A DNA stretch of 64,000 nt from Chloroflexota bacterium (lineage in GTDB: Bacteria; Chloroflexota; UBA11872; VXOZ01). This document shows, piece after piece, positions 1 to 64,000 of the stretch. Position numbers and translations under genes: made by a program. Under the pieces are notes generated by a model. That model was not told the DNA's origin. It was given only the letters and a program-made list of their open reading frames with translations, and did not search any database. Every line of letters begins with the position of its first letter. Position 1 is the first letter of the stretch. The stretch is taken from NCBI GenBank assembly GCA_028874195.1, contig JAPPLM010000007.1, positions 1 through 64,000 of the forward strand, given 5' to 3'.

Positions 1-161
1 TGCCACGCCTGCTCTCATTTTATCTCCCTTTCCCTAAGATATAAGGGCGAACGGTCTCTGCGCACCCCTATTGAGAACCAAGTAGTCGACTCGGCTCCAA
101 CCGACCTAGTCTTTGCGCTAGAATCTCTAGAGAACTACCCAATGCACACGGAAGTTCGCTC

Positions 162-392
162 ATGAATCCACTCACACCCACGATCCTCCCGCCGCACATT
201 GCCGACGAATACGCCCTGGAAGAGCTGCTTTCGCGTCCCAGCCAGGCACTGATTGACGACCTGCAGCGGCTCTTTAGCCACTCCAGCGTACCCTTGGAGA
301 CGATGATCGACTGGACCGCCGACTGGATCGAGCGCGACCAGCCGGCCTACACGAAACCAACGCGCTTCGAAGTCTGCGACGGGCGCTCCTAA
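162..392 (+). CDS. Hypothetical small protein (76 aa)
   Basis: This is a short acidic soluble protein that I do not recognise. The ATG is preceded by GGAAG about seven bases upstream, a plausible ribosome binding site, and the frame stays open to a TAA at 390-392. There is no signal peptide or membrane segment. The sequence contains an amphipathic stretch (residues about 18-40, EELLSRPSQALIDDLQRLF) and two Trp residues near WTADWIERDQ, which looks like a real folded helical protein rather than random translation. It lies upstream of aroQ in the same direction, but a repeat-filled gap of more than 300 bases separates them, so an operon is unlikely. No function is proposed. Confidence 0.5.
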   Translation: MNPLTPTILPPHIADEYALEELLSRPSQALIDDLQRLFSHSSVPLETMIDWTADWIERDQPAYTKPTRFEVCDGRS

Positions 393-726
393 ACGGCTCC
401 AGTTAGCCTCATGGCCCCATTTAGCCTCCCAATTCTCCCTCTCCCAAGACTGGGAGAGGGCCGGGGTGAGGGTTGACTACGCCTCCGTCTCAGGCAAGAA
501 GCAGGGGCACGATATATCGTGCCCCTACACCGTGAATATCGCGCGGATCGAGCAATTGTCGAAATGGCGGCTCCAGGAGCATCTGCAGGCAGTTTGGCGT
601 AAGATGTTTCATAGTTGCGCCACACAGCCGGTCGCATTCTCCGTTGTGGACAGCAGTGAGCGGTTGCGCGCCAAGATCAGCTTTAGCGAGAGTTCACAAC
701 ACGCACACCGAGATTGGAGTTTATCA
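393..726. repeat. Intergenic gap with two palindromic repeats
   Basis: No gene is seen. A copy of the GGGAGAGGG-type repeat (inverted CTCTCCC/GGGAGAG followed by GGGTGAGGG) lies at 433-472, and the perfect palindrome GGGGCACGATATATCGTGCCCC-type repeat at 504-525. Both families recur elsewhere in the window. An in-frame extension of aroQ runs through this gap but is composed of repeat sequence and is not coding. Confidence 0.8.
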
Positions 727-1197
727 ATGGCGGAAACAACCCCACCAAAGCGAATCCTCGTAGTTGGCGGCCCTAATTTGAACCTCTTCGGCCGCCGCCA
801 ACCGGAAATCTATGGCACTGTGACGCTGAATCAGATCCATGAACAGGTGACGAAAGAGGCCGAAAGGCTTGGTTTCGACTGCATCTGCTTTCAGTCCAAC
901 CACGAGGGCGCGGTGCTCGACTTCCTCCACGAGAACATCGACAACGCCCAAGGCGCTCTGCTGAATCCCGCCGGGCTGACCCAGTACAGCCCTTCCCTCT
1001 TCGATGCGCTGAAGGCCATGCCCTTTCCCGTGATCGAGGTGCACCTCTCCAACCTGTACGCGCGCGAGGCCTGGCGCGGCCACTCCATCATCTCCGCAGC
1101 CGCCCGCGGCGTGGTGCAGGGCTTCGGCTGGTACGGCTACATCGTGGCTCTGTACGGCCTGGTGGGGTTGATCAATGAGGTCAAGCCCGAGGTGTGA
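727..1197 (+). CDS. aroQ: Type II 3-dehydroquinate dehydratase
   Basis: This enzyme converts 3-dehydroquinate to 3-dehydroshikimate in the shikimate pathway in the cytoplasm. The 156-residue length is typical of type II enzymes. Signatures appear in order: GPNLNLFGRRQPEIYG with the catalytic Arg/Tyr near the N-terminus, QSNHEGAVLDFLHE, LLNPAGLTQYSPSLFDAL, and EVHLSNLYAREAWRGHS, which carries the catalytic His region and substrate-binding Arg. I chose the ATG at 727 because homology begins a few residues later and the upstream open frame is interspersed repeat. No other shikimate gene is adjacent. The identification is firm on motif grounds. Confidence 0.95.
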   Translation: MAETTPPKRILVVGGPNLNLFGRRQPEIYGTVTLNQIHEQVTKEAERLGFDCICFQSNHEGAVLDFLHENIDNAQGALLNPAGLTQYSPSLFDALKAMPFPVIEVHLSNLYAREAWRGHSIISAAARGVVQGFGWYGYIVALYGLVGLINEVKPEV

Positions 1198-1615
1198 GGG
1201 TGGGTTCATGTTCGCTATTTCGCGCTTCTTTTCATTGCCGCTCCCTCTTCGACAGGCTCAGAGCGAACGGCGGGTGAGGGTCGGCCTCAGCAGCCCTTTT
1301 CCGTCACTCCGGCGTAGGCCGGAGTCCAGGGTGAGGAAGACAGGAAAGAAGCCGGTTTCACGGGAATGACGAATGCTACCCTGCTATTCCCAAAGTAGCG
1401 CGGGGGCTTGTCCCCCGCTCCGTTACTCTGGCTTTCGCCGGAGTCCAGGGTGGCGTGAAACCTGTCTGCTAGAGTTCGCGAAGCAGGGGCCCAAGATGAA
1501 GATGGATTCCCGCTTGCGCGGGAATGACGCCCCTAGCCGTCGCTGAATGTCGGTTGGAAAGGAACGACATGTAGTGCCCCTACGGCAATACATCTCACAT
1601 CATTTACATTGAGGC
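1198..1615. repeat. Intergenic gap dense in interspersed palindromes
   Basis: No gene is seen. Repeats recognised are a TTCGACAGGCTCAG...GCGAACGG element (1247-1272), CTCCGGCGTAGGCCGGAGT (about 1302-1330), GCGCGGGGGCTTGTCCCCCGC (1395-1418), GGCTTTCGCCGGAGTCC (about 1427-1452) and GATTCCCGCTTGCGCGGGAATGAC (1501-1529). Each belongs to a family with other copies in the window. Confidence 0.8.
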
Positions 1616-2410
1616 TTACCGCCACACCGGACCCTTCTCGAATATGCCGGGTTGCTGCTGGGCGCCGTCTACGGAGACGTTCGTGCCGTTGATCCAACTG
1701 CCGGCGGGTGACGCGACGAACACAATGGCCCGCGCCACTTCCTCGGGTTTGCCCAAGCGACCCAGCGGGAATTCTTCCGTCTCGAATGCGCCGAACCCCT
1801 CCGGGTCCTCCTGCTGTCGCTTACCCCAGCCGCCGCCCGGAAAGAGAATCGAGCCGGGGCTGACGGTGTTCACGCGAATGTTGTCCGGACCCAATTCCAT
1901 AGCCAGCGCGCCGCTCACGAAGATTTCCGCCGCTTTGGCCGCGCCATACTGGCTGCCGGGGGCCGGTTTTGCGCCCGAGATGGACGAAATGACCACGATC
2001 GAACCGCCGCCGCGCTGCCGCATGTGGGGCACCGCCGCGCGAGACGTGCGTACGGCGTGGAAGAGGTTCAGGTCGAAGGTGTCGAACCACTCTTCGTCGG
2101 TGGATCCCATCAGGCCCTTGCCGACCGAGCCGCCGACGTTATTGATGAGGATGTCAATGCCGCCCAGCGCGTCGGCGCTCGCCTCTATGAACGCTTCTAC
2201 TTCATCTCGCTTGGTCACGTCCACGGCCATACCGAAGGCATTGACGCCATGTGCGCGAATCTCAGCTAGGGTCTTCTCCAAAGTCTCACTGCCGCGGGCG
2301 CAGATGGCGACGTCCGCGCCTTCCTCCGCGAACGTGAGCGCCGTTGCCCGACCAATCCCGCGACTGCCGCCGGTGACGACGGCTACTTTGCCTGTTAGGC
2401 CAAGATCCAT
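1616..2410 (-). CDS. SDR family oxidoreductase
   Basis: This is a classical short-chain dehydrogenase/reductase of 264 residues, probably NAD(P)-dependent and cytoplasmic. The Rossmann glycine motif TGGSRGIG lies near residues 14-21, an NNVG variant of the NNAG motif at about 93, the catalytic Ser in VISSISG, and the YGAAK catalytic Tyr/Lys pair further on. The C-terminal half has the usual RVNTVSPGSI and WINGTNVSVDGA segments. The substrate cannot be assigned: the family includes 3-oxoacyl-ACP reductases and many sugar or polyol dehydrogenases. It stands alone between two repeat-rich gaps, with leuB on the same strand upstream. Confidence 0.9.
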   Translation of the reverse strand: MDLGLTGKVAVVTGGSRGIGRATALTFAEEGADVAICARGSETLEKTLAEIRAHGVNAFGMAVDVTKRDEVEAFIEASADALGGIDILINNVGGSVGKGLMGSTDEEWFDTFDLNLFHAVRTSRAAVPHMRQRGGGSIVVISSISGAKPAPGSQYGAAKAAEIFVSGALAMELGPDNIRVNTVSPGSILFPGGGWGKRQQEDPEGFGAFETEEFPLGRLGKPEEVARAIVFVASPAGSWINGTNVSVDGAQQQPGIFEKGPVWR

Positions 2411-2667
2411 GGGCGTCCATTCCTTTCCGCAATCCTTTGGATTTTCGTAGGGGCACGATACATCGTGCCCCTACGAGCCGAAAACAGTGCCGTCACTCCC
2501 TTCATTCCCGAGCACGCTCGCCCCCGCACGGGGGCGCGGAATCCATCTTCTCCTGCACATTCGTCCTCATTGGACCGAGGAGGCGGGGGACAAGCCCCCG
2601 CGCTACGGCGGAGAGACGTAGCCGCTTCCCGCAAAAGAAAGTAACACTGCGCGATGGAACCGCTACC
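2411..2667. repeat. Intergenic gap with three palindromic repeats
   Basis: No gene is seen. It holds GTAGGGGCACGAT-ATCGTGCCCCTAC (2448-2473), the long form of the ATTCCCG...GGAATCCATC repeat with an internal CGCCCCCGCACGGGGGCG arm (2501-2547), and GCGGGGGACAAGCCCCCGC (2583-2606). Confidence 0.8.
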
Positions 2668-3747
2668 CTACCCAATCCGCTCCAATACGGCCTCACCCAT
2701 TGCTTCCGTGCCGACCGCGCGCTCGCCGGTCGCGCCGCGCGCCAGGTCGGGCGTGCGGTATCCGGCGGCCAACACGTCTTCCACCGCAACCTCCACTGCC
2801 CGCGCTTCCTGCTCCAGTCCCAGAGAGTGGCGCAGGAGCATGGCGACGGAGAGGATTGCGGCCACGGGGTTTGCTTTGTCCTGGCCGACGATGTCCGGCG
2901 CGGTACCGTGCACCGGCTCGTAGAGGCCGCGCCGGCCGCGGCCCAGGCTGGCGCTCGGCAGCATGCCCAAGCTGCCCGCCAACACCGACGCCTCGTCGGA
3001 CAGGATATCGCCAAACATGTTTTCGGTCACCAGCACGTCGAACCGGCGGGGATCGTTGACGAGGTGCATGGCGCAGGCGTCCACCAGGATATGCTCGACC
3101 TGCACGTCTGGGTAATCGTCAGCCACCTGCTCTGCGATCTCCCGCCACAAGCCGCTGCTCGCCAGCACGTTGGCTTTATCCACCGACGCCAGTTGCTTGC
3201 GGCGTTGGCGGGCGAGGTCGAAGCCCAGGCGGATGATGCGTTCCATCTCGCTGCTGGTGTAGGTCAGCGTGTCCTTGACGCGAATGCCCTGCTTGTTGGC
3301 GCTGCGCCCGCGCGGGCGGCCGAAATAGAGCCCGCCGGTGAGTTCGCGCAGCACCAGCAGGTCGGTGCCTTCCACGATCTCGCGCCGCAGCGGCGATGAA
3401 TCCACCAGTGCGTCTATTGCCTTCACCGGACGCAGGTTGGCGTAGAGGCGCAACTCTTTGCGCAAGCGCAGCAGGCCGTATTCCGGACGCGCTTCCGGCG
3501 GTCCGACGTCCCACTTGGGACCGCCCACTGCGCCGACGAAGGTGGCGTCGGCCTGCTTGCAAAGTGCGAGCGAGGCATCCGGCAAGGGCGAGCCGGTCGC
3601 GTCAATGGCGTTGCCGCCGATACTCCCTTCAGACACACGAAACGTGTGTCCATACGCATCCGCTACGTGCTGGAGCACCCGCGCGCCCCACGCTACGACT
3701 TCCACGCCGATCCCGTCACCGGGCAAAACCGCAATATGCGCTCTCAT
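2668..3747 (-). CDS. leuB: 3-isopropylmalate dehydrogenase
   Basis: LeuB oxidatively decarboxylates 3-isopropylmalate in leucine synthesis, using NAD+. The 359-residue protein has the N-terminal IAVLPGDGIGVEV segment, the RGLYEPVHGTAPDI signature with the adenine-binding GTAPDI loop near residue 270, and the metal-binding Asp region around NMFGDILSDEASVLAGSLG. I chose the ATG at 3747 because GGAGAG lies six bases upstream; a GTG four codons earlier overlaps that site. leuA, leuC and leuD are not nearby. Isocitrate or tartrate dehydrogenase is less likely given the strong LeuB-type signature. Confidence 0.93.
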   Translation of the reverse strand: MRAHIAVLPGDGIGVEVVAWGARVLQHVADAYGHTFRVSEGSIGGNAIDATGSPLPDASLALCKQADATFVGAVGGPKWDVGPPEARPEYGLLRLRKELRLYANLRPVKAIDALVDSSPLRREIVEGTDLLVLRELTGGLYFGRPRGRSANKQGIRVKDTLTYTSSEMERIIRLGFDLARQRRKQLASVDKANVLASSGLWREIAEQVADDYPDVQVEHILVDACAMHLVNDPRRFDVLVTENMFGDILSDEASVLAGSLGMLPSASLGRGRRGLYEPVHGTAPDIVGQDKANPVAAILSVAMLLRHSLGLEQEARAVEVAVEDVLAAGYRTPDLARGATGERAVGTEAMGEAVLERIG

Positions 3748-4199
3748 GTATCTCTCCACTTTGTGCTTGTTGGCGGGGCAACGCGCCCCACGCTATGGCT
3801 ATAACGGGCAATCAGTATCGGCAGGGACCGTCATTCCCGCGCACGCAGGAATCCATCTGCTCCCTGTTCACCCTATCTGTCGCTCTAAAGGCAAAAAGCC
3901 AGGCCTCTGGACTCCGGCATCCGCCGGAGAGACGGATCGGCCAACGTCCTTCAGTCTCCCGCCGGAAGATGAGCGGGGGACAAGCCCCCGCGCTACTACT
4001 TGTTGACGAGGCTCGACCGCACTCCCGTAAGTCTACCTACCCATAGTATACGAACCCCGCGCGGATTGAGGCGATTCTCTCTTCTTGACGCACCGCACGT
4101 GCAAGTTCATCATGATGGTGGACGTTGTGACGAATTCAATCGAACAAACCCGAACCTCGGCTTCCCCAAGAGTAACCTCGACACACATACCCCCACCTT
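3748..4199. repeat. Intergenic gap with repeats
   Basis: This is the divergent region between leuB and the RNase J gene. Repeats lie at 3830-3857 (CATTCCCGCGCACGCAGGAATCC), 3908-3936 (CTCCGGCATCCGCCGGAGAGACGGA) and 3973-3996 (GCGGGGGACAAGCCCCCGC). The remaining 200 bases before RNase J have no convincing promoter by eye. Confidence 0.7.
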
Positions 4200-5858
4200 A
4201 TGTCAGAAGACAAGAAACTCCGCATCATCCCTTTGGGCGGCTTGGGCGAAATTGCCAAGAACTGCATGGTGCTGGAGTACGGCGACGATATCGTCCTCAT
4301 CGACGCCGGCGTGATGTTTCCCGAAGACGAGATGCTGGGCATCGACCTGGTCATTCCCGATATCTCCTATCTGGAAGACAAGCGGGACCGCATCCGGGCC
4401 ATCATCATCACCCACGGGCACGAGGACCACACCGGTGCCCTGCCCTACTTCCTGCGCTCGATCAACGCGCCCATATATGGTACCCGCCTCACGCTCGGCC
4501 TGCTGGAGGTGAAGCTCAAAGAGCACGGCCTCAATGAAAAAGTGAGCATGCGGGAAATTGCGCCCGGCGACCAGATTACGCTGGGGCCCTTCCGCTTCGA
4601 GTTCTTCCACATGTGCCACAGCATCCCCGACGGCGTCGGCATGGCGATCTATACCCCGGTCGGCCTGGTAGTGCACTCCGGCGACTTCAAGTTCGACTAC
4701 ACGCCCGTAGACGGCGAACTCTCCGACATCTGGCGGTTGGCGAAATACGCGCAGGAGGGCGTGCGGCTGCTGCTCTCCGACAGCACCCGCGCCGACCGGC
4801 CCGGGTACACGCCCTCCGAGCGCGTGATCTACGATTGCTTCGCGGAAGTTTTCTCGGAAGCGCGTGGGCGCATCATCGTGACCACATTTGCCTCTCTAAT
4901 CTCCCGCGTGCAGCAGGTGGTGGACATTGCCGACGAATTCAACCGCAGCGTCTGCGTGACCGGCCGCAGCATGGTGCAGAACGTGAATATGGCGATGCAG
5001 TTGGGCTACCTGGACGTGCCGGCAAACATGCTCGTGCGCCCGGACCGCTTGCATGAATTCAACACCGATGAGGTCGTCATCATCACCACCGGCAGCCAGG
5101 GCGAGCCGACTTCGGCGCTGGGCCGCATCGCCAACCGCGACCATCGCCAAATCAACGTGGAGACCGACGACACGGTCATCATCTCCGCCAGTCCCATTCC
5201 GGGCAACGAGGCGCTGGTGGGAAAGACCATCGATAAGCTCTTCCGTCAAGGGGCCGACGTGCTCTACGACCGAGTGGCCAACGTCCACGTTTCCGGGCAT
5301 GGCGCCCAGGAAGAACTCAAGACACTCCTGAGCATCTTGCGTCCGGAGGCCTTCATTCCCATTCACGGCGGCTACCAGCATCTCATGCACCACGCGCGCT
5401 TGGCCGGCGAACTCGGCGTAGACACAGAGAACATCATCGTCGCCGAAGACGGCGACATCATCGAGTTGACCACAGACGAGATTCGCAAAGTCGACCGGGT
5501 GCAAGCCGGCTACGTGTTCGTCGACGGCCTCGGCGTGGGCGACGTGAGCGAGAGCGTCCTGCGCGACCGCCAGCATCTCTCCCAGGGCGGCATCTTCATC
5601 GTGGTCGTCGCCATCGACCGGGAGACCGGGCACGTGCTCTCGGGTCCCGACATCATTGCGCGGGGCTTCATGCAAGAGGGCCTGGAGATGCTGATTGAAA
5701 AAGCCCGCCACCGCTTGTATAATAACTTGGAAGCCGATCTTGGCCCCCGCGCCGAGATTCGCCAAGTGCAAGAACGTATCCGCGACGTGGTTTCCACGTT
5801 CCTCTACGCGGAAACCCGCCGCCGGCCGATGATCCTCCCCGTTGTGACCGAAGTCTGA
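4200..5858 (+). CDS. rnj: Ribonuclease J
   Basis: This is a cytoplasmic metallo-beta-lactamase/beta-CASP ribonuclease with endonuclease and 5'-3' exonuclease activity, acting in mRNA decay and rRNA maturation. The protein has 552 residues, normal for RNase J. The zinc motif HGHEDH is at residues 72-77. Further ligand regions are MCHSIPDG and VVHSGDFKFD, followed by the beta-CASP block (SDSTRADRPGYT and TTFASLISRVQQV) and IHGGYQHLMHHARLA. The C-terminal domain ends in the typical RRPMILPVVTEV. No clear Shine-Dalgarno precedes the ATG, but homology begins within ten residues of it. The gene appears monocistronic. Confidence 0.95.
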   Translation: MSEDKKLRIIPLGGLGEIAKNCMVLEYGDDIVLIDAGVMFPEDEMLGIDLVIPDISYLEDKRDRIRAIIITHGHEDHTGALPYFLRSINAPIYGTRLTLGLLEVKLKEHGLNEKVSMREIAPGDQITLGPFRFEFFHMCHSIPDGVGMAIYTPVGLVVHSGDFKFDYTPVDGELSDIWRLAKYAQEGVRLLLSDSTRADRPGYTPSERVIYDCFAEVFSEARGRIIVTTFASLISRVQQVVDIADEFNRSVCVTGRSMVQNVNMAMQLGYLDVPANMLVRPDRLHEFNTDEVVIITTGSQGEPTSALGRIANRDHRQINVETDDTVIISASPIPGNEALVGKTIDKLFRQGADVLYDRVANVHVSGHGAQEELKTLLSILRPEAFIPIHGGYQHLMHHARLAGELGVDTENIIVAEDGDIIELTTDEIRKVDRVQAGYVFVDGLGVGDVSESVLRDRQHLSQGGIFIVVVAIDRETGHVLSGPDIIARGFMQEGLEMLIEKARHRLYNNLEADLGPRAEIRQVQERIRDVVSTFLYAETRRRPMILPVVTEV

Positions 5859-6236
5859 GCTATTTCTGATGTCTGCCCTATTTCTGAATTCCGAGCGGAT
5901 ATCTGCGCAGTGTGCAGAAACCGTTCGTGCTGAGGGCTGCGCGAAGCCCTTGTCGAAGCATGAATGGTTTCGGGTTTGGGTTACCGTATCCCTTCACCCT
6001 TCGACAAGCTCAGGGCGAACGGATATGGGTCGCCGCATCGTCTCGCTTCGGGGTGAACGTATAAACAGCGCCTGACAGCACCTTTGCGAACACTCTACAG
6101 TACGGGATTCTTGCCTGTCGGTTTTGCGTCCGCCGCTCTGTCTCCTCTTTCGACACAGGTATAGGCTCATCCTAATTCTCAATCATCGTCCCTTCCCTTA
6201 ATCGCGTTCCCGCCGTTAGCCACGAGGAGTCTATCC
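5859..6236. repeat. Intergenic gap with GAACGG-type repeats
   Basis: Two copies of the CCGTTCGTGCTGAG...GAACGG repeat family lie here: a long form with an internal GGGCTGCGCGAAGCCC arm (about 5921-5970) and a short one (about 5996-6022). The last 200 bases before ftsK show no gene. Confidence 0.7.
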
Positions 6237-8594
6237 ATGGCAGCCCGTCGTAGCACCACACAACAAAAGTCGTCTTCGCGTCAGTCCGGCCTGCCGCTCC
6301 CTTTCTTTCGCCTGCCCTCGCCATTGCGGCGGGAGGTCTTTGGCGTCCTGAGCATTGTGATCGGCTTGCTTTCGGGCATCGCGCTGCTTTCGCCGAGCGG
6401 CACGGTGAGCGGCTTGTGGCATGAACTGCTCGTCGTTCTCTTCGGTTGGATGGCGCCGCTGCCCGCGCTGGCTTCAGTCGTGCTTGGCATACAGCTCATC
6501 CGCGACGGCATCACGCAAGAACGCTACGTGCGCTGGGAAACGCTCACGGCGCTGACGGTGCTCGTGCTCGCCGCCACGGCCTTTGGGCAAGCGATAGCGG
6601 GTCCGCCGGAGATGGCGTTAGCGTACCCCGTGGGTGGCGCCATCGGGCTGCAAATCCTCGCGCCGTTAACTACCGCCCTCGGCTTTGCAGGCGCGGTCAT
6701 CGTCCTCTTCGCCTTGCTGCTCATTACGACCATCATCACGTTCTCGATCTCTTTAGGACGCATTCGCAGCGCGTTGGGCGGTATATGGTTCCTGGTGCGG
6801 CTGATTGGCAAAGGCATCGGGGTACTGTTCCGAGCGGCAGGCGGCGCGTACCGTCGCATGGGTGACCGTACCAGGGAACCTGAGCAGACAGAGCCTCCAC
6901 AGCCGCGGGCGCTCAACGTGCGTGTCGCTTCGAACGTCAACGCTTCCAACGGCAGCGCGGCGCCCGCCTTGCCCGCCATGGAGGTCGTTGCGCCGAATCC
7001 GGTCGCTGCTGATGATCCCACAGAATCGCAAGACGCTGCCGCGGACCCGGATTCCGAAACGGCTATGGAGACAGAAGCCGACGAACCCAACGCCCCGCCG
7101 CGCTGGCAACTGCCGCCGCCCGATCTGCTTACGCCCGCCGCACAAACAGAAGACGCGGCAGAAGCCACCGAGGAGATCGAGCAGCGGGCCCTCATCATCG
7201 AGGAGGCGTTGCGGAGCTTCAAGGTGGTGGCGGAGGTGGCCGAAGCCATTCGCGGCCCGGCCGTTACGCAATACCGTCTGACGTTGGGACAGGGCATCAA
7301 GGTGAGCCGGGTCATAAATCTCGCCAACGACCTGGCGCTCGCCCTCGCCGCCACGAGCGTACGTATCGAAGCGCCGGTGCCCGGCTTCCCGTTCGTCGGG
7401 ATCGAGATTCCCAACCAAAGCACCACCATCGTCACCATGCGCGAGTTCATGAACGACCCCGCCTTTGCGGAGCACGCAGGCATGCTGCCGCTGGCGCTGG
7501 GGCGTGACGTCGCCAACGACGCGCGGGTCACGGACCTCGCCACCATGCCCCACCTGCTGATTGCCGGCGCGACCGGTTCGGGCAAGTCGGCGTGCGTGAA
7601 CGCCATCATCTGCTCGCTGCTCATGCAGCACACGCCGGAGACCCTGCGCTTTCTGGTCGTTGACCCCAAGATGGTGGAGATGATCGGCTACAGCGACATT
7701 CCGCACTTGCTGCGGCCCGTCATCACCGACCTGGACGAAGTCGTGCCGACCCTCATGTGGGCCGCCGACGAGATGACGCGGCGCTACAAAGTGCTGGCAC
7801 AAGAGGGCTTCCGCAACATCCAGACCTACAATACCGCCAAGCGTGAGGCCGGCGAGGAGCCCATGCACTATCTCGTTATCTTGATCGACGAGTTGGCCGA
7901 CCTGATGATGACGGCGGCCGGCGACGTGGAGAAATACCTCTGCCGCCTGGCGCAGATGGCCCGCGCCGTGGGCATCCATCTCGTGGTTTCGACCCAGCGT
8001 CCCTCGGTGGACGTGCTCACGGGTCTCATCAAGGCCAACTTCCCCTGCCGCATCGCCTTTGCGGTCAGTTCGCAAGCCGACTCGCGCACCATTCTCGACG
8101 GCGCCGGCGCGGAGAAGCTCATCGGCCAGGGCGACATGCTCTTCGCGCCGAAAGAGGCCACCCGCCTCACCCGCATCCAAGGCACCTATCTCGCCGATGA
8201 CGAGATTAGCCGCATCGTGCAGTTTTGGCGGGAACAGGGCGCGCCGGAGTACATCCCGGAGAAGTCCTTCGAGGAGGCCGCGGCCAACCACCAGGAGAAC
8301 AAGGACGACGACCTGGTGCGCCAAGCGATCCGCCTGGTCTCGCAATACGAAAATGCCTCAGCCTCGTTCCTCCAACGCCAACTCGGCATCGGCGCTACCA
8401 AGGCTAACCGCATCCTGGACGCCCTGGAGGAACGCGGCATCGTGACCCCGCCGGAAGGCCTGGGCCGCGTGCGCCACGTGCTCGTCACCGCCGGCGACCT
8501 GCTGGATGACGACGACGAAGACCCGCCCTTCGACCTGGACGACAAAGAGACCGCCGACGAGAAAGACGAGGAATTCTCACGTTTTCCTGTATAG
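6237..8594 (+). CDS. ftsK: DNA translocase FtsK/SpoIIIE
   Basis: This is a septum-anchored ATPase that pumps double-stranded DNA during chromosome segregation. The 785-residue protein has about four or five hydrophobic membrane segments in residues 30-180. A low-complexity Ala/Pro/Glu linker of roughly 120 residues follows, then the motor: an alpha domain with RALIIEEALRSFKVVAE, Walker A GATGSGKS at 444-451 (K450), Walker B LVILIDELADLMM, and STQRPSVDVLTG. A C-terminal gamma winged helix (ASASFLQRQLGIGATKANRIL) is the usual KOPS reader. An acidic tail closes the protein. GAGGAG nine bases upstream supports the ATG. The linker is short, as in SpoIIIE rather than enteric FtsK. Confidence 0.95.
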   Translation: MAARRSTTQQKSSSRQSGLPLPFFRLPSPLRREVFGVLSIVIGLLSGIALLSPSGTVSGLWHELLVVLFGWMAPLPALASVVLGIQLIRDGITQERYVRWETLTALTVLVLAATAFGQAIAGPPEMALAYPVGGAIGLQILAPLTTALGFAGAVIVLFALLLITTIITFSISLGRIRSALGGIWFLVRLIGKGIGVLFRAAGGAYRRMGDRTREPEQTEPPQPRALNVRVASNVNASNGSAAPALPAMEVVAPNPVAADDPTESQDAAADPDSETAMETEADEPNAPPRWQLPPPDLLTPAAQTEDAAEATEEIEQRALIIEEALRSFKVVAEVAEAIRGPAVTQYRLTLGQGIKVSRVINLANDLALALAATSVRIEAPVPGFPFVGIEIPNQSTTIVTMREFMNDPAFAEHAGMLPLALGRDVANDARVTDLATMPHLLIAGATGSGKSACVNAIICSLLMQHTPETLRFLVVDPKMVEMIGYSDIPHLLRPVITDLDEVVPTLMWAADEMTRRYKVLAQEGFRNIQTYNTAKREAGEEPMHYLVILIDELADLMMTAAGDVEKYLCRLAQMARAVGIHLVVSTQRPSVDVLTGLIKANFPCRIAFAVSSQADSRTILDGAGAEKLIGQGDMLFAPKEATRLTRIQGTYLADDEISRIVQFWREQGAPEYIPEKSFEEAAANHQENKDDDLVRQAIRLVSQYENASASFLQRQLGIGATKANRILDALEERGIVTPPEGLGRVRHVLVTAGDLLDDDDEDPPFDLDDKETADEKDEEFSRFPV

Positions 8595-8627
8595 TTTGTG
8601 AGTCTGCGACAAAACTGCGTTGGCGCG

Positions 8628-8633
8628 TATAAT
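8628..8633 (+). promoter_or_regulatory. Putative -10 element upstream of fabF
   Basis: A perfect TATAAT lies 95 bases upstream of the fabF start, in an otherwise GC-rich gap. The matching -35 (TGCGAC, 17 bases upstream) is poor, so this is only a candidate promoter. Confidence 0.4.
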
Positions 8634-8727
8634 ACAGGTAGCACTCAGTGAGTTGAAAGCTTTAGCTTGACGGCGAGCGACAATCCTTCATTGTGTGCAG
8701 AGGGGTTGTTGCGCGACCAAGTAATTT

Positions 8728-9999
8728 ATGAACGATAGATCGGTGAGTTATTCCCGCATTGCGGTGACAGGCATCGGGGCGGTGACCCCGTTGGGAAATA
8801 GCGTGGCGGAGTCGTGGCAGAACCTCTGCGCGGGCGTTTCCGGTATTGATCACACCGCCGGCTACAATGCTGCTGACTTCCCGGTGCAAATCTCCGGTGA
8901 GGTAGGCGGGTTTGATCCGAACGTAGTCTTCAAAGGGCTGCCCCGCCGCATCTACAACGACGCGCGCCGCCAGGACCGGACGCACCAGTACGCGCTGGCC
9001 GCGGCCCTGGAAGCCCTGGCCCAGTCGGGCTTTCCGCTGCCGTTGCCGGAAGAACTGCAATTCCGTTGCGGCGTGGTCTCCGGCAACTGCCTGGGCGGCG
9101 TTACCAGCGTGGAGCAGGCCTCCCAACGAACGGGCCGGGGCGAACTCAGTTCCTTCCTGCCCAGCGAGGTGCTGCGCATTATGCCCAACGCCGCCACCGC
9201 GCTCATTGCGGCGGCGTTTCGCGCCCGCGGCCCGAACTTCACCCCCTCCGTGGCCTGCGCCACCGGCACGATTGCCATGGGCGAGGCTATGTGGATGTTG
9301 CAGACGGACCGCGCCGACGTGGTCGTGGCCTGCGGCTCCGACGGCGTGGTGGTGCCGACGGTAACGGCCGTATTCGCCGCCCGCGGCGGGCCTATGAGCC
9401 GCCGCAACGACGATCCTAAACACGCCAGCCGCCCGGCCGACGTGGACCGCGACGGATTTGTAATGGGCGAAGGCGGCGCCGCCATGATCCTGGAACGTGA
9501 AGCCGACGCCAAGGCTCGCGGCGCGCCCATCCTGGCATATCTCGTCGGCTACGGCTGCACCAACGGCACCGGCGGGCGCACCGAGCCGGACGGCGACGGC
9601 CAGGTGCAGACCATGAAGATCGCGCTGGAGATGGCAGGCATGGCGCCAACGGACGTTGACGCCATCAACCCGCACATGACCTCAACGGTGATTGGCGATC
9701 GCGTGGAGGCGGTGGCCCTGCGCGAGATGTTTGGCGATAAGCCGTTCGTCTCGGCCACGAAGTCCAGCACCGGCCACATGCTCGCGGCCGCGGGCTCGTT
9801 CGAAGCGGTCGCCTGCGTCAAGATGCTGGCAGAGCAGAAAGTGCCGGCGACCACCAACACCGAGACCATCGACCCCGACTGCGCCGGCATCAACTACGTG
9901 CTCGGCGAGACCATTGAAGCCCCCCTTGCGTTCGTGCTCTCCAACTCCTTCGGCTTCGGCGACCACAACGCGACGCTCGTCTTCCAACGCGCGGGCTGA
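8728..9999 (+). CDS. fabF: Beta-ketoacyl-ACP synthase II-like
   Basis: This is a condensing enzyme of fatty acid elongation, joining malonyl-ACP to acyl-ACP in the cytoplasm. The 423-residue protein has the thiolase fold and the Cys-His-His triad: C177 in VACATGTIA, H316 in NPHMTST and H350 in KSSTGHMLAAAG. The usual text around the first His is N-A-H-G-T-S-T, so Pro and Met replacements next to it are slightly unusual. No acpP, fabD or fabG lies beside it, so it may be a stand-alone KAS II or a KAS for a specialised acyl product. A possible promoter lies at 8628. Confidence 0.9.
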   Translation: MNDRSVSYSRIAVTGIGAVTPLGNSVAESWQNLCAGVSGIDHTAGYNAADFPVQISGEVGGFDPNVVFKGLPRRIYNDARRQDRTHQYALAAALEALAQSGFPLPLPEELQFRCGVVSGNCLGGVTSVEQASQRTGRGELSSFLPSEVLRIMPNAATALIAAAFRARGPNFTPSVACATGTIAMGEAMWMLQTDRADVVVACGSDGVVVPTVTAVFAARGGPMSRRNDDPKHASRPADVDRDGFVMGEGGAAMILEREADAKARGAPILAYLVGYGCTNGTGGRTEPDGDGQVQTMKIALEMAGMAPTDVDAINPHMTSTVIGDRVEAVALREMFGDKPFVSATKSSTGHMLAAAGSFEAVACVKMLAEQKVPATTNTETIDPDCAGINYVLGETIEAPLAFVLSNSFGFGDHNATLVFQRAG

Positions 10000-10101
10000 C
10001 TGGCTAGTCAATATCTCTTCTAATTGCAGGCCCTCCGACTCTTCATAGGCAACTGTGCCCCTTGCTTGCCACAGGAGGGGAGGGAAAGCGCATACCGCTA
10101 T

Positions 10102-10986
10102 TTAGCGCGGGTCTTGCGGGCCGATGTCGCCTTCCGCCAGCAGGCCGTAGAGTTCCGGCCGTCGGAAGCGGGGATGGAAGACGCCTTGCGAGCGGCGTTC
10201 CGCCAAGATCTGCCTATCGAGATCGGCAGTCACCATCACCTCATCATCGGCGTTGTCCGGTGAGGCCGCGACCAACTGTCCCAGCGGGTTATAGATCACC
10301 ACCATGGGATTGCCGTAGTGCGTGCTACGACCGGTGGGAGGAGGCCCGCAGGCGTTGATTGCGACAAGGAAGACCCCGTTATCGATGGCGCGGGCAGGAA
10401 AGGTGCGGCCGGCATAATCTTTCCACGCGCGGTTGCGGCTGGCGTGGTCCGGCGGTTCGCCCCAGTCCCCTACCGACCAGACGTAGGGCGCCAGAATGAC
10501 CTCTGCCCCTTGCAGCGCCACCATGCGGCTCGATTCCGGCAGCCAGTTGTCGAAGCAGATGTTCACACCGACCTTGGCGACGCCGACGTCAATCACCGGC
10601 GGAATGCCGCCGCCGCGCCAGTAGCCGACTTCAGCGGGCGGGATATGAATCTTCCGCGATTTGCCAATGTACCCCTCCGGCCCGACGATGACATAGGTGT
10701 TGTAGACGATGTCGCGGTCGTTCTCGGCAATACCAACGGCCAGCATCACGTTGTGCGCCCGCGCCAGATCGACGAGCGCCTGCGTGGAAGGCCCCGGCAC
10801 CGGCTCAGACTCTTCCCAAATGGCCCCAGTAATGGAATACCCGGTCAGGCCGAGCTCCGGAAAGCAAATGAGGTCAGGCTCTTCCGCCATGGCACGCTCG
10901 ATCCACGCGGCGTGATGGTCGAGGTTCTCCCGCGGTGACGCCGGCCGGCTGCACAATGAAACCGCTGTAACACGAAAGCTATCCAT
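10102..10986 (-). CDS. Carbon-nitrogen hydrolase (nitrilase superfamily)
   Basis: This 294-residue cytoplasmic amidase or carbamoylase-type enzyme uses a Glu-Lys-Cys triad. The Glu is in ICFPELGLTGYS, the Lys in GKSRKIHIPPAE, and the nucleophilic Cys in VNICFDNWLPES. The length and the order of motifs match N-carbamoylputrescine amidohydrolase and aliphatic amidase relatives. The substrate cannot be fixed from sequence alone, and no pathway genes flank it. It is convergent with fabF across a short gap. Confidence 0.88.
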   Translation of the reverse strand: MDSFRVTAVSLCSRPASPRENLDHHAAWIERAMAEEPDLICFPELGLTGYSITGAIWEESEPVPGPSTQALVDLARAHNVMLAVGIAENDRDIVYNTYVIVGPEGYIGKSRKIHIPPAEVGYWRGGGIPPVIDVGVAKVGVNICFDNWLPESSRMVALQGAEVILAPYVWSVGDWGEPPDHASRNRAWKDYAGRTFPARAIDNGVFLVAINACGPPPTGRSTHYGNPMVVIYNPLGQLVAASPDNADDEVMVTADLDRQILAERRSQGVFHPRFRRPELYGLLAEGDIGPQDPR

Positions 10987-11312
10987 GGACTATACCTCGC
11001 TCGTAGTCGGCCAATTGGAGTCCGACCCGTCGATTTGAGATTGATTGGAGTAAGTCTTCTCTAGCAATCAGCATGGCACACCGCTACACTCCGCGCAATC
11101 TGAGTTTCAAGTGTGCTGGGTACGAAAACGTGCTGGGTCGGTTCGGCAAAGTTGGAGCTCATCGATGGCCCACGGCGCACGCTGCCGCCTCATAAATGAG
11201 TTCATTATCCCTTACCTCGTCTACAGTGCGGATAGGCCGAGGGTTTAGGAACTGGTGACATGACTGCCTGTTTAGTTTGCCCAAGAGTAAAGACCACAAG
11301 CGCAAGACTAGG
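10987..11312. other. Gap without recognisable features
   Basis: About 326 bases lie between the amidase start and the end of the RCC1-like gene. I see no gene, repeat-family copy, strong hairpin or convincing promoter. Confidence 0.6.
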
Positions 11313-13274
11313 CTACTCGGTCGTTGGGGAAATCTGACCGAAAGCGTAACCCATCCAACATAAGGGAGACCCATCCTCGCGCAGCGCGCAGGTGTGAATG
11401 GCGCCGCTGGACACTGCCCTAAAGTTTTCTCCTGGTAGAGTTGAAATTATGTTCCTGTCCCAGCAAACGAGGGAACCATCATCGCGGAGTGCACAGGAGT
11501 GCCAAATTCCAGTCGTGATGGCTGTGAACCGCTCGCCCAGGGGCGGCGACGGTGTCCCACCTTGCTCCTCTCCACCCCAGCAGACGGCAGTGCCGTCCTC
11601 CCGCAGTGCACAGGCATGGCTGACAGAACTGCTGATTTTGGCGAAGTGCTCCCCCTCTGGCGGCGAAGTACGGCCCAATCCTTCATCCAAGCCCCAGCAG
11701 ACGGGCGTGCCATCCAGCCGTAGCCCGCATACGTATATGCGACTGCTACTAATTGCCGAGAAGCGCTCAGTCTCATTGGGAGGTAAAAGGCCACCCGAAC
11801 AGAACACAGCGCCATTTGAATGAAGGGCACAAGTAATTAGGGTGCCGCTGCTGATGTCCGTAATGTCTGTTTCGTCAAAGGGTGACGTTACACCAGTGGA
11901 CGGAGCGCGAGAGGCGTTGCTCTCCTTAGTATTCCCACCGTCAACCGGCGCTGGCCGGCCCTCAAATTCGCCCCAACAGAGCACCTTGCCGTCTTCACGC
12001 AAACCGCACGTGTGCGCGGCTCCGCTGCTTATTTTCACGAAGTGCTCGCCTTCAGGCGGCGCGGCCTGGCCTAATTCATTGTCGCCCCAACAGGCCGTGG
12101 TGCCGTCTTCACGCAAGGCACAAGTGTGAAAGTCGCCACTCGATATGGCGGCAAACCGCTCGTTTTCTGGTGGTGATGTCATGCCGAATTCGTCGCCACC
12201 CCAGCAGACTAGTGAACCATCATTGCCTATCCCACATGTATTCCAATAGCCGCTACTGATTGCCAGGAAGCGCCGTCCCTCCGGCGGCGATGATTGCCCC
12301 TCAATGTCCCTACCCCAGCAAAGAGGAGTGGCATCTTGACGTAACGCGCACGTGTGACCAAAGCCGCTGCTGATCAACGTAAAGCGCTCGCCTGCAGGAG
12401 GCGATGATTCCCCCTCAGCATCCTTACCCCAGCAGACGGCGGTCCCATCTCCGCGCAGTCCGCATGTGTGTTCAAATCCACTGCTAATGGCCACTAAGCG
12501 CTCTCCTTCTGGAGGAGATGCCTCGCCGAATTCATCTTCGCCCCAGCAGATGGCGGTACCGTCACCGCGTAGGGCGCAAAGGTGTTTCACTCCAACGCTA
12601 ATCGCCGATAGCTCCCTATTACCCTCTAGCGGGTCATTCTGTCCGATAGCAGGCCAGCACATGAGAGTGCCATTTTCCCGCAATCCGCAAGTGCCGCCAG
12701 GCCCGCTGCTTATTGCAACAAAACGCTCATCTTTGGGCGGAGACGCTTGGCCAAACGTATCTTCGCCCCAACAGACGGCGCTGCCATCCTCACGTAGTCC
12801 ACAAGAATGCGTGAATCCACTGCTAATGGTTTTGAAACGCTCACCCTTTGGTGGTGAAATCTGAGAGTGCAACAACATCTGAGGGATACCAAGAAAAATC
12901 GGTAGATTCGTGTTGCTTTCACTAGCTGCCAGAGTTATCCAGCAGACAGCCCTACCGTCCGTACGCAGCGCGCAGGTGTGTAAGTAGCCACTGCTGATTG
13001 CCGTGAAGTTAGGCGCGGGAGAAGGAACCGATGTAGGTGTCGGAGCTGCCACCTGTGTTGGCGTAGGCGTGCGATCTAGCGCCAATTCCACAGTTGGCGT
13101 AGGGGGTTGTTGCGTTGGTGTCTCCATCGGTACAAACGCAACTTGCGCGCCCTGCTGCCCTTCAGCGCATGCCGCCAGCAGCGCCGCGATCAACAGGCAG
13201 AACAGGCCAAATCCCACCCACGGGCGCGCACCCATTTGTACGTTGAAGCGTGTGCGGAATGAAAGTAGCCGCAT
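11313..13274 (-). CDS. RCC1-like repeat lipoprotein (14 repeats)
   Basis: This is a predicted surface lipoprotein. The lipobox ALLAAC follows a hydrophobic segment, then a Thr/Pro-rich spacer with TPTPT-type runs, then fourteen repeats of about 37 residues with consensus aISSG..HtCaLR.DGtavCWG, the RCC1/alpha-tubulin suppressor type. Fourteen is two times seven, so two seven-bladed propellers are plausible; a longer linker rich in Ser/Asn lies after repeat nine. Every repeat carries two conserved Cys (HTC and CW), suggesting disulphides outside the cell. The start at 13274 gives a basic n-region; ATG at 13235 and TTG at 13352 are alternatives. Base composition is more AT-rich than the flanks. 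Its ligand is unknown. Confidence 0.8.
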   Translation of the reverse strand: MRLLSFRTRFNVQMGARPWVGFGLFCLLIAALLAACAEGQQGAQVAFVPMETPTQQPPTPTVELALDRTPTPTQVAAPTPTSVPSPAPNFTAISSGYLHTCALRTDGRAVCWITLAASESNTNLPIFLGIPQMLLHSQISPPKGERFKTISSGFTHSCGLREDGSAVCWGEDTFGQASPPKDERFVAISSGPGGTCGLRENGTLMCWPAIGQNDPLEGNRELSAISVGVKHLCALRGDGTAICWGEDEFGEASPPEGERLVAISSGFEHTCGLRGDGTAVCWGKDAEGESSPPAGERFTLISSGFGHTCALRQDATPLCWGRDIEGQSSPPEGRRFLAISSGYWNTCGIGNDGSLVCWGGDEFGMTSPPENERFAAISSGDFHTCALREDGTTACWGDNELGQAAPPEGEHFVKISSGAAHTCGLREDGKVLCWGEFEGRPAPVDGGNTKESNASRAPSTGVTSPFDETDITDISSGTLITCALHSNGAVFCSGGLLPPNETERFSAISSSRIYVCGLRLDGTPVCWGLDEGLGRTSPPEGEHFAKISSSVSHACALREDGTAVCWGGEEQGGTPSPPLGERFTAITTGIWHSCALRDDGSLVCWDRNIISTLPGENFRAVSSGAIHTCALREDGSPLCWMGYAFGQISPTTE

Positions 13275-13611
13275 AACTGTCCGCTGTACCTTGTGCCGGA
13301 CCCATGAAATCACAGTATGCTCATAGTAGCGCAATTGCTGTGAGATTGACAAAAGGCGTCTCAGCCGCTCACAGCAAACACAGGGCTATAGTCAAAGAGG
13401 TTCTCAACAAAAAGCCAACAGTTTTGGTTCTTTCTATAGATTGATATGGACTTTCTCCCAGAGCATGCACTCAAAGCTGAGAGAGACTGCGACTTTGCAC
13501 ACAAGGTACAGGTGATCCTGGCTCCTTTCCGTCTACTTGCGGGATTGACGGGAAGCTGCTAGAGTATCTGACAAAATGGTCAGTATTCGCATTCTCAGAG
13601 AGGAGCATGTC
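13275..13611. promoter_or_regulatory. Divergent control region, RCC1 lipoprotein / binding protein
   Basis: The gap separates two genes that point away from each other, so it should carry both promoters. The block GGATTGACG...GTAGAGTA at about 13540-13567 and the leader GCATTCTCA-GAGAGGAGC (13590-13605) recur upstream of the second binding protein gene at 15058. The end of the block supplies the ribosome binding site AGAGGAG, seven bases before the ATG. Confidence 0.5.
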
Positions 13612-14823
13612 ATGCGACCGGTATCCTGGAAAAAGCTTATTCTACTCGCGGCACTGGCGCTGCTAGCGTCGCTCGTGATTGCCTGCGGCGGCGATGGCGC
13701 CGCGGACGCGGAAAAGGAGATGGAAGAGGCGGCAAAGCCGCCTTTCAGAATTGGCGTGATGGAGTCGCTCACCGGCCCGGGTGAGACCTATGGCAGCGTG
13801 GCCGTGCAAGCGAAGCAGATGGCCGTGGACGAGATCAACGCGGCCGGCGGCATCAACGGCCGCATGTTGGAGCTCGTGGTGGAGGACTCGAAGTGCTCCG
13901 CCCAGGACGCTATTACCGCGTATAACAAGCTCACCGACGTGGACGGGGTCAAGATCATTCTCGGTACCTCGTGCAGCGGCGCGATGCTGGGCGCGGCACC
14001 GCTGGCTGAAGCCGACGGCGTGATCATGTTCTCCGGCTTGGCAACCAACCCGGACATCGCCAACGCCGGCGACTACATCTTCCGCACTTCGATCAGCGAT
14101 GCCCTGTTGGGCGTTGACGTCGGCAACACCATGTGGGCGGACGGCGTGCGCAACCTGGCGACCATCTCCGAGACCACCGATTACGCCGAGGGTGTGCGGC
14201 GCACTTCCGTGGCGCAATTCGAGAAGCGCGGCGGCACGGTGGTGGCGGAAGAACGCTACGGTTCCGATACCACTGACTTCAGGACCCAACTCACAAAGCT
14301 GCTCGGCGAGAATCCCGACGCTTTGCTTGTTGCCGCCCAGTCTGAGTTCACCGGCGGCACCATCATCAAGCAGGTGCGCGAGTTGGGCTACGAGGGGCCG
14401 ATATACGCAGACATCGTGCCCGTCGGGTTCACGGCCCTGGAGATCGCCGGGGAAGCTGCTACCGGCACCAAGGCCATCCTGGCGGACATCTCACCCACCA
14501 ACACCAAAGGCCAGGAAGTGCTGGCCAATTTCCGGGCGCGTTACGATTACCTCACGCTGTCTTGGTATCTGGGCTCGGCCTATGACACCGTCTACATTGC
14601 CGCCGAGTGCCTGAAGCAGACTGACGACGATCAGGACGCCGACGGCATGCGCGACTGCCTGTATGCCATAACCTGGACCGGCGCCATCGGCGCAAATTAT
14701 AGCTTCGATGAAAACGGCGAGGTCGTCGGCCTGACCAACGTGGTGGTGGAAGTCCTGCCCCTAGCCGAGCGGAATGAAGATAACCATGGCTACAAGGTCT
14801 TGGGCAGCGCGCCGACCGAATAG
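13612..14823 (+). CDS. livK: Branched-chain amino acid-type ABC substrate-binding lipoprotein, copy 1
   Basis: This is a periplasmic-type binding protein (type I fold, Peripla_BP_6/LivJ family) that delivers ligand to the LivHMGF-like transporter downstream. The 403-residue product starts MRPVSWKKLILL, has the lipobox SLVIAC, then IGVMESLTGPGETYG, ILGTSCSGAMLG and DGVIMFSGLATNP typical of the family. The ATG at 13612 is preceded by AGAGGAG at the right distance and aligns with the start of copy 2; an in-frame ATG twelve codons upstream is less likely. Branched-chain amino acids are the family default, but amides, urea or aromatic acids are also bound by relatives. Confidence 0.9.
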   Translation: MRPVSWKKLILLAALALLASLVIACGGDGAADAEKEMEEAAKPPFRIGVMESLTGPGETYGSVAVQAKQMAVDEINAAGGINGRMLELVVEDSKCSAQDAITAYNKLTDVDGVKIILGTSCSGAMLGAAPLAEADGVIMFSGLATNPDIANAGDYIFRTSISDALLGVDVGNTMWADGVRNLATISETTDYAEGVRRTSVAQFEKRGGTVVAEERYGSDTTDFRTQLTKLLGENPDALLVAAQSEFTGGTIIKQVRELGYEGPIYADIVPVGFTALEIAGEAATGTKAILADISPTNTKGQEVLANFRARYDYLTLSWYLGSAYDTVYIAAECLKQTDDDQDADGMRDCLYAITWTGAIGANYSFDENGEVVGLTNVVVEVLPLAERNEDNHGYKVLGSAPTE

Positions 14824-15057
14824 GGTATAGCGGAACACCCCAGGCGGATGTTTGCGTGCGGTTGCTCATGACCGGCCCGCCAAGCCGTTCGCGCTGAGCT
14901 AGTCTAAGCGCGAACGGTTTGGCTCACATCCAATGGTTTGTCCTGCCTGTAGCAACTCTATCGTCCCTTCTTCCGCGTAATTGTCGGATTGACGCTAAGG
15001 GTGGTAGAGTAACTACCGGCATAGAGACCCCGGAGCATTCTCACCGAGAGGAGCGCA
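14824..15057. repeat. Gap between the two binding protein genes
   Basis: A perfect-ended palindrome CCGTTCGCGCTGAG...AGCGCGAACGG lies at 14885-14917, a member of the GAACGG repeat family. At 14984-15012 the upstream block GGATTGACG...GTAGAGTAA seen before copy 1 is repeated, and GAGAGGAGC precedes the ATG at 15058. Confidence 0.65.
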
Positions 15058-16263
15058 ATGCGGCCCGTATCGTGGCAACGGATCATTTGGCTCTTGGCGC
15101 CGTGGCTGCTGGTCGCGCTTGTCAGCGGCTGCGGCGTTGCCGCGGACACCGAGCAAGCTGCACCAGGCACTGAGCAGCCGCCCTTTAGGATTGGCGTGAT
15201 GGAGTCGCTCACCGGCCCTGGCGAGACGTATGGCAACGTGGCCGTGCGCGCCAAGCAGATGGCTCTGGACGAGATCAATGCCGCCGGCGGTGTGAACGGC
15301 CGCAGGCTTGAATTCGTCGTGGAGGACTCCCAGTGCAGCGCCAAGGAAGCGGTCGCCGCGTACCGCAAGCTGACCGACGTAGACGGCGTGAAGATCATCC
15401 TGGGCACCTCTTGCAGCGGCGCCATGCTCGGGGTCGCACCCCTGGCGGAGGCCGACGGCGTCATTCTGTTTTCGGGGCTGGCGAGCAACCCTGATATCGC
15501 CAACGCGGGCGACTACATCTTTCGCACCCAGATCAGCGATATCGAGGTCGGCATCGCCACCGGCAACGTGATGTGGGCGGACGGCGTGCGCACGCTGGCC
15601 ACCATTACCGAGGCCACTGACTACGCCGAGGGCGTGCGCCGCACCACGGTGGCCCAGTTCACGAAACGGGGCGGACAGGTGGTGGCCCAGGAGTCGTACG
15701 CCTCCGACGTAACCGACTTTCGCACCCAACTGAGCAAACTGTTCGACGCCGAGCCGGACGCGCTCCATCTGGCCCCGCAGTCCGAGTTTGCCGCCGGGGT
15801 CATCATCAAGCAGGCGCGGGAGTTGGGCTACCAAGGCCCCATCTACGCCGAGACGATCTCCGTGGGCACGACGGCCCTAGAGATTGCCGGCGACAGCGCC
15901 ACCGGCATGAAAGCGATCACGGCGGACCTGCACCCCGACAACGCGAAAGCCCAGGAGGTCCTGGCCAACTTCCGTGAGCGCTATGACTACGTCACGCTGC
16001 CATGGCATCTCGGTTCGGCCTATGACAACGTATACATTGCCGCCGAGTGCCTTAGACGGACCGGCGACGATCAGGATGCCGATGGCTTCCGCGACTGCAT
16101 GTACGAGATCACGTGGAGCGGCGCCATCGGCGACAACTACAGTTTCGACGCTGACGGAGAGGTGGTGGGCCTATCCAGATTAGTCGTGGAGGTCCTGCCC
16201 GTTGCCGAGAGAACGGCGGAGAATCACGGCTACAAGGTGTTGGGCAACGCGCCCAGGGAGTAG
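15058..16263 (+). CDS. livK: Branched-chain amino acid-type ABC substrate-binding lipoprotein, copy 2
   Basis: This is a 401-residue tandem paralogue of the preceding gene, with near-identical blocks such as GVMESLTGPGETYGNVA, TSCSGAMLGVAPLAEADG and GYKVLGNAP. The start MRPVSWQRIIWLL and lipobox ALVSGC mark it as a lipoprotein. Differences concentrate in the middle (for example EIVGIATGNVM-type and LHLAPQSEFAAG segments), where ligand contacts are expected, so the two copies may differ in specificity while sharing one permease. The conserved upstream block suggests the duplication included the promoter and leader. Confidence 0.9.
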   Translation: MRPVSWQRIIWLLAPWLLVALVSGCGVAADTEQAAPGTEQPPFRIGVMESLTGPGETYGNVAVRAKQMALDEINAAGGVNGRRLEFVVEDSQCSAKEAVAAYRKLTDVDGVKIILGTSCSGAMLGVAPLAEADGVILFSGLASNPDIANAGDYIFRTQISDIEVGIATGNVMWADGVRTLATITEATDYAEGVRRTTVAQFTKRGGQVVAQESYASDVTDFRTQLSKLFDAEPDALHLAPQSEFAAGVIIKQARELGYQGPIYAETISVGTTALEIAGDSATGMKAITADLHPDNAKAQEVLANFRERYDYVTLPWHLGSAYDNVYIAAECLRRTGDDQDADGFRDCMYEITWSGAIGDNYSFDADGEVVGLSRLVVEVLPVAERTAENHGYKVLGNAPRE

Positions 16264-16651
16264 AGCCGTGGCAACGCCCCAAGAGGGTGGTTCGTAGGAG
16301 TTGAGGAGTTGCTTGGGGTTGAGTGCATAAGATTGCTCACGGTCAACCCCGCAAACCGCTCACTCTTCGACAAGGACTTTGCAAAGCCCTGGGCTGCGCG
16401 AAGCCCATTCGGCGCGAGCGATTTGGTTACGCTCCGTTTCGGCATCCACGTGGTAGCGTGCGTGTGTCGCGCGCGGAAGGGCCTGCGCTACCGGGGATGT
16501 GGGCACGGTGTGCGTCGCCACTATGTTTTCGGCGCGTCTTCGCGCCGCTGCGACAACATTGGCATTACGGCCTGCCTCTCGGGGATTCTGGCGCCGGCGC
16601 TCGTTGACCGGTCTGTCTGTTTGCAGTCGATTGTAGGGAACAGGAACGCGC
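16264..16651. repeat. Gap with a long GAACGG/GCGAGCG-family repeat
   Basis: A degraded long palindrome containing CTCTTCGACAAGG, GGGCTGCGCGAAGCCC and CGGCGCGAGCG lies at about 16355-16426. Nothing coding is visible in the remainder before livH. The gap separates the two binding proteins from the permease genes, so the permeases may have their own promoter. Confidence 0.6.
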
Positions 16652-18001
16652 TTGATTGCCCAACGTCCCAACCTGAACAACACCCTCGCAATCGCGTTGA
16701 CCGCGGCGGCTGCGGTGTACGTCGGTTGGAAAATCAGCCAGTCGCCGGAACAGGCCGTGCAATTCGCCTTTAACGGCCTATCGGTCGGGGCTGTCTACGC
16801 CCTGCTGGCGATCGGGTTTACCCTCGTCTATAGCACCGTATGGTTCTTCGACCTCTACTATGGCGCGGCCGCGGCAATCGGCGCATATGGCGTCTTCTAT
16901 CTGCGGTCCCAAGAGACTCTCGGCGGCTTGTACGCGGTGAACAGTATAGTCGTCAATGTGATCTTCGCCGCGGTAACCGCCGGCGTCGTGGCTTGGGCGC
17001 TTTACGAGAGCGTCTACCCCCGCTTCCGCGCGCGGGTCGATCGATCCGTCCTGTTTGGCATAGGCGGTGTGCTGGCTGCGGGTACAGGAGTCTATACGGG
17101 CTTCTTGCTCACTAACCCTAAAGACCTGCACATTAATCTCAGCCCCGTAATCGCTCTCGGCTTCGCTGTGCTTGTGACCTGGCTACTGTACCAGGCCTAT
17201 CAGGGGGTCGTTGCGGCCCGCGTCTTGCAGGGGCTTGTTGTTATTACCGGCGCGGCAGCAGCAGCCCTAGGGGTGTACTTCGCCTATCTTATCGCCAACG
17301 CTCCCGATGCGAAGCTCTACCTGAGCTGGGGCGTCTCCTGCATGCTTGCGGGAGTGGTTGGCCTTGCCTTCTATCGGGGCTTATACGTGTATATGCGGGC
17401 GCGGTCGCAGTCGCCATTGATCATGCTGGTGGCATCCCTGGGCATTCTGTTGGCTATCACCGCTCTTACAAGTATTGTCTTCGAGAGCACCCCGCGCCCG
17501 CTGCCGGAGGCGCTCGGAAACGATCCTTGGACCTTTGCCGGGGCAACCATCAAAGGCTTCAACGTCTTTACCGTCGGCGTGGCGCTGGTGGGCTTCCTAT
17601 TCTTGTTGTATCTGCTCAAATTCACGTCGTTCGGCAAGTCAGTGCGGGCAATCGGCGATGATGAAGAGGTCTCCAAAGTGGTGGGCATCAACACCACCAC
17701 CGTAATCGCCGTCGTTTTCTTCATCGGCGCAGTCTACGCCGCCATGGCGGGACTCTTGAGCGGCCACGATACGGCCATTCAGCCCAGGATGGGTCTCTTG
17801 CTTCTGCTGAAAGGCTGGATCGCCTCCGTAGTCGGTGGGATTGGCAACCTGTACGGCGCCATCGTTGGCGGATTCGTACTGGGCATGATCGAACAGTTCG
17901 GTATCTGGGACCTGGCGGGTGAATGGCGCGACGTCATCTCGTTCGTGCTTCTCATACTTTTCTTATCGTTTTGGCCGAAAGGCCTCTTGCCGAGGAAGTA
18001 G
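16652..18001 (+). CDS. livH: ABC transporter permease, LivH family, enlarged
   Basis: This is an inner-membrane permease of the branched-chain amino acid transport family (BPD_transp_2). Family signatures are NGLSVGAVYALLAIGFTLVYS near the N-terminus, GKSVRAIGDDEEVSKVVGI (the ATPase-contacting EAA-like loop) and GGIGNLYGAIVGGFVLGMIE near the end. At 449 residues it is about 150 longer than usual; the extra length is a block of hydrophobic segments at about residues 85-240. The normally conserved INFAHG-like stretch reads FFDLYYGAAAAIGAYG. The TTG start at 16652 follows an AGGGAACAGG sequence and is the best available. livM starts six bases after the stop. Confidence 0.88.
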   Translation: MIAQRPNLNNTLAIALTAAAAVYVGWKISQSPEQAVQFAFNGLSVGAVYALLAIGFTLVYSTVWFFDLYYGAAAAIGAYGVFYLRSQETLGGLYAVNSIVVNVIFAAVTAGVVAWALYESVYPRFRARVDRSVLFGIGGVLAAGTGVYTGFLLTNPKDLHINLSPVIALGFAVLVTWLLYQAYQGVVAARVLQGLVVITGAAAAALGVYFAYLIANAPDAKLYLSWGVSCMLAGVVGLAFYRGLYVYMRARSQSPLIMLVASLGILLAITALTSIVFESTPRPLPEALGNDPWTFAGATIKGFNVFTVGVALVGFLFLLYLLKFTSFGKSVRAIGDDEEVSKVVGINTTTVIAVVFFIGAVYAAMAGLLSGHDTAIQPRMGLLLLLKGWIASVVGGIGNLYGAIVGGFVLGMIEQFGIWDLAGEWRDVISFVLLILFLSFWPKGLLPRK

Positions 18002-18007
18002 CGGCAC

Positions 18008-19063
18008 ATGCAGGCAGAAACAGAGCACGACAGATCGTTCACGCAGATAGTGCGCAAGCCACAGGCGCTCGTGGCAGCCGCCAGGAACAACGTGGAACTG
18101 TGGGCAAATCTGCTCATCATCGGATGGGCGCTCGGCTTCATGCTGTGGCAGGGCGTGGGTTTTGCCATCACGGTGGGTACCGTCTTCGCCATCTGGGCAA
18201 TCTTGAGCGTCAGCCTGAACCTTGTCGTGGGGTTTACGGGCCTGCTCTCGGTGGGCCACGTCGGCTTCTTTGGCATCGGCGCGTACACGGTGGCGATTCT
18301 TACCTCGGACGCTAAGTACGAGCAACTGCGCACCGAGGCCATTCCTACCTTTGGCTGGCCCTTCTTTGCCGCGCTACCCTTGGGGGTGCTCCTGGCCGGG
18401 ATCGTTGCCATTGCGGTGGGCGTGGTCTTCAACCGCTTCCGGGACGATATCTACGTTCTCGTCTCCTTTGGCTTCGCCATCATCAGCTTCAACGTCTTCT
18501 TGAACTGGCGCAATCTTACGCGGGGCGCATTTGGCATACACGAGATACCCCGGCCGGCGGTAGGGAGCTGGGTGCTCGACCGCGAATTAGAGTTCCTCAT
18601 CTTCGCCCTGGCGCTGCTTGGCCTCATCATGCTCCTTTCCTGGCTCATCGTGACCTCCTCTTTCGGGCGCGTGCTGACCGCCATTCGCGAGGACGAGCAA
18701 GCCATCGCGGTCTTTGGCTACCGGACCACCCACTACAAGCTGGCGGTATGGACTATATCGGCTATGATGGCCGGTCTGGCCGGCGGCTTGTTCGCAAGCT
18801 GGACGAGGTTCGTAGACCCGAATTCTTTCATTCTCTTGGAGTCTATGCTCCTCGTCGCTATCGTGATTCTCGGTGGACTGGCCACCATCTGGGGTTCGCT
18901 GCTGGGCGCCATGGCTTTCGTGCTGCTGGAAGAGGGCATGCGCTTCCTGCCGTTTCTGCCCGCGATTCACATCGGCCAAGCCAGACTTGTAGTATTGGGG
19001 ATACTCTTGGTACTGCTTATGCTCTTCAGGCCCCAGGGACTAGTGGGGAGGTATAGGCTGTGA
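18008..19063 (+). CDS. livM: ABC transporter permease, LivM family
   Basis: This is the second permease subunit, 351 residues, with about eight to ten hydrophobic segments. Signatures are SLNLVVGFTGLLSVGHVGFFGIGAYT and the cytoplasmic coupling loop GRVLTAIREDEQAIAVFGY, then ISAMMAGLAGGLF. A polar N-terminal extension of about 35 residues precedes the first membrane segment. It lies six bases after livH, and its stop overlaps the livG start (GTGA), which indicates translational coupling. It works with LivH to form the translocation pore. Confidence 0.92.
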   Translation: MQAETEHDRSFTQIVRKPQALVAAARNNVELWANLLIIGWALGFMLWQGVGFAITVGTVFAIWAILSVSLNLVVGFTGLLSVGHVGFFGIGAYTVAILTSDAKYEQLRTEAIPTFGWPFFAALPLGVLLAGIVAIAVGVVFNRFRDDIYVLVSFGFAIISFNVFLNWRNLTRGAFGIHEIPRPAVGSWVLDRELEFLIFALALLGLIMLLSWLIVTSSFGRVLTAIREDEQAIAVFGYRTTHYKLAVWTISAMMAGLAGGLFASWTRFVDPNSFILLESMLLVAIVILGGLATIWGSLLGAMAFVLLEEGMRFLPFLPAIHIGQARLVVLGILLVLLMLFRPQGLVGRYRL

Positions 19064-19821
19064 GACCCGGCGCTGAGAAGATAGACGATCCTTTCGCTAT
19101 ACAGACGGAGGATATCTCCAAGAACTTTGGCGCGGTGCGGGCTGTGCGGAGACTCTCCATCTCCATCCCCAAGCGGGGCTTGACCAGCATCGTGGGGCCG
19201 AATGGATCGGGAAAGTCCACGTTGGTGAACCTCTTGAGCGGCGTGCTGCCACTTGACGGCGGCATTGTGATTCTCGAAGGCAACAGCCTGAAAGTGTTGA
19301 AAGCCCACGAGAATCCGTCACACGGACTGACCCGCACGTTTCAGGAAGTACGGCTCTTCGACCAGGTCAGCGTGTGGGACAACATCATGGTGGTGCTTAC
19401 CAAGCGAGGGCTCTTTCCCGCGCTGCTGGAGCGCGTAAACCCCATGCAAAGGGACCGGGCGCGGGGAATTCTGGAAAACGTCGGCCTCTGGGACAAGCGG
19501 GATGCCCTGGCGGAGAACCTATCCTACGGTCAGCGCAAGCTGCTGGAAATCGGCCGCGCCATGGCCATGGAGGCAAATATCTATCTCTTCGACGAGCCGT
19601 TCGCCGGCCTTTTTCCCGAAATGGTGGTGAAGGTGAAAGAGATTCTGAACCGCATGCGGGAACAGGGCGATACCATCGTCTTCATCTCCCACAACATGGA
19701 TATCGTACGCGAGCTTTCCGATCACCTCATCGTTTTGGATAGTGGTAGCTTGCTCGCGGAAGGCCAGGTGGATGAGGTTCTGAGCCAACCGAAGGTGATT
19801 AAGGCCTACTTGGGGGCCTAG
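19060..19821 (+). CDS. livG: ABC transporter ATPase, LivG family
   Basis: This cytoplasmic ATPase of the importer has 253 residues. Walker A is GPNGSGKST, the signature is LSYGQRKLLEIGRAMAM (Tyr in place of the first Gly, normal for LivG), and Walker B is IYLFDEPFAGL. The GTG start at 19060 overlaps the livM stop by four bases. It pairs with LivF as a heterodimer below the two permeases. Confidence 0.93.
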   Translation: MRPGAEKIDDPFAIQTEDISKNFGAVRAVRRLSISIPKRGLTSIVGPNGSGKSTLVNLLSGVLPLDGGIVILEGNSLKVLKAHENPSHGLTRTFQEVRLFDQVSVWDNIMVVLTKRGLFPALLERVNPMQRDRARGILENVGLWDKRDALAENLSYGQRKLLEIGRAMAMEANIYLFDEPFAGLFPEMVVKVKEILNRMREQGDTIVFISHNMDIVRELSDHLIVLDSGSLLAEGQVDEVLSQPKVIKAYLGA

Positions 19822-20106
19822 CATTCAGAGTCTCACATACGATGGCACATACGTGGTCAGCAAAGTTGCTTGAAGTGAGTGAAGATTGACGCGGTAAAGG
19901 TCGCACCGCCCAGGTCCAGGACACATGCCCAGGGAGTGAGCTTGACGCAGAGGATGGGCAGATACGCGAACACCCGCAAGCAACTAGTCCTGTTCCCTCT
20001 CCCCGAGGGAGAGGGCTAGGGTGAGGGGATACGGTATAGCAAAGCCGAACTGAGAACGCAATGGCCACTCGCGCCGGCCGCGAGCAAATCAGCGCAGAAC
20101 AACCCG
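19822..20106. repeat. Gap with a GGGAGAGGG-type repeat
   Basis: A copy of the CCCTCTCCCC...GAGGGAGAGGGCTAGGGTGAGGG repeat lies at 19992-20028 between livG and livF. Its presence inside an otherwise tight transporter cluster suggests late insertion of the repeat. No gene is seen. Confidence 0.7.
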
Positions 20107-20913
20107 ATGGACACACCGCAAGAGTCAAATCAACCGCAAATTCCAAATCCACCTCCTGTCGCGGACACACAAGGGAAGGCTGTCCACGACGGGCCGATCC
20201 TCGAGCTCTCCGGCATTTCCGTACATTACGGAGCGGTGATCGCTCTGAATGACGTCTCGCTGGGCGTGCGCAGAGGCGAGGTGGTGGCCGTGATGGGTCC
20301 CAACGGCGCCGGCAAGTCCACGGTGCTCAAAGCCATCATGGGGTTGGCGCCCGTCGTCGCCGGAGAAGTCTTCTGGCGCAAGGCGCCCTTGGCCGCCGCC
20401 ACCCACGAGATCGTGAAGGAAGGCATCGCGTTCGTGCCGCAGGGTAGGCGCGTCTTCACCCACCTCACCATCGAAGAGAACCTGGAGATGGGCTGCTTGC
20501 ACCTGAAAGACAAAGCGGAGAAGCAGCGCCGCCTCGACGGCGTGATGCGCATCTTCCCCATCCTCCAGAGCAAACGCGGCGACCTGGCCAGCGCAATGTC
20601 CGGCGGGCAGCAACAGATGCTTGCCCTGGGCCGGGGCCTCATGGCCGCTCCCGACGTGCTCCTGCTCGATGAACCGACCCTGGGCCTCGCGCCCATTGTG
20701 GTGAAAGAGGTCTTCGACAAGGTCTCCGAGATCAGCGACGAACTCAAGACGACCATCATGATCGTCGAGCACAACATCAAAGGTGTGCTCGACATCGTCG
20801 ACCGCGCCCACGTCCTCGACAAAGGCCGCATCGTCTTCACCGGCACCCCCAACGCCATCCGCTCCTCCGACATCCTCACCCACGTCTTCCTCGGCAAGTC
20901 CGGCGCGAGCTAG
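20107..20913 (+). CDS. livF: ABC transporter ATPase, LivF family
   Basis: This is the second ATPase of the importer, 268 residues. Walker A is GPNGAGKST, the signature is MSGGQQQMLALGRGLMA, and Walker B is LLLDEPTLGLAP. LivF-type features include GIAFVPQGRRVFTHLTIEEN. About 35 polar residues precede the ATPase core, and the ribosome binding site for the ATG at 20107 is weak, so the true start could lie a little downstream. It is separated from livG by a repeat-bearing gap of 285 bases but clearly belongs to the same system. Confidence 0.92.
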   Translation: MDTPQESNQPQIPNPPPVADTQGKAVHDGPILELSGISVHYGAVIALNDVSLGVRRGEVVAVMGPNGAGKSTVLKAIMGLAPVVAGEVFWRKAPLAAATHEIVKEGIAFVPQGRRVFTHLTIEENLEMGCLHLKDKAEKQRRLDGVMRIFPILQSKRGDLASAMSGGQQQMLALGRGLMAAPDVLLLDEPTLGLAPIVVKEVFDKVSEISDELKTTIMIVEHNIKGVLDIVDRAHVLDKGRIVFTGTPNAIRSSDILTHVFLGKSGAS

Positions 20914-20959
20914 CCGGGAAAGCCAACGATTCTCAGGACGTTTCGCTACAGGTAGGGTG

Positions 20960-20965
20960 TATAAT
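20960..20965 (+). promoter_or_regulatory. Putative promoter -10 for the HigB/HigA-like operon
   Basis: TATAAT lies 31 bases before the HigB-like GTG start. It is followed by AATTGTCTCT...GGGAGAATTGT, in which AATTGT is repeated on both sides of a short TCTC/GAGA inverted repeat, a possible binding site for the toxin-antitoxin complex. The -35 is not convincing. Confidence 0.4.
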
Positions 20966-20996
20966 TGTCTCTAAAAGGGAGAATTGTACTCTCGCT

Positions 20997-21290
20997 GTGC
21001 GCATAATCGCCAAGAGAACCCTTAGGGAATTCTGGGAACGTCACTCTAATGCTGAGGGTCCTTTACGTGCTTGGTACGATAGGGTCAAAAAGCAAGATTG
21101 GGATACGCCAGCGAGAGTGAAGGAGCATTTCCCAGACGCCAGCATTCTTCCCAACTATCGCGTTGTCTTTAGGATCAAACACAACGACTATCGGCTGGTG
21201 GTAAGAGTATTCTATCCCGGGCGCGCGGTGTACATACGGTTTGTCGGCACCCATGCCGAATACAACCGCATACACGCAGAGGAAGTATAG
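20997..21290 (+). CDS. higB: HigB-family mRNA interferase toxin
   Basis: This 97-residue protein resembles the HigB toxin family (HigB_toxin, RelE-like fold), ribosome-dependent or free mRNA endonucleases. The whole length matches the pattern: RTLREFWERHSNAEGPLRAW, then VKEHFPDASILPNYRVVF, then NDYRLVVRVFY and the C-terminal VYIRFVGTHAEYNRIHA. The GTG start at 20997 is followed directly by homology. The gene comes first in the pair and the antitoxin-like gene starts three bases after its stop, the toxin-first order typical of HigBA. Confidence 0.88.
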   Translation: MRIIAKRTLREFWERHSNAEGPLRAWYDRVKKQDWDTPARVKEHFPDASILPNYRVVFRIKHNDYRLVVRVFYPGRAVYIRFVGTHAEYNRIHAEEV

Positions 21291-21292
21291 CG

Positions 21293-21583
21293 ATGACGAG
21301 AATCGAGCAAATCCGCAACGAGGCTGAATACGATGCAGCCTTGGCCCGGATCTCCGAACTCATGGACGCCCTGTCCGGACCGCAAGGGCAAGTGACGGAT
21401 GAAAGTCATCCCGACAGAGTCGAATTGGAGTTCTTAGTCAGTAAAGTCGAGCTATACGAGGACGAACACTACCCAATCGACCCTCCCAGCCTCAGTGCGG
21501 CTATCGAATTCCATATAGACCAAACCGGCACGATCCCGACCGACCTGGATCACCTGACCGAAAAGCACGACAAGGTCTCCTAG
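21293..21583 (+). CDS. higA: HigA-like antitoxin, apparently lacking its HTH
   Basis: This 96-residue protein corresponds to the N-terminal part of HigA-family antitoxins: an IRNEAEYDAALARISELMDA helix, an ELEFLVSKVELYEDEHYPI block, then SLSAAIEFHIDQTG. In full-length HigA this leads into a Cro-type HTH with an (R/K)-x-x-V-S-E-V-L recognition helix. Here the frame instead ends TDLDHLTEKHDKVS followed by TAG. No continuation of the HTH is obvious in the next bases in any frame. It may still neutralise HigB by protein contact but should be poor at DNA autoregulation. Confidence 0.75.
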   Translation: MTRIEQIRNEAEYDAALARISELMDALSGPQGQVTDESHPDRVELEFLVSKVELYEDEHYPIDPPSLSAAIEFHIDQTGTIPTDLDHLTEKHDKVS

Positions 21584-21632
21584 CCCTCGTCGAGTAGACG
21601 CTACCACGTGACGAGCGCATGGGGCAGAGGCA

Positions 21633-23027
21633 ATGAGCTTAGATCCCAACTTTGCGAACAGAACTATCTGGACGGGGGATAACCTCGACATTCTCCGGGG
21701 GTTGAATAGCAATTGCGTTGACCTCATCTACCTTGATCCGCCTTTCAACTCCAACCGCAATTACGCCGCGCCGGTAGGTTCCAAAGCCGCGGGTGCGGCG
21801 TTCAAGGACACGTGGACACTTTCCGATCTCGACGTGGCTTGGATGGGTCTCATTGCCGACGAGCAACCCGCTGTGTACAGGGTCATTGAGACTGCCGGCC
21901 TAACGCACGGCAAGGGAATGCAGTCTTATCTGTGCATGATGGCCGTGCGTCTGCTGGAAATGAAGCGCGTTCTGAAAGAGAGCGGCAGCGTCTACCTCCA
22001 CTGTGACTCCACAGCAAGTCACTACTTGAAACTGCTGATGGATGCGGTTTTTGGGTCAGGACAGTTTCAGAATCACGTCACTTGGCGGCGAACCACCGCG
22101 CACAGCGATTCCGTGCGCTATGGTTCCAACGCTGACCACCTGCTTTACTACACCAATGGCGAGCAGTGGACATGGAATCCCCAGTATCAGGACTATGACG
22201 AAAAGTACAAGGCAAGATTCCGGCGCAAAGACCCTGATGGGCGGTTGTGGTCGGACGATAACATCACAGCTAAGGGTTTGAGCGGTGGCGGGTACGAGTA
22301 TGAGTACAAGGGGGTATCGTCGCTTTGGCGAGTTCCCCTGAAGACAATGGAACGGCTTGATGCCGAGGGCCGACTACACTTTACGAGTAAGGGTGGCATC
22401 AGACTCAAGAGATACTTGGACGAAATGCAGGGGCGGGCGGTGCAAGCCTTGTGGGATGACATTGACGCCATCAACTCCCAGGCTAGAGAACGCACGGGCT
22501 ATCCCACTCAGAAGCCAATCGCACTGCTGGAACGGATCATCAAGGCCAGCTCAAACGAGGGTGACGTAGTGCTCGACCCGTTCGCGGGTTGCGCTACTGC
22601 TTGCGTTGCCGCCGAATCGCTGGGGCGCAAGTGGATTGGCATAGACCTGTCCCCGAAAGCGGTTGAGCTTGTAAGACTTCGGCTTGCAGAATCGATGGGC
22701 GGTCTCTTTCACGACCGGCTGGTTACGTCGCGTTCCGATATCCCAAAACGCACGGACATCGACGCGCCAATTCACTATCGTCAGAACAAGCATGTTCTAT
22801 TCGGACAGCAAGAAGGGCAGTGCAACGGCTGCAAGATGGAGTTTCCGTTCAAGGTCCTTGAAGTTGACCACGTCCTTCCACGCTCGCGCGGCGGCACGGA
22901 CCACTTGGACAACCTCCAATTGCTGTGCAGTCACTGCAACCGCACGAAAGGCGATAGGCCTCAAGAGTATTTGATCAACGAATTGAGCAAAATGCGTAGT
23001 GCGGGTAGATTTGTCCAAAACGAATAA
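21633..23027 (+). CDS. DNA methyltransferase with C-terminal HNH nuclease domain
   Basis: This 464-residue fusion has two parts. Residues 1 to about 360 are an amino-methyltransferase (N6-adenine or N4-cytosine): the catalytic DPPF is at 35-38 and the AdoMet-binding DPFAGCATA starts at D315, so motif IV precedes motif I (beta-class order), with a target-recognition region between. Residues about 385-464 are an HNH nuclease fold: zinc knuckles C397-C400 and C432-C435 surround VDHVLPRSRGG (D412-H413) and end CNRTKGDR. Such fusion could make a single-chain modification and cleavage enzyme. It heads an apparent three-gene operon; the next start is 12 bases after the stop. Base use is more AT-rich than the housekeeping genes. 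Confidence 0.85.
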   Translation: MSLDPNFANRTIWTGDNLDILRGLNSNCVDLIYLDPPFNSNRNYAAPVGSKAAGAAFKDTWTLSDLDVAWMGLIADEQPAVYRVIETAGLTHGKGMQSYLCMMAVRLLEMKRVLKESGSVYLHCDSTASHYLKLLMDAVFGSGQFQNHVTWRRTTAHSDSVRYGSNADHLLYYTNGEQWTWNPQYQDYDEKYKARFRRKDPDGRLWSDDNITAKGLSGGGYEYEYKGVSSLWRVPLKTMERLDAEGRLHFTSKGGIRLKRYLDEMQGRAVQALWDDIDAINSQARERTGYPTQKPIALLERIIKASSNEGDVVLDPFAGCATACVAAESLGRKWIGIDLSPKAVELVRLRLAESMGGLFHDRLVTSRSDIPKRTDIDAPIHYRQNKHVLFGQQEGQCNGCKMEFPFKVLEVDHVLPRSRGGTDHLDNLQLLCSHCNRTKGDRPQEYLINELSKMRSAGRFVQNE

Positions 23028-23039
23028 GGAAGTGCGTCC

Positions 23040-23741
23040 TTGCCGACCACGAACCTCACATCCCAGCAAAAGAGGGTCTATGACTGGCTACACGAAGAAC
23101 GAGACTTGCCAGTGTTCGCCGAGGCCTATGTAGCGGCTGTCCACCTTCTGAACGTCAAGACGCCAGGTTACATCACGCTTGTCGCACATGTAGGCAGAGA
23201 CTTTGCTAACGTTCTGGCACGGACTGTCTCAGGCACTGATGGAGGTCGAGTGCAATACGTGCAACTCACTGAATCCATAAAGAGTGAATGGAAAGACGAG
23301 TGGCGAGGCCGCGGCATCACTTCTAGCGAAGGCGGTTTTGGAGAAGGTGACCATTCGGAAGGGCACTTGGTTACTTACGAAGCCTGCGCGAAGGTGAGAG
23401 AGTTGCTTGAGGAACATGAGGCCGGTACCGAAAGGAGCAACCTAGCAAACGACCTGGTCTTCAGCACCTTCTTGGACTATGACGACATTGACAGAATCCC
23501 TAAGAATCTAGTGGACGAATGGAAAATAGCGAGAAGGTGGTTCCTGGCGCACGCTCATTGTCGAGAAGGCTGCTTTTCAGTAGATGAACAACGCGAGATC
23601 GAGCAGCACTTTCAAACGCTTCATTCGATGTTATACGTTGCAGCAAGCAGCGCATACGAGCGACTAAAGGGGATCGATGACATCCTGGAAGAAACCAACA
23701 AGAGAGATGGTAGAGAGAGGCCTAGGGTCGGCAAAGAATGA
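23040..23741 (+). CDS. Unrecognised 233-aa protein in methyltransferase operon
   Basis: I do not recognise this family. It is a soluble, charged protein with a TTG start 12 bases after the methyltransferase stop. Its stop lies 62 bases inside the next open frame, so the three genes are probably co-transcribed and coupled. The C-terminal half is helical, and around residues 160-175 it reads WKIARRWFLAHAH, which contains R166 and H171 spaced as R-x4-H, the spacing of HEPN ribonucleases; the polar residue usually following that Arg is missing, so this is only suggestive. A Gly-rich loop (SSEGGFGEGDHSEG) sits near residue 100. There is no signal peptide. Confidence 0.6.
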   Translation: MPTTNLTSQQKRVYDWLHEERDLPVFAEAYVAAVHLLNVKTPGYITLVAHVGRDFANVLARTVSGTDGGRVQYVQLTESIKSEWKDEWRGRGITSSEGGFGEGDHSEGHLVTYEACAKVRELLEEHEAGTERSNLANDLVFSTFLDYDDIDRIPKNLVDEWKIARRWFLAHAHCREGCFSVDEQREIEQHFQTLHSMLYVAASSAYERLKGIDDILEETNKRDGRERPRVGKE

Positions 23742-26580
23742 AACCGACCGCCGGTACTTCTTCTCTCGCCTCAAGAACCCACTATGGCTCCAACCCTTAG
23801 TGGAGCGCGGCTATTTTGCATCTCCCCCGCAGGTACTCCACCTGCCGAACGGCCACATGCAGTTCCCGTTTTGGCCGGAACTTCAATATCTAAAGAACGT
23901 CTGTAGGCTAGTGCCGGAAGAGGTTGTCAGCATACTGGCCGGCCTTCCCAGCGTTGACAACCCGCATGTCTATGTTGAACTCTTGGAGATTGCAATAGAC
24001 CTCCCAGGCAGTCACTCCGCAAAGCTGAAGGGCAAGATGCTCGAGTACGCAGGGCTAAGTTTTCAGACCATGGCTCACGGATATCCAAGCCTGCTGGCGC
24101 ATTGGGCTAAGGAAAGCGAAACTCTTGCAGCACTAGAACTTGCTGAAGTGCTGATCCAGTTCAAGCCCGACCCCAAAGCAAGAGAAAAGCGAAGGCAATT
24201 TAGGAAGAATCCAAGTGACTTTACGAGCTTCCTCGATCCCTCCCCTCGATTTGAGAAATGGGATTACCGTGAGATTCTCAATTCGGGTGTTCGTCCTCTT
24301 GCCGAAATAGAGCCCTACGGGACGGCTTGCATACTCATCGATGCCGTCGCAGCGATGATTGACCTAGGAGTGCATCCAGAACAACTAGATACAATTGGCG
24401 ATAGAGATACTTCCGAATTCTGGTGCAGACGGCTTAACAGGGCAAGTACCGACTATGGCGATAATAAGGAGGATCTTGCCAATGCCCTGACTTTCGCTTG
24501 CGAGCAGGTTTACGAAAAGGCTCCAGCTTCTATCGCAGACCTTGACGAGCATCTCCGCAAGCAGCGCTGGAAGATCTTCAAGCGCCTACGCCAACACCTT
24601 TTTGCGCTCAATCCTAGTGAAGTAACAAAACCATGGATTCGGAACCTAGTCCTAGAACATCAAGATTATGGTCGTACAGAGCATCACTACGAGTTCCAAA
24701 AGATGGTGCGAAGCGCTTGCGCGCGCTTTGGAGAAGAATTACTCACTAAACAGGAGTGGAGTTTTATTTTCGATACTATTCTGGATGGTCCGCCGAAGGA
24801 GGAGTTCCTGAAGTTGCATGGTGAGAAGTTCACTGAAGAAAAGTTCGAGCTTCGTCAGTTGCGCTTCCATCGCATGCAGTTACGGCTCTTCGAAGATGTG
24901 CTCTTTGGTGACTATCTGGCTCGCTTCCAAGAAGCGGAGATGCAAGCCGATGAGCAGATATCAAATGATGACTACCTGCCATTTGGTGATGCTGTAATCG
25001 GATTCATGTCAGCTAGAAGTCCCAAGCCACCCGAACAGCTTGCCACCATGGGAGATGCGGACATACTGGGATTCATCAACGAGTGGGATGCAGAACACTA
25101 CGACGATGACGATCCGTTGGTAGAGGTAATTATCGAAGCGCTCGCAAAGGCATTTCAAGAGTTCTTCACAGATTCGGTGCTCCCTAACGCTGATAGATTC
25201 CAGTTCTGGATTGAGAACCGCAGAGAGATAGCGCGGCCCATCTATGTGAGAGCAATTGTAGATGGGATGAAAGATGCCATTGCGGGTAGGAACTTTGAAA
25301 GACTAGAGGAGTCACTGGAATTCTGCGAGTGGGTGCTTTCACATCCCGATCAAGAGCGCGAGACCGATTTCGGAAACGGGGATCAGTCCAGAAACAATCC
25401 CTTGTGGGCTAGTTCGCGCCGAGCTGTTGTTGACCTCATTGGCGCATGCCTTGAGAAAGATGTCGATGTGCCGTATTCCCACCGAGAACATCTGACTAAG
25501 CTACTCGATATGCTTTGCACACAATTCGATTGGCGGCTTGACCGGAACCGGCCTGTGCTCGTGACTGGTGGCGACCAATATACCGAGGCCATCAACAATA
25601 CTCGGAGTCGCGCGTTAGAGCGCCTAATAGAACTCGGCTTTTGGATACGAAGAAGAGACGCGAACGCCGATCTTGATGCGGTTACCGCGATTCTAGAGAA
25701 GCGTTTTGCTCCAAAGACAGAGTTCGCTTTGACCCTGCCGGAGCGCGCAATCTTGGGCGCATCCTACGCCCGACTGCTGTACCTCGAAAGAGCGTGGGCC
25801 ACAGCGCATAGAACTGGCTTTTTCCCTCAGACCTCAGTTCCCTTGTGGCGGGAAGCATTTGGCAGTTTTCTGCAGTACACTCGCCCAAGTAAGCCGTCAT
25901 TTGAGGTTCTCCAGGACGACTATGACTATGCGGTTCAGCATTTGGCCGACTACCGGGGTCAGGACGACTCAGATACAGACTTCCCGGACTACCTTGCGCA
26001 ACACCTGTTCTTCTATTACCTTTGGGGTCTGATTCCACTCAGAGGTGATGCTAGTCTTCTAGAAGGCTTCTACCGGCGCACGAACGAGGATCGCAAACGC
26101 TGGTCGAACCTAATCGACCATCTTGGCCGAAAGCTCGAGAACACCAAGGAGCACTTGGATGGGGATTTGAAACGCGGCCTAGTTGAATTCTTCGGATGGC
26201 GGCTGGACGCAGGAGACGCTGAAGAGTTAGGCTATTTCGCCTCTTGGCTTAAGGCCGAATGCCTAGAAGCCGATTGGCGTTTGGACGCATTCTCTAGAGT
26301 ATTGGACGCAACCAATGGATCGACTTCCCGGGCGGTGTCGATAGCGGCAAAGGCTCTAGAGGAGATGCTCCCCGATCACACGAACAAGGTAGTCGAGTGT
26401 TTCGTTAAGCTAACGGACACGCCTCAAGACTCTACCTTTTACGTTAATGTAGAGACGGCAAAGCGCATCATACAGGCGGGTCTTCAGAGCAATGACGAAG
26501 GTGCGCAGGAGAACGCCAAGCGCGCCCGCGAAAACCTATTGCGCAGGGGTTTTTTTGATCTTCGGAATGTAGAGGATTGA
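23677..26580 (+). CDS. Unrecognised 967-aa protein, probably helical repeats
   Basis: This is a large soluble protein without a family I can name. There is no Walker A motif, protease triad signature or membrane segment. The N-terminal region (FFSRLKNPLWLQPLVERGYF, then PFWPELQYLKNV and VVSILAGLPSVDNPHVYVEL) and much of the rest read as regular amphipathic helices, consistent with a HEAT/ARM-like solenoid. Two acidic patches occur (EWDAEHYDDDDP and DYRGQDDSDTDFPDY). The ATG at 23677 overlaps the upstream gene by 65 bases; an ATG at 23707 would overlap by 35. Codon use is AT-richer than the flanks. The operon context with a methyltransferase-nuclease suggests defence, by association only. Confidence 0.7.
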   Translation: MTSWKKPTREMVERGLGSAKNETDRRYFFSRLKNPLWLQPLVERGYFASPPQVLHLPNGHMQFPFWPELQYLKNVCRLVPEEVVSILAGLPSVDNPHVYVELLEIAIDLPGSHSAKLKGKMLEYAGLSFQTMAHGYPSLLAHWAKESETLAALELAEVLIQFKPDPKAREKRRQFRKNPSDFTSFLDPSPRFEKWDYREILNSGVRPLAEIEPYGTACILIDAVAAMIDLGVHPEQLDTIGDRDTSEFWCRRLNRASTDYGDNKEDLANALTFACEQVYEKAPASIADLDEHLRKQRWKIFKRLRQHLFALNPSEVTKPWIRNLVLEHQDYGRTEHHYEFQKMVRSACARFGEELLTKQEWSFIFDTILDGPPKEEFLKLHGEKFTEEKFELRQLRFHRMQLRLFEDVLFGDYLARFQEAEMQADEQISNDDYLPFGDAVIGFMSARSPKPPEQLATMGDADILGFINEWDAEHYDDDDPLVEVIIEALAKAFQEFFTDSVLPNADRFQFWIENRREIARPIYVRAIVDGMKDAIAGRNFERLEESLEFCEWVLSHPDQERETDFGNGDQSRNNPLWASSRRAVVDLIGACLEKDVDVPYSHREHLTKLLDMLCTQFDWRLDRNRPVLVTGGDQYTEAINNTRSRALERLIELGFWIRRRDANADLDAVTAILEKRFAPKTEFALTLPERAILGASYARLLYLERAWATAHRTGFFPQTSVPLWREAFGSFLQYTRPSKPSFEVLQDDYDYAVQHLADYRGQDDSDTDFPDYLAQHLFFYYLWGLIPLRGDASLLEGFYRRTNEDRKRWSNLIDHLGRKLENTKEHLDGDLKRGLVEFFGWRLDAGDAEELGYFASWLKAECLEADWRLDAFSRVLDATNGSTSRAVSIAAKALEEMLPDHTNKVVECFVKLTDTPQDSTFYVNVETAKRIIQAGLQSNDEGAQENAKRARENLLRRGFFDLRNVED

Positions 26581-26592
26581 CGGCAATGCGCC

Positions 26593-27675
26593 CTAGTTGA
26601 TCACGATGCCCTCTTGGCCGGCGATGCTGATCTGTTGGGCCACTGCGCCGGCGACTTCGCGGTAGATGGCGGCTAGGGATGAGTCGGGCTCGGTGGCGGT
26701 GATGGGTTTGCCGCTATCGCCGCCCTCGCGGATGGCGACGTTCAGGGGCACTTCGCCGAGGAAGGGCACGCCCATGGCTTCCGCCGCTTGGCGCGCGCCG
26801 CCGTGGCTGAAGATCTCCGTGCGCTCGTCGCAGTGGGGGCAGAGGAAGTAGCTCATGTTCTCCACGATGCCCAGGATCGGCACGCGCAGTTGCTGGAACA
26901 TGCCGATGGCTTTGCGGGCATCGGACAGAGCTACGTCCTGCGGCGTGCAGACGATTACGGCCCCCGCGCCGGGGATAGATTGCGCCAGGCTGAGGGGCGC
27001 GTCGCCGGTGCCGGGCGGCAGGTCGACCACCAGGTAGTCGCGCTCGCCCCAGTGCACGTCGCCGAGGAACTGCGTGAGCAAGCGGTGCACGATAGGCCCG
27101 CGCCAGATCATAGCCTGTTCCGGCTTGATGACGAATCCCGCAGACATGAGCGTAATCCCGTACGCCTCGGCGGGAATCACCTTATTGCCCGCGCCGCGCA
27201 GTTGCGCCTGCGACCCCATCATCATGGGGATATTCGGGCCGTAGACGTCGGCATCGAGCAGTCCCACTTCCGCGCCGGACTGCGCCAAGGCGATGGCGAG
27301 ATTCACGGCGGTGGTGGACTTGCCCACGCCGCCCTTGCCGCTGGCAACGAAGAGCACATTCTTCACGTCCATCAGGACTTCCGCCGCTTCCGGCGCCATG
27401 CGCTTGGCCACTTCCGCGGTTGTATCAATCTCCACGGCCTGCACGCCGGGCACCGCGAGCAGCGCTTTGCGGCACTCGTTCTCCAGGTGCTCTTTCATCG
27501 GGCAGGCGGGTGTAGTCAGCACGAGTTGAAACGCCGCCGTGCCTTTCTCGAACGTCATTTCCCGCACCATGTTCAGCGTGACGATATCCTTGTGCAGGTC
27601 GGGGTCCTGCACCACCCGAAGCGCGTTTACTAGATCGTCAGTCTGCGGAGTTCCATTCACTGCCATGCCGTACAA
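26593..27675 (-). CDS. mrp: Mrp/ApbC-type Fe-S cluster carrier ATPase
   Basis: This 360-residue protein combines an N-terminal DUF59/MIP18-like domain (residues about 8-85, DLVNALRVVQDPDLHKDIV) with a MinD/ParA-type P-loop ATPase: ASGKGGVGKSTTAVNLA (deviant Walker A) at about 110, LLDADVYGPNIPMMMG, and YLVVDLPPGTGDAPL. The C-terminal C-P-H-C (YFLCPHCDERTEIF) is the cluster-bridging CxxC. It carries Fe-S clusters to apoproteins in the cytoplasm. It converges on the 967-aa gene across only 12 bases, which marks the border of the accessory block. Confidence 0.93.
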   Translation of the reverse strand: MYGMAVNGTPQTDDLVNALRVVQDPDLHKDIVTLNMVREMTFEKGTAAFQLVLTTPACPMKEHLENECRKALLAVPGVQAVEIDTTAEVAKRMAPEAAEVLMDVKNVLFVASGKGGVGKSTTAVNLAIALAQSGAEVGLLDADVYGPNIPMMMGSQAQLRGAGNKVIPAEAYGITLMSAGFVIKPEQAMIWRGPIVHRLLTQFLGDVHWGERDYLVVDLPPGTGDAPLSLAQSIPGAGAVIVCTPQDVALSDARKAIGMFQQLRVPILGIVENMSYFLCPHCDERTEIFSHGGARQAAEAMGVPFLGEVPLNVAIREGGDSGKPITATEPDSSLAAIYREVAGAVAQQISIAGQEGIVIN

Positions 27676-28168
27676 CCTCTCTCAGTCTTTGTGTATTGCC
27701 GCAAGTCCTCTGTGGAGAAAAGCAACCCTTGTGAAGAACGTCGCCAAACTCTGCCAACTGTTCGGCTGCTCGCCGCTGAGCAACAATCTCCCCTCATCCC
27801 GGCCCTCTCCCACGGTGAGAGGGGGTCAAGACACTCTCTGTCCCTAAATTTGTGCGATCTTGACTTCTCGGTCAACCCAAAGTGGCTGCACCTGCAATGC
27901 GCCGCAAGGATCAGGCACGATAGCGCGGTTGCTTTACTTCATTAATTGCAGCATCGCTCAGCTTCAACGATAGCACTTTTGAAAACGCAGTGTAAAGCAT
28001 GCATGTATGCAGAGTACGGCATCGCTGGCGGCACGAAACCGCGTGCCGTTGGCAACACGTGCAGATCAACTGTGTAGAGTACAATGAGAGTTGACTGCAA
28101 GCGAAACACTGTGCACATTCGTACGCAATTTCAATTGGAGAGTCTGGTACAAAAGGGGTAGCCCATTC
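27676..28168. repeat. Divergent gap with one interspersed repeat
   Basis: This gap lies between mrp and the M16 peptidase gene, which diverge. A GGGTGAGGG/CCCTCATCCC-type repeat lies at 27788-27827. The rest, including an AT-rich stretch near 27950-28010, shows no gene. Open frame upstream of the peptidase ATG is not supported by homology. Confidence 0.65.
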
Positions 28169-29434
28169 ATGTTTGAGAAGACCGCGTTAGCAAATGGAAT
28201 GCGGGTTGTCACCGCCACGCTGCCGCACACGCGCTCGGTGTCGGTAATCGTGCTCGTGCGCGCCGGTTCGCGCTACGAAAACGATCCGGAGGCCGGCATC
28301 GCCCATGTCTTTGAGCACATGCTCTTCAAGGGCAGCACGGACTTTCCTTCGGCGCAGATCGTGAGCGAGTCGATTGAGGGCGTGGGCGGCTCCATGAACG
28401 CGAGCACCGACAAAGAAATCGTCGACTACTGGTGCCGCGTCGCCCAGCCGCACTACGGGCTGGCAATGGAATTGCTTGCCGATATCTTCTTGAACCCACT
28501 CTTGGATCATGAAGAGCTGAAGCGCGAGCAGGGTGTCATTCTTGAAGAGCTGCGCATGTACCATGACGATCCCCGCAGTTGGGTAAGCATCCTGAGCGAC
28601 CAGATCTGCTGGCCGGGGCATCCGCTGGGGCGGGATATCGGCGGCAGTCCTGAGACCGTGCAGGCTATCACGCCGGAGATGATCCATGACTACCGCGGCC
28701 GCATGTATAGTCCGCAGAACACGGTGCTGGCGGTAGCGGGCAACATTACTCACGACCAAGTCGTGGGCGACGCCGACCGTCTCTACAGCGCCTGGGAGAA
28801 CGGCGCGCCCGGTGATTATCTGCCCTGGAATGGGGCCGTTACCAAACCGGAAGCAATTGGCGAAGGGCGGGAATCCGTGGAGCAGATGAGTTTGCTGGTG
28901 TCTTTCCCGGGCCTCTCCATGTTCGATGAAGACCGGTACGCACAGGGCCTCATGAATACCGTGCTTGGAGAAGGCATGAGTTCGCGGCTCTTCCTGGAAG
29001 TCCGCGAGAAGCGCGGCTTGGCCTATAGTGTCGGTTCCTACCCACGCCACCACCTTGATACCGGCATATTCACGATCTACAGCGGCGTCGATCCGGATAA
29101 TGCGGCAGATGCACTGCGCTGCATAATGGAGCAAGTCGGCGGCCTGCAGGAACCCGTACCGGAAGCAGAGCTACGCAAAGCAAAGGAATTCACCAAAGGG
29201 CACCTCTTGCTCGGCTTGGAGAGCACGCAGAGCGTGGCCGGCTGGGGCGGCGTGCGCGAGCTTCTGCATGGAGAACTCATCACGCCCGACGAAGCCGTAG
29301 CCCGCATCGAGGCGGTGACGGCAAACGACATTCAGCGTGTTGCGGGACGCATCTTTTCAACGAGCGCCGCAAAGCTCGCCGTCATCGGACCCCGCGACCT
29401 CAGCCAGGAGTTGTTGCCTCTGGTGACGCACTGA
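28169..29434 (+). CDS. M16 family zinc metallopeptidase
   Basis: This is an inverzincin-type peptidase of 421 residues. The inverted zinc motif HxxEH is HVFEHMLFKG near residue 50; the third ligand Glu is expected in LKREQGVILEELRM about 75 residues later. The C-terminal half includes GLAYSVGSYPRHHLDTG and the R-x-x-Y-type region of the inactive-like domain. I chose the ATG at 28169 because AAAAGGGG lies about ten bases upstream and homology starts at once (ALANGMRVVT). M16 proteins often come in pairs; no partner is adjacent here. Processing of peptides or signal fragments is the general role. Confidence 0.92.
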   Translation: MFEKTALANGMRVVTATLPHTRSVSVIVLVRAGSRYENDPEAGIAHVFEHMLFKGSTDFPSAQIVSESIEGVGGSMNASTDKEIVDYWCRVAQPHYGLAMELLADIFLNPLLDHEELKREQGVILEELRMYHDDPRSWVSILSDQICWPGHPLGRDIGGSPETVQAITPEMIHDYRGRMYSPQNTVLAVAGNITHDQVVGDADRLYSAWENGAPGDYLPWNGAVTKPEAIGEGRESVEQMSLLVSFPGLSMFDEDRYAQGLMNTVLGEGMSSRLFLEVREKRGLAYSVGSYPRHHLDTGIFTIYSGVDPDNAADALRCIMEQVGGLQEPVPEAELRKAKEFTKGHLLLGLESTQSVAGWGGVRELLHGELITPDEAVARIEAVTANDIQRVAGRIFSTSAAKLAVIGPRDLSQELLPLVTH

Positions 29435-29496
29435 CGTGAAACGAACCGCAGCCGGTTGGCCGACTGCATGCCGAACCAAAAGGAAAGACACACGCA

Positions 29497-29979
29497 GTGC
29501 CTCTTAGACGCTACTTCAGGATATTTCCTACGTTATTGGGTGTCATCTTCTGTACCCTTCTCCTCCTCGCTGGGTGTTCGCTTGGTGAGGATGCGGGCCA
29601 ACGCTTGACATTCAGGAGCAGCGTGCGCCTCGACACCGATGAGAACACGCATATTTCTATTGTGGTGCGGAACGTGGGAGATCGGCTCTACACCGATGAG
29701 GAGGAAATAGACGGCCGCGGCGAGGTCTTCAATAGCGCGCAGCAACTGCTCGCGCGCTTCGCGCAACAACCGGTAGAGCGACTTTCCGTTGACGAAGAGG
29801 CAACGCTCGCTACCTGGCAAGGCACGCTGGCGCCAGGCACGTATCTCATGCGCTGGACCACACCCCGCTATGGCGGCGTGGAGTTGGAATTCACCTTGCT
29901 CAAGCGCTTTGGGAAACTCGAAGTCGGCGAGGTGCGCACACAGCGGCTGGCGCCTGATCTTGCCTCGAATCCCTCGTAG
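29497..29979 (+). CDS. Small lipoprotein, hypothetical
   Basis: This 160-residue secreted lipoprotein has a GTG start at 29497, a basic n-region (RRYFR), a hydrophobic stretch and the lipobox LLLAGC at about residue 27. The mature part is beta-rich (HISIVVRNVGDRLY...GTLAPGTYLMRWTTPRYGGVELEFTL), reminiscent of immunoglobulin-like or BsuPI-type inhibitor folds, but the likeness is weak and the function is unknown. It follows the M16 peptidase by 62 bases in the same direction, so co-transcription is possible. Confidence 0.65.
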   Translation: MPLRRYFRIFPTLLGVIFCTLLLLAGCSLGEDAGQRLTFRSSVRLDTDENTHISIVVRNVGDRLYTDEEEIDGRGEVFNSAQQLLARFAQQPVERLSVDEEATLATWQGTLAPGTYLMRWTTPRYGGVELEFTLLKRFGKLEVGEVRTQRLAPDLASNPS

Positions 29980-30222
29980 TGTTGCCAAAGCGCGCACGTG
30001 CTTCAAGGCGTAGCGATACACGCCGGTTAGTAGTAGCATACATACTGTCTATCGCAAGCGGTTTATCCTACGCAGTTTTCCGCTTAATCTCACGCTCATT
30101 TGCAGCATTTCACTTTGCGCGACGCGCGACCCAATCTGCTGCCCAATTGCGTATCCCGCCCTTAGACTTCACGTTTGTTGCAAACATGGATCGTGAGCCG
30201 ATCCCGTCGTAGCAAAAACGCG

Positions 30223-31428
30223 ATGCGAATCCTGTACCTCACAACATACTATCTGCCCCACAGCAGCGGCATAACCGCTTACCTGCACTGCGTAGCCCGG
30301 GCTCTCGTGCAGCGCGGCCACACGGTTACCGTGCTGACCTCCCGCCACGACCCGGCGCTGAGCGACGATGAATCCCTGGATGGTGTACGCATCATACGGC
30401 TCCCGGTGCTCTTTCGCGTCAGCAAAGGGCCGGTGATGCCCACCTTCTTTTGGGATCTGCGTCAGTACCTGCAGACCCACGACGTGGTGCACGTCCACCT
30501 CCCTTTCCTGGAATCGGCGTACGCGGCCCTTTTGAATCGCGGGCGCATACCCCTCATCCTCACCGTTCATGCCGATCTCCACTTGCCGGCTGGGTTCAGC
30601 AACCGGCTTGCGAGCGCCGCAGTCAACGTAATGCAACGCTTTGCGGCGCGACGGGCTGATTGGCTGTGCTCCTTCACATGGGACTTCGCCCAGCACTCAG
30701 ATCTCCTTGCCGACTATCTTGACAAGACTCTGGTTATTCACCCCCCGGTGACGGTAGCCGCTTCAAATCCGGCAGACGTGGCTGCCTTTCGCAAGAGGCA
30801 CGCACTGGAGGGAACGCTGATTGGTTTTTCCGGCAGATTCGCCGAGCAAAAGGGGCTCCACGTCCTCTTTGACGCCCTCGCGCATGTCTTGCAGCGGATG
30901 CCGCACGCCCGCCTCGCGCTGGCCGGAGAGTATCGCAACGTCGTTGGCGAAGACTATTACGAACGTCTGCGACCACGACTCGAAAAGTTCGGGGATCGCG
31001 TTGCACTCCTGGGGCATCTTGATGGGAAGGATCTTGCAAGCTTCTATGCGGCGTGCGACGTCCTTGTCTTGCCAAGCATCAATCCGATGGAGACGTTCGG
31101 CCTTGTGCAGGTTGAAGCTATGCTCTGCGACACGCCGGTCGTCGCCACCGACTTCCCCGGCGGTCGCCAGGCCGTGCGCCTGACCGGTATGGGGCGCATA
31201 GCGCCGCCCCGCGATAGCACGGCACTGGCTGCGGCATTGCTCGCCGTTCTTCAGAACCCCGGCCATTACACCAAGCCGCGTGAGGAAATCGAACGCGTCT
31301 TCAACTATGAACGCGCTATAGACCTGCACGAGGAACTCTATCGCTCCAACCGGATAGTCAAAGACGACCGCGCTTTTGAGCGAGCGAACGCTTCTCATGA
31401 AGCTGGACAAGAGCTGAAGGTGGTATGA
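30223..31428 (+). CDS. Family 4 glycosyltransferase
   Basis: This is a GT-B fold retaining glycosyltransferase of 401 residues, cytoplasmic or peripheral at the membrane. It begins MRILYLTTYYLPHSSGITAYL with the Gly-rich acceptor loop. The C-terminal donor domain has IGFSGRFAEQKGLHVL and the E-x7-E motif in PMETFGLVQVEAM, followed by DTPVVATDFPGG. The ATG at 30223 was preferred over an upstream in-frame start because homology begins there. Its stop overlaps the next gene start (ATGA), so it is translationally coupled to the GT39-YYY membrane protein. The pair probably builds or transfers a lipid-linked or surface glycan. Confidence 0.92.
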   Translation: MRILYLTTYYLPHSSGITAYLHCVARALVQRGHTVTVLTSRHDPALSDDESLDGVRIIRLPVLFRVSKGPVMPTFFWDLRQYLQTHDVVHVHLPFLESAYAALLNRGRIPLILTVHADLHLPAGFSNRLASAAVNVMQRFAARRADWLCSFTWDFAQHSDLLADYLDKTLVIHPPVTVAASNPADVAAFRKRHALEGTLIGFSGRFAEQKGLHVLFDALAHVLQRMPHARLALAGEYRNVVGEDYYERLRPRLEKFGDRVALLGHLDGKDLASFYAACDVLVLPSINPMETFGLVQVEAMLCDTPVVATDFPGGRQAVRLTGMGRIAPPRDSTALAAALLAVLQNPGHYTKPREEIERVFNYERAIDLHEELYRSNRIVKDDRAFERANASHEAGQELKVV

Positions 31429-34400
31429 GTCTTCCTGACACTTCCGGAGCGACGGCAGAGGGTCTGCAACGCTCCGGCCAATCGGGGAAAGAGTTTGCGT
31501 CGCTCTTGAGCTTCACTGCGATTCGCACACATGGACCGTGGCTGCTTTTGGGACTGGCGCTGCTCGTCGGCGCGTGGTTTCGCTTTACGGGACTGGACTG
31601 GGATTCCAGTACCCATCTCCATCCGGATGAGCGCCATATCACCATAACGACGGCGCAAATCCAGTGGCCGGAATCCCTTTCACAGTACTTCGATACGGAG
31701 TCCTCCCCGCTCAATCCGTACAATCAGGGCATCGGCTCCTTCGTCTACGGCACGCTGCCGGTCTTGATCACCAAGGCTGCGGCCGGCATCGTCGATAAGG
31801 ATGCTTACGACGGCATACATCTCGTCGGTCGCTTTCTGACGGCCTCGCTGGATACGCTGACTATTCTGCTCGTCTTCCTCATAGCGCGCCGATTGAGCGG
31901 CCGCTGGGGTGGCGCGCTGGCCGCCGCTCTCTACGCGTGCGCGGTGCAGGCAATCCAGCAGGCGCACTTCTATACTAGCGACACCTGGGTGACGTTCTTT
32001 GCCACACTAGCGCTTTGGTGGGCGCTCCGCTGGCAGGAAGAAGGCCGTTGGTACAATCTTGTTGGAGTAAGTATCATTGCCGGTCTCGCCTTGGCCAGCA
32101 AGCTGGGCGTAGTCACGCTGGCCCTGCCTATCGGCGTCGCGTTCTTGCTGCGCGCTTGGCGGGGTACGCAACCACCGGACTTGACGGTTAACGGCCGTCT
32201 CCTGGTTCGCCTGGGCAGCCACCTAATCCTCAGCACAGCGCTGGTGTATGCCACTCTCCGTCTTTGCCTGCCCTACGTCTTTGCGTCCGCTTCCCCATGG
32301 GACCCACGACTCAACCCGCGCTATACGCAAGACATCGAGAGCTTGCGCTATTTGGCCGTAGGCGACGCGGACTTTCCTCCTTCGTACAGTTGGGCTACGG
32401 CCAACTATGCGCTGTTCCCCCTCGAACAGATGTTCCGCTGGGAGATGGGTTGGGCGCTAGCAGCCGTGGCCTGGCTGGGGTTGCTCTGGGGAATCTGGCG
32501 CGTGGTGCGGCATAGCAACCTCGTCTTTGCGCCGGTCGTCATGTGGGTGCTTGTTCACTTTGGATATCAGGCCGCCCAGTTTGCGAAACCCGGCCGCTAC
32601 TTCCTGCCCATTTACCCGGCCTTCGCCGTGCTTGGCGGGGTCTTTCTCTGCTGGTTGGCGTATCAACTCTACAAAGGGGGTGTCATCGCTTGGCTACGGC
32701 GCATTGGACAACAGTCACGTCATTCCCGCGAAAGCTCGCCCCCGCAGGAGGCGCGGAATCCATCCCTTGGCGGCTTGCTGCGTCTCGCCGGGCCGACCCT
32801 CGCAGCCCTCGTGCTGCTGAGCACGTGCGTGTGGGCCTTCTCCTACACGCGCATCTACACAGAGCCAGTAGCCCGCGTGCGCGCGAGCGAATGGATCTAC
32901 CAGAACGTCCCGGCCGGCGCCGTGCTGACGGCAGAGCTCTGGGACGATGCGCTGCCGCTACGATTACCTGCGCATGTCCACGCCCCGGAACGCTATCAGT
33001 ACGTGCAGCTTCCTGTCTTTGGCGCCGATACGCCCGGCAAGCTAGAAGAGATGGTTCAAGCCCTCACGCAGGCCGACTACATCGTCGTCAGCAGCAGCCG
33101 CACCCACGGCGTGATCCGGCAACTTCCTTTGCGTTACCCCATGACGTCCCAGTACTACCGTCACCTCTTTGCGGGTGCGCTTGGTTTCGCGCCACTGCGC
33201 ACGTTTACTCACTTTCCCCGCCTCTTCGGTTGGGAGATCGACGACAGCCGGGCGGAAGAGCAATTCATCGTCTTCGATCACCCCACTGTCTATCTTTTCG
33301 TCAAGACCGCCGACTTTAGCCCGGAGAAAGTGCGGGCCCTGTTAGAGCCGCACCTGACGACATTGCCCCAGACGCTTACGCCGAAGCAACTGGCCTACAA
33401 CGGTCTCCTGCTCACTGGGGAACAGCAAGAGGGTCTCAAGGATAGCGGCTCTTGGTCGGCGTACTTCAACCGCAACAGCATCACCAACGCCGCGCCGTGG
33501 CTGGTCTGGTGGCTCGCCATTCTATTGCTCGGCTGGCTTACGTGGCCGCTGCTGTGGCGCATCTTGCCTATGGTGCCCGACCACGGCTATCTGCTGGCGA
33601 AGAGCATCAGTCTTCTCTTGCTCGGGTACATTCCTTGGGTGCTGGCGAGTGCCGGGGTGTTCGCCGCGGGCCGTCTCAGCACGTGGCTTGCCATTGCGCT
33701 GATCGCCCTTGCGAGTGCCTTTGTACTTAGCCGCACGTGGCAGCGGTTCGCGCACTTTCTCAAAGAGCGGCGGTCGGAACTCATACTCAGTGAAACGGTC
33801 TTCACCGTGTGCTTCTTTTTTTTCCTGTGGGTGCGCCTGACGAATCCCGACCTCTGGCATCCCTATTACGGCGGCGAGAAGCCGATGGACTTCGCCCACA
33901 TGAATGCGCTCATCAAGGCTGTCCGCTATCCCCCGTTCGACCCGTGGTTCGCGGGTGGCTACGTCAACTACTACTACATGGGACATCAGGTGTTCGCTAC
34001 GCTCATTCGCCTGCTGGGCATTGTGCCGTCGGTGGCCTACAACCTCGTGGTGCCGCTGGTGGCCGCCTTGCTCGCGGCGAATGTCTACACGTTTGGGAGC
34101 ACGTTTTGGCGTCAAGCGCCGCGCGGCATGCGGCTGCTCGCAGGCGTTGGTGGAATTGTCCTCGTAGCGGTTCTTGGCAATTTAGACGCCGCCACGCAAT
34201 GGTTCTTACGGCTGACGGCAGATGCGGCCCCCGATCGCTTGCCCGCCGGTGGCGCTTGGTTCGGACAAGCCCTCGGCAATATCCTGCGAGGAGCACCGCC
34301 GCCGGGTTTCGATTACTGGCACAGCACGCGCTTGATCAAGGGCGCTATCCACGAGTTCCCATTCTTCAGCTTTCTCTACGGCGATCTCCATCCTCATGTG

Positions 34401-35804
34401 TTGGCGTTGCCCTTTACCATGGTGGCGCCAGTGCTCGCCTTGGCGTTTGTTTTGAGCTACCGGACTAGCGACCACGGTGAAGCGCAAGAAGCCAAACCCT
34501 CACTGCTGGTGTGGTTGCGTCCGCTGCTGCGCTCTCCCACACTTCCGCTCTTGCTGCTTGCCGGCTTTGTGCTGGGCTTCCTGCGCACCGCCAATACGTG
34601 GGACTACCCCACGTACGCACTGCTCATGGGTGGAGCGGTAGTCCTCGTGGAGCGCCGCAGTCTGGCCCGCCTGGAGATTCCGGCATTGGTGCGCCTGGGT
34701 GCGGCGGCGATAGGATTGTACTTAATCGGACGCGTCGCCTTCGGACCTTACATCGCCCACTACCAGCCGTTCTTCTTCGGCGCGCGCGGCATAGACGATC
34801 AAACGCCGCTCTGGCAATATCTCGTGATTCATGGCGTGCCGCTCTTCTTTATCGCTGTGTTCCTCGTGAGGGAACTTCTGCAAGCGCGAACTGCGTTTGA
34901 TATCCGGCTCGTAGGCATCTTGGTTGTGCTGCAATTGGCGCTTGCCAGCGTGCTCTGGCAACGGCCAATCGTGCTCATGCTTCAGATCGGCATTGGATTG
35001 GCGCTCCTGGTGGCGCTGCTCCCCCATGCGTCGCGTTCCGTGCGCCTGCTCGCCGGCATGACTGCGCTGGCGATGCTGCTGGGAATCTTCCCCGAATTCT
35101 TTGCCATCGACGGCGACGTAGGGCGCATGAACACCATCTTCAAGTTCTATCTCCAAGCGTGGTGTCTCCTAGCATTGGTAGCTGCCGCCTCACTGCCCTA
35201 CCTGTGGCAACAGGTGCGTTTGCGGCGCACGGTATTGCCTGTGGGATCGCTGCTCGTCCTGCTCGCGCTCCTCTACCCGCTGTCGGCGATACCCGACCGC
35301 GCCGAACAACGCTTAGTGCCGGGCCTCGTGACTTTGGACGGCACGGCGTTCATGGAACAGGGCGTGATCGTCGATCAGGACCGAGAAATCCCGCTGAAAT
35401 GGGACCTGGAAGCGATCCGCTGGCTGCAGGACAACGTGGAGGGTACGCCCACGATGCTGGAGGCGACGATCCCGTATTTCCGCTGGGGCGCGCGCGTCGC
35501 CATCCACACCGGCCTGCCCACCGTGCTGGGCTGGGATTCCCATGAGTGGCTCCAGCGCTGGGAGTACCGACCCATGATCGAGCAACGCAAGCTGGACGTC
35601 CAGACAATCTATGAGACTGCCGATTACGACCTGGCCTTGCGGCTGCTGCGGCAGTACGACGTGGACTACATCTACCTGGGAGACCTGGAACGCGCCTACT
35701 ACCAGGGGCCCGGCCTAAAGAAATTCGACCTGATGGGCGGCCTCGGGATCACGTCCGTCTACCGCAACGAGCGGGTGACGATATACCGCGTGGAGCGGGG
35801 GTAG
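31425..35804 (+). CDS. GT39-like membrane glycosyltransferase fused to YYY/DUF2298 domain
   Basis: This giant polytopic membrane protein has 1459 residues. The N-terminal half (to about 760) resembles PMT/ArnT-type GT-C enzymes: an early acidic motif in HLHPDERHITI after the first membrane segment, multiple further segments, and an extracellular domain at about 480-660. The C-terminal half carries YYY/DUF2298 signatures: NPDLWHPYYGGEKPMDF, PWFAGGYVNYYYMG, ELYGDLHPHVLALPF-like text (FLYGDLHPHVLALPF) and FPEFFAIDGDVGRMNTIFKF. This fusion points to Chloroflexota. An interspersed palindromic repeat is inserted in frame at residues about 432-447 (32719-32764), in the cytoplasmic or loop region after YQLYKGGVIAWLRR. 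Coupled to the GT4 gene upstream. Confidence 0.9.
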   Translation: MSLPDTSGATAEGLQRSGQSGKEFASLLSFTAIRTHGPWLLLGLALLVGAWFRFTGLDWDSSTHLHPDERHITITTAQIQWPESLSQYFDTESSPLNPYNQGIGSFVYGTLPVLITKAAAGIVDKDAYDGIHLVGRFLTASLDTLTILLVFLIARRLSGRWGGALAAALYACAVQAIQQAHFYTSDTWVTFFATLALWWALRWQEEGRWYNLVGVSIIAGLALASKLGVVTLALPIGVAFLLRAWRGTQPPDLTVNGRLLVRLGSHLILSTALVYATLRLCLPYVFASASPWDPRLNPRYTQDIESLRYLAVGDADFPPSYSWATANYALFPLEQMFRWEMGWALAAVAWLGLLWGIWRVVRHSNLVFAPVVMWVLVHFGYQAAQFAKPGRYFLPIYPAFAVLGGVFLCWLAYQLYKGGVIAWLRRIGQQSRHSRESSPPQEARNPSLGGLLRLAGPTLAALVLLSTCVWAFSYTRIYTEPVARVRASEWIYQNVPAGAVLTAELWDDALPLRLPAHVHAPERYQYVQLPVFGADTPGKLEEMVQALTQADYIVVSSSRTHGVIRQLPLRYPMTSQYYRHLFAGALGFAPLRTFTHFPRLFGWEIDDSRAEEQFIVFDHPTVYLFVKTADFSPEKVRALLEPHLTTLPQTLTPKQLAYNGLLLTGEQQEGLKDSGSWSAYFNRNSITNAAPWLVWWLAILLLGWLTWPLLWRILPMVPDHGYLLAKSISLLLLGYIPWVLASAGVFAAGRLSTWLAIALIALASAFVLSRTWQRFAHFLKERRSELILSETVFTVCFFFFLWVRLTNPDLWHPYYGGEKPMDFAHMNALIKAVRYPPFDPWFAGGYVNYYYMGHQVFATLIRLLGIVPSVAYNLVVPLVAALLAANVYTFGSTFWRQAPRGMRLLAGVGGIVLVAVLGNLDAATQWFLRLTADAAPDRLPAGGAWFGQALGNILRGAPPPGFDYWHSTRLIKGAIHEFPFFSFLYGDLHPHVLALPFTMVAPVLALAFVLSYRTSDHGEAQEAKPSLLVWLRPLLRSPTLPLLLLAGFVLGFLRTANTWDYPTYALLMGGAVVLVERRSLARLEIPALVRLGAAAIGLYLIGRVAFGPYIAHYQPFFFGARGIDDQTPLWQYLVIHGVPLFFIAVFLVRELLQARTAFDIRLVGILVVLQLALASVLWQRPIVLMLQIGIGLALLVALLPHASRSVRLLAGMTALAMLLGIFPEFFAIDGDVGRMNTIFKFYLQAWCLLALVAAASLPYLWQQVRLRRTVLPVGSLLVLLALLYPLSAIPDRAEQRLVPGLVTLDGTAFMEQGVIVDQDREIPLKWDLEAIRWLQDNVEGTPTMLEATIPYFRWGARVAIHTGLPTVLGWDSHEWLQRWEYRPMIEQRKLDVQTIYETADYDLALRLLRQYDVDYIYLGDLERAYYQGPGLKKFDLMGGLGITSVYRNERVTIYRVERG
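32719..32764. repeat. Palindromic interspersed repeat inserted in frame in the GT39-YYY gene
   Basis: The 46 bases GTCATTCCCGCG...GCGCGGAATCCATC match the intergenic long-form copies at 2501-2547 and 36202-36248 apart from local changes in the central CGCCCCCGC arm. Inside the gene they encode SRHSRESSPPQEARNPS, a polar linker that keeps the frame open. Confidence 0.85.
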
Positions 35805-36321
35805 GAACGGCGCATAGGGACATTGGCAGGCCCCACAATGTGGGTGCGAGGGAAACGTATGTCTCGTAGTCCGTCACTCCCGCGCAAAGCCTGCCCCATA
35901 CTGGATATGGGGACAAGCAGTAACCTAAAACGAACTAAGGACAGCGAAGAACCTGGGGATTCCCGGCCTTTCTCAACTGAGCACCACGCCGTACCTGCCA
36001 ATGTTTCCTGCTAGGTTCTGTGGACATTCAATGTCATTCCGAGCGCAAGCGTCGAACAGTGTTCGCGGAATCTCAAGCGTTTGTTCGGGATTCTCTCGCG
36101 CTTTGCTCCGCAAGGTGACAGTATGATCGATTGACAATGATAATACTTGCTTATTTGGCTCCTTACTACCTGGCGTAGCAACGCAGTCTGGGCCGCATGA
36201 AGATGGATTCCGCGCCCCCGTGCGGGGGCGAGCTTGCGCGGGAATGACGGCAAAATGTCCACACAGCCTAGTGCCCGGCAGCGCGCATAGCCGTACGCGC
36301 GACCTTGTCACGTTGACTCTC
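35805..36321. repeat. Convergent intergenic gap with repeats
   Basis: Recognised repeats are a CACTCCCGCGCAAAGCCTGCCCC variant (about 35872-35912), TCATTCCGAGCGCAAGCGTCGAACAG...GCGGAATCT (36032-36074) and the long ATTCCGCGCCCCCGTGCGGGGGCGAG element (36202-36248). No gene is seen. The gap lies between the ends of the GT39-YYY gene and tmk. Confidence 0.7.
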
Positions 36322-36975
36322 TCACGAAGTATCCAAGAAAGCGGCAACAGTTTCCCAGACTGCGGCGGCTACGTCATCAACCGAGCCTTGCGCGTCAACC
36401 AGCCGCCAGCGGTCGGGATCAGCTTGGGCTAAGGCGTGGTAGCCTTCGGCCACCTGCTGATGAAACGCCGTGTCAAAAAGGTCCATACGGTTGGTCGGTT
36501 CCTCTGCGTTTCTGGCGGCCCTAAACCGTCGCTGGAGACCGACCTCCGCGGGCAGGTCGAGCAGAATCGTCAGGTGCGGCACGAGGCCGCTGGTCGCAAA
36601 TTGGTTGATTGCCCGCAAGGTTGCTAAGTCCTGACCGCGAGCATAGCCCTGATACGCAAAGGTCGAATCGCTGTAGCGGTCGCAAAGGACCACTTGCCCG
36701 GCATCAAGGGCTGGCCGGATAACCTCATGGACAAGCTGCGCGCGGGCGGCGCACATAAGCAGCGCCTCGGTATGGGGATGGATTTCGTTGTTTCGTTGAT
36801 CCAGCACCACGGCGCGAATGCGGTCGCTGATAGGCGTGCCGCCGGGCTCGCGGGTGGTTACCACCGTACGTCCGGCGTACCGCAAACGGTCGGCCAGCCG
36901 CTCTACCTGCGTGGTCTTGCCGGAACCCTCAACGCCCTCGAGTGTTATGAAAGTGCCCTGTCGTGTGGTCGCCAT
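36322..36975 (-). CDS. tmk: Thymidylate kinase
   Basis: Tmk phosphorylates dTMP to dTDP with ATP in the cytoplasm. The 217-residue protein has Walker A GVEGSGKTTQ near the N-terminus, the TREPGG motif, the DR(Y/H) motif in LCDRYSDSTFAYQG, and a lid region near RRFRAARNAEEPTNRMD. The start was set at the ATG at 36975 (MATTRQGTFITLEG). Upstream in-frame sequence to 37095 is an interspersed repeat (TCATTCCGAG type) and should not be counted as coding. Its length matches bacterial Tmk. Confidence 0.93.
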   Translation of the reverse strand: MATTRQGTFITLEGVEGSGKTTQVERLADRLRYAGRTVVTTREPGGTPISDRIRAVVLDQRNNEIHPHTEALLMCAARAQLVHEVIRPALDAGQVVLCDRYSDSTFAYQGYARGQDLATLRAINQFATSGLVPHLTILLDLPAEVGLQRRFRAARNAEEPTNRMDLFDTAFHQQVAEGYHALAQADPDRWRLVDAQGSVDDVAAAVWETVAAFLDTS

Positions 36976-37112
36976 GCGGTCTCCAACCCACATTCTCTTT
37001 GCATTGTCATTCCGAGCGTAGCGTCGAACGGTGTTCGCGGAATCTAGAATGCCAGCAATGGAGATTCCTCGTCGCCTTGCTCCTCGGAATGACATGAAAC
37101 GGACGCCTTTCG
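36976..37112. repeat. Short gap with TCATTCCGAG-type repeat pair
   Basis: Between tmk and the phosphohexomutase gene lies a repeat of the form TCATTCCGAGCGTAGCGTCGAACGG...GCGGAATCT, closed by a reverse half GATTCCTCGTCGCC...GGAATGACA, at about 37006-37095. Confidence 0.7.
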
Positions 37113-38546
37113 CTACACCCCCGCCAGCGCCCGCGCGGCTTGGATGAGGGCTTGCACACGCGCTTCGCTATCCGCCTCGGCGTAGATGCGCATGATGGGC
37201 TCCGTGCCGGAGAAGCGCACGCAGACCCACGCGCCATCGTGCAGTGCATAGTAAAACCCATCCTGGGCGCGGCTTTCAACGACCTCGCTGTTCGCCAGTT
37301 TCGTCGGCTCGTGGGCCTGGATGCGCGCCGTGATGTTTGCGCGCTCTTCCTGCGGAAAGTCCAGGTCGAGCCGGTCGTAGTAATGCGGTCCTACTAGGCT
37401 GAAGAGGTGTTCCACCAGCTCCGAGGGCGTGCGTCCGGATTGCACCACGTAGTCCAGCAGGAAGAGTCCCGCCAGGATGCCGTCACGCTCGGGCACGTGG
37501 CCGCGAAAGGCGTAGCCGCCGCTTTCCTCACCACCCAAGAGCGCGTCGGTCTCCAGCATCTTGGGGGCCACGTATTTGAAGCCCACCGGCGTTTCGTGCA
37601 CCGGCACGTTGAAGCGCTCGCCAAGGCGGGTGAGCATGGTGCTGGAGGTGAACGTCTTCACAATCGGCCCGCGCTGATTGCGCACTTCCAGCAGATAGAG
37701 CGCCAGCAGTGACATGACCGTGAGTTGGTTCAGGAAGCCGCCTTTTTCGTCGCATGCGCCGAGGCGGTCGGCGTCGCCATCGGTTGCAAGCCCCAACTGC
37801 GCCCCCATCCTGGGCACAAGGCCGCAGAGGTCCTGCAGGTTGGCGGGAATCGGCTCCGGGTTGTGCAAATCAGGAAACATGGGGTTGCGCTCGTTGTGGA
37901 GATCGTAGACCCGCAGCGAGCCGCCTTGGAGGATGTTGCTGAACCAGTCGCGGCCGGCCCCGTACATGACGTCTACCACCAGCGTGCCTTCCCACGCGCG
38001 CAGCCCTTCGAGATCGAGCAGCCGACCTATGTGCCTCAAGTACGAGAGGGCAGGGTCGAACCGTACGCATAAGCCCTGTTGCTCGGCTTGGGCGACGGGC
38101 AGCGAACGCACGTCACGCGGCTGCAGCGTGCCAAGGAGTTGCTCGATTTCGGCTAATTCCTCCGGTGGTGTGGCGCCGCCGTACCCCGACCGCACCTTGT
38201 ATCCTTGATAATCAAACGGATTGTGGCTCGCCGTGAGCGTGATGCCGCCGCCGGCTTGGCGGTTGACGATGGCGTGGGCGAAGACCGGCGTGGGCGTAGG
38301 CACAGCGGTGAGCGCAACGGGAATGCCGTTGCCGGCCAGCACTTCCACTGCCGCCGTCGCGAACATCTCAGCGTTGAAGCGGGTGTCGTAGGCCACCACA
38401 AACCCGCGCTCGGCCTCCGCCGGATGCACTTTCTGCCAGTATTGCGCAACCGCCTGCGTAAGCAAGCGCACGTTGGCGACGGTATAGTCGGCGCCGATGA
38501 TGGCGCGCCAGCCGTCGGTGCCGAACTTGATCGGTGCTGGTTCCAT
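37113..38546 (-). CDS. Phosphoglucomutase/phosphomannomutase family protein
   Basis: This alpha-D-phosphohexomutase of 477 residues interconverts hexose 1- and 6-phosphates. The active-site phosphoserine loop is TLTASHNPFDYQGYK at about residue 105. The metal-binding loop DGDADRLG is at about 240-250, the sugar-binding loop GGEESGGYAF at about 320, and the C-terminal phosphate loop RFSGTEPIMRIYAE. The start at 38546 (MEPAPIKFGTDGWRA) is where homology begins; an upstream open extension lacks it. Glucose versus mannose specificity is not resolved by eye. It could supply sugar-1-phosphate for nucleotide-sugar synthesis, together with the epimerase/reductase at 38958. Confidence 0.92.
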   Translation of the reverse strand: MEPAPIKFGTDGWRAIIGADYTVANVRLLTQAVAQYWQKVHPAEAERGFVVAYDTRFNAEMFATAAVEVLAGNGIPVALTAVPTPTPVFAHAIVNRQAGGGITLTASHNPFDYQGYKVRSGYGGATPPEELAEIEQLLGTLQPRDVRSLPVAQAEQQGLCVRFDPALSYLRHIGRLLDLEGLRAWEGTLVVDVMYGAGRDWFSNILQGGSLRVYDLHNERNPMFPDLHNPEPIPANLQDLCGLVPRMGAQLGLATDGDADRLGACDEKGGFLNQLTVMSLLALYLLEVRNQRGPIVKTFTSSTMLTRLGERFNVPVHETPVGFKYVAPKMLETDALLGGEESGGYAFRGHVPERDGILAGLFLLDYVVQSGRTPSELVEHLFSLVGPHYYDRLDLDFPQEERANITARIQAHEPTKLANSEVVESRAQDGFYYALHDGAWVCVRFSGTEPIMRIYAEADSEARVQALIQAARALAGV

Positions 38547-38957
38547 TGTGAACTGGTTGCTCCTTGTCAGTGGCGCAGTGCACTTTCCAGGGTGCTGCGG
38601 TAGTGCCCGCGAGTACCCTTTCACCTCAATGGTACACCGCTGAGGATTCGCCCTCACCTCCGTATCATGTCGCTACGCTGTATCGAGGACGGGGCAGACT
38701 CTAGTTCTCTCTCCTCCTGGAGACCTTTGCGAAACCCTCACCGAAGCGAGATTGTTCCCTCTCTCATCAAGGGAGAGGGCTAGGGTGAGGGTGAATCTGC
38801 TCTGGTCTAGCCCCATTTCGTTGGTTTGTCTCCCTAATTGGAAGCCTAATACGGGATTGGAACCTGATCTACAAGAATTCTCTTCACCCCGACGCTCTCC
38901 CCAGAAGAGGGAACAAGCACGGAACTCGGTAATTCGCCAAGACCAGGTTGCACAGTG
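38547..38957. repeat. Gap with a GGGAGAGGG-type repeat
   Basis: One repeat CCCTCTCTCATCAAGGGAGAGGG...GTGAGGGTG lies at 38755-38791. The rest has no recognisable gene or regulatory site. Confidence 0.65.
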
Positions 38958-39920
38958 CTAGGAAGCGGCACGCACCTGGTCCCGCCAGTAGTTGAGGGTG
39001 TCTTCCAGTGTCTGCTCCAGGGGAATGGCGGCGTGCCAGCCGGTCTGCTCCTGGAATGCGCGCGGGTCCGACTGCAACACCGGCAAGTCGCCCGGGCGCA
39101 AGAGCGCCGGATCGCTCTCCACCTGTATGTCTACGTGCGCCAGCTTTAGCATGATCTGCAGCATCTCATCTATCGACCGCGCCGTGCCGGAGCCGATGAC
39201 ATACACCGCGCCGGGTGTTCCCCTCTCCAGCGCGAGCCAATAGGCCCGGGCCACGTCGCGCACGTCGGTGAAATCGCGTTTTGCGCTCATGTTGCCCACT
39301 TGCAACACCGGCGGGGCCAGTCCCGCCTCCATGCGTGCAATCTCCCGCGCAAAGCGGGCGATGACGTAGTCCGGCGCTTGGCGGGGTCCGATGTGGTTGA
39401 ACGGCCGCACCCGTATAATGGGAAACTCGTGACTCTGCCAGTACTGCAACGCCAGCATGTCCTGCCCCACCTTGCTCACCGCGTACGGGTCGGCGGGACG
39501 AAAAGGCGTTGATTCGTTTACGGGAAGGTCACGTTCTTCCACCATGCCATAGACGTGGCTTGAACTCACCACCAGCAGCCGCGCCTGGGGCGCGTGCTCC
39601 TGCATTGCCAGGATGACGTTCAGTTGACCCAGAATATTGGTGGAAAGAGTCTCGGCGGGATTACCCCACGCGGTCGGCACGTGCGCCTGGGCCGCCAGAT
39701 GGAAGATCCAATCCGGCGCAATGTCGGCAAGAGCGCTCCGCGTGCCGGCCTCGTCGGTGATGTTTGCCGCGTAAAGCTGAATGCCCTCGCCAAGATGCGC
39801 AAGATGCGGATGGGGCGCTGGCGTGTGCGCCAGGCCCCACACCTCGGCCCCCTGTGCCAGGCACACATCCGCCAAGTGGCTGCCCGCAAAGCCGGTAATG
39901 CCAGTGATGAGTACGCGCAT
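38958..39920 (-). CDS. NAD-dependent epimerase/dehydratase, Rmd-like
   Basis: This extended SDR enzyme of 320 residues acts on nucleotide sugars. The N-terminal Gly motif is TGITGFAGSHLA, the active-site Ser is in VVSSSHVYG, and the catalytic Tyr/Lys are in YAVSKVGQD. The block FNHIGPRQAPDYVIARFARE and NMSAKRDFTDVRDVARAY are very like GDP-4-keto-6-deoxymannose reductase (Rmd) and GDP-mannose 4,6-dehydratase relatives. The start at 39920 (MRVLITG) is where the Rossmann fold begins; the upstream extension is repeat. It fits a deoxyhexose pathway for surface glycans with the phosphohexomutase next to it. Confidence 0.88.
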   Translation of the reverse strand: MRVLITGITGFAGSHLADVCLAQGAEVWGLAHTPAPHPHLAHLGEGIQLYAANITDEAGTRSALADIAPDWIFHLAAQAHVPTAWGNPAETLSTNILGQLNVILAMQEHAPQARLLVVSSSHVYGMVEERDLPVNESTPFRPADPYAVSKVGQDMLALQYWQSHEFPIIRVRPFNHIGPRQAPDYVIARFAREIARMEAGLAPPVLQVGNMSAKRDFTDVRDVARAYWLALERGTPGAVYVIGSGTARSIDEMLQIMLKLAHVDIQVESDPALLRPGDLPVLQSDPRAFQEQTGWHAAIPLEQTLEDTLNYWRDQVRAAS

Positions 39921-40284
39921 GGGGAGCGGTTTCTCGCATCGTCGCAGGTAGCGCAGGTTTGTAACCTGCGCCGCACGGTAAGTTCTAGCGGGGATTATAC
40001 GCGGCTCTCCTCGGCCCCGGCAACCGCACAGTGAGTTACGGTGAGAGCGCATGGCACGAAGCGCACGTGACGGCCCGCCCTCATTCTGTGCGCAGGTTTG
40101 AAACCTGCTTCTGCTGGACGGTCAATCCTTGTGTGCTTTCTCTCTCATGCAGCGACGTTGGAGATATGCCCTGTGCTGCTCACCCGGCGGGGGACAAGCC
40201 CCCGCGCTACTTTAATGCGACAACATTGACCACAGGGGTTGCCTCTACCGTCAATGGATGAGATAGCGCTGCGCATCCGGATGG
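39921..40284. repeat. Gap with GCAGGTTTGTAACCTGC repeats and a GGGGGACAAGCCCCC repeat
   Basis: Two short palindromes, GCGCAGGTTTGTAACCTGCGC (39951-39971) and GCAGGTTTGAAACCTGC (40092-40108), form a small family of their own. A GCGGGGGACAAGCCCCCGC copy lies at 40187-40210. No gene is seen. Confidence 0.75.
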
Positions 40285-42069
40285 TCACAGCCGCTGTGCC
40301 TCGTAGAGGTCTTGGAAGAGGCCCGGTTGCGCCAGCAATTCTTGGGGAGTGCCCTCTTGGACCAGCCTCCCCTCGTCGAGGACCAGGATTTTGTCTGCCT
40401 TCATTACGGTGACTAACCGGTGCGCCACCACGAGGGTAGTACGCCCCTGCCGGGCGCGCTCTAGCGCGGCACGAATCTCGCGTTCGATTAGCGAGTCTAA
40501 GGCGGATGTTGCCTCATCCAATAAAAGGATGTGGGGTTCTTCGAGAATAGCCCGACACAGCGATAGTCGTTGGCGTTCGCCGCCGGAAAGCGCCAGGCCG
40601 CGTTCGCCCACCGGCGTCTCGTAGCCCTCCGGCAGCGACTCGACAAAGCCATGGAATTGCGCCGCTTTGGCCGCAGCAATTAACTGCTCGCGGGGCACTC
40701 TGCGGGAAGGGTAAACGAGATTGGCGTAGATGCTGTCGTTCCAGAGAAAGACATCCTGCGGCACGAGACCGATCATCTGGCGCAGGTGCGAGAGAGGCAG
40801 CGACTCTATGTCTTTGCCGTCCACGCGAATTTCACCGGAGCGCGGCTCGTAAAAGCGCAGCAACAGGTCGATTATGGTACTCTTGCCACCGCCGCTGGGC
40901 CCCACGACGCCGACGAACGCGCCGGGCTCGATCTGAAAGGAAACGTCCTCAAGACCGAAACCCTCCCGGCCGTAATCAAAAGAGACATTGGAAAACTCGA
41001 TAGCGGCGCCCAAGCGACCGGCTTCATTCCTGGCTGCCGCGGGTGCGCTCGCGTCCGTTCGTGCTGAGCCTGTCGAAGCATGAACGGTTTGATCAACTTC
41101 GCGCGGCAGACCGAGCAGCGAGTCAATCCGCTCGGCGGCGGCTTTCGCTTGGCCGGTGGCAATGTAACCGTCCAAAATGGTCTCCAGCGCGACATAGGCA
41201 CGCGGTACATAGATGATAAAGGCTACCAAGCCGCCAATACTCAAGCGGCCGCTGATGACCTCATATGCTCCAAAGCCGTACACTAGTCCGACCCCGAAAT
41301 GCTGAATGAGGTCCATTGGCAACGTCCGAACCAGGTTGTGAAAGGTGACGGTTCTTGCCTTGATTTGCCAGTCGGCCTTGATCCATGCCAACCACCGTGC
41401 ACTTTCATAGGGCTCGGCAGTGTGGGCGCGCACAGTGCGCATGCCGGGCATCACATCTTGCAGGTAGGTCATGGCTTTATCCCTGCTCTGATGCAGTTCT
41501 CCATCCAGCCCTTCGGCATAGGCATACATGCGGCGCGCAAACAAATAAGAGATAGGAAAGATGACAAGACTGACCAACAGCAAGCGGCTATTGAGATAAA
41601 GCATCACACCCAGCGTACCCAGCAGGAGCAGTGCGTTCGTGAACATGGGTAACAACTCATTGCTCACGTACACCTCGCCAATCTCGCCGCAAATTTTCGT
41701 GACCGCACGGATGATGCGTCCGCTTGCGACCTGTTCCAGGTCTTTCATCCGCACGTACAGGACGTGGTTGAAGAGGGCCTGCCGCAGGGATTGCGAAACC
41801 GCTTCTCCAATGCCGGCGCGTAGGTAATTCTGCGCCGCCACGAGCGCCATCGCTAAGAGCGGAAAGACAATGATACCGACAAGCAGCGGAACGATGAGCG
41901 CAATGTCCCCTGCGGGAATGGCCTCATCGAAAAGGCGTTTCAAGAGCAGCGGCGAGATGAGGCTTACGCCGGTACTTACGACGACAAGCGCGACAATGCC
42001 CGCAATGAGGTGCCAATGCGCGCGTAACTGCCGCGTAACGACGTGGTAGGTCTTTTGACTAACTGCGAT
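40285..42069 (-). CDS. ABC exporter, fused membrane and ATPase domains; non-canonical start likely
   Basis: This is a half-size type IV ABC exporter (lipid, peptide or drug class). The membrane domain is followed by an ATPase with Walker A GPSGGGKST, signature LSGGERQRLSL, Walker B ILLLDEATSALD and the H-loop VVAHRL. The first canonical start is TTG at 41943, but coding similarity to the first membrane helix (HLIAGIVALVVVSTGVSLISP) continues upstream to about 42069. There AGGAGG (42082-42077) sits seven bases before ATC at 42069-42067, with no ATG, GTG or TTG in frame. I therefore place the start at that ATC, about 594 residues in all; a TTG start at 41943 would remove helix one. The linker at 41055-41087 contains an in-frame interspersed repeat. 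Confidence 0.82.
   Translation of the reverse strand: MAVSQKTYHVVTRQLRAHWHLIAGIVALVVVSTGVSLISPLLLKRLFDEAIPAGDIALIVPLLVGIIVFPLLAMALVAAQNYLRAGIGEAVSQSLRQALFNHVLYVRMKDLEQVASGRIIRAVTKICGEIGEVYVSNELLPMFTNALLLLGTLGVMLYLNSRLLLVSLVIFPISYLFARRMYAYAEGLDGELHQSRDKAMTYLQDVMPGMRTVRAHTAEPYESARWLAWIKADWQIKARTVTFHNLVRTLPMDLIQHFGVGLVYGFGAYEVISGRLSIGGLVAFIIYVPRAYVALETILDGYIATGQAKAAAERIDSLLGLPREVDQTVHASTGSARTDASAPAAARNEAGRLGAAIEFSNVSFDYGREGFGLEDVSFQIEPGAFVGVVGPSGGGKSTIIDLLLRFYEPRSGEIRVDGKDIESLPLSHLRQMIGLVPQDVFLWNDSIYANLVYPSRRVPREQLIAAAKAAQFHGFVESLPEGYETPVGERGLALSGGERQRLSLCRAILEEPHILLLDEATSALDSLIEREIRAALERARQGRTTLVVAHRLVTVMKADKILVLDEGRLVQEGTPQELLAQPGLFQDLYEAQRL
41055..41087. repeat. GAACGG-family palindrome inserted in frame in the ABC exporter gene
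   Basis: The 33-base element CCGTTCGTGCTGAG...GAAGCATGAACGG has the same sequence pattern as intergenic copies at 5921 and 43329. It adds exactly eleven codons (reading HASTGSARTDA on the gene strand) in the linker between the membrane and ATPase domains. Confidence 0.85.
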
Positions 42070-42076
42070 AGTGCAT

Positions 42077-42082
42077 CCTCCT
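42077..42082 (-). promoter_or_regulatory. Consensus ribosome binding site of the ABC exporter
   Basis: A perfect AGGAGG on the minus strand. The ATG directly abutting it is out of frame and closes after five codons (ATG CAC TAT CGC AGT TAG). The in-frame codon at proper spacing is ATC, which is the reason for proposing a rare start or a point change. Confidence 0.6.
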
Positions 42083-42736
42083 GAAGTTGCTATGGTTGCT
42101 CAGGTTAGGGAGTCCTCCTCTCTGCTAAGTTGCGTGGCCGCGAACGTGGAACGGCGACAACTCCGGCTCCGATTAGGGTGGGATCAAGGACCCAGTATTT
42201 CCATCCTCCACCGTTTTATCCCACCTCTTCCGCCTAGATTCTCTACTTCGGTCGATCTTCTCTCCCCCGATCTATTCCGTCTTCTCCTCTTCACAACAAC
42301 ATAGTGCCTAGAGCGCGCCCGCCATTAATGCCCCTCTTTCACCCTCTCCCTTGATGGGAAGGGCCAGGGTGAGGGTGACTCCGCTTCTCCGGCATCTTCA
42401 CACCCCACTTCCCCGCCTCTGGATTCCGGCTTCCGCCGGAATGACGGACTCTCGCGCTTGTCCCTCTAAAGCTGCGCTTTCCCTCTCTCCCTTGATGGGT
42501 GAGGGTGATCCGCGATGGGCAGGTCCTATAGACTACCCAGAAATTGAGAGCGTACTGGCTGCACGGACAGGTGCGTCGTCCACAAAACAGCTAGTATACG
42601 CGCCACAGAAACTTCGTAAAGAATCTGCCAAGATCACCCCCTTTGGGCGGCAAATGTGCCCGCGTACCGTCAAGGTGGTATACTATTAACACGAATGAGA
42701 CAGGCTTCCTTGGCGTTTGCTACTGAGATGAAATAG
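42083..42736. repeat. Long intergenic gap with repeats and an inverted repeat
   Basis: No convincing gene. An 8-base inverted repeat GGTGGGAT/ATCCCACC (42177-42184 and 42218-42225) encloses 33 bases and lies upstream of the ABC exporter. GGGAGAGGG-type repeats lie at 42336-42377 and 42481-42507, and GATTCCGGCTTCCGCCGGAATGACGGA at 42418-42448. From about 42530 the sequence becomes AT-richer without repeats, and TATACT at 42679-42684 could be a -10 element for a short transcript running into the hairpin at 42737. Confidence 0.55.
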
Positions 42737-42769
42737 AAAGACACCCGGGTCCGTAGCCCGGGTGTCTTT
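42737..42769. terminator. Strong bidirectional-looking terminator hairpin
   Basis: AAAGACACCCGGG and CCCGGGTGTCTTT form perfect 13-base arms around a 7-base loop (TCCGTAG), followed by T on the plus strand. It lies 42 bases beyond the stop of the nucleotidyltransferase gene, which it could terminate on the minus strand (the U-tract there is interrupted), and it ends any plus-strand transcript from the gap to its left. Confidence 0.75.
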
Positions 42770-42810
42770 TCGTTCAACTTGAGACAGCGTGTCCGGAAGT
42801 CAATTATCAA

Positions 42811-43155
42811 TCAGGAACGGGAGCCAGCTGCCACCTCTTCCCGCAATTCAGCATACACGGCGTCGGCCAGCACGCGGTCTCTCATGTGGGGCTTGATGCT
42901 GCGAAAGGTCGTAACGTCCACCTTGCGCCCAAAGAGATCCTCCAAGTAGAAGCAGAGGTCCATGTAGCCTTCCAGCGTCAGGAACGAGTCGGCCAGTTCT
43001 ACCAGCACGTCCACATCACTCTGCGGCGTGGCTTCATCCCGCGCCACCGATCCATAGAGTGCAATCTTCTTGACGCCGAGACGCCTTAGCTGCCGACCAT
43101 TCTTTTCAAGCGTGTGTAACGCGCTTTCTCGTGTAAGTCTTTTTGAAGACTCCAT
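42811..43155 (-). CDS. MNT-type minimal nucleotidyltransferase
   Basis: This is a 114-residue protein of the minimal nucleotidyltransferase family (MntA antitoxin type). The catalytic motif GSVARDEATPQSDVDVLVE has the GS...SDxD pattern, and a third acidic residue lies in RKVDVTTF. In MNT-HEPN pairs such proteins AMPylate and block a HEPN ribonuclease; no HEPN gene is adjacent here, so it is an orphan or has another role. The start at 43155 (MESSKRLT) was chosen because upstream in-frame sequence lacks family likeness. A strong hairpin follows the gene. Confidence 0.85.
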   Translation of the reverse strand: MESSKRLTRESALHTLEKNGRQLRRLGVKKIALYGSVARDEATPQSDVDVLVELADSFLTLEGYMDLCFYLEDLFGRKVDVTTFRSIKPHMRDRVLADAVYAELREEVAAGSRS

Positions 43156-43557
43156 TGTAAAATCCCATATCCTGCACCGTGGAAAGAAGGGCGCAAGTCT
43201 GTCCTTCATTACTCTGAAAACAGCGCGAACAAGCCGTTCGCCCCCGTATCGAGTACGGGGCAGGCTCTGAGCATCGTCGAAGGGTGAACGGCGGAGGTAG
43301 CGGGTAGCAACTCCGCACTCTATTCTCTCCGTTCATGCTTCGACCAGGGCTTCATGAAGCCCAGGCTTCGTGAAGCCCACTCAGCACGAACGGAGAGATG
43401 TGCTATTACTTTCATTCTCTTGTATAGCCGGCAGACGACCATGGTGAATCCTGCGCAGTGTCTCGAACGCAGTTCGGAACAGGAATCCATCTTATCCGCC
43501 AAAGATAGACTCCCGCTTTCGCGGGAGTGACGATTCTGCAGTCAGCCTGCGCTAGCC
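43156..43557. repeat. Gap with large GAACGG-family repeats
   Basis: It holds CCGTTCGCCCCCGTATCGAGTACGGGG...GTGAACGGCGG (43234-43293), CCGTTCATGCTTCGACCAGGG...CAGCACGAACGG with nested AGGCTTC/GAAGCC arms (43329-43393), and ACTCCCGCTTTCGCGGGAGTGAC (43504-43532). No gene is seen. Confidence 0.75.
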
Positions 43558-46500
43558 TTACGTCCCCACCAGCACCTTTGATTCCAGCAACATATCCAGC
43601 AAACTATCCAGGCCGTCGCGCCATTGCTCTTCCCGGCGGCCAATGTGCCAGCGCACGACATTGCGGGTCAGGCGCACGTCGGTGCCAAACTCCTTGAAGA
43701 CGCGCATGCGGTCGAACACGCGCTCCTCGCGGAAACGAATGACGAGCACGTCATCCTCGAAGGCCAGTGAGAGTATGCCGTTCTCCGCCGCACGCGCGCG
43801 CAGCCGCAACAGCATAAGGATATTCTTCACTGCTGGCGGCGGCGGGCCGAACCGGTCGCGGAGTTCCTCGGCAAAGGCCTCGGTCCCCTGCCGCCCTTTC
43901 AGCGCAGCCGCCCGCTGGTAGAGCTTCATCTTGGTTCCCACGCCGCCCACGTACTCATCCGGAATATAGGCGGCCAGCGGCAGGTCCACCACGGTTTCCA
44001 GCGCCTGCTCCGGCGGTAGGTCTTCTTTCGGTTTCTGGCCCAACATGGATTGCACCGTCTGCTGGAGCATCCTGGTGTAGAGATTCAGGCCCACCGCGTT
44101 CACGAAGCCGTGCTGCTCGGATCCCAGCAGGTTGCCCGCGCCGCGAATTTCCAAGTCCCGCAGCGCGATCTTGAAGCCTGCCCCCAACTCCGTAGCTTCC
44201 ATGATGGCATCCAGCCGTTTCTCGGCCTCTTCGGAGAGCGTCTTCATCGGATTGTAGAGAAAATACGAATACGCCTGCACGTCGGCGCGGCCGACGCGCC
44301 CGCGCAGTTGGTAGAGCTGCGCCAGCCCGAAGCGCCAGGCGTCATTGACGATGAGGGTATTCACGCGGGGAATGTCCAAGCCGTTCTCGATGATGGTGGT
44401 GCTCACCAGAATGTCGAATTCGCCCTGCACAAACGCGTGCATGACCTTTTCCAGGCGGTCGGACTCCATCTGGCCGTGCCCCACCGTGACCCGCGCCGTC
44501 GGCACCAACTCCCGCACGTGATACGCCAAAGAGTAAATCGTCTCGATATCGTTATGCACCATGAAGATTTGCCCGCCGCGATTGAGTTCGCGCTGGATGG
44601 CGTCGCGGACAAGGTCGTCATTGAACGCCGTGACGTACGTCTTCACGGCCAGGCGGTTGGGCGGCGGCGTCTCGATGACGCTCAGATCGCGAATGCCCGC
44701 CAGCGCCATGTGCAGAGTGCGCGGAATGGGCGTGGCGGAGAGCGCCAGCACGTCCACCTGCTTGCGCAGTTGCTTGAAGTGCTCTTTCTGGGCCACGCCG
44801 AAGCGCTGCTCTTCATCGACGATGACAAGCCCCAGGTCCTTGAATTCTACGTCTTTGGAAAGCAAACGATGCGTGCCGACGGCGATATCAAGCCTGCCGG
44901 CGCCGAGGTCTGCCAGATGCTTCTTGATCTCTTTCGGCGTGCGGAATCGGCTCACCAGACCCACCCGCACCGGAAACGGCCGCAGGCGGCTGCTCAGCGT
45001 CTCGTAGTGCTGTAACGCCAGCACGGTCGTGGGCACGAGCACAGCGACCTGTTTGCCGTCCATCACCGCCTTGAAGGCGGCGCGGATGGCTACCTCGGTC
45101 TTGCCGAAGCCAACGTCCCCGCAAATAAGCCGGTCCGTGGGTTTCGGCTGCTCCATGTCGCCTTTAACTTCCGTAATCGCTTTCTCCTGGTCGGGCGTTT
45201 CCGCGTAGGGGAAGGCCTGTTCGAGCTGCCGCTGCCAGTCGGTGTCGGCGGCAAAAGCGTGGCCGGGTTCGGACTCGCGGGCAACGGCCACGTCCACAAG
45301 GTCGTGCGCCATGTCCACCACCGACTGTTGCGCCCGCTGCTTGGCGCGTTGCCACTCCTGGGTGCCCAGGCGCGAGAGATTCGGCACACGTTCGCCCATG
45401 CCGACGTACTTCTCCACGCGGTCCATGTGGTCGGTGGGCACATAGATGCGGTCGTCGCGGGCAAACTCCAGCACCAGGTATTCGCGTTCGCCGGAGGGTC
45501 CGGGCATGCGGCTGATGCCGGCAAAGCGTCCGATGCCGTGGTCTACGTGCACGACATGATCGCCGACCTGGAGTTCGTCCAACAGCCGCTGGCCGCGCAC
45601 GGATGGCCGCAGGCGGGCCGCTGTAGGAGGCCGCTTCCAGCCGAATATCTCGGCGTCGGAGAGCACGATCAGTCCCGCTTGCTCGCAGCGGAGACCTTCC
45701 GCCAGGGAAAGCGGCACGACGCTAATGCTGCCCGCAGGGGGAGCCGTTTGCAGTGTATCGAGCACGGTGGGCGCGAGATCGTATTCCAGGAGGATTTCCG
45801 TCACACGCTCCACCTGGGTGGTTGCCAGCACCACGCGCAGACCTTGCTCCCTGAAGCTCGCCACGCCTTTGGCGAGCCGTCCCGGGCGGCCGGCGAACGT
45901 AGGCAGCGTGTCGAGGCCGTCGCTGTTGTCCTCGCTCTGGTCGCCCACGTCCAACATTGCGTAGGCGCTCATTTGCTCCTGTACGCTAATAACCGCATGG
46001 TAGGACTCCGGCCAGTCGGCGGAGAGTTCGCCGCCCGCAATGAGTCTCCTCTTCCGTTCAGCGGTTTGGGCTTCCAGGGCGTAAGCAACGTCCTGCAAGT
46101 TCGCGGCATCCTCCGCCAGCAGGATGCCCTCTGGTAGGTAGTGCAGCAGATTGTGGTCAAGAAAGGGCATGGTGTAGAAGGAAGCATGCTCGAAGTACAC
46201 GCCTTCTTCCAATAAGCGCAGGTGGCGTTGCCATTGCTCACGCACTTCCGGCCGCAGGCCGCCGCTGTCGAGGCCGCGCACTTCAGCCGCAAAGTCCCCG
46301 CTGCGCCACGTCGGCACTTCATTGGCCGGCAGGATGGAGAGCGCCGTGTGCTGGGCCGTGCTGCGCTGCGTGGAGACATTGAACGGCCGCACCGATTCGA
46401 TTTCGTCGCCAAAAAACTCAATGCGGATTGGCTGGTCTTCCGACGGTGGGAAGATGTCCACAATGCCGCCGCGGCCGGTGAACGTGCCGGGGTCTTCCAC

Positions 46501-47037
46501 CTGCGGCATCGGTTCGTAGCCAAAGCGAATGAGCCGGTTCTTGAGCGCCGCCGGGTCGGTGCGCTGGCCCGGCGCCAGCATGAGGACGTGCTCGCCCAAC
46601 TCCGCCGGGGAGGGTACCCGCTCAAGCAAAGCGCGGACAGAGGTCACAATAACGGGATGGCTTCCCACCGGCCGGTTCGCGCTCTGCCCTGCGAGCAAGG
46701 CGCCAAGCACAGAAATGCGCGCGCTCAATGTGCTGGAGAAGTGGGGCAGGTTTTCGTAGGGCAGGTAGTCGAGCTCCGGGTAGAAGAGCACGTTGGCGGC
46801 GTCCGGCGACCACGAGCAGAGCTCCTCGTAGAATCGGTGGGCGCGGTCACGGTCGGCACAGAGAATCAGCAGCGGCCGCGTGGCATGCTGCTGCGCAAGC
46901 GCAGCCAGAACCGGCCGCGCGCCTGCACGGACGGCTGCCTGCTGAGATTGTCGCGTGGTTATCCAATTCCGCGCCGCTTCCGCCCAGGGCAAAGAGCCGA
47001 CGAGCGCGCGGATTCCGTCAAGATTCATCGACGACAA
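43558..47037 (-). CDS. mfd: Transcription-repair coupling factor
   Basis: Mfd removes RNA polymerase stalled at DNA lesions and recruits UvrA. The 1159-residue protein has the full architecture: an N-terminal UvrB-like region (YPELDYLPYENLPHFS; FTGRGGIVDIFPPSEDQPIRIEFFGDEI), an RNAP-interacting domain (GDHVVHVDHGIGRFAGI), and a RecG-like translocase with ICGDVGFGKTEVAIRAAFKA, VDEEQRFGVAQKEH and LSATPIPRTLHMAL. ENGLDIPRVNTLIVNDA and QLYQLRGRVGR follow, then the TRCF C-terminal domain. It forms a cluster with pth and rsmA upstream on the same strand. Confidence 0.96.
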   Translation of the reverse strand: MSSMNLDGIRALVGSLPWAEAARNWITTRQSQQAAVRAGARPVLAALAQQHATRPLLILCADRDRAHRFYEELCSWSPDAANVLFYPELDYLPYENLPHFSSTLSARISVLGALLAGQSANRPVGSHPVIVTSVRALLERVPSPAELGEHVLMLAPGQRTDPAALKNRLIRFGYEPMPQVEDPGTFTGRGGIVDIFPPSEDQPIRIEFFGDEIESVRPFNVSTQRSTAQHTALSILPANEVPTWRSGDFAAEVRGLDSGGLRPEVREQWQRHLRLLEEGVYFEHASFYTMPFLDHNLLHYLPEGILLAEDAANLQDVAYALEAQTAERKRRLIAGGELSADWPESYHAVISVQEQMSAYAMLDVGDQSEDNSDGLDTLPTFAGRPGRLAKGVASFREQGLRVVLATTQVERVTEILLEYDLAPTVLDTLQTAPPAGSISVVPLSLAEGLRCEQAGLIVLSDAEIFGWKRPPTAARLRPSVRGQRLLDELQVGDHVVHVDHGIGRFAGISRMPGPSGEREYLVLEFARDDRIYVPTDHMDRVEKYVGMGERVPNLSRLGTQEWQRAKQRAQQSVVDMAHDLVDVAVARESEPGHAFAADTDWQRQLEQAFPYAETPDQEKAITEVKGDMEQPKPTDRLICGDVGFGKTEVAIRAAFKAVMDGKQVAVLVPTTVLALQHYETLSSRLRPFPVRVGLVSRFRTPKEIKKHLADLGAGRLDIAVGTHRLLSKDVEFKDLGLVIVDEEQRFGVAQKEHFKQLRKQVDVLALSATPIPRTLHMALAGIRDLSVIETPPPNRLAVKTYVTAFNDDLVRDAIQRELNRGGQIFMVHNDIETIYSLAYHVRELVPTARVTVGHGQMESDRLEKVMHAFVQGEFDILVSTTIIENGLDIPRVNTLIVNDAWRFGLAQLYQLRGRVGRADVQAYSYFLYNPMKTLSEEAEKRLDAIMEATELGAGFKIALRDLEIRGAGNLLGSEQHGFVNAVGLNLYTRMLQQTVQSMLGQKPKEDLPPEQALETVVDLPLAAYIPDEYVGGVGTKMKLYQRAAALKGRQGTEAFAEELRDRFGPPPPAVKNILMLLRLRARAAENGILSLAFEDDVLVIRFREERVFDRMRVFKEFGTDVRLTRNVVRWHIGRREEQWRDGLDSLLDMLLESKVLVGT

Positions 47038-47269
47038 CTCTTGGTTTCATGTGCTCTTCTCTTGGGCGCTATTGAAGCGTGCCGATGCCGAATGAAGCTC
47101 CGCATGAACCGTTTTCGTGTCATTTCGAGCGAAGCGAGAAATCTAGTGCCAGTCGTCCTCTATTCAACGTCACTCGGCTGCGCGGGACGATTGACAATGG
47201 GACGTTCGATTATAGAAGACTCACAACGGAAGTTCCACACCATACTCACCGTTACCGCAGGGAGCGATG
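47038..47269. repeat. Short gap with TCATTTCGAGCG-type repeat
   Basis: The repeat TCATTTCGAGCGAAGCGAGAAATCTAG lies at 47119-47145. No gene is seen. Confidence 0.65.
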
Positions 47270-47923
47270 TTACTCCTTCGGTGAAGCCACCGGCTCCGGT
47301 TCCTCACAGACGCTTGGCTCAACGGCTGCCTTCGTGCGGCTATTGAAGAGCGTCATCGTCTTAGCGAGCCCTGCCGTCACAAGGCTCAGGGCAGCTTCTA
47401 CAGCCTGATCTATTGTCTTTTCGATCTCCGGTTGCTCTGCCGGCGCAAAGTCGCTGAGCACGTGCGCGATCGGGTCAACACCGGCTGGCGGACGCCCCAC
47501 GCCAATGCGCACGCGCGGGAAGTCACGGGTGCCCAAGGCCGCAATCACCGATTCTACCCCGCGATGGCCGCCGTGGCTACCCCCCGCGCGCAGGCGCAGC
47601 CGCGGAAACTCCAGATCTATGTCGTCGTAGACCACTGCGACTTGCCTGGTGGGAACTTTGTAGAAGTTTGCAGCCTTGGCAACCGCCTCACCGCTGGCGT
47701 TCATAAACGTCGTCGGCTTGAGGAGCAACAGTGAATGCGGCCCCACCGCCGCCTTGCCGAACCAACCCTGGAAGCGTCTATCGGTAATGGACACACCGGT
47801 CTTGGCCGCGAGCCGGTCAAGCACGTGAAAGCCCACGTTGTGACGGTTGGCGGCGTATTTCTTCTCTGGATTGCCCAGCCCGACGACGAGCCAGCGGGTG
47901 GGTTCTTCCGATGTTTGTGACAT
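47270..47923 (-). CDS. pth: Peptidyl-tRNA hydrolase
   Basis: Pth releases peptides from peptidyl-tRNA that drops off ribosomes. The 217-residue protein has the N-terminal VVGLGNPEKKYAANRHNVGFH with the catalytic His, KPTTFMNASGEAV, VVYDDIDLEFPRLRLRAGGS with the catalytic Asp, and GGHRGVESVIAALG. A polar tail of about 25 residues extends past the core. Neighbours rsmA and mfd are commonly linked to pth in bacteria. Confidence 0.95.
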   Translation of the reverse strand: MSQTSEEPTRWLVVGLGNPEKKYAANRHNVGFHVLDRLAAKTGVSITDRRFQGWFGKAAVGPHSLLLLKPTTFMNASGEAVAKAANFYKVPTRQVAVVYDDIDLEFPRLRLRAGGSHGGHRGVESVIAALGTRDFPRVRIGVGRPPAGVDPIAHVLSDFAPAEQPEIEKTIDQAVEAALSLVTAGLAKTMTLFNSRTKAAVEPSVCEEPEPVASPKE

Positions 47924-48077
47924 GTTACTGCCTGGACGAATCGATACAGTTACCGGTTTTCTTGTTTTACCCTCACCCTAACCCTCTCCCACGGGGAGAG
48001 GGGATCGGAGACTGTTGCGCGGGGGCTTGTCCCCCGCTCTTTCGTACTGAATATTTAGGTCATCTAATCCAATGGGT
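47924..48077. repeat. Short gap with two repeats
   Basis: A CCCTCACCCTAACCCTCTCCC...GGGGAGAGGGG element (47970-48004) and GCGCGGGGGCTTGTCCCCCGC (48017-48037) separate pth from the end of rsmA. Confidence 0.75.
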
Positions 48078-48971
48078 CTAACTTCCAATCAGCAGGCCGT
48101 CGGCCTTTACCGCCTGATACAGCGCGAACCATTCACCTAGGGAAAGCTCCTGCGGGCGGCACTGCGGCGCTATTCCGGCTTCTTTCAATAGCCAGCGCAT
48201 ATGTTCGTCATCTATGCGCAGCAGCGAGCGCACGGAATTGTGCACCTGTTTGCGCCGCTGGGCGAAGCCCGACTGCGCCAAGCGTAAGACGTCGTCTACC
48301 GCTTCCGCAGGATAATACGGCTCTGCGCGCCTCCTCAATTCAACCACGGCGGAATCCACCTGCGGCGGTGGAAAGAACGCCTGGGCCGGTACGCCAAAGA
48401 GGACTTCTGGTTTCGCGTAGGTCTGCACCAGCAAAGAAAGATAGCTCATCTCACCCGGCGCCGCGCAGACACGCTCAGCGACCTCGCGTTGCAGCATGAC
48501 CACCATGCGTTGCGGTCCGGCCGGATGCGCCGCAAGCTGCCTGATCACCGGCGTCGCGACGCTGTACGGCAGGTTCGCAGCCAGCATGTACGGTTCCGCG
48601 CCAAAGTATGGCTGTGGATCGAACGACACCGCGTCCTGGTGCACTGTCTCGACGTTCGGATAGAAGGCGAGCGTGGCGTCCAGCAACGCCAACATGCGGG
48701 CATCGATTTCCACGGTCACCACACGCTGCGCCACCTCCGCCAGGCAGACGGTCAGGCTGCCGAGACCGGGCCCAATCTCCAGGACCTGGTCGTGGTCGCC
48801 TTGTCGGACACGGCGCATGATAGCGCGCAACACGCCCGCATCGGCCAGCATATGCTGGCCGAGCTTCCGGCTCAGACGCAAGTCCACCTGGCGCAACAGC
48901 ATCCGCATGGTGCGCGGCCGGCACAGGTCGCGCGCTTGCGCGGGGATGTCAGAAACCTTGGAATCAAGCAT
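48078..48971 (-). CDS. rsmA: 16S rRNA dimethyladenosine transferase
   Basis: RsmA (KsgA) dimethylates two adjacent adenines near the 3' end of 16S rRNA late in 30S assembly. The 297-residue protein has QVDLRLSRKLGQHMLAD, the AdoMet motif VLEIGPGLGSLT, EIDARMLALL, and the catalytic NLPYSVATP motif near residue 130, followed by FFPPPQVDSAVVEL. The start at 48971 lacks a clear ribosome binding site; MRMLLRQVD at residue 22 is an alternative start. It is the first gene of the rsmA-pth-mfd cluster. Confidence 0.94.
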   Translation of the reverse strand: MLDSKVSDIPAQARDLCRPRTMRMLLRQVDLRLSRKLGQHMLADAGVLRAIMRRVRQGDHDQVLEIGPGLGSLTVCLAEVAQRVVTVEIDARMLALLDATLAFYPNVETVHQDAVSFDPQPYFGAEPYMLAANLPYSVATPVIRQLAAHPAGPQRMVVMLQREVAERVCAAPGEMSYLSLLVQTYAKPEVLFGVPAQAFFPPPQVDSAVVELRRRAEPYYPAEAVDDVLRLAQSGFAQRRKQVHNSVRSLLRIDDEHMRWLLKEAGIAPQCRPQELSLGEWFALYQAVKADGLLIGS

Positions 48972-49175
48972 CTATCAAATCTATACGTGGTAAACAGCGC
49001 CCGGTAGCGCAGGCCCTTCGACAGAGCCTGTGCTGAGCCTGCCGAAGTGCTCAGGACACGTTTTCAACCTGCGTCGCTCTGGCCATATTGCGGTGCCTGT
49101 AGTGCGGATCGGCCTCAGTTCTTATAATACCGTAGAGAAGGCTAGGACATTCCAATACGAGAAGGAGCGAAAACC
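48972..49175. promoter_or_regulatory. Divergent region rsmA / PIG-L deacetylase
   Basis: A degraded CTTCGACAG...TGTGCTGAGCCTGCCGAAG repeat lies at about 49016-49058. TATAAT at 49123-49128, 48 bases before the deacetylase ATG, is a likely -10 element for that gene although its -35 is weak. Confidence 0.45.
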
Positions 49176-49898
49176 ATGCGGGTGCAGGCAATCGGCGCGC
49201 ATCCTGACGACATTGAGCTGCTCTGCGCGGGCACGCTGGCGAAATACGCGCAGCAGGGGCACCACGTGACCATGTGCTACGTGTGCAACGGCGGCTTGGG
49301 CCACGTGGAAATCATGCCGCCGGAATTGAAAGAAGTGCGTAAGCAGGAGTCCATTAACAGCGCAAACGTGATCGGCGCGGATTTCCAATGGCTTGACATC
49401 GACGACGCCGACGTGCGCCAGAGTACCAACGAGGCGCTCGCCGGATTGGTCGACGCCGTGCGCGCGGCCCAGCCGGACGTGATCATCACCCACTCGCCCA
49501 ACGATTACATGGACGATCACCGCTTGGTCAGCGAACTGGTGCTGAAGGCGAGCTTCGACGCCACCATTCCCCACCTTGAATCGGAACAGCAGAATCCTGC
49601 ACAACTTGTGCCCATCTTCCACATGGATACACTATTGGGCGTGGACTTTCTGCCGGAAATGTGGGTGGACATCAGCGAAACCATCGAGACCAAGCGCCAG
49701 ATGCTCGCGTGCCACGAGAGCCAGTATGCCTGGCTGATGGAACACGACAACATAGACTACATCGATTCCATGGTCACCGTGGCCAAGTACCGCGGCCTGC
49801 AGGTCGGCACGCCCTACGCGGAAGGCTTCCGCCAGGTGCGCGTCTGGGGCCGCACGACCACTGTGCCGCTGCTGCCAACCGACATAGCGCGGGGGTAG
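49176..49898 (+). CDS. PIG-L (LmbE) family deacetylase
   Basis: This zinc-dependent de-N-acetylase of 240 residues belongs to the PIG-L/LmbE family, which includes GlcNAc-PI and bacillithiol or mycothiol pathway deacetylases. The zinc motif AHPDDIELLCAGT lies at residues about 7-19, and the third ligand region is HSPNDYMDDHR. GAAGGAG about ten bases before the ATG supports the start. Substrate is unknown; in many bacteria these enzymes act on amino-sugar conjugates. Confidence 0.92.
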   Translation: MRVQAIGAHPDDIELLCAGTLAKYAQQGHHVTMCYVCNGGLGHVEIMPPELKEVRKQESINSANVIGADFQWLDIDDADVRQSTNEALAGLVDAVRAAQPDVIITHSPNDYMDDHRLVSELVLKASFDATIPHLESEQQNPAQLVPIFHMDTLLGVDFLPEMWVDISETIETKRQMLACHESQYAWLMEHDNIDYIDSMVTVAKYRGLQVGTPYAEGFRQVRVWGRTTTVPLLPTDIARG

Positions 49899-49939
49899 CA
49901 ATCATGTAAGTGCCCGACTATCAGATAAGAAGGTGGAGT

Positions 49940-51094
49940 CTAGCCTGACTCAATTGGTGAATCGACAACAGCGAGTAACTCTCGAAAGATATACAGTCTT
50001 GGCCACGAATCTGGACGATATTCGACAATCTTCAGACCAGCGAACCGGTCAAGTATCCGCCTGGCGCCCGCGGGTGAAATCTCTAACAGCCGTGCTGCTG
50101 TTGGCGCAGTCATGAACGGCCTCTCAAACAGCGTTTCGAGCAGCATGAGGGCATTCGCAGACTCGCGGTTGTTTTGCAATAGGTCTCTCATGTTGTCGTG
50201 AAGGTCTCTCAAGCGCCGAGCTCGGTGCAGGGCATCATGGGCCTGTTCAACTACTCCATCTAGAAAATACCCAATCCAAGTTTGCCAGTCTCCGGTTGCG
50301 CTTACTCGGAATAGGTGGTCGTAGTAGGCGTGCCTGTCTCGTTCAAAATAGGCGCTGAGATAGAGGAGCGGTAGCGTTAGGACCTCCTTAGCGCAGAGAA
50401 ATAGGATTATAAGAAGCCGCCCAAGTCGACCGTTGCCATCTACATAGGGGTGTATAGCCTCAAACTGGTAGTGCATCAACGCGCACTGAACTAAAGGGGG
50501 CAACGCCGAATCGAGGTTTGCGAACTCTTCCCAGTCTTGCAGTAAGTCACGCACTAGACTGGCTGGCGGTGGGACATACGTAGCATCTGAAAGCGGGCTT
50601 CCTTGCGAGCCAATCCACACCTGGTGCTGCCGTAGTTTGCCTGTATACGCGCCAGCTCCTCTTACTCCTTCGAGCAGTACTGCGTGCATCTCGTTCGTCA
50701 AGCGTACACAGAGCGGCAGCTTGTCCAACTGTCCGAGACCGTGTTCTAGTGCCCTCACATAATTAGCTACTTCGGCTACGTCTCCCTTGGGACGTCCGAC
50801 CGTCGTCGCCTCGTATAGGAATAGGTCGGAGAGCGACGCTTGCGTGCCCTCGATTCTAGACGAGAGGACAGCTTCCCGACGCACGAATGGCCTAATGAGC
50901 AAGTACGGGTTTGGAATCGTCTCTCCAACACCGGCGAGCGTGGCTACTGCTCGTGACGCCTCGTCAAGTCGATAAATCAACTGCGGATTTAGGTCTACAT
51001 GGCGAGGAAGATTTTCCGGTACGAACGCCTGATTCCCATCCGCGATCGGAACCAGACTCCCGCATGGACTAGCAGCGAGATCTCTGACGGCCAT
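49940..51094 (-). CDS. Fic family protein with C-terminal winged helix
   Basis: This protein of 384 residues has the Fic motif HPYVDGNGRLGR at 215-226, which transfers AMP (or another nucleotide part) to target hydroxyls. An N-terminal SSRIEG (78-83) is the inhibitory helix motif [ST]xxxE[GN], so the enzyme is self-restrained. The last 70 residues (MLLETLFERPFMTAPTAARL, then ARRILDRFAGLKIVEY) read as a winged HTH. I chose the ATG at 51094 because GGAG lies six bases upstream; a TTG six codons earlier overlaps that site. The palindromic AGTATCGATT sites 30 bases upstream suggest self-regulation through the winged helix. Confidence 0.92.
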   Translation of the reverse strand: MAVRDLAASPCGSLVPIADGNQAFVPENLPRHVDLNPQLIYRLDEASRAVATLAGVGETIPNPYLLIRPFVRREAVLSSRIEGTQASLSDLFLYEATTVGRPKGDVAEVANYVRALEHGLGQLDKLPLCVRLTNEMHAVLLEGVRGAGAYTGKLRQHQVWIGSQGSPLSDATYVPPPASLVRDLLQDWEEFANLDSALPPLVQCALMHYQFEAIHPYVDGNGRLGRLLIILFLCAKEVLTLPLLYLSAYFERDRHAYYDHLFRVSATGDWQTWIGYFLDGVVEQAHDALHRARRLRDLHDNMRDLLQNNRESANALMLLETLFERPFMTAPTAARLLEISPAGARRILDRFAGLKIVEYRPDSWPRLYIFRELLAVVDSPIESG

Positions 51095-51122
51095 TGCGTA
51101 CTCCAGTTTCAATTCTTGGACT

Positions 51123-51184
51123 AATCGATACTTTTCACTCGAATAGTATCGATTGTATCACAAATCGCAACCAAAGTATCGAAT
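51123..51184 (-). promoter_or_regulatory. Candidate Fic operator: AGTATCGATT palindrome plus half-site
   Basis: AATCGATACT (51123-51132) and AGTATCGATT (51145-51154) are a perfect 10-base inverted repeat separated by 12 bases. A third copy, AGTATCGAAT, lies at 51175-51184. All lie 29-90 bases upstream of the fic ATG. The region between fic and the HicB gene otherwise shows nothing. Confidence 0.65.
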
Positions 51185-51326
51185 TCAACTAGCGTATGAC
51201 AAGGAGGATTTGCCAGGAGACACGCGAAGGCAACCTACAGTTGCAATTGACTAGGGTGGGAAAAGAGGAGTGACCTGTAGAATCGCTCTAGTGGAACTGA
51301 ATATGAGGCAGATCCGAGGCTAGATC

Positions 51327-51581
51327 CTAACTGTCCACCAGATTAGTCAAGGTTTCGATCCTTTTTGCGATGTCGCAGTCGAAAATGGCAGACGGGAGGG
51401 GCTTACCGTCTACTCGATAGAGATGGATCGCTTCGTCTACGACCTGGCAAAGCTCTGCAAACACTTGCCTTTCTTCGTCGCCATGGCACCCACCGTATAC
51501 CAGGCCCGGCGCGCTCCCGACATAGCACTGGTCTTCCTCGGTCCATTCTACGACTTTGGCATATCTAGCGCTGTCTTTCAT
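51327..51581 (-). CDS. HicB-like antitoxin domain protein, no HicA partner
   Basis: This 84-residue protein reads as the partly degenerate RNase H-like fold of HicB antitoxins: YAKVVEWTEEDQCYVGSAPGL, then GGCHGDEERQVFAELCQVVDEAIHL and a GKPLPS end. It lacks an obvious C-terminal HTH or RHH. A HicA toxin (about 60-80 residues with GSH) is not visible on either side, so it is an orphan or acts alone. Base use is AT-richer than the housekeeping genes. Confidence 0.72.
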   Translation of the reverse strand: MKDSARYAKVVEWTEEDQCYVGSAPGLVYGGCHGDEERQVFAELCQVVDEAIHLYRVDGKPLPSAIFDCDIAKRIETLTNLVDS

Positions 51582-51655
51582 TCCTGGCCTTCTTGATAGT
51601 GATTCTCACGGTGCGGCCTGGTAGTTCCTTGCATCGCTACCAAGCTTGCCGTGCA

Positions 51656-52642
51656 CTAGTAATATGCTCGGTACTTGAAGTAGCACCCTTCCTCTTTGCA
51701 TCTGTTTGGATAGAAACATTCCCTTTCTGGATTGTGCGGACACATTACCTTTTCCGCTTCTGCCACACAGTGAGGACATTCCCTATCACCGTCGTAGTCA
51801 AAGAATTCGCCGTGGGTCAAGCAAATCCGTGTTGCGCATTTGTCGCAGGGACCGTATGACTCTTTTTCCGCCTGAGGCAGGTTAAACCTGTCATGGTAAG
51901 GGTCCTGGTATAGAAACCAGTTCCCTTGTATCTGGTCACAACTGGTACAGACGTTGGCCAAGTACTTTGCTCCGACAGTGGCACTGAATCTTCGTTCAAG
52001 GATCACGCCACTGTCTCGGACAAATTCCAACTCCTCTTTGGTGAATTCATCCTGCTCTAGGGCTTGGCCGTCTTTGTAGCCCGTAGCGACACTGACGTTC
52101 TGGCCACACTTCCAACAGTCCTTGACACTGACAACTATCGTGCGCAGCGGTAGCGGAGTTGAGCAGTCTTCGCATTTAGGTCGCTGGCAAAGCAAGTTGT
52201 GCGCGTCTATCTCCAACCGCTTTGCGACAAGATCCTCAAGCCTTGCCTTTACGGTCAGCGAGGCATCAAGAGCGGGGTTGCGTCGATACCCAACGAATTC
52301 TCGTGGTGCATTCAAATGGAACTCTACGACTTCAATGTCGTTCCCCACTGCATATTCGTGGACATTACTTTCGGGGGCGTGCTTGTCCACGACTTCTATG
52401 AATCTGATAGGATTCCCTTCTGTGTCAAATGCAGTTAGGTCGGGGCGAACTGTTCCAACTCTTATATTCCTTGCGACGGTCGCCGCGTCTTTCACTAGGT
52501 TGATAGGAAGTGCTTCGCTACATTCATTGCAGATTGCGGTAGCCGACAGGTCTCCGCCAAGGCCCTCCCTGATATGGGTCTCCAGAATGGAGACTGCACG
52601 CTCGTGTGGCGTCTCTTTCGCTTGCGTCTTGTTGGTGGGCAC
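51656..52642 (-). CDS. Cys-rich protein with CoiA-like nuclease N-terminal region
   Basis: This 328-residue protein has three visible parts. Residues 1-50 contain one Cys pair (CNEC) in a helical lead-in. Residues about 60-115 read VRPDLTAFDTEGNPIRFIEVVDKHAPES, which resembles the PD-(D/E)xK-like core found in CoiA/competence-related proteins (PD...E.V). After that come several CxxC zinc-ribbon or treble-clef pairs (CEDC, CWKC, CTSC, CDKC, CPHC, CPHNPERECFYPNRC). The GTG start follows GGAGACAGAGT. It might be a nucleic-acid-binding nuclease, but this is inferred from patterns and I cannot name the family firmly. Confidence 0.6.
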   Translation of the reverse strand: MPTNKTQAKETPHERAVSILETHIREGLGGDLSATAICNECSEALPINLVKDAATVARNIRVGTVRPDLTAFDTEGNPIRFIEVVDKHAPESNVHEYAVGNDIEVVEFHLNAPREFVGYRRNPALDASLTVKARLEDLVAKRLEIDAHNLLCQRPKCEDCSTPLPLRTIVVSVKDCWKCGQNVSVATGYKDGQALEQDEFTKEELEFVRDSGVILERRFSATVGAKYLANVCTSCDQIQGNWFLYQDPYHDRFNLPQAEKESYGPCDKCATRICLTHGEFFDYDGDRECPHCVAEAEKVMCPHNPERECFYPNRCKEEGCYFKYRAYY

Positions 52643-52871
52643 TCTGTCTCCAGCGGTTCAGCCGCTTTGCGATTGTTTGGAATCGATCAACTGGAAGCGT
52701 CTTCCATGTCCACGCCTGTAATTGAGCCGTCCCTTTTCCAAACTGGAAACTGGTTCACGAATCCTAGGCGGCAAGTTTGGGGCCCAAGTAAACGGCAAAT
52801 CCGAAGTAGTGAGAGCCGGGAGAAGGAGTGATGTCTGCTCCGCGCTGCGCTAGGCGTAAGAATTAGGAATT

Positions 52872-52945
52872 TGGCTGGGGAACCAGGATTCGAACCTGGA
52901 CTTATGGATCCAGAATCCACTGTCCTACCATTAGACGATTCCCCA
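52872..52945 (-). tRNA. tRNA-Gln (anticodon CTG)
   Basis: On the minus strand the sequence folds as a cloverleaf: acceptor TGGGGAA pairing with TTCCCCA, D arm around GTCTAATGGTAGGAC, anticodon stem GTGGA/TCCAT with loop TTCTGGA giving anticodon CTG, and T arm CCAGG-TTCGAAT-CCTGG. The discriminator is G and CCA is encoded. About 45-50 bases separate it from other features on each side. Confidence 0.95.
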
Positions 52946-53392
52946 AGACGGCCACCGCAAGCGCGACCAATTTCATGGTACTAAGCGGCTTTGGCTCGCG
53001 TCAACAAGGCAGGCACTTGGGTTAATGACCTAGGTCAAATGAAGGCGGATTCAGATTGAGACCGTCTTCTTTTTGGGGCAGTTAATGGCCATTTGTGTCG
53101 CGCGACATTTGGCCGTCATTCCCGCGCACGCGGGAATCCATCTTCCTTTTCGATTGAGGCGCCTACCCAACCACACGCCTCAACGACTCCTCCTGCACGC
53201 CATCCCTGGACTCCGGCCTCCGCCGGAGTGACGGAACGGTGGCGCGGCCTCAGCAACGTAACGTGTAGGGGCACGATATATCGTGCCCCCTTCCGGTACA
53301 ATAGTGGACGCACAAGAAATGCATAGATAAATAGCTGGAACTGTCAGCCTAAAGCGTGAAGCGAGTTCGGTCCTTCACGAAAAGGATGTGGC
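52946..53392. repeat. Gap with three interspersed repeats
   Basis: Repeats lie at 53115-53142 (GTCATTCCCGCGCACGCGGGAATCC type), 53205-53234 (GGACTCCGGCCTCCGCCGGAG) and 53265-53289 (TAGGGGCACGATATATCGTGCCCC). No gene is seen; AAAGGA at 53381 serves the next gene. Confidence 0.75.
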
Positions 53393-54142
53393 GTGCGTCG
53401 CTTTGAGAACCAGGTAGCCATTGTCACCGGCGCGGGCAGCGGCATCGGATTGGGCATTGCCGAGCGGCTGGGGAACGAGGGCGCGCGGCTGCTCATTACC
53501 GATATTGACGGTGCGGTGGCAGATCAAGCCGTGGCAGAACTTGCGGCGCAAGGCCATGCTGTGCTGGCTGTTGCCGGCGACTCCGCCGAGGAGACAACCG
53601 CGGAGCGCGCGATTGCGCAGACCCTGGACGCATGGGGCCGCATCGACGTGCTAATCAACAACACCGGCATCATCGGAAACACCGCGCCGCTGTGGGAATT
53701 GCCGGTGAGCGAACTTGACCGTGTTTACCAGGTGAACCTGCGCGGCACGTACCTCTTCTGCCAGCAGGCCATTCCCTACATGCTGGACCGTGACTACGGC
53801 CGCATCGTCAACATGGCGTCCATCGCGGGCAAAGAGGGCAACCCGAACATGGTGCCGTATTCCGCCACGAAAGCCGCCATCATCGGCCTGACAAAATCAC
53901 TCGGCAAAGAACTAGCAGAGACCGGCATCCGCGTGAACTGCCTCACACCCGCGGTGGTGCGTACGCCCATCTGGGAGCAGACTACAGCGACGCAGATGGA
54001 CATGCTGCTGGCGCGCATCCCTATGAAGCGCAGCGGCGAGATCAGCGAGGTAGCGGCAATGGTGGCGTGGCTGGCGTCGGCTGAGTGCTCCTTCAGCACC
54101 GGCGCGGTTTTCGATCTCAGCGGCGGCCGGGCGACCTACTAG
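53393..54142 (+). CDS. SDR family oxidoreductase (FabG-like)
   Basis: This is a 249-residue classical SDR. The cofactor motif TGAGSGIG lies at about residues 12-19, NNTG (NNAG variant) at about 90, and the catalytic Ser in VNMASIAGKEG with YSATK. A charged IRVNCLTPAVVRTPIW segment and the end CSFSTGAVFDLSGGRATY match 3-oxoacyl-ACP reductase and related sugar or hydroxyacid dehydrogenases. The GTG start is preceded by AAAGGA. It lies near an enolase-superfamily dehydratase that runs the other way, so a joint role in sugar-acid catabolism is possible but unproven. Confidence 0.92.
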   Translation: MRRFENQVAIVTGAGSGIGLGIAERLGNEGARLLITDIDGAVADQAVAELAAQGHAVLAVAGDSAEETTAERAIAQTLDAWGRIDVLINNTGIIGNTAPLWELPVSELDRVYQVNLRGTYLFCQQAIPYMLDRDYGRIVNMASIAGKEGNPNMVPYSATKAAIIGLTKSLGKELAETGIRVNCLTPAVVRTPIWEQTTATQMDMLLARIPMKRSGEISEVAAMVAWLASAECSFSTGAVFDLSGGRATY

Positions 54143-54193
54143 AACTGGTTCCACCGCACTAAACTGCCAGGCTCATCCAAGCGAGTAGAAGGC

Positions 54194-54481
54194 ATGAAAT
54201 CAGATCCACCTGAGACAGTAAGCGCTAAAGTGCAGAGTTACCTCGATGAGGCACTCTCTTTGCAGGAGCTATCCGCGTGGCTGTTGTCTAAGACTGCGTA
54301 TTTTGCCAATGAGTCGCAAGGCGCGGCGCAGTCCTATGATGCCAAACTTTGGGCGCGAGCATGTAACCTTATCTCCCTCTTTGGTGACAATGCTCTATCG
54401 GAAGATGAGGTGAGGGGCGCGCTTCGAGACTGGCTGGCGGAGCATCCAACCGCATTTGCACACACGTCCGCCCCCCGTTAA
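54194..54481 (+). CDS. Hypothetical small helical protein (95 aa)
   Basis: I do not recognise this family. The 95-residue product is rich in Ala, Leu, Ser and acidic residues, with helices around YLDEALSLQELSAWLL and LWARACNLISLFGD, ending LRDWLAEHPTAFA. There is no signal peptide. AGAAGGC sits just before the ATG. It follows the SDR gene by 51 bases in the same direction and may be co-transcribed. Confidence 0.6.
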   Translation: MKSDPPETVSAKVQSYLDEALSLQELSAWLLSKTAYFANESQGAAQSYDAKLWARACNLISLFGDNALSEDEVRGALRDWLAEHPTAFAHTSAPR

Positions 54482-54539
54482 GGCGAACCATTCCCTAACC
54501 GCACGCAGACTCAAGCTCTTTCTCGTCCGTGCAGTCAAT

Positions 54540-55682
54540 TTAGATAAACGCTGCTGAGCCATCGGGACCCACGTCGAACGGCCGGTGCCAGGAGCGTATC
54601 GGCTGGCCGCGCACGTAGTCCTCGTTCAGTTCGATGCCCCAGCCGGGCTTCTCGGGAATCTCCAGGTATCCGTCATTGAGTTTGACCGGCTCATCCAGAA
54701 TGTCCTTGCGCGGCGACTCGTCGTCGGCGTGGTACTCCAGGATGATGAAGTTGTGGGTTGCGGCGGCAAAGTGCACGTTCACGGCGGTTGCCACGGGCCC
54801 CAGCGGATTATGGGGCGCGACCTTGACGTAGTGCGCCTCGGCCAGCGCCGCGATCTTGCGCATTTCGGTCAGGCCGCCGCAGACACAAATATCCGGCTGG
54901 ATAATAGTCGCCGCCTGCTTCTCCAGCAGCTCGCGAAAGCCGAACGACGTGTAGAGCATCTCGCCGGTGGCGACCGCCACGGGCGATTTCTGCGCGAACC
55001 AAGCCATGGCGTCGATGTTCTCCGGCCGCAGCGGCTCCTCGAAGAAGAACGGCTGCGAGGGCGCCACCGCCGCCGCCATTTCCAGGGCGCGGGCCGGTTC
55101 AAAGATCTTCGCGTGGGGATCTAGGCCGATATCCACGTCCGGGCCCACCGCTTCGCGCACCGCCGCGATGCGCTCGCCGGCCGCGGCTACCACGGCGTTC
55201 CACGACATCTGGCTGGCGTTGGGCGGATGCGGCGCCATCTTTAGCGCGGTGTAGCCGTACTTTGCTACGAGCGTCTTCGCGTTCTCCGCGCAGTCTTCCG
55301 GTGTCGCCCCACCGCATCCCTGATAAACCCGAATGCGGTCGCGGCACTTGCCGCCCAGCATGCGATACACCGGCTGCCCCGCCGCCTTGCCGCTGATGTC
55401 CCACAGGGCATGGTCGATGCCGCTGATGGCGGCGTTAATCACCGAGCCACCGGGAAAGCGCGAGTGTACGTACATGTGATACCAGATGGCGTTAATGTCG
55501 CGCGGGTCTTTGCCCACGATCCAGTCGGCAAAGTCGTCAATGGCCGCCGCCACCGCCCGGTTGGGCCCCACCGGGTACGCCTCGCCAATGCCGCTGATGC
55601 CTTCTGACGTGTTGATTCTTACGATGAGCACGTCGCGCGATGTGATCGGCGCGGCAAAAGTCTCGACTGACGTGATCTTCAT
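54540..55682 (-). CDS. Mandelate racemase/muconate lactonizing enzyme family dehydratase
   Basis: This enolase-superfamily enzyme of 380 residues abstracts an alpha proton from a carboxylate using a metal ion. Metal ligands are expected at the ends of three beta strands: DIGLDPHAKI, FFFEEPLRPE and ATGEMLY. The C-terminal His of the barrel is in VAPHNPLGPVATAV, as in galactonate- or gluconate-type dehydratases. The ATG at 55682 (MKITSVETFAAP) is where the capping domain begins; further upstream in-frame text is not conserved. Sugar-acid dehydration is the likeliest role, but the substrate is not assigned. Confidence 0.92.
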   Translation of the reverse strand: MKITSVETFAAPITSRDVLIVRINTSEGISGIGEAYPVGPNRAVAAAIDDFADWIVGKDPRDINAIWYHMYVHSRFPGGSVINAAISGIDHALWDISGKAAGQPVYRMLGGKCRDRIRVYQGCGGATPEDCAENAKTLVAKYGYTALKMAPHPPNASQMSWNAVVAAAGERIAAVREAVGPDVDIGLDPHAKIFEPARALEMAAAVAPSQPFFFEEPLRPENIDAMAWFAQKSPVAVATGEMLYTSFGFRELLEKQAATIIQPDICVCGGLTEMRKIAALAEAHYVKVAPHNPLGPVATAVNVHFAAATHNFIILEYHADDESPRKDILDEPVKLNDGYLEIPEKPGWGIELNEDYVRGQPIRSWHRPFDVGPDGSAAFI

Positions 55683-55870
55683 GGTGGAATACTCCTGTGG
55701 TGTGAGAGATCGTCTTATTTGGGAAAAAGAACAGCGATCAATAATAAAGAGATACTCCATTTCTCCTGAGTGCACAAGGCAATACTGCCGACATGAGTGA
55801 GCCTTCGAGTGAGTAGAAGGACTGGCATCCCTTTAACAGAGCGGTCCAATCAGAGCGGCGGCGGCACCAT

Positions 55871-56740
55871 TCAGTCCTCATTCTGCCAGTCGATGAGAAG
55901 ATGGCGGCTGCTACCCGCAGCGTGTGTCTCGATAACGACCGGCACGCGCAATGCTTCGCTGCTCTCGTACAGTTCCCGCCGCTCGGCGAAGGCTGCATCC
56001 GTCATTGCCAAAGCGGCAGTGCGGTCAAGCAGAGCGGTGTCGGCTTTTGTCACATCCCTGTTATTCTTCAAGTGCATTCCCCACCAGTCATCAGAGAGCA
56101 TCTCAAAGCCATTGAGGGCCGCGAAGTCGCTCACCAGGATGCCGCGAACTTTGGCTAATCCTTGCCCGCGGGGATGGCGGCCAAAGCCGAAAAGGGCGCC
56201 GTTACTCTGATCCTCGCGGCACATCTGCCAGGCTCGCCCCGCAGTAATGAACTGATCCGGCGGCACGTCGTGCAGCTTCAGGTCGGGGTCTTCCAAAACC
56301 CAGCGACCCTCTGCGACGCTCCAGTATTCGCAGAGACAGTGGTTTTGATAGTGCGTCGTTTCAAGATAGGTGGCGAACCCCCAGCGGCTGCGCGCCGGTA
56401 TCCCTCTCTGACGCAGGATTGCACAGAGCAGCGCGGCGAAGTGGCGGCAATCGACAATGAGGCGGCGCGACTCAGCGCGAGTAGTGCTGAGCGGGCGGTC
56501 ATCAAGAGCGAGTAGTGACCCGACCATGCGCTGGACATGACGGATCTTGATTTCTCCAGACCGTTTCGCTAGGAGATCCGGGTGATGCTTTTGCACTTTC
56601 CAAATGTGTATCAGCAGGCCGCCAAGCGCCGCGTGCAGTGCGTCCATATCTGCCGGCAGAGCAGCGAGATGATTGGCATATTCGCTCGGATCGGTGAAGC
56701 GCGTGTGTTTTGTGTAGTAATACAGAACGTCCGACTTCAC
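55871..56740 (-). CDS. Transglutaminase-like domain protein
   Basis: This 289-residue protein of the transglutaminase/protease superfamily has the catalytic Cys in IVDCRHFAALLCAILRQRG, a His in HYQNHCLCEYW and an Asp in VLEDPDLK, in the usual Cys-His-Asp order. No signal peptide is seen, so it acts in the cytoplasm. I placed the start at GTG 56740 (reading MKSDVLYYYTKHTRFTDP), because AAGGG precedes it and the upstream in-frame 74 codons run through interspersed repeats. Function is unknown; the domain occurs in peptidases and peptide cross-linkers. Confidence 0.82.
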   Translation of the reverse strand: MKSDVLYYYTKHTRFTDPSEYANHLAALPADMDALHAALGGLLIHIWKVQKHHPDLLAKRSGEIKIRHVQRMVGSLLALDDRPLSTTRAESRRLIVDCRHFAALLCAILRQRGIPARSRWGFATYLETTHYQNHCLCEYWSVAEGRWVLEDPDLKLHDVPPDQFITAGRAWQMCREDQSNGALFGFGRHPRGQGLAKVRGILVSDFAALNGFEMLSDDWWGMHLKNNRDVTKADTALLDRTAALAMTDAAFAERRELYESSEALRVPVVIETHAAGSSRHLLIDWQNED

Positions 56741-57173
56741 AGGGTAAACCCTTATTGTGGAGTACCGCCCGTAGTGGGAGTACCTTTGGCTATCGTGATT
56801 CCCACGCGAAACCTGCCCCACACGCGATACGGCGCGGGAATCCATCTTCATGCGTGAGGCAAACAGATCACGGAGCGGGGGACAAGCCCCCGCGCTACGA
56901 CCAGAGTGGGCAAGAAAAGGCGGTGCACGGCTTTCAGGGTTTACCTGCGCCAATATCGTCATTCCCGCGCAAGCGGGAATCCATCCTTTCCGCGTACCCT
57001 AGACTCCGGCCTTCGCCGGAGTGACGGATAGACCGCCCCCACTGCTCTCGGGGCAATTTCCCAGCGGGGGACAAGCCCCCGCGCTACGGGAAGATGAAGG
57101 ATGTCTACCCGCTTGGTCAAGGGAACTACTGCCAACCTACCGTATGTTCGGCTTATTTAGCAGAAACTGTTCG
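56741..57173. repeat. Gap with five interspersed repeats
   Basis: GTGATTCCCACGCG...GCGCGGGAATCCATC variant with a nested arm (about 56795-56846), two GCGGGGGACAAGCCCCCGC copies (56875-56898 and 57063-57086), GTCATTCCCGCGCAAGCGGGAA (56959-56985) and CTCCGGCCTTCGCCGGAG (57002-57026). It shows how densely these elements pack. No gene is seen. Confidence 0.8.
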
Positions 57174-58145
57174 TCAGGCGCACACTGGATGATCCGACGA
57201 CCAGCGGTTGAAGTTCTTGGTGGTGGAGGCGGCCAGTTTCGGGCGGGCGTCTTCCCACATTTGGGTCCACGTGTCGGCATCGCGCAGTTCCGACTCCGGA
57301 TTGGCGCGGCTGCGGGCCACGAAATCCGGGAACACCGGGCGGCCGGTGGGTTGGCCGACGGGCTGGTAGCGCAAGTCGAAGCTCCAACGCACTTGATCTT
57401 TGGTCTTGTTGTCGTAGGAGCAGTGCATAGTCTTGCGGTGCATAAGCAGGATGCTGCCCGCCTTCATGGGCAGGGGAATGGCGTTTTCAACGTCTATGAG
57501 CTTTTCCGGAATCCAGACGCCGCCAACGCCCGGGCAGTGTACGGCGAGTTCCTCTTCGCGGTGAGAGTAGGGCACGGCGTACATGCAGCTATTCTCGATG
57601 GTGGCGTCGTTCAAGGGCAGCCACACCGTCAGCATCTCGGTCTCGTCGGCCTCTTCCACCACCACGCCGTTGTCCTGGTGCCAGGGCACGGCCACGGAGA
57701 GGTTGCTCGGATTCTCCACGTGGACGACGTGCCGCGGTAGCTTCATGCGGACATGCTGCACGGGATTGGAGAGAATCTCAGGCCCCACTATACTCTCTGC
57801 GCAATCGAGGAGACGGGGGTTCGTGAGCAGATTGAAGACGGCCGGTCCGGTGTGCATGGGCGCATCGGCTCCCTCGGCTTTCTGCGGCAGTGAGATGTCG
57901 AACGGCTGGGCGAAAATCTGGCCGCTCTCATCGCACACCTGAATAAGGCGCTGGTCGAACGGCAGGTCGGCGTACGTCGAGGAAAGAACACCCTCCGCGT
58001 AGAGTTCGTGGGCGATGCCGTCCAGCACCTCGCCGTATTCCGCCATCACCGGCGCCAGATCTTCCTCGGGATCGAGGACGTTTTCTACGACGACGTAACC
58101 CTTTTCACTCAATTGATCGAGTTGTGCTTGCGTCAGGCCGGCCAT
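57174..58145 (-). CDS. Phytanoyl-CoA dioxygenase (PhyH) family protein, copy 1
   Basis: This is a 323-residue Fe(II)/2-oxoglutarate-dependent oxygenase of the PhyH family. The iron site is built from WHQDNG (His-x-Asp) near residue 160 and the distal His in LLMHRKTMHCSYDN, with the 2-oxoglutarate Arg in RWSFDLRY. Between them lies LNDATIENSCMYAVPYSH. It is a close paralogue of the gene at 58608, sharing the start MAGLTQAQL and the end HPVCA. PhyH proteins hydroxylate lipids, osmolytes or secondary metabolites; nothing nearby fixes the substrate. Confidence 0.9.
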   Translation of the reverse strand: MAGLTQAQLDQLSEKGYVVVENVLDPEEDLAPVMAEYGEVLDGIAHELYAEGVLSSTYADLPFDQRLIQVCDESGQIFAQPFDISLPQKAEGADAPMHTGPAVFNLLTNPRLLDCAESIVGPEILSNPVQHVRMKLPRHVVHVENPSNLSVAVPWHQDNGVVVEEADETEMLTVWLPLNDATIENSCMYAVPYSHREEELAVHCPGVGGVWIPEKLIDVENAIPLPMKAGSILLMHRKTMHCSYDNKTKDQVRWSFDLRYQPVGQPTGRPVFPDFVARSRANPESELRDADTWTQMWEDARPKLAASTTKNFNRWSSDHPVCA

Positions 58146-58607
58146 TTCTTGCTGCTCCTAGACTTCCCACGTGAACCGTTTGCACATTTCCTTGCGTTTG
58201 CTGCCAGGATTCTCTACTCTTGGCCTTCTACTCCTTGTCTTGTACCAAAGTAATACAACCGGAGTACTTTAGGCAAGCCCTCAAGGGACAATTCGGAGCA
58301 GGGAAAAGACCCGCACTGCGGCTAAAGGCAGAGGCCGTAAGTTGTAAGCAATAACCGGGAAACTGACTGAGATGGCAGTATGGTAAATCTGGAAAAGAGC
58401 CTGCCCCACTTTTGGTATGGAACGGGAATCCTTCTTCGTTGATCGCACGCCTTGGACTCCGGCGAAAGCCGGAGTGACGGATCGGCTGCCTATTCGTTCA
58501 AACAGCGGTGGTTTTGCGGGGGACAAGCCCCCGCGCTACGGGAAAGGAAGAGCGAATCCGACCGCCGTCATTCGGAACGGATCTACCCTGTCCCGCACTT
58601 TGGCGCG
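58146..58607. repeat. Gap between the two PhyH genes with repeats
   Basis: It contains a degraded GGGAATCC element near 58411-58437, GACTCCGGCGAAAGCCGGAGTGACGGA (58454-58481) and GCGGGGGACAAGCCCCCGC (58516-58539). No gene is seen; the rest is AT-richer. Confidence 0.75.
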
Positions 58608-59576
58608 TTAGGCGCACACGGGATGATCGGCGGACCAACGGTTGAACTTCTGTTTGGCGGAAGCGGCCAGCCGAACACGCGCTTCTTCCCAAAGCTGGAC
58701 CCAAGCGGCCGGGTCGCGGACTTCTGTCTCCGGGTTGGCGCGGCTGCGGACCACGAAATCGGGAAAGACCGGACGGCCGGAGGGTTGGCCGGTGGGCTGG
58801 TAGCGCAGGTCGAAACTCCAGCGCACCTCGTCTTCTGTCTTATTGTCATATGAGCAGTGCATGGTCCTGCGGTGCATGAAGAGCACACTGCCGGCCTGCA
58901 TAGGCAGCGGCACGGCCTTTGCCACGTCCATCTGCGTTTCCGGTATGCTCAGGCCGCCTGTGCCCGGGCAGTGCACGGCGAGGCCGTCCCGGTGGGAGTA
59001 GGGCACCACGTTCAGGCAGCTATTCTCGATGGTGGCATCGTTCAAGGGCAGCCACACCGTCAGCATCTCGGTCTCGTCCGCCGCCTCCACCACCACGCCG
59101 TTATCCTGGTGCCAGGGCGTGGGACCGGCCAGACCGGACCGCCCCTCGGTGTGCACCGCGTGGAGGGGCAACTTCATGCGCACATGCTGTATCGGGTTGG
59201 AGTTGATTTCGGGCCCCATGATGCTCTCCACGCAATCGAGCAGACGTGAGTTAATGAGCAAGCCAAAAACGGCCGGGCCCGTGTGCATGGGCGCGTCGGC
59301 GCGCTCGGCGCTTTGGGGCAGCGAAATGTCGAACGGCTGGGTGAAGAGTTGGCGGCTTTCGTCGCAGATCTGGATGAGCCGCTGGTCGAACGGCAGGTCG
59401 GCATAGATGGAAGAAATGACGCCATCGGCGTGGAGATCGCGGGCGATGCCGTCCAGCACCTCGCCGTACTCCGCCATCACCGGCGCCAGGTCTTCCTCGG
59501 GGTCGAGGACATTGTCTGCGACGACGTATCCCTGCTCCGCGAATTGTTCGAGTTGCGCTTGCGTCAGACCGGCCAT
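58608..59576 (-). CDS. Phytanoyl-CoA dioxygenase (PhyH) family protein, copy 2
   Basis: This is a 322-residue paralogue of the upstream-lying copy with the same iron site (WHQDNG and MHRRTMHCSYDN) and the same RWSFDLRYQPTGQPSGRP block. Text around the second membrane-free loop (SCLNVVPYSHRDGLAVHCPG) differs from copy 1, where substrate contacts would sit. The strong likeness and tandem placement suggest recent duplication. Both may act on related substrates or at different times. Confidence 0.9.
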   Translation of the reverse strand: MAGLTQAQLEQFAEQGYVVADNVLDPEEDLAPVMAEYGEVLDGIARDLHADGVISSIYADLPFDQRLIQICDESRQLFTQPFDISLPQSAERADAPMHTGPAVFGLLINSRLLDCVESIMGPEINSNPIQHVRMKLPLHAVHTEGRSGLAGPTPWHQDNGVVVEAADETEMLTVWLPLNDATIENSCLNVVPYSHRDGLAVHCPGTGGLSIPETQMDVAKAVPLPMQAGSVLFMHRRTMHCSYDNKTEDEVRWSFDLRYQPTGQPSGRPVFPDFVVRSRANPETEVRDPAAWVQLWEEARVRLAASAKQKFNRWSADHPVCA

Positions 59577-59750
59577 GGGGTAGTGCTCCTCTGCTTTATG
59601 AATGAACCTCTTGTGTATGTAATTGCAATTGTCACAGAGTCTGAGGATCCTCCATTCCTACGTCCCGTTTCTATCATATCCGAGCGTACATGTCATCACG
59701 AGTCCGGTAGGCAGTACAATACGGGAAGGAGGAATAGATGGAGAAGCGTG

Positions 59751-60188
59751 ATGCATGAAGCCGCTTGCCACTCTTACCGTGCGCTGGCTTGTATTCTGCT
59801 TGTCCTGCTGCTGGCTGCGTGCGGCAATGGAATGGAATTCCAGGGGAGCGAGACAGCGCGCCAACGTGACGTGCAGGCCCAGGCAGGGAGTCCTGTCAAT
59901 AGCAAAGAAGCGGCACTTGCGGCAGTGCACGCGCACCTCTCTCAGATCACCTCTTGCCGGGCGGCGCGTATCCGGCTGGATGAAGACTTTTCCGCAGGCA
60001 AATTCGCTGCGCGTTTGACCTCGGCGTACTCGATCCGCAGGCAGAATCCGGTGTGGGAGGTTGACTTTGCAGGCGATCTCCACATCCCGTATGTCAACTG
60101 GTTTGTGGAACAGGGCGACGGTACGGTGCTGGCGAGCATCAGCGCGGCGACGTATTACGAGTCTCCGCTGCTGCACATGTGCCGCTAG
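59751..60188 (+). CDS. Small lipoprotein, hypothetical
   Basis: This 145-residue protein reads MHEAACHSYRALACILLV and has lipobox LLAAC, so it is likely secreted and anchored. The mature part contains a DEDFSAGKFAARLTSAYS helix and a VWEVDFAGDLHIPYVNWFV strand region. The good ribosome binding site (GAAGGAGG at about 59725) lies seven bases before a different ATG at 59738, which opens a six-codon frame (MEKRDA) ending just after this start. Either that mini-frame is a coupled leader or a one-base indel separates the true start from the gene. No family is recognised. Confidence 0.6.
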   Translation: MHEAACHSYRALACILLVLLLAACGNGMEFQGSETARQRDVQAQAGSPVNSKEAALAAVHAHLSQITSCRAARIRLDEDFSAGKFAARLTSAYSIRRQNPVWEVDFAGDLHIPYVNWFVEQGDGTVLASISAATYYESPLLHMCR

Positions 60189-60242
60189 GACTTCGCCCTC
60201 AGCAAGAACTGGTTTCAGCAATAAGCAAGGGCGGGATTCTGG

Positions 60243-60338
60243 CTAGCCCAGCGCTTCCCGAACCGTTGCCAGCGCTTCGGGTAGTGTGAACGCCCCGCGA
60301 TAGAGCGCCACATCGACGATTGCCCCCTCGATAAACCC
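60243..60338 (-). pseudogene. Detached hisA 3'-end fragment
   Basis: On the minus strand this encodes EGAIVDVALYRGAFTLPEALATVREALG before the stop, matching the end of the intact HisA at 61262 (EGAIVGVALYRGAFTLPEAL). By hand alignment 53 of 69 bases agree. The fragment lies 30 bases beyond the NYN gene and has no upstream hisA body, so it is a remnant or a duplicate end. Confidence 0.8.
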
Positions 60339-60369
60339 TCGTTTTGCAGGCGTATCTACCGGGCCACGG

Positions 60370-61002
60370 CTATTTCCAGCTATTTGGCTTTCTGATTGTG
60401 CCATGCGCATCGGCCAGCGAATGCGGAAACTGACTTTGCCGCAGATGACTCTTCCAAAGCCTCTTGACATATGTTGCCGCGTTCTTAAGGTCCTTGTGCG
60501 TCCTGTTCTTTCGGTCAGGATTAACAACTGTTACACGAAGATGCAGGCTATCCCGCACGTAGCGTATGGCGCTGGCAAAGTCTGAATCGTTTGAAATCAC
60601 GACTGCCTGTTCATATTCGCCATTGAACCCGTCAACCAATAGTCTGGTTACGAGGTTCACGTCAGATCCCTCTTCCTCCGAATCTCTCACTTCAACTATT
60701 TCTGGCAATCCCACTATTGGCTTGACCAGCGGCCGATGTTTGGTGCGGGAACGAAACGTGCCGTAATACACCTCAAGATTCGGCAGAGTAGCCAGCGCCC
60801 TAAGGTAAACTTGCTGGCGCTGAGGCTGGGCCGGGTCGCTTGGCCGTGCATCAAGCAATGCCGTGAAATAACACACTTGCTTGATAGTGTCTCGCGGAAA
60901 AAGCACCTCTGAGAGTTTGCATAAGTCCAGCCATCTGAAAGGTCTGCCTTTTAGCGCACGGTAATAGAGATTGAAGCCGTCGACATATACGTTTGTCGTC
61001 AT
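60370..61002 (-). CDS. NYN domain protein (PIN-like nuclease fold)
   Basis: This 210-residue protein has the NYN (LabA/DUF88) fold, a PIN-like Mg-dependent RNase family. The acidic motif TNVYVDGFNLYY (D8, N11) starts the protein, EGSDVNLVTRLLVDG holds the central Asp, and VVISNDSDFASAIRYV the last acidic cluster. The start at 61002 directly precedes this motif. It lies between the intact hisA and the detached hisA 3' fragment, is AT-richer than those flanks and has a hairpin 30 bases upstream. Relatives act on RNA in regulation or defence; the target here is unknown. Confidence 0.9.
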   Translation of the reverse strand: MTTNVYVDGFNLYYRALKGRPFRWLDLCKLSEVLFPRDTIKQVCYFTALLDARPSDPAQPQRQQVYLRALATLPNLEVYYGTFRSRTKHRPLVKPIVGLPEIVEVRDSEEEGSDVNLVTRLLVDGFNGEYEQAVVISNDSDFASAIRYVRDSLHLRVTVVNPDRKNRTHKDLKNAATYVKRLWKSHLRQSQFPHSLADAHGTIRKPNSWK

Positions 61003-61261
61003 GCTACACTCCATTCGACCAATTAAAGACAGAAACCGCTCTTTGAGCGGTTTCCACCCTACCGCCTAAGCGGATAAGGGCTGTATCTACATACTAGCAA
61101 TTCTCAGAAAAGGTGTCAAGCGATTGTAAGCAGAAACCCAAGTGCCCACTTGTCTGACACTGCTGGTCACTAACGTTAATGGCTCCAAAAGCGATCGAAC
61201 ATCAAAGCTGCTGCCCTGTCATCACAAGAATTATGAAGAAGTTTCCCTTATTCGCCGCCTG
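61003..61261. other. AT-rich gap between hisA and the NYN gene, with one hairpin
   Basis: GAAACCGCT (61032-61040) and AGCGGTTTC (61046-61054) form perfect 9-base arms with a 5-base loop. On the minus strand TGTCTTTAATT follows, so it may terminate hisA transcription or be a leader structure of the NYN gene. No gene lies in the remaining 200 bases. Confidence 0.5.
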
Positions 61262-61984
61262 CTACCCCAAGTTGCATAGCGCTGCCAATGCCTCCGGCAG
61301 CGTAAACGCCCCGCGATAGAGGGCCACGCCGACGATAGCTCCTTCCACGCCGAGCGTCGTCAACCGTGTGAGGTGCTCCAGGCTGGCAACGCCGCCGGAT
61401 GCAATCACCGGCACGCTCACGGCCCGCGCCAGCGCGCCCGTAGCCGCAAAATTGGGTTGGCTAAGGGTGCCGTCGCGTTCCACGTCAGTATACAGGAACC
61501 GGCTCACGCCCGCCTCCACCATCCGGTGCGCCAGGTCGAACATGTCAACGGCGCTTTCCTGCTGCCAGCCGTGGGTCACCACCTTGCCGTTGCGGGCGTC
61601 CAGCGCGACGACCACCCGACCCGGGTACCGCGCGCACGCCTCGGCCACCAGTTCAGGCTGTTCCAGCGCCGCCGTGCCCAAGACAATGCGCGCCACACCG
61701 GCTGCCACTACGCTCTCTATGGCGGCGAGGTCGCGCAAGCCGCCGCCCATCTGCACTGGAATATCGAGCGCCTTCGCCACGGCGGCCACCACCGGCAGAT
61801 TGCGGCTGTTGCCGCGTTCGGTGCCGTCCAGGTCGACCACGTGGAGCAGCGCCGCGCCCTGCTCCTGCCAGCCGCGGGCGGTCTCCACCGGATCGTGGGA
61901 AAAGACGGTGTGCTGCGCGAAATCGCCCTTGAAGAGACGCACTACCGCGCCGTCTTTGATGTCAATCGCGGGAATGACTTGCAT
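61262..61984 (-). CDS. hisA: Phosphoribosylformimino-AICAR phosphate isomerase
   Basis: HisA carries out the Amadori isomerisation in histidine synthesis. The 240-residue TIM barrel has the catalytic Asp in VIPAIDIKDG near residue 8, LDGTERG, VQMGGGLRD, VALDARNGKV, and the second Asp region in YTDVERDGTL. The C-terminus reads VEGAIVGVALYRGAFTLPEALAALCNLG and differs after LPEALA from the usual VREAL ending kept by the fragment at 60243. hisH lies upstream on the same strand 190 bases away; hisF is not found within this window. Confidence 0.95.
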   Translation of the reverse strand: MQVIPAIDIKDGAVVRLFKGDFAQHTVFSHDPVETARGWQEQGAALLHVVDLDGTERGNSRNLPVVAAVAKALDIPVQMGGGLRDLAAIESVVAAGVARIVLGTAALEQPELVAEACARYPGRVVVALDARNGKVVTHGWQQESAVDMFDLAHRMVEAGVSRFLYTDVERDGTLSQPNFAATGALARAVSVPVIASGGVASLEHLTRLTTLGVEGAIVGVALYRGAFTLPEALAALCNLG

Positions 61985-62174
61985 GTCTTTCTTCGCTCAC
62001 TATGTGCGCCGCTGGTGTGGTGAAGTGCAGAGAGTGTAACCTCCCACAGAAATTCAGCGTCCACCTACGAGCGCACGTTCACTTCACATGGGTTCCTCGT
62101 AGCGCGGGGGATTGTCCCCCGCCTCTTTAGTTCAAGTAACTGCGCCCGGCTCGGACAAGGCTCTTAGACGTCAC
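61985..62174. repeat. Gap hisH-hisA with one repeat
   Basis: GCGCGGGGGATTGTCCCCCGCC at 62099-62122 belongs to the GGGGGACAAGCCCCC family. It separates the two histidine genes. No gene is seen. Confidence 0.7.
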
Positions 62175-62822
62175 CTATGGCCCAACGCTAACGCCGCTTG
62201 CCATGCCGGGCCTTGCGCCCGTCGCCCAAGCCACGAAGTTTTCATACAGCCGCAACCCCATGCCGGCGCTCTTTTCCGGGTGAAACTGGGTCGCAAAGAC
62301 GTTCTCCTGCGCGAGCACGCTGGGGAAGGTGATGCCATAGTCGGTGGCGCCGGCCGTCAGCGCGGCGTCTGCCGGATCGGTGTAGTACGAGTGCACAAAG
62401 TAAAAATAGGCGTCGTCCGGGATACCGGCGAACATGGGGTGCTCCTGAGTCTGCCGCACCTGGTTCCAGCCCATGTGCGGCACGGTAAGTCCCTTGGGGA
62501 ACCGCCGCACGATGCCGGAGTAGATATCCAGGCAGGGCGTGCCGCCGTCTTCCTCGCTCTCTGTGAGCAAGACCTGCAGGCCCATGCAGATGCCGAAATA
62601 CGGCTTGCCGGAGGCAATCGTCGCCTGCACCGCGTCGATCATGCCGTGCCACTCCAGCCCGCGAATGGTATCGCCCGCCGCGCCCACGCCGGGCAGTATC
62701 ACCGCCGCGGCGCGCTCCACCTCCGCCGGGTCCTGCGTCACCACAAAGTCCGGCGTGTACAACGCCACCGCCCGGCTCACACTGCGCAGATTCCCCGCGC
62801 CGTAGTCAATAATCGCGATCAT
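62175..62822 (-). CDS. hisH: Imidazole glycerol phosphate synthase, glutaminase subunit
   Basis: HisH feeds ammonia from glutamine to HisF in histidine synthesis. The 215-residue class I glutaminase has the start MIAIIDYGAGNL, the oxyanion and nucleophile region PYFGICMGLQVLL with the catalytic Cys, and the His-Glu pair in ATQFHPEKS near residue 190. It is first of the his pair here; a repeat-bearing gap separates it from hisA. Confidence 0.95.
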   Translation of the reverse strand: MIAIIDYGAGNLRSVSRAVALYTPDFVVTQDPAEVERAAAVILPGVGAAGDTIRGLEWHGMIDAVQATIASGKPYFGICMGLQVLLTESEEDGGTPCLDIYSGIVRRFPKGLTVPHMGWNQVRQTQEHPMFAGIPDDAYFYFVHSYYTDPADAALTAGATDYGITFPSVLAQENVFATQFHPEKSAGMGLRLYENFVAWATGARPGMASGVSVGP

Positions 62823-62989
62823 GCTAAGTCTCTCTACCGGAATTCGACACCCTACCTCTGTATTCTATCGTTTCGCCCGTGGAGACAACAACGGAGGCTA
62901 CCTCGCTCGTGGCATGAGCCACTTGCTTCTTGAGCGTAGTTCTGGCAACAGCAGATGTGAGTCACGAGTGAAATGTACTTCGACTCAGG

Positions 62990-63520
62990 TCAGCCAAGGT
63001 CTTCAATCTTAGCAATATAGCAGTTCCGGTTGGATTCGGAATCGTAGCCGGTGAATCGCAAACCAGCCTTGACGAGGACCCGATTCGATGCCCGGTTTTC
63101 GGGCATGGCTGTGGCGATAACGCGCTTAATTGTCGTGTGTTTAAGCATGTAGGCGGTGGCGGCGCGGGCGAACTCCGTTGCATAGCCTTGGCCCCAATGG
63201 GATTTTCGTACGACGAAGATCAAGTCACCTTCTTCAGACGTTGGATCGTGCTGCATGTACGTGAGGACACCAAGCCCCACTACCGCTCCGTCCACCTTGC
63301 GAACCAGCATACCGGGACCCCAGCCATGCCGCTGGCAATGACGGATACAAGAGTCCAGCCACGCTTCTGCTTCGGCAGATGAGAGTGGTTTCCCCTGACC
63401 AAAGAATCGCATTGTCTCCGCGTCACCAAGCATCTCTTCGAAGAATGCGAGATCCTCTGGCGTGCACTTCCGAAGCGTGAGTCTCTTCGTCTCGAAAATC
63501 ACATTCGCATCCATATCCAT
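62990..63520 (-). CDS. GNAT family N-acetyltransferase (RimJ/RimL type)
   Basis: This 176-residue acetyltransferase reads ETKRLTLRKCTPEDLAFFEE at the N-terminus (RimJ/RimL-like opening), VRKVDGAVVGLGVLTYM, and the acetyl-CoA-binding HWGQGYATEFARAATAYML. The later AMPENRASNRVLVKAGL segment is typical of the Acetyltransf_3 subfamily that modifies ribosomal N-termini, antibiotics or small amines. It is alone, with unrelated neighbours. The substrate is not assigned. Confidence 0.9.
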   Translation of the reverse strand: MDMDANVIFETKRLTLRKCTPEDLAFFEEMLGDAETMRFFGQGKPLSSAEAEAWLDSCIRHCQRHGWGPGMLVRKVDGAVVGLGVLTYMQHDPTSEEGDLIFVVRKSHWGQGYATEFARAATAYMLKHTTIKRVIATAMPENRASNRVLVKAGLRFTGYDSESNRNCYIAKIEDLG

Positions 63521-63601
63521 AGCATGCCCTCGTGTGTTGCAAGGTGCGGTGCATACCTTAACGGTAACACTGCGTCCGGCGTCGCGGCTGGCCTTGCATC
63601 C

Positions 63602-64000
63602 TTACCGCATACCGTTCCGCTGGCGGCGTAGGGTCGGCGGCACGGGGAAGGCTGCCGATTGCGCGGGGAGGCGCTCCAGCATGAGCCAACCGAGCTTGGT
63701 GCGTATCTGCGCCCGTTCCCAGCCGGCTTGGAGCGCGAGGCGTTGGAGTTCAGACGCGGTGTACGAGGCGCTGATGGACGCCGACGGCTCGTCGTTCTCG
63801 CAGAGTTGCAGATGTTCGCCGAAGGTCTGACCCACCTTGAGCGCCGTCCAGAGCCAGGAGTGAATGTCGCGCCGCGTGTCGAAGACGATGATCCGGCCCG
63901 CGGGCTGCGCGACGCGCTGCAACTCCTTCAGCACGGCCACCGGGTCTTGCCAGTGATGGAGGGCGAGGGTGCTCACGACGCAGTCGAACACGCCGTCGGC
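63602..64000 (-). CDS. Class I SAM-dependent methyltransferase, 5' end cut by window
   Basis: This is the C-terminal part of an AdoMet-dependent methyltransferase; the N-terminal half lies beyond the window. Visible text includes DGVFDCVVSTLALHHWQDP (motif IV-like of the UbiE/Methyltransf_11 type) and RVAQPAGRIIVFDT. Then come a loop with SWLWTALKVGQTFGEHLQL and the end WLMLERLP. The reading frame is open at the window edge. The methyl acceptor cannot be told from this part. Confidence 0.85.
   Translation of the reverse strand, partial: ADGVFDCVVSTLALHHWQDPVAVLKELQRVAQPAGRIIVFDTRRDIHSWLWTALKVGQTFGEHLQLCENDEPSASISASYTASELQRLALQAGWERAQIRTKLGWLMLERLPAQSAAFPVPPTLRRQRNGMR

Follow-up and report, generated by a model that had tools for sequence, protein, structure and literature searches.

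The window analysed here, 64,000 nucleotides of contig JAPPLM010000007.1 from a Chloroflexota bacterium, contains three consecutive genes on one strand between a HigB/HigA-like pair and the convergent gene mrp. The question that they raise is whether a methyltransferase-HNH fusion and two unrecognized proteins together form a single modification-linked defence system, as a preliminary description had proposed. The features to which we refer are the following, with all positions being those of the window.

20107..20913, + strand: left flank, livF-like ABC transporter gene, also conserved in four further genomes of this genus
20997..21290, + strand: HigB-like toxin, at this site an accessory unit of its own (PF09907, 1.5e-27; PADLOC PD-Lambda-2_A, 4e-37)
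21293..21583, + strand: small HigB partner (PD-Lambda-2_B, first 89 of 402 positions only)
21633..23027, + strand: gene 1, methyltransferase-HNH, 464 aa; HNH domain C-terminal, residues about 397-451
22043..22478 (approximate), + strand: swapped target-recognition region of gene 1, lacking DNA alignment to the L002 orthologue, with alignable DNA on both sides
23040..23741, + strand: gene 2, p233, putative effector, 233 aa
23677..26580, + strand: gene 3, p967, putative sensor, 967 aa
23677..23741, + strand: overlap of genes 2 and 3, 65 bases
26593..27675, - strand: right flank, mrp, 93-96% identical within the genus

The three open reading frames lie exactly where they had been placed, with 12 bases between genes 1 and 2, the expected overlap between genes 2 and 3 and a further 12 bases between the end of gene 3 and mrp, and the operon is indeed AT-richer than its surroundings (52.7% GC vs about 60% in each flank). 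Gene 2 starts at a TTG codon, with AAGGAAG just 5' of it. We do not regard the reading frames as products of chance, because all three are conserved at the same site in a second genome of the genus (61-77% protein identity) and genes 2 and 3 have counterparts in Poribacteria (44-51% identity). The gene 2/gene 3 overlap is 29 bases in 13 of 13 close relatives, and its greater length is peculiar to the window genome because the stop codon of gene 2 falls later there.

The explanation that we favour, and consider reasonably probable, is that genes 2 and 3 are a two-component abortive-infection module, made up of a DSR1-type sensor and a trans-acting predicted-nuclease effector, that often keeps company with restriction enzymes. 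Among 400 Chloroflexota genomes the sensor model matches 10 and the p233 model 9, and in each of the nine that carry p233 its gene and that of the sensor are either overlapping or fused, an obligate linkage; the tenth sensor has a STAND-like N terminus. The distance matrices of p233 and sensor also agree (Mantel r 0.83, n=14 close pairs, 0/5000 permutations). Genes 2 and 3 make up the functional unit; the modification enzyme often accompanies it and can be exchanged. At L030, L037, L072, L073, L078 and L089 neither a methyltransferase nor a restriction gene lies within about 5 kb of the pair, and homologues without a methyltransferase neighbour had been named in advance as a refuting outcome. 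The earlier notion of one modification-linked unit of three genes is thus not supported, while its picture of a defence operon in which the large protein resembles a sensor and the small one an effector is. Viral contig scans and phage records yielded no relatives, and a plasmid search gave no plasmid with p233.

Genes 2 and 3 have no family of credible score in Pfam or NCBIfam. In a PADLOC scan, a check that had been suggested at the outset, residues 442-819 of p967 match positions 728-1076 of the Dsr1 model (PDLC04166, model length 1227) at 4e-20, and the HigB/HigA-like pair matches PD-Lambda-2 models, to which we return below. Thus, while no named system was matched in the libraries searched, as had been anticipated, p967 does resemble the C-terminal half of DSR1; in the open literature we found nothing on PF18165, the family discussed below in connection with p233, nor a named system of this make-up. 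A Poribacteria homologue (L003) aligns from residues 8 to 737 with Dsr1 model positions 305-1017, that is, with the part after the SIR2 domain, and sensor homologues score 2e-16 to 6e-113 against the same model; a profile comparison with the Vibrio sensor described below gives 8e-7. The AlphaFold2 model of p967 is all-helical with a mean pLDDT of 66.6, and Foldseek ranks HEAT solenoids highest, among them MMS19 and importin beta, with TM-scores (<0.4) that support the fold class only. Judged by these matches p967 is a predicted alpha-solenoid, HEAT-like and homologous to the C-terminal sensor of DSR1, without SIR2.

The DSR1 sensor, likewise helical, is homologous to p967 over most of the length of p967. 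DSR1 itself has a SIR2 domain, whereas no SIR2 was found in any of the three operon proteins by Pfam, PADLOC and NCBIfam profile searches and a separate p233 gene stands in the effector position. The best reading is that the pair works like DSR1 yet is no DSR1, since the SIR2 domain was searched for and is absent. In DSR2, a related single-gene system, the HEAT-repeat region binds a phage tail tube protein and the SIR2 domain is freed (PMC10973363, PMC11263360). The logic of a HEAT-repeat sensor driving an N-terminal effector would be the same here, although p967 matched Dsr1 models only and the pair has neither SIR2 nor an NAD-binding domain; the sequence match is to DSR1, whereas the example of a phage trigger comes from DSR2. 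By analogy with DSR2, we infer that p967 senses a phage protein.

The relatives of p967 carry a variety of effectors. One (L004) has an N-terminal PIN domain (PIN_12, PF16289, 6.9e-19), two (L005, L007) have N-terminal AAA ATPases, and on a Vibrio coralliilyticus plasmid (L050) a SIR2 gene and a sensor gene overlap by 8 bases, the former corresponding to Dsr1 positions 5-301 (1.6e-58) and the latter to positions 311-1213 (5.6e-113). By these alignments L050 is a split DSR1, laid out as genes 2 and 3 are, which places p233 in the effector slot. Natural fusions of p233 to the sensor are found at L031, L032, L036, L080, L082, L083, L088, L090 and L091. Within one sensor clade (44-51% identity) there are two types of p233, separate ones at 42-47% identity and fused ones at 16-21%, and we conclude therefore that effectors have been exchanged on a retained sensor. 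These observations suggest that the sensor of DSR1 is a portable module for recognition, combined with at least four types of effector (SIR2, PIN, AAA/STAND and p233) and employed in one-gene as well as two-gene layouts, so that much of the family would escape a scan for SIR2.

What kind of effector p233 might be is indicated by its more distant relatives. In an alignment of 31 family members R53 and H173 are invariant and Y30 and H50 nearly so. The window p233 itself matches no family directly at E<=1, PF18165 included, and a search of solved structures with its sequence gave nothing credible (best E 0.22). Five sensor-fused relatives, however, pass the PF18165 gathering score (26.7-34.7 bits vs 26.3) through short matches, mostly to profile positions 9-42 of 133, the region of the N-terminal motif. 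In hhalign comparisons the fused group aligns with a Chloroflexota p240 group at E 4.8e-30, and the latter aligns with the p233 clade of the window at E 1.5e-11 over 201 columns. Via these intermediates p233 can be linked, as a candidate member, to the superfamily of PF18165 (pP_pnuc_1, 'predicted pPIWI-associating nuclease'). The likeness to PF18165 and to PADLOC Aga_Nuclease lies in the N-terminal AAHxxREL motif region, in addition to the scores of the fused relatives; the partner of p233 is a DSR1-type sensor, in contrast, and not a prokaryotic Argonaute, and nuclease activity is a prediction for PF18165 as much as for p233. The AlphaFold2 model of p233, built from a three-sequence input, is all-helical, with a mean pLDDT (41.6) too low for a reliable fold. 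A HEPN assignment, considered because of the motif RRWFLAH in the window protein (R165/R166-H171, Rx4-6H), was rejected, the arginine being lost in other family members.

The favoured module would operate as follows. The solenoid p967 would serve as a sensor of the DSR1 type and p233, whose gene overlaps that of p967, as a predicted nuclease effector; given this overlap, co-translation of the two proteins is probable, as is their retention in an inactive complex. Once a phage protein binds the solenoid, p233 would be released or would assemble and then damage nucleic acid, either RNA or DNA, and the infected cell would be stopped. The methyltransferase-HNH protein would act independently of the pair, as a modification or restriction enzyme open to exchange, and would provide the first line of defence, with the pair as its back-up.

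The association with restriction operons is clearest in Poribacteria, where a type III mod or res gene lies within 5.5 kb at 14/23 sensor loci vs 0/20 control windows, the latter being hand-picked positions in four of the Poribacteria genomes with no formal random draw; since some of the restriction queries derive from the loci under test, the comparison with controls is confined to the type III count. Operons of the form mod-p233-p967-res with overlapping ends are found there (L079, L081, L091). The site that in a relative, L075, is occupied by mod, pair and res has just the pair in L072 and L089. In other loci the pair adjoins type I hsdR and hsdS together with a kinase gene (L031), or has an Eco57I-type enzyme in its vicinity (L076); a STAND-type relative of the sensor is next to a methyltransferase-helicase pair (L035). 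The window operon contains no res-like gene and is not of the type III mod plus res form. That defence genes are embedded in restriction operons is itself not new, a precedent being PrrC in the EcoprrI type Ic operon (PMC3710099). EcoprrI likewise has a second defence inside a restriction-modification operon, whereas the window has no ABC ATPase and no hsd genes, and the pair exists alone too. What the present family offers is a clear and testable case in which a second defence lies within restriction operons of several unrelated kinds. Two further arrangements were seen. At L031 (5989-10846) the fused p233-sensor gene lies directly 3' of protein kinase and YgjP-like metallopeptidase genes in a type I restriction operon, and in Poribacteria L039 (1-16103) contains three tandem units of type III mod plus pair; two of the units have truncated sensors and mods that diverge mid-gene, which gives the locus the look of a cassette in which recognition domains recombine.

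This placement invites an explanation in which the pair guards restriction, being silenced by the restriction or modification neighbour and firing when a phage anti-restriction protein disables that neighbour, much as PrrC does. We consider it rather unlikely. In favour of such a guard are the recurrent location inside type III operons, where reading frames overlap mod or res, the type I and methyltransferase-helicase neighbours and the published precedent of PrrC; against it are the six restriction-free pairs listed above, and the restriction partners are of such unrelated types that one conserved contact surface is hard to envisage. A broader version, in which a DSR1-type solenoid with an exchangeable effector is a general-purpose guard cassette that has been inserted repeatedly into type I, type III and methyltransferase-HNH operons, is functionally wired to them and fires when restriction fails, we likewise regard as doubtful; if true, it would amount to a class of two-tier immunity whose defining part is the sensor and not the effector.

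Gene 1 had been described correctly as a methyltransferase-HNH fusion. It is a beta-class amino-methyltransferase with a DPPF motif (Pfam N6_N4_Mtase, 4.3e-43) fused to an HNH domain (Pfam, 1e-13), the motif of which, read from the sequence, is complete and follows the methyltransferase part. Between the window and L002 the recognition region is 10-50% identical at the protein level, with both ends 73-100% identical, and this central region has been replaced. Central replacements of this sort are usual for an active change of specificity. The window genome contains at least three further gene 1 paralogues (66%, 65% and 75-79% identity), all away from p967, which is single-copy. Gene 1 is thus a replaceable neighbour, pairs being found without a methyltransferase and paralogues without the pair, and an obligate methyltransferase partnership was rejected on both counts. 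At L109 (100-2390) a methyltransferase-HNH copy from the same genome is followed by an unrecognized 250-aa gene without a Pfam match.

Had the three genes formed an integrated modification-dependent restriction system, the methyltransferase would mark self and p233-p967 would cut unmarked DNA, and the gene order, the tight spacing and the prevalence of beta-class methyltransferases among the companions fit such a scheme. We nevertheless judge it quite improbable: a pair that stands alone, with no methyltransferase, would be lethal to its host, a res nuclease is already present in type III loci, and the recognition region differs between the window and L002 while the pair stays. That the pair is instead a selfish addiction or toxin-antitoxin-like element hitch-hiking in restriction operons, with p967 neutralizing p233, is very improbable, since, for all that small and large overlapping genes and a nearby HigBA pair recall such elements, single-chain fusion is unusual for an addiction pair and p967 has a known phage sensor as its homologue.

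The HigB/HigA-like pair upstream is as had been described, with a HigB_toxin match and a small partner gene, and it matches the A model of PD-Lambda-2 fully and the B model partially; it may be a shortened PD-Lambda-2 relative, whereas genes 2 and 3 match none of the PD-Lambda-2 models. Across the genus, the accessory slot bounded by the livF-like gene and mrp varies in content, which fits mobile defence cargo. In G213 it holds only HigBA, in G077 a peptidase-like and a RelE-like gene, and in G033 an ADP-ribosylglycohydrolase, DarT and a UvrD-like helicase. The same slot in a sister genome (L046, 9543-13430) contains genes for an ADP-ribosylglycohydrolase, a DarT-like toxin and a UvrD-like helicase, possibly a three-gene variant of DarTG. 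Copies of the 3' ends of the bounding genes adjoin the insertions (L045, reverse complement, 3780-3995; L047, 12849-13038; L002, 11916-12206), the copied end being that of the livF-like gene in G077 and G213 and that of mrp in L002, as if incoming accessory genes brought along a repeat of the end of their target gene.
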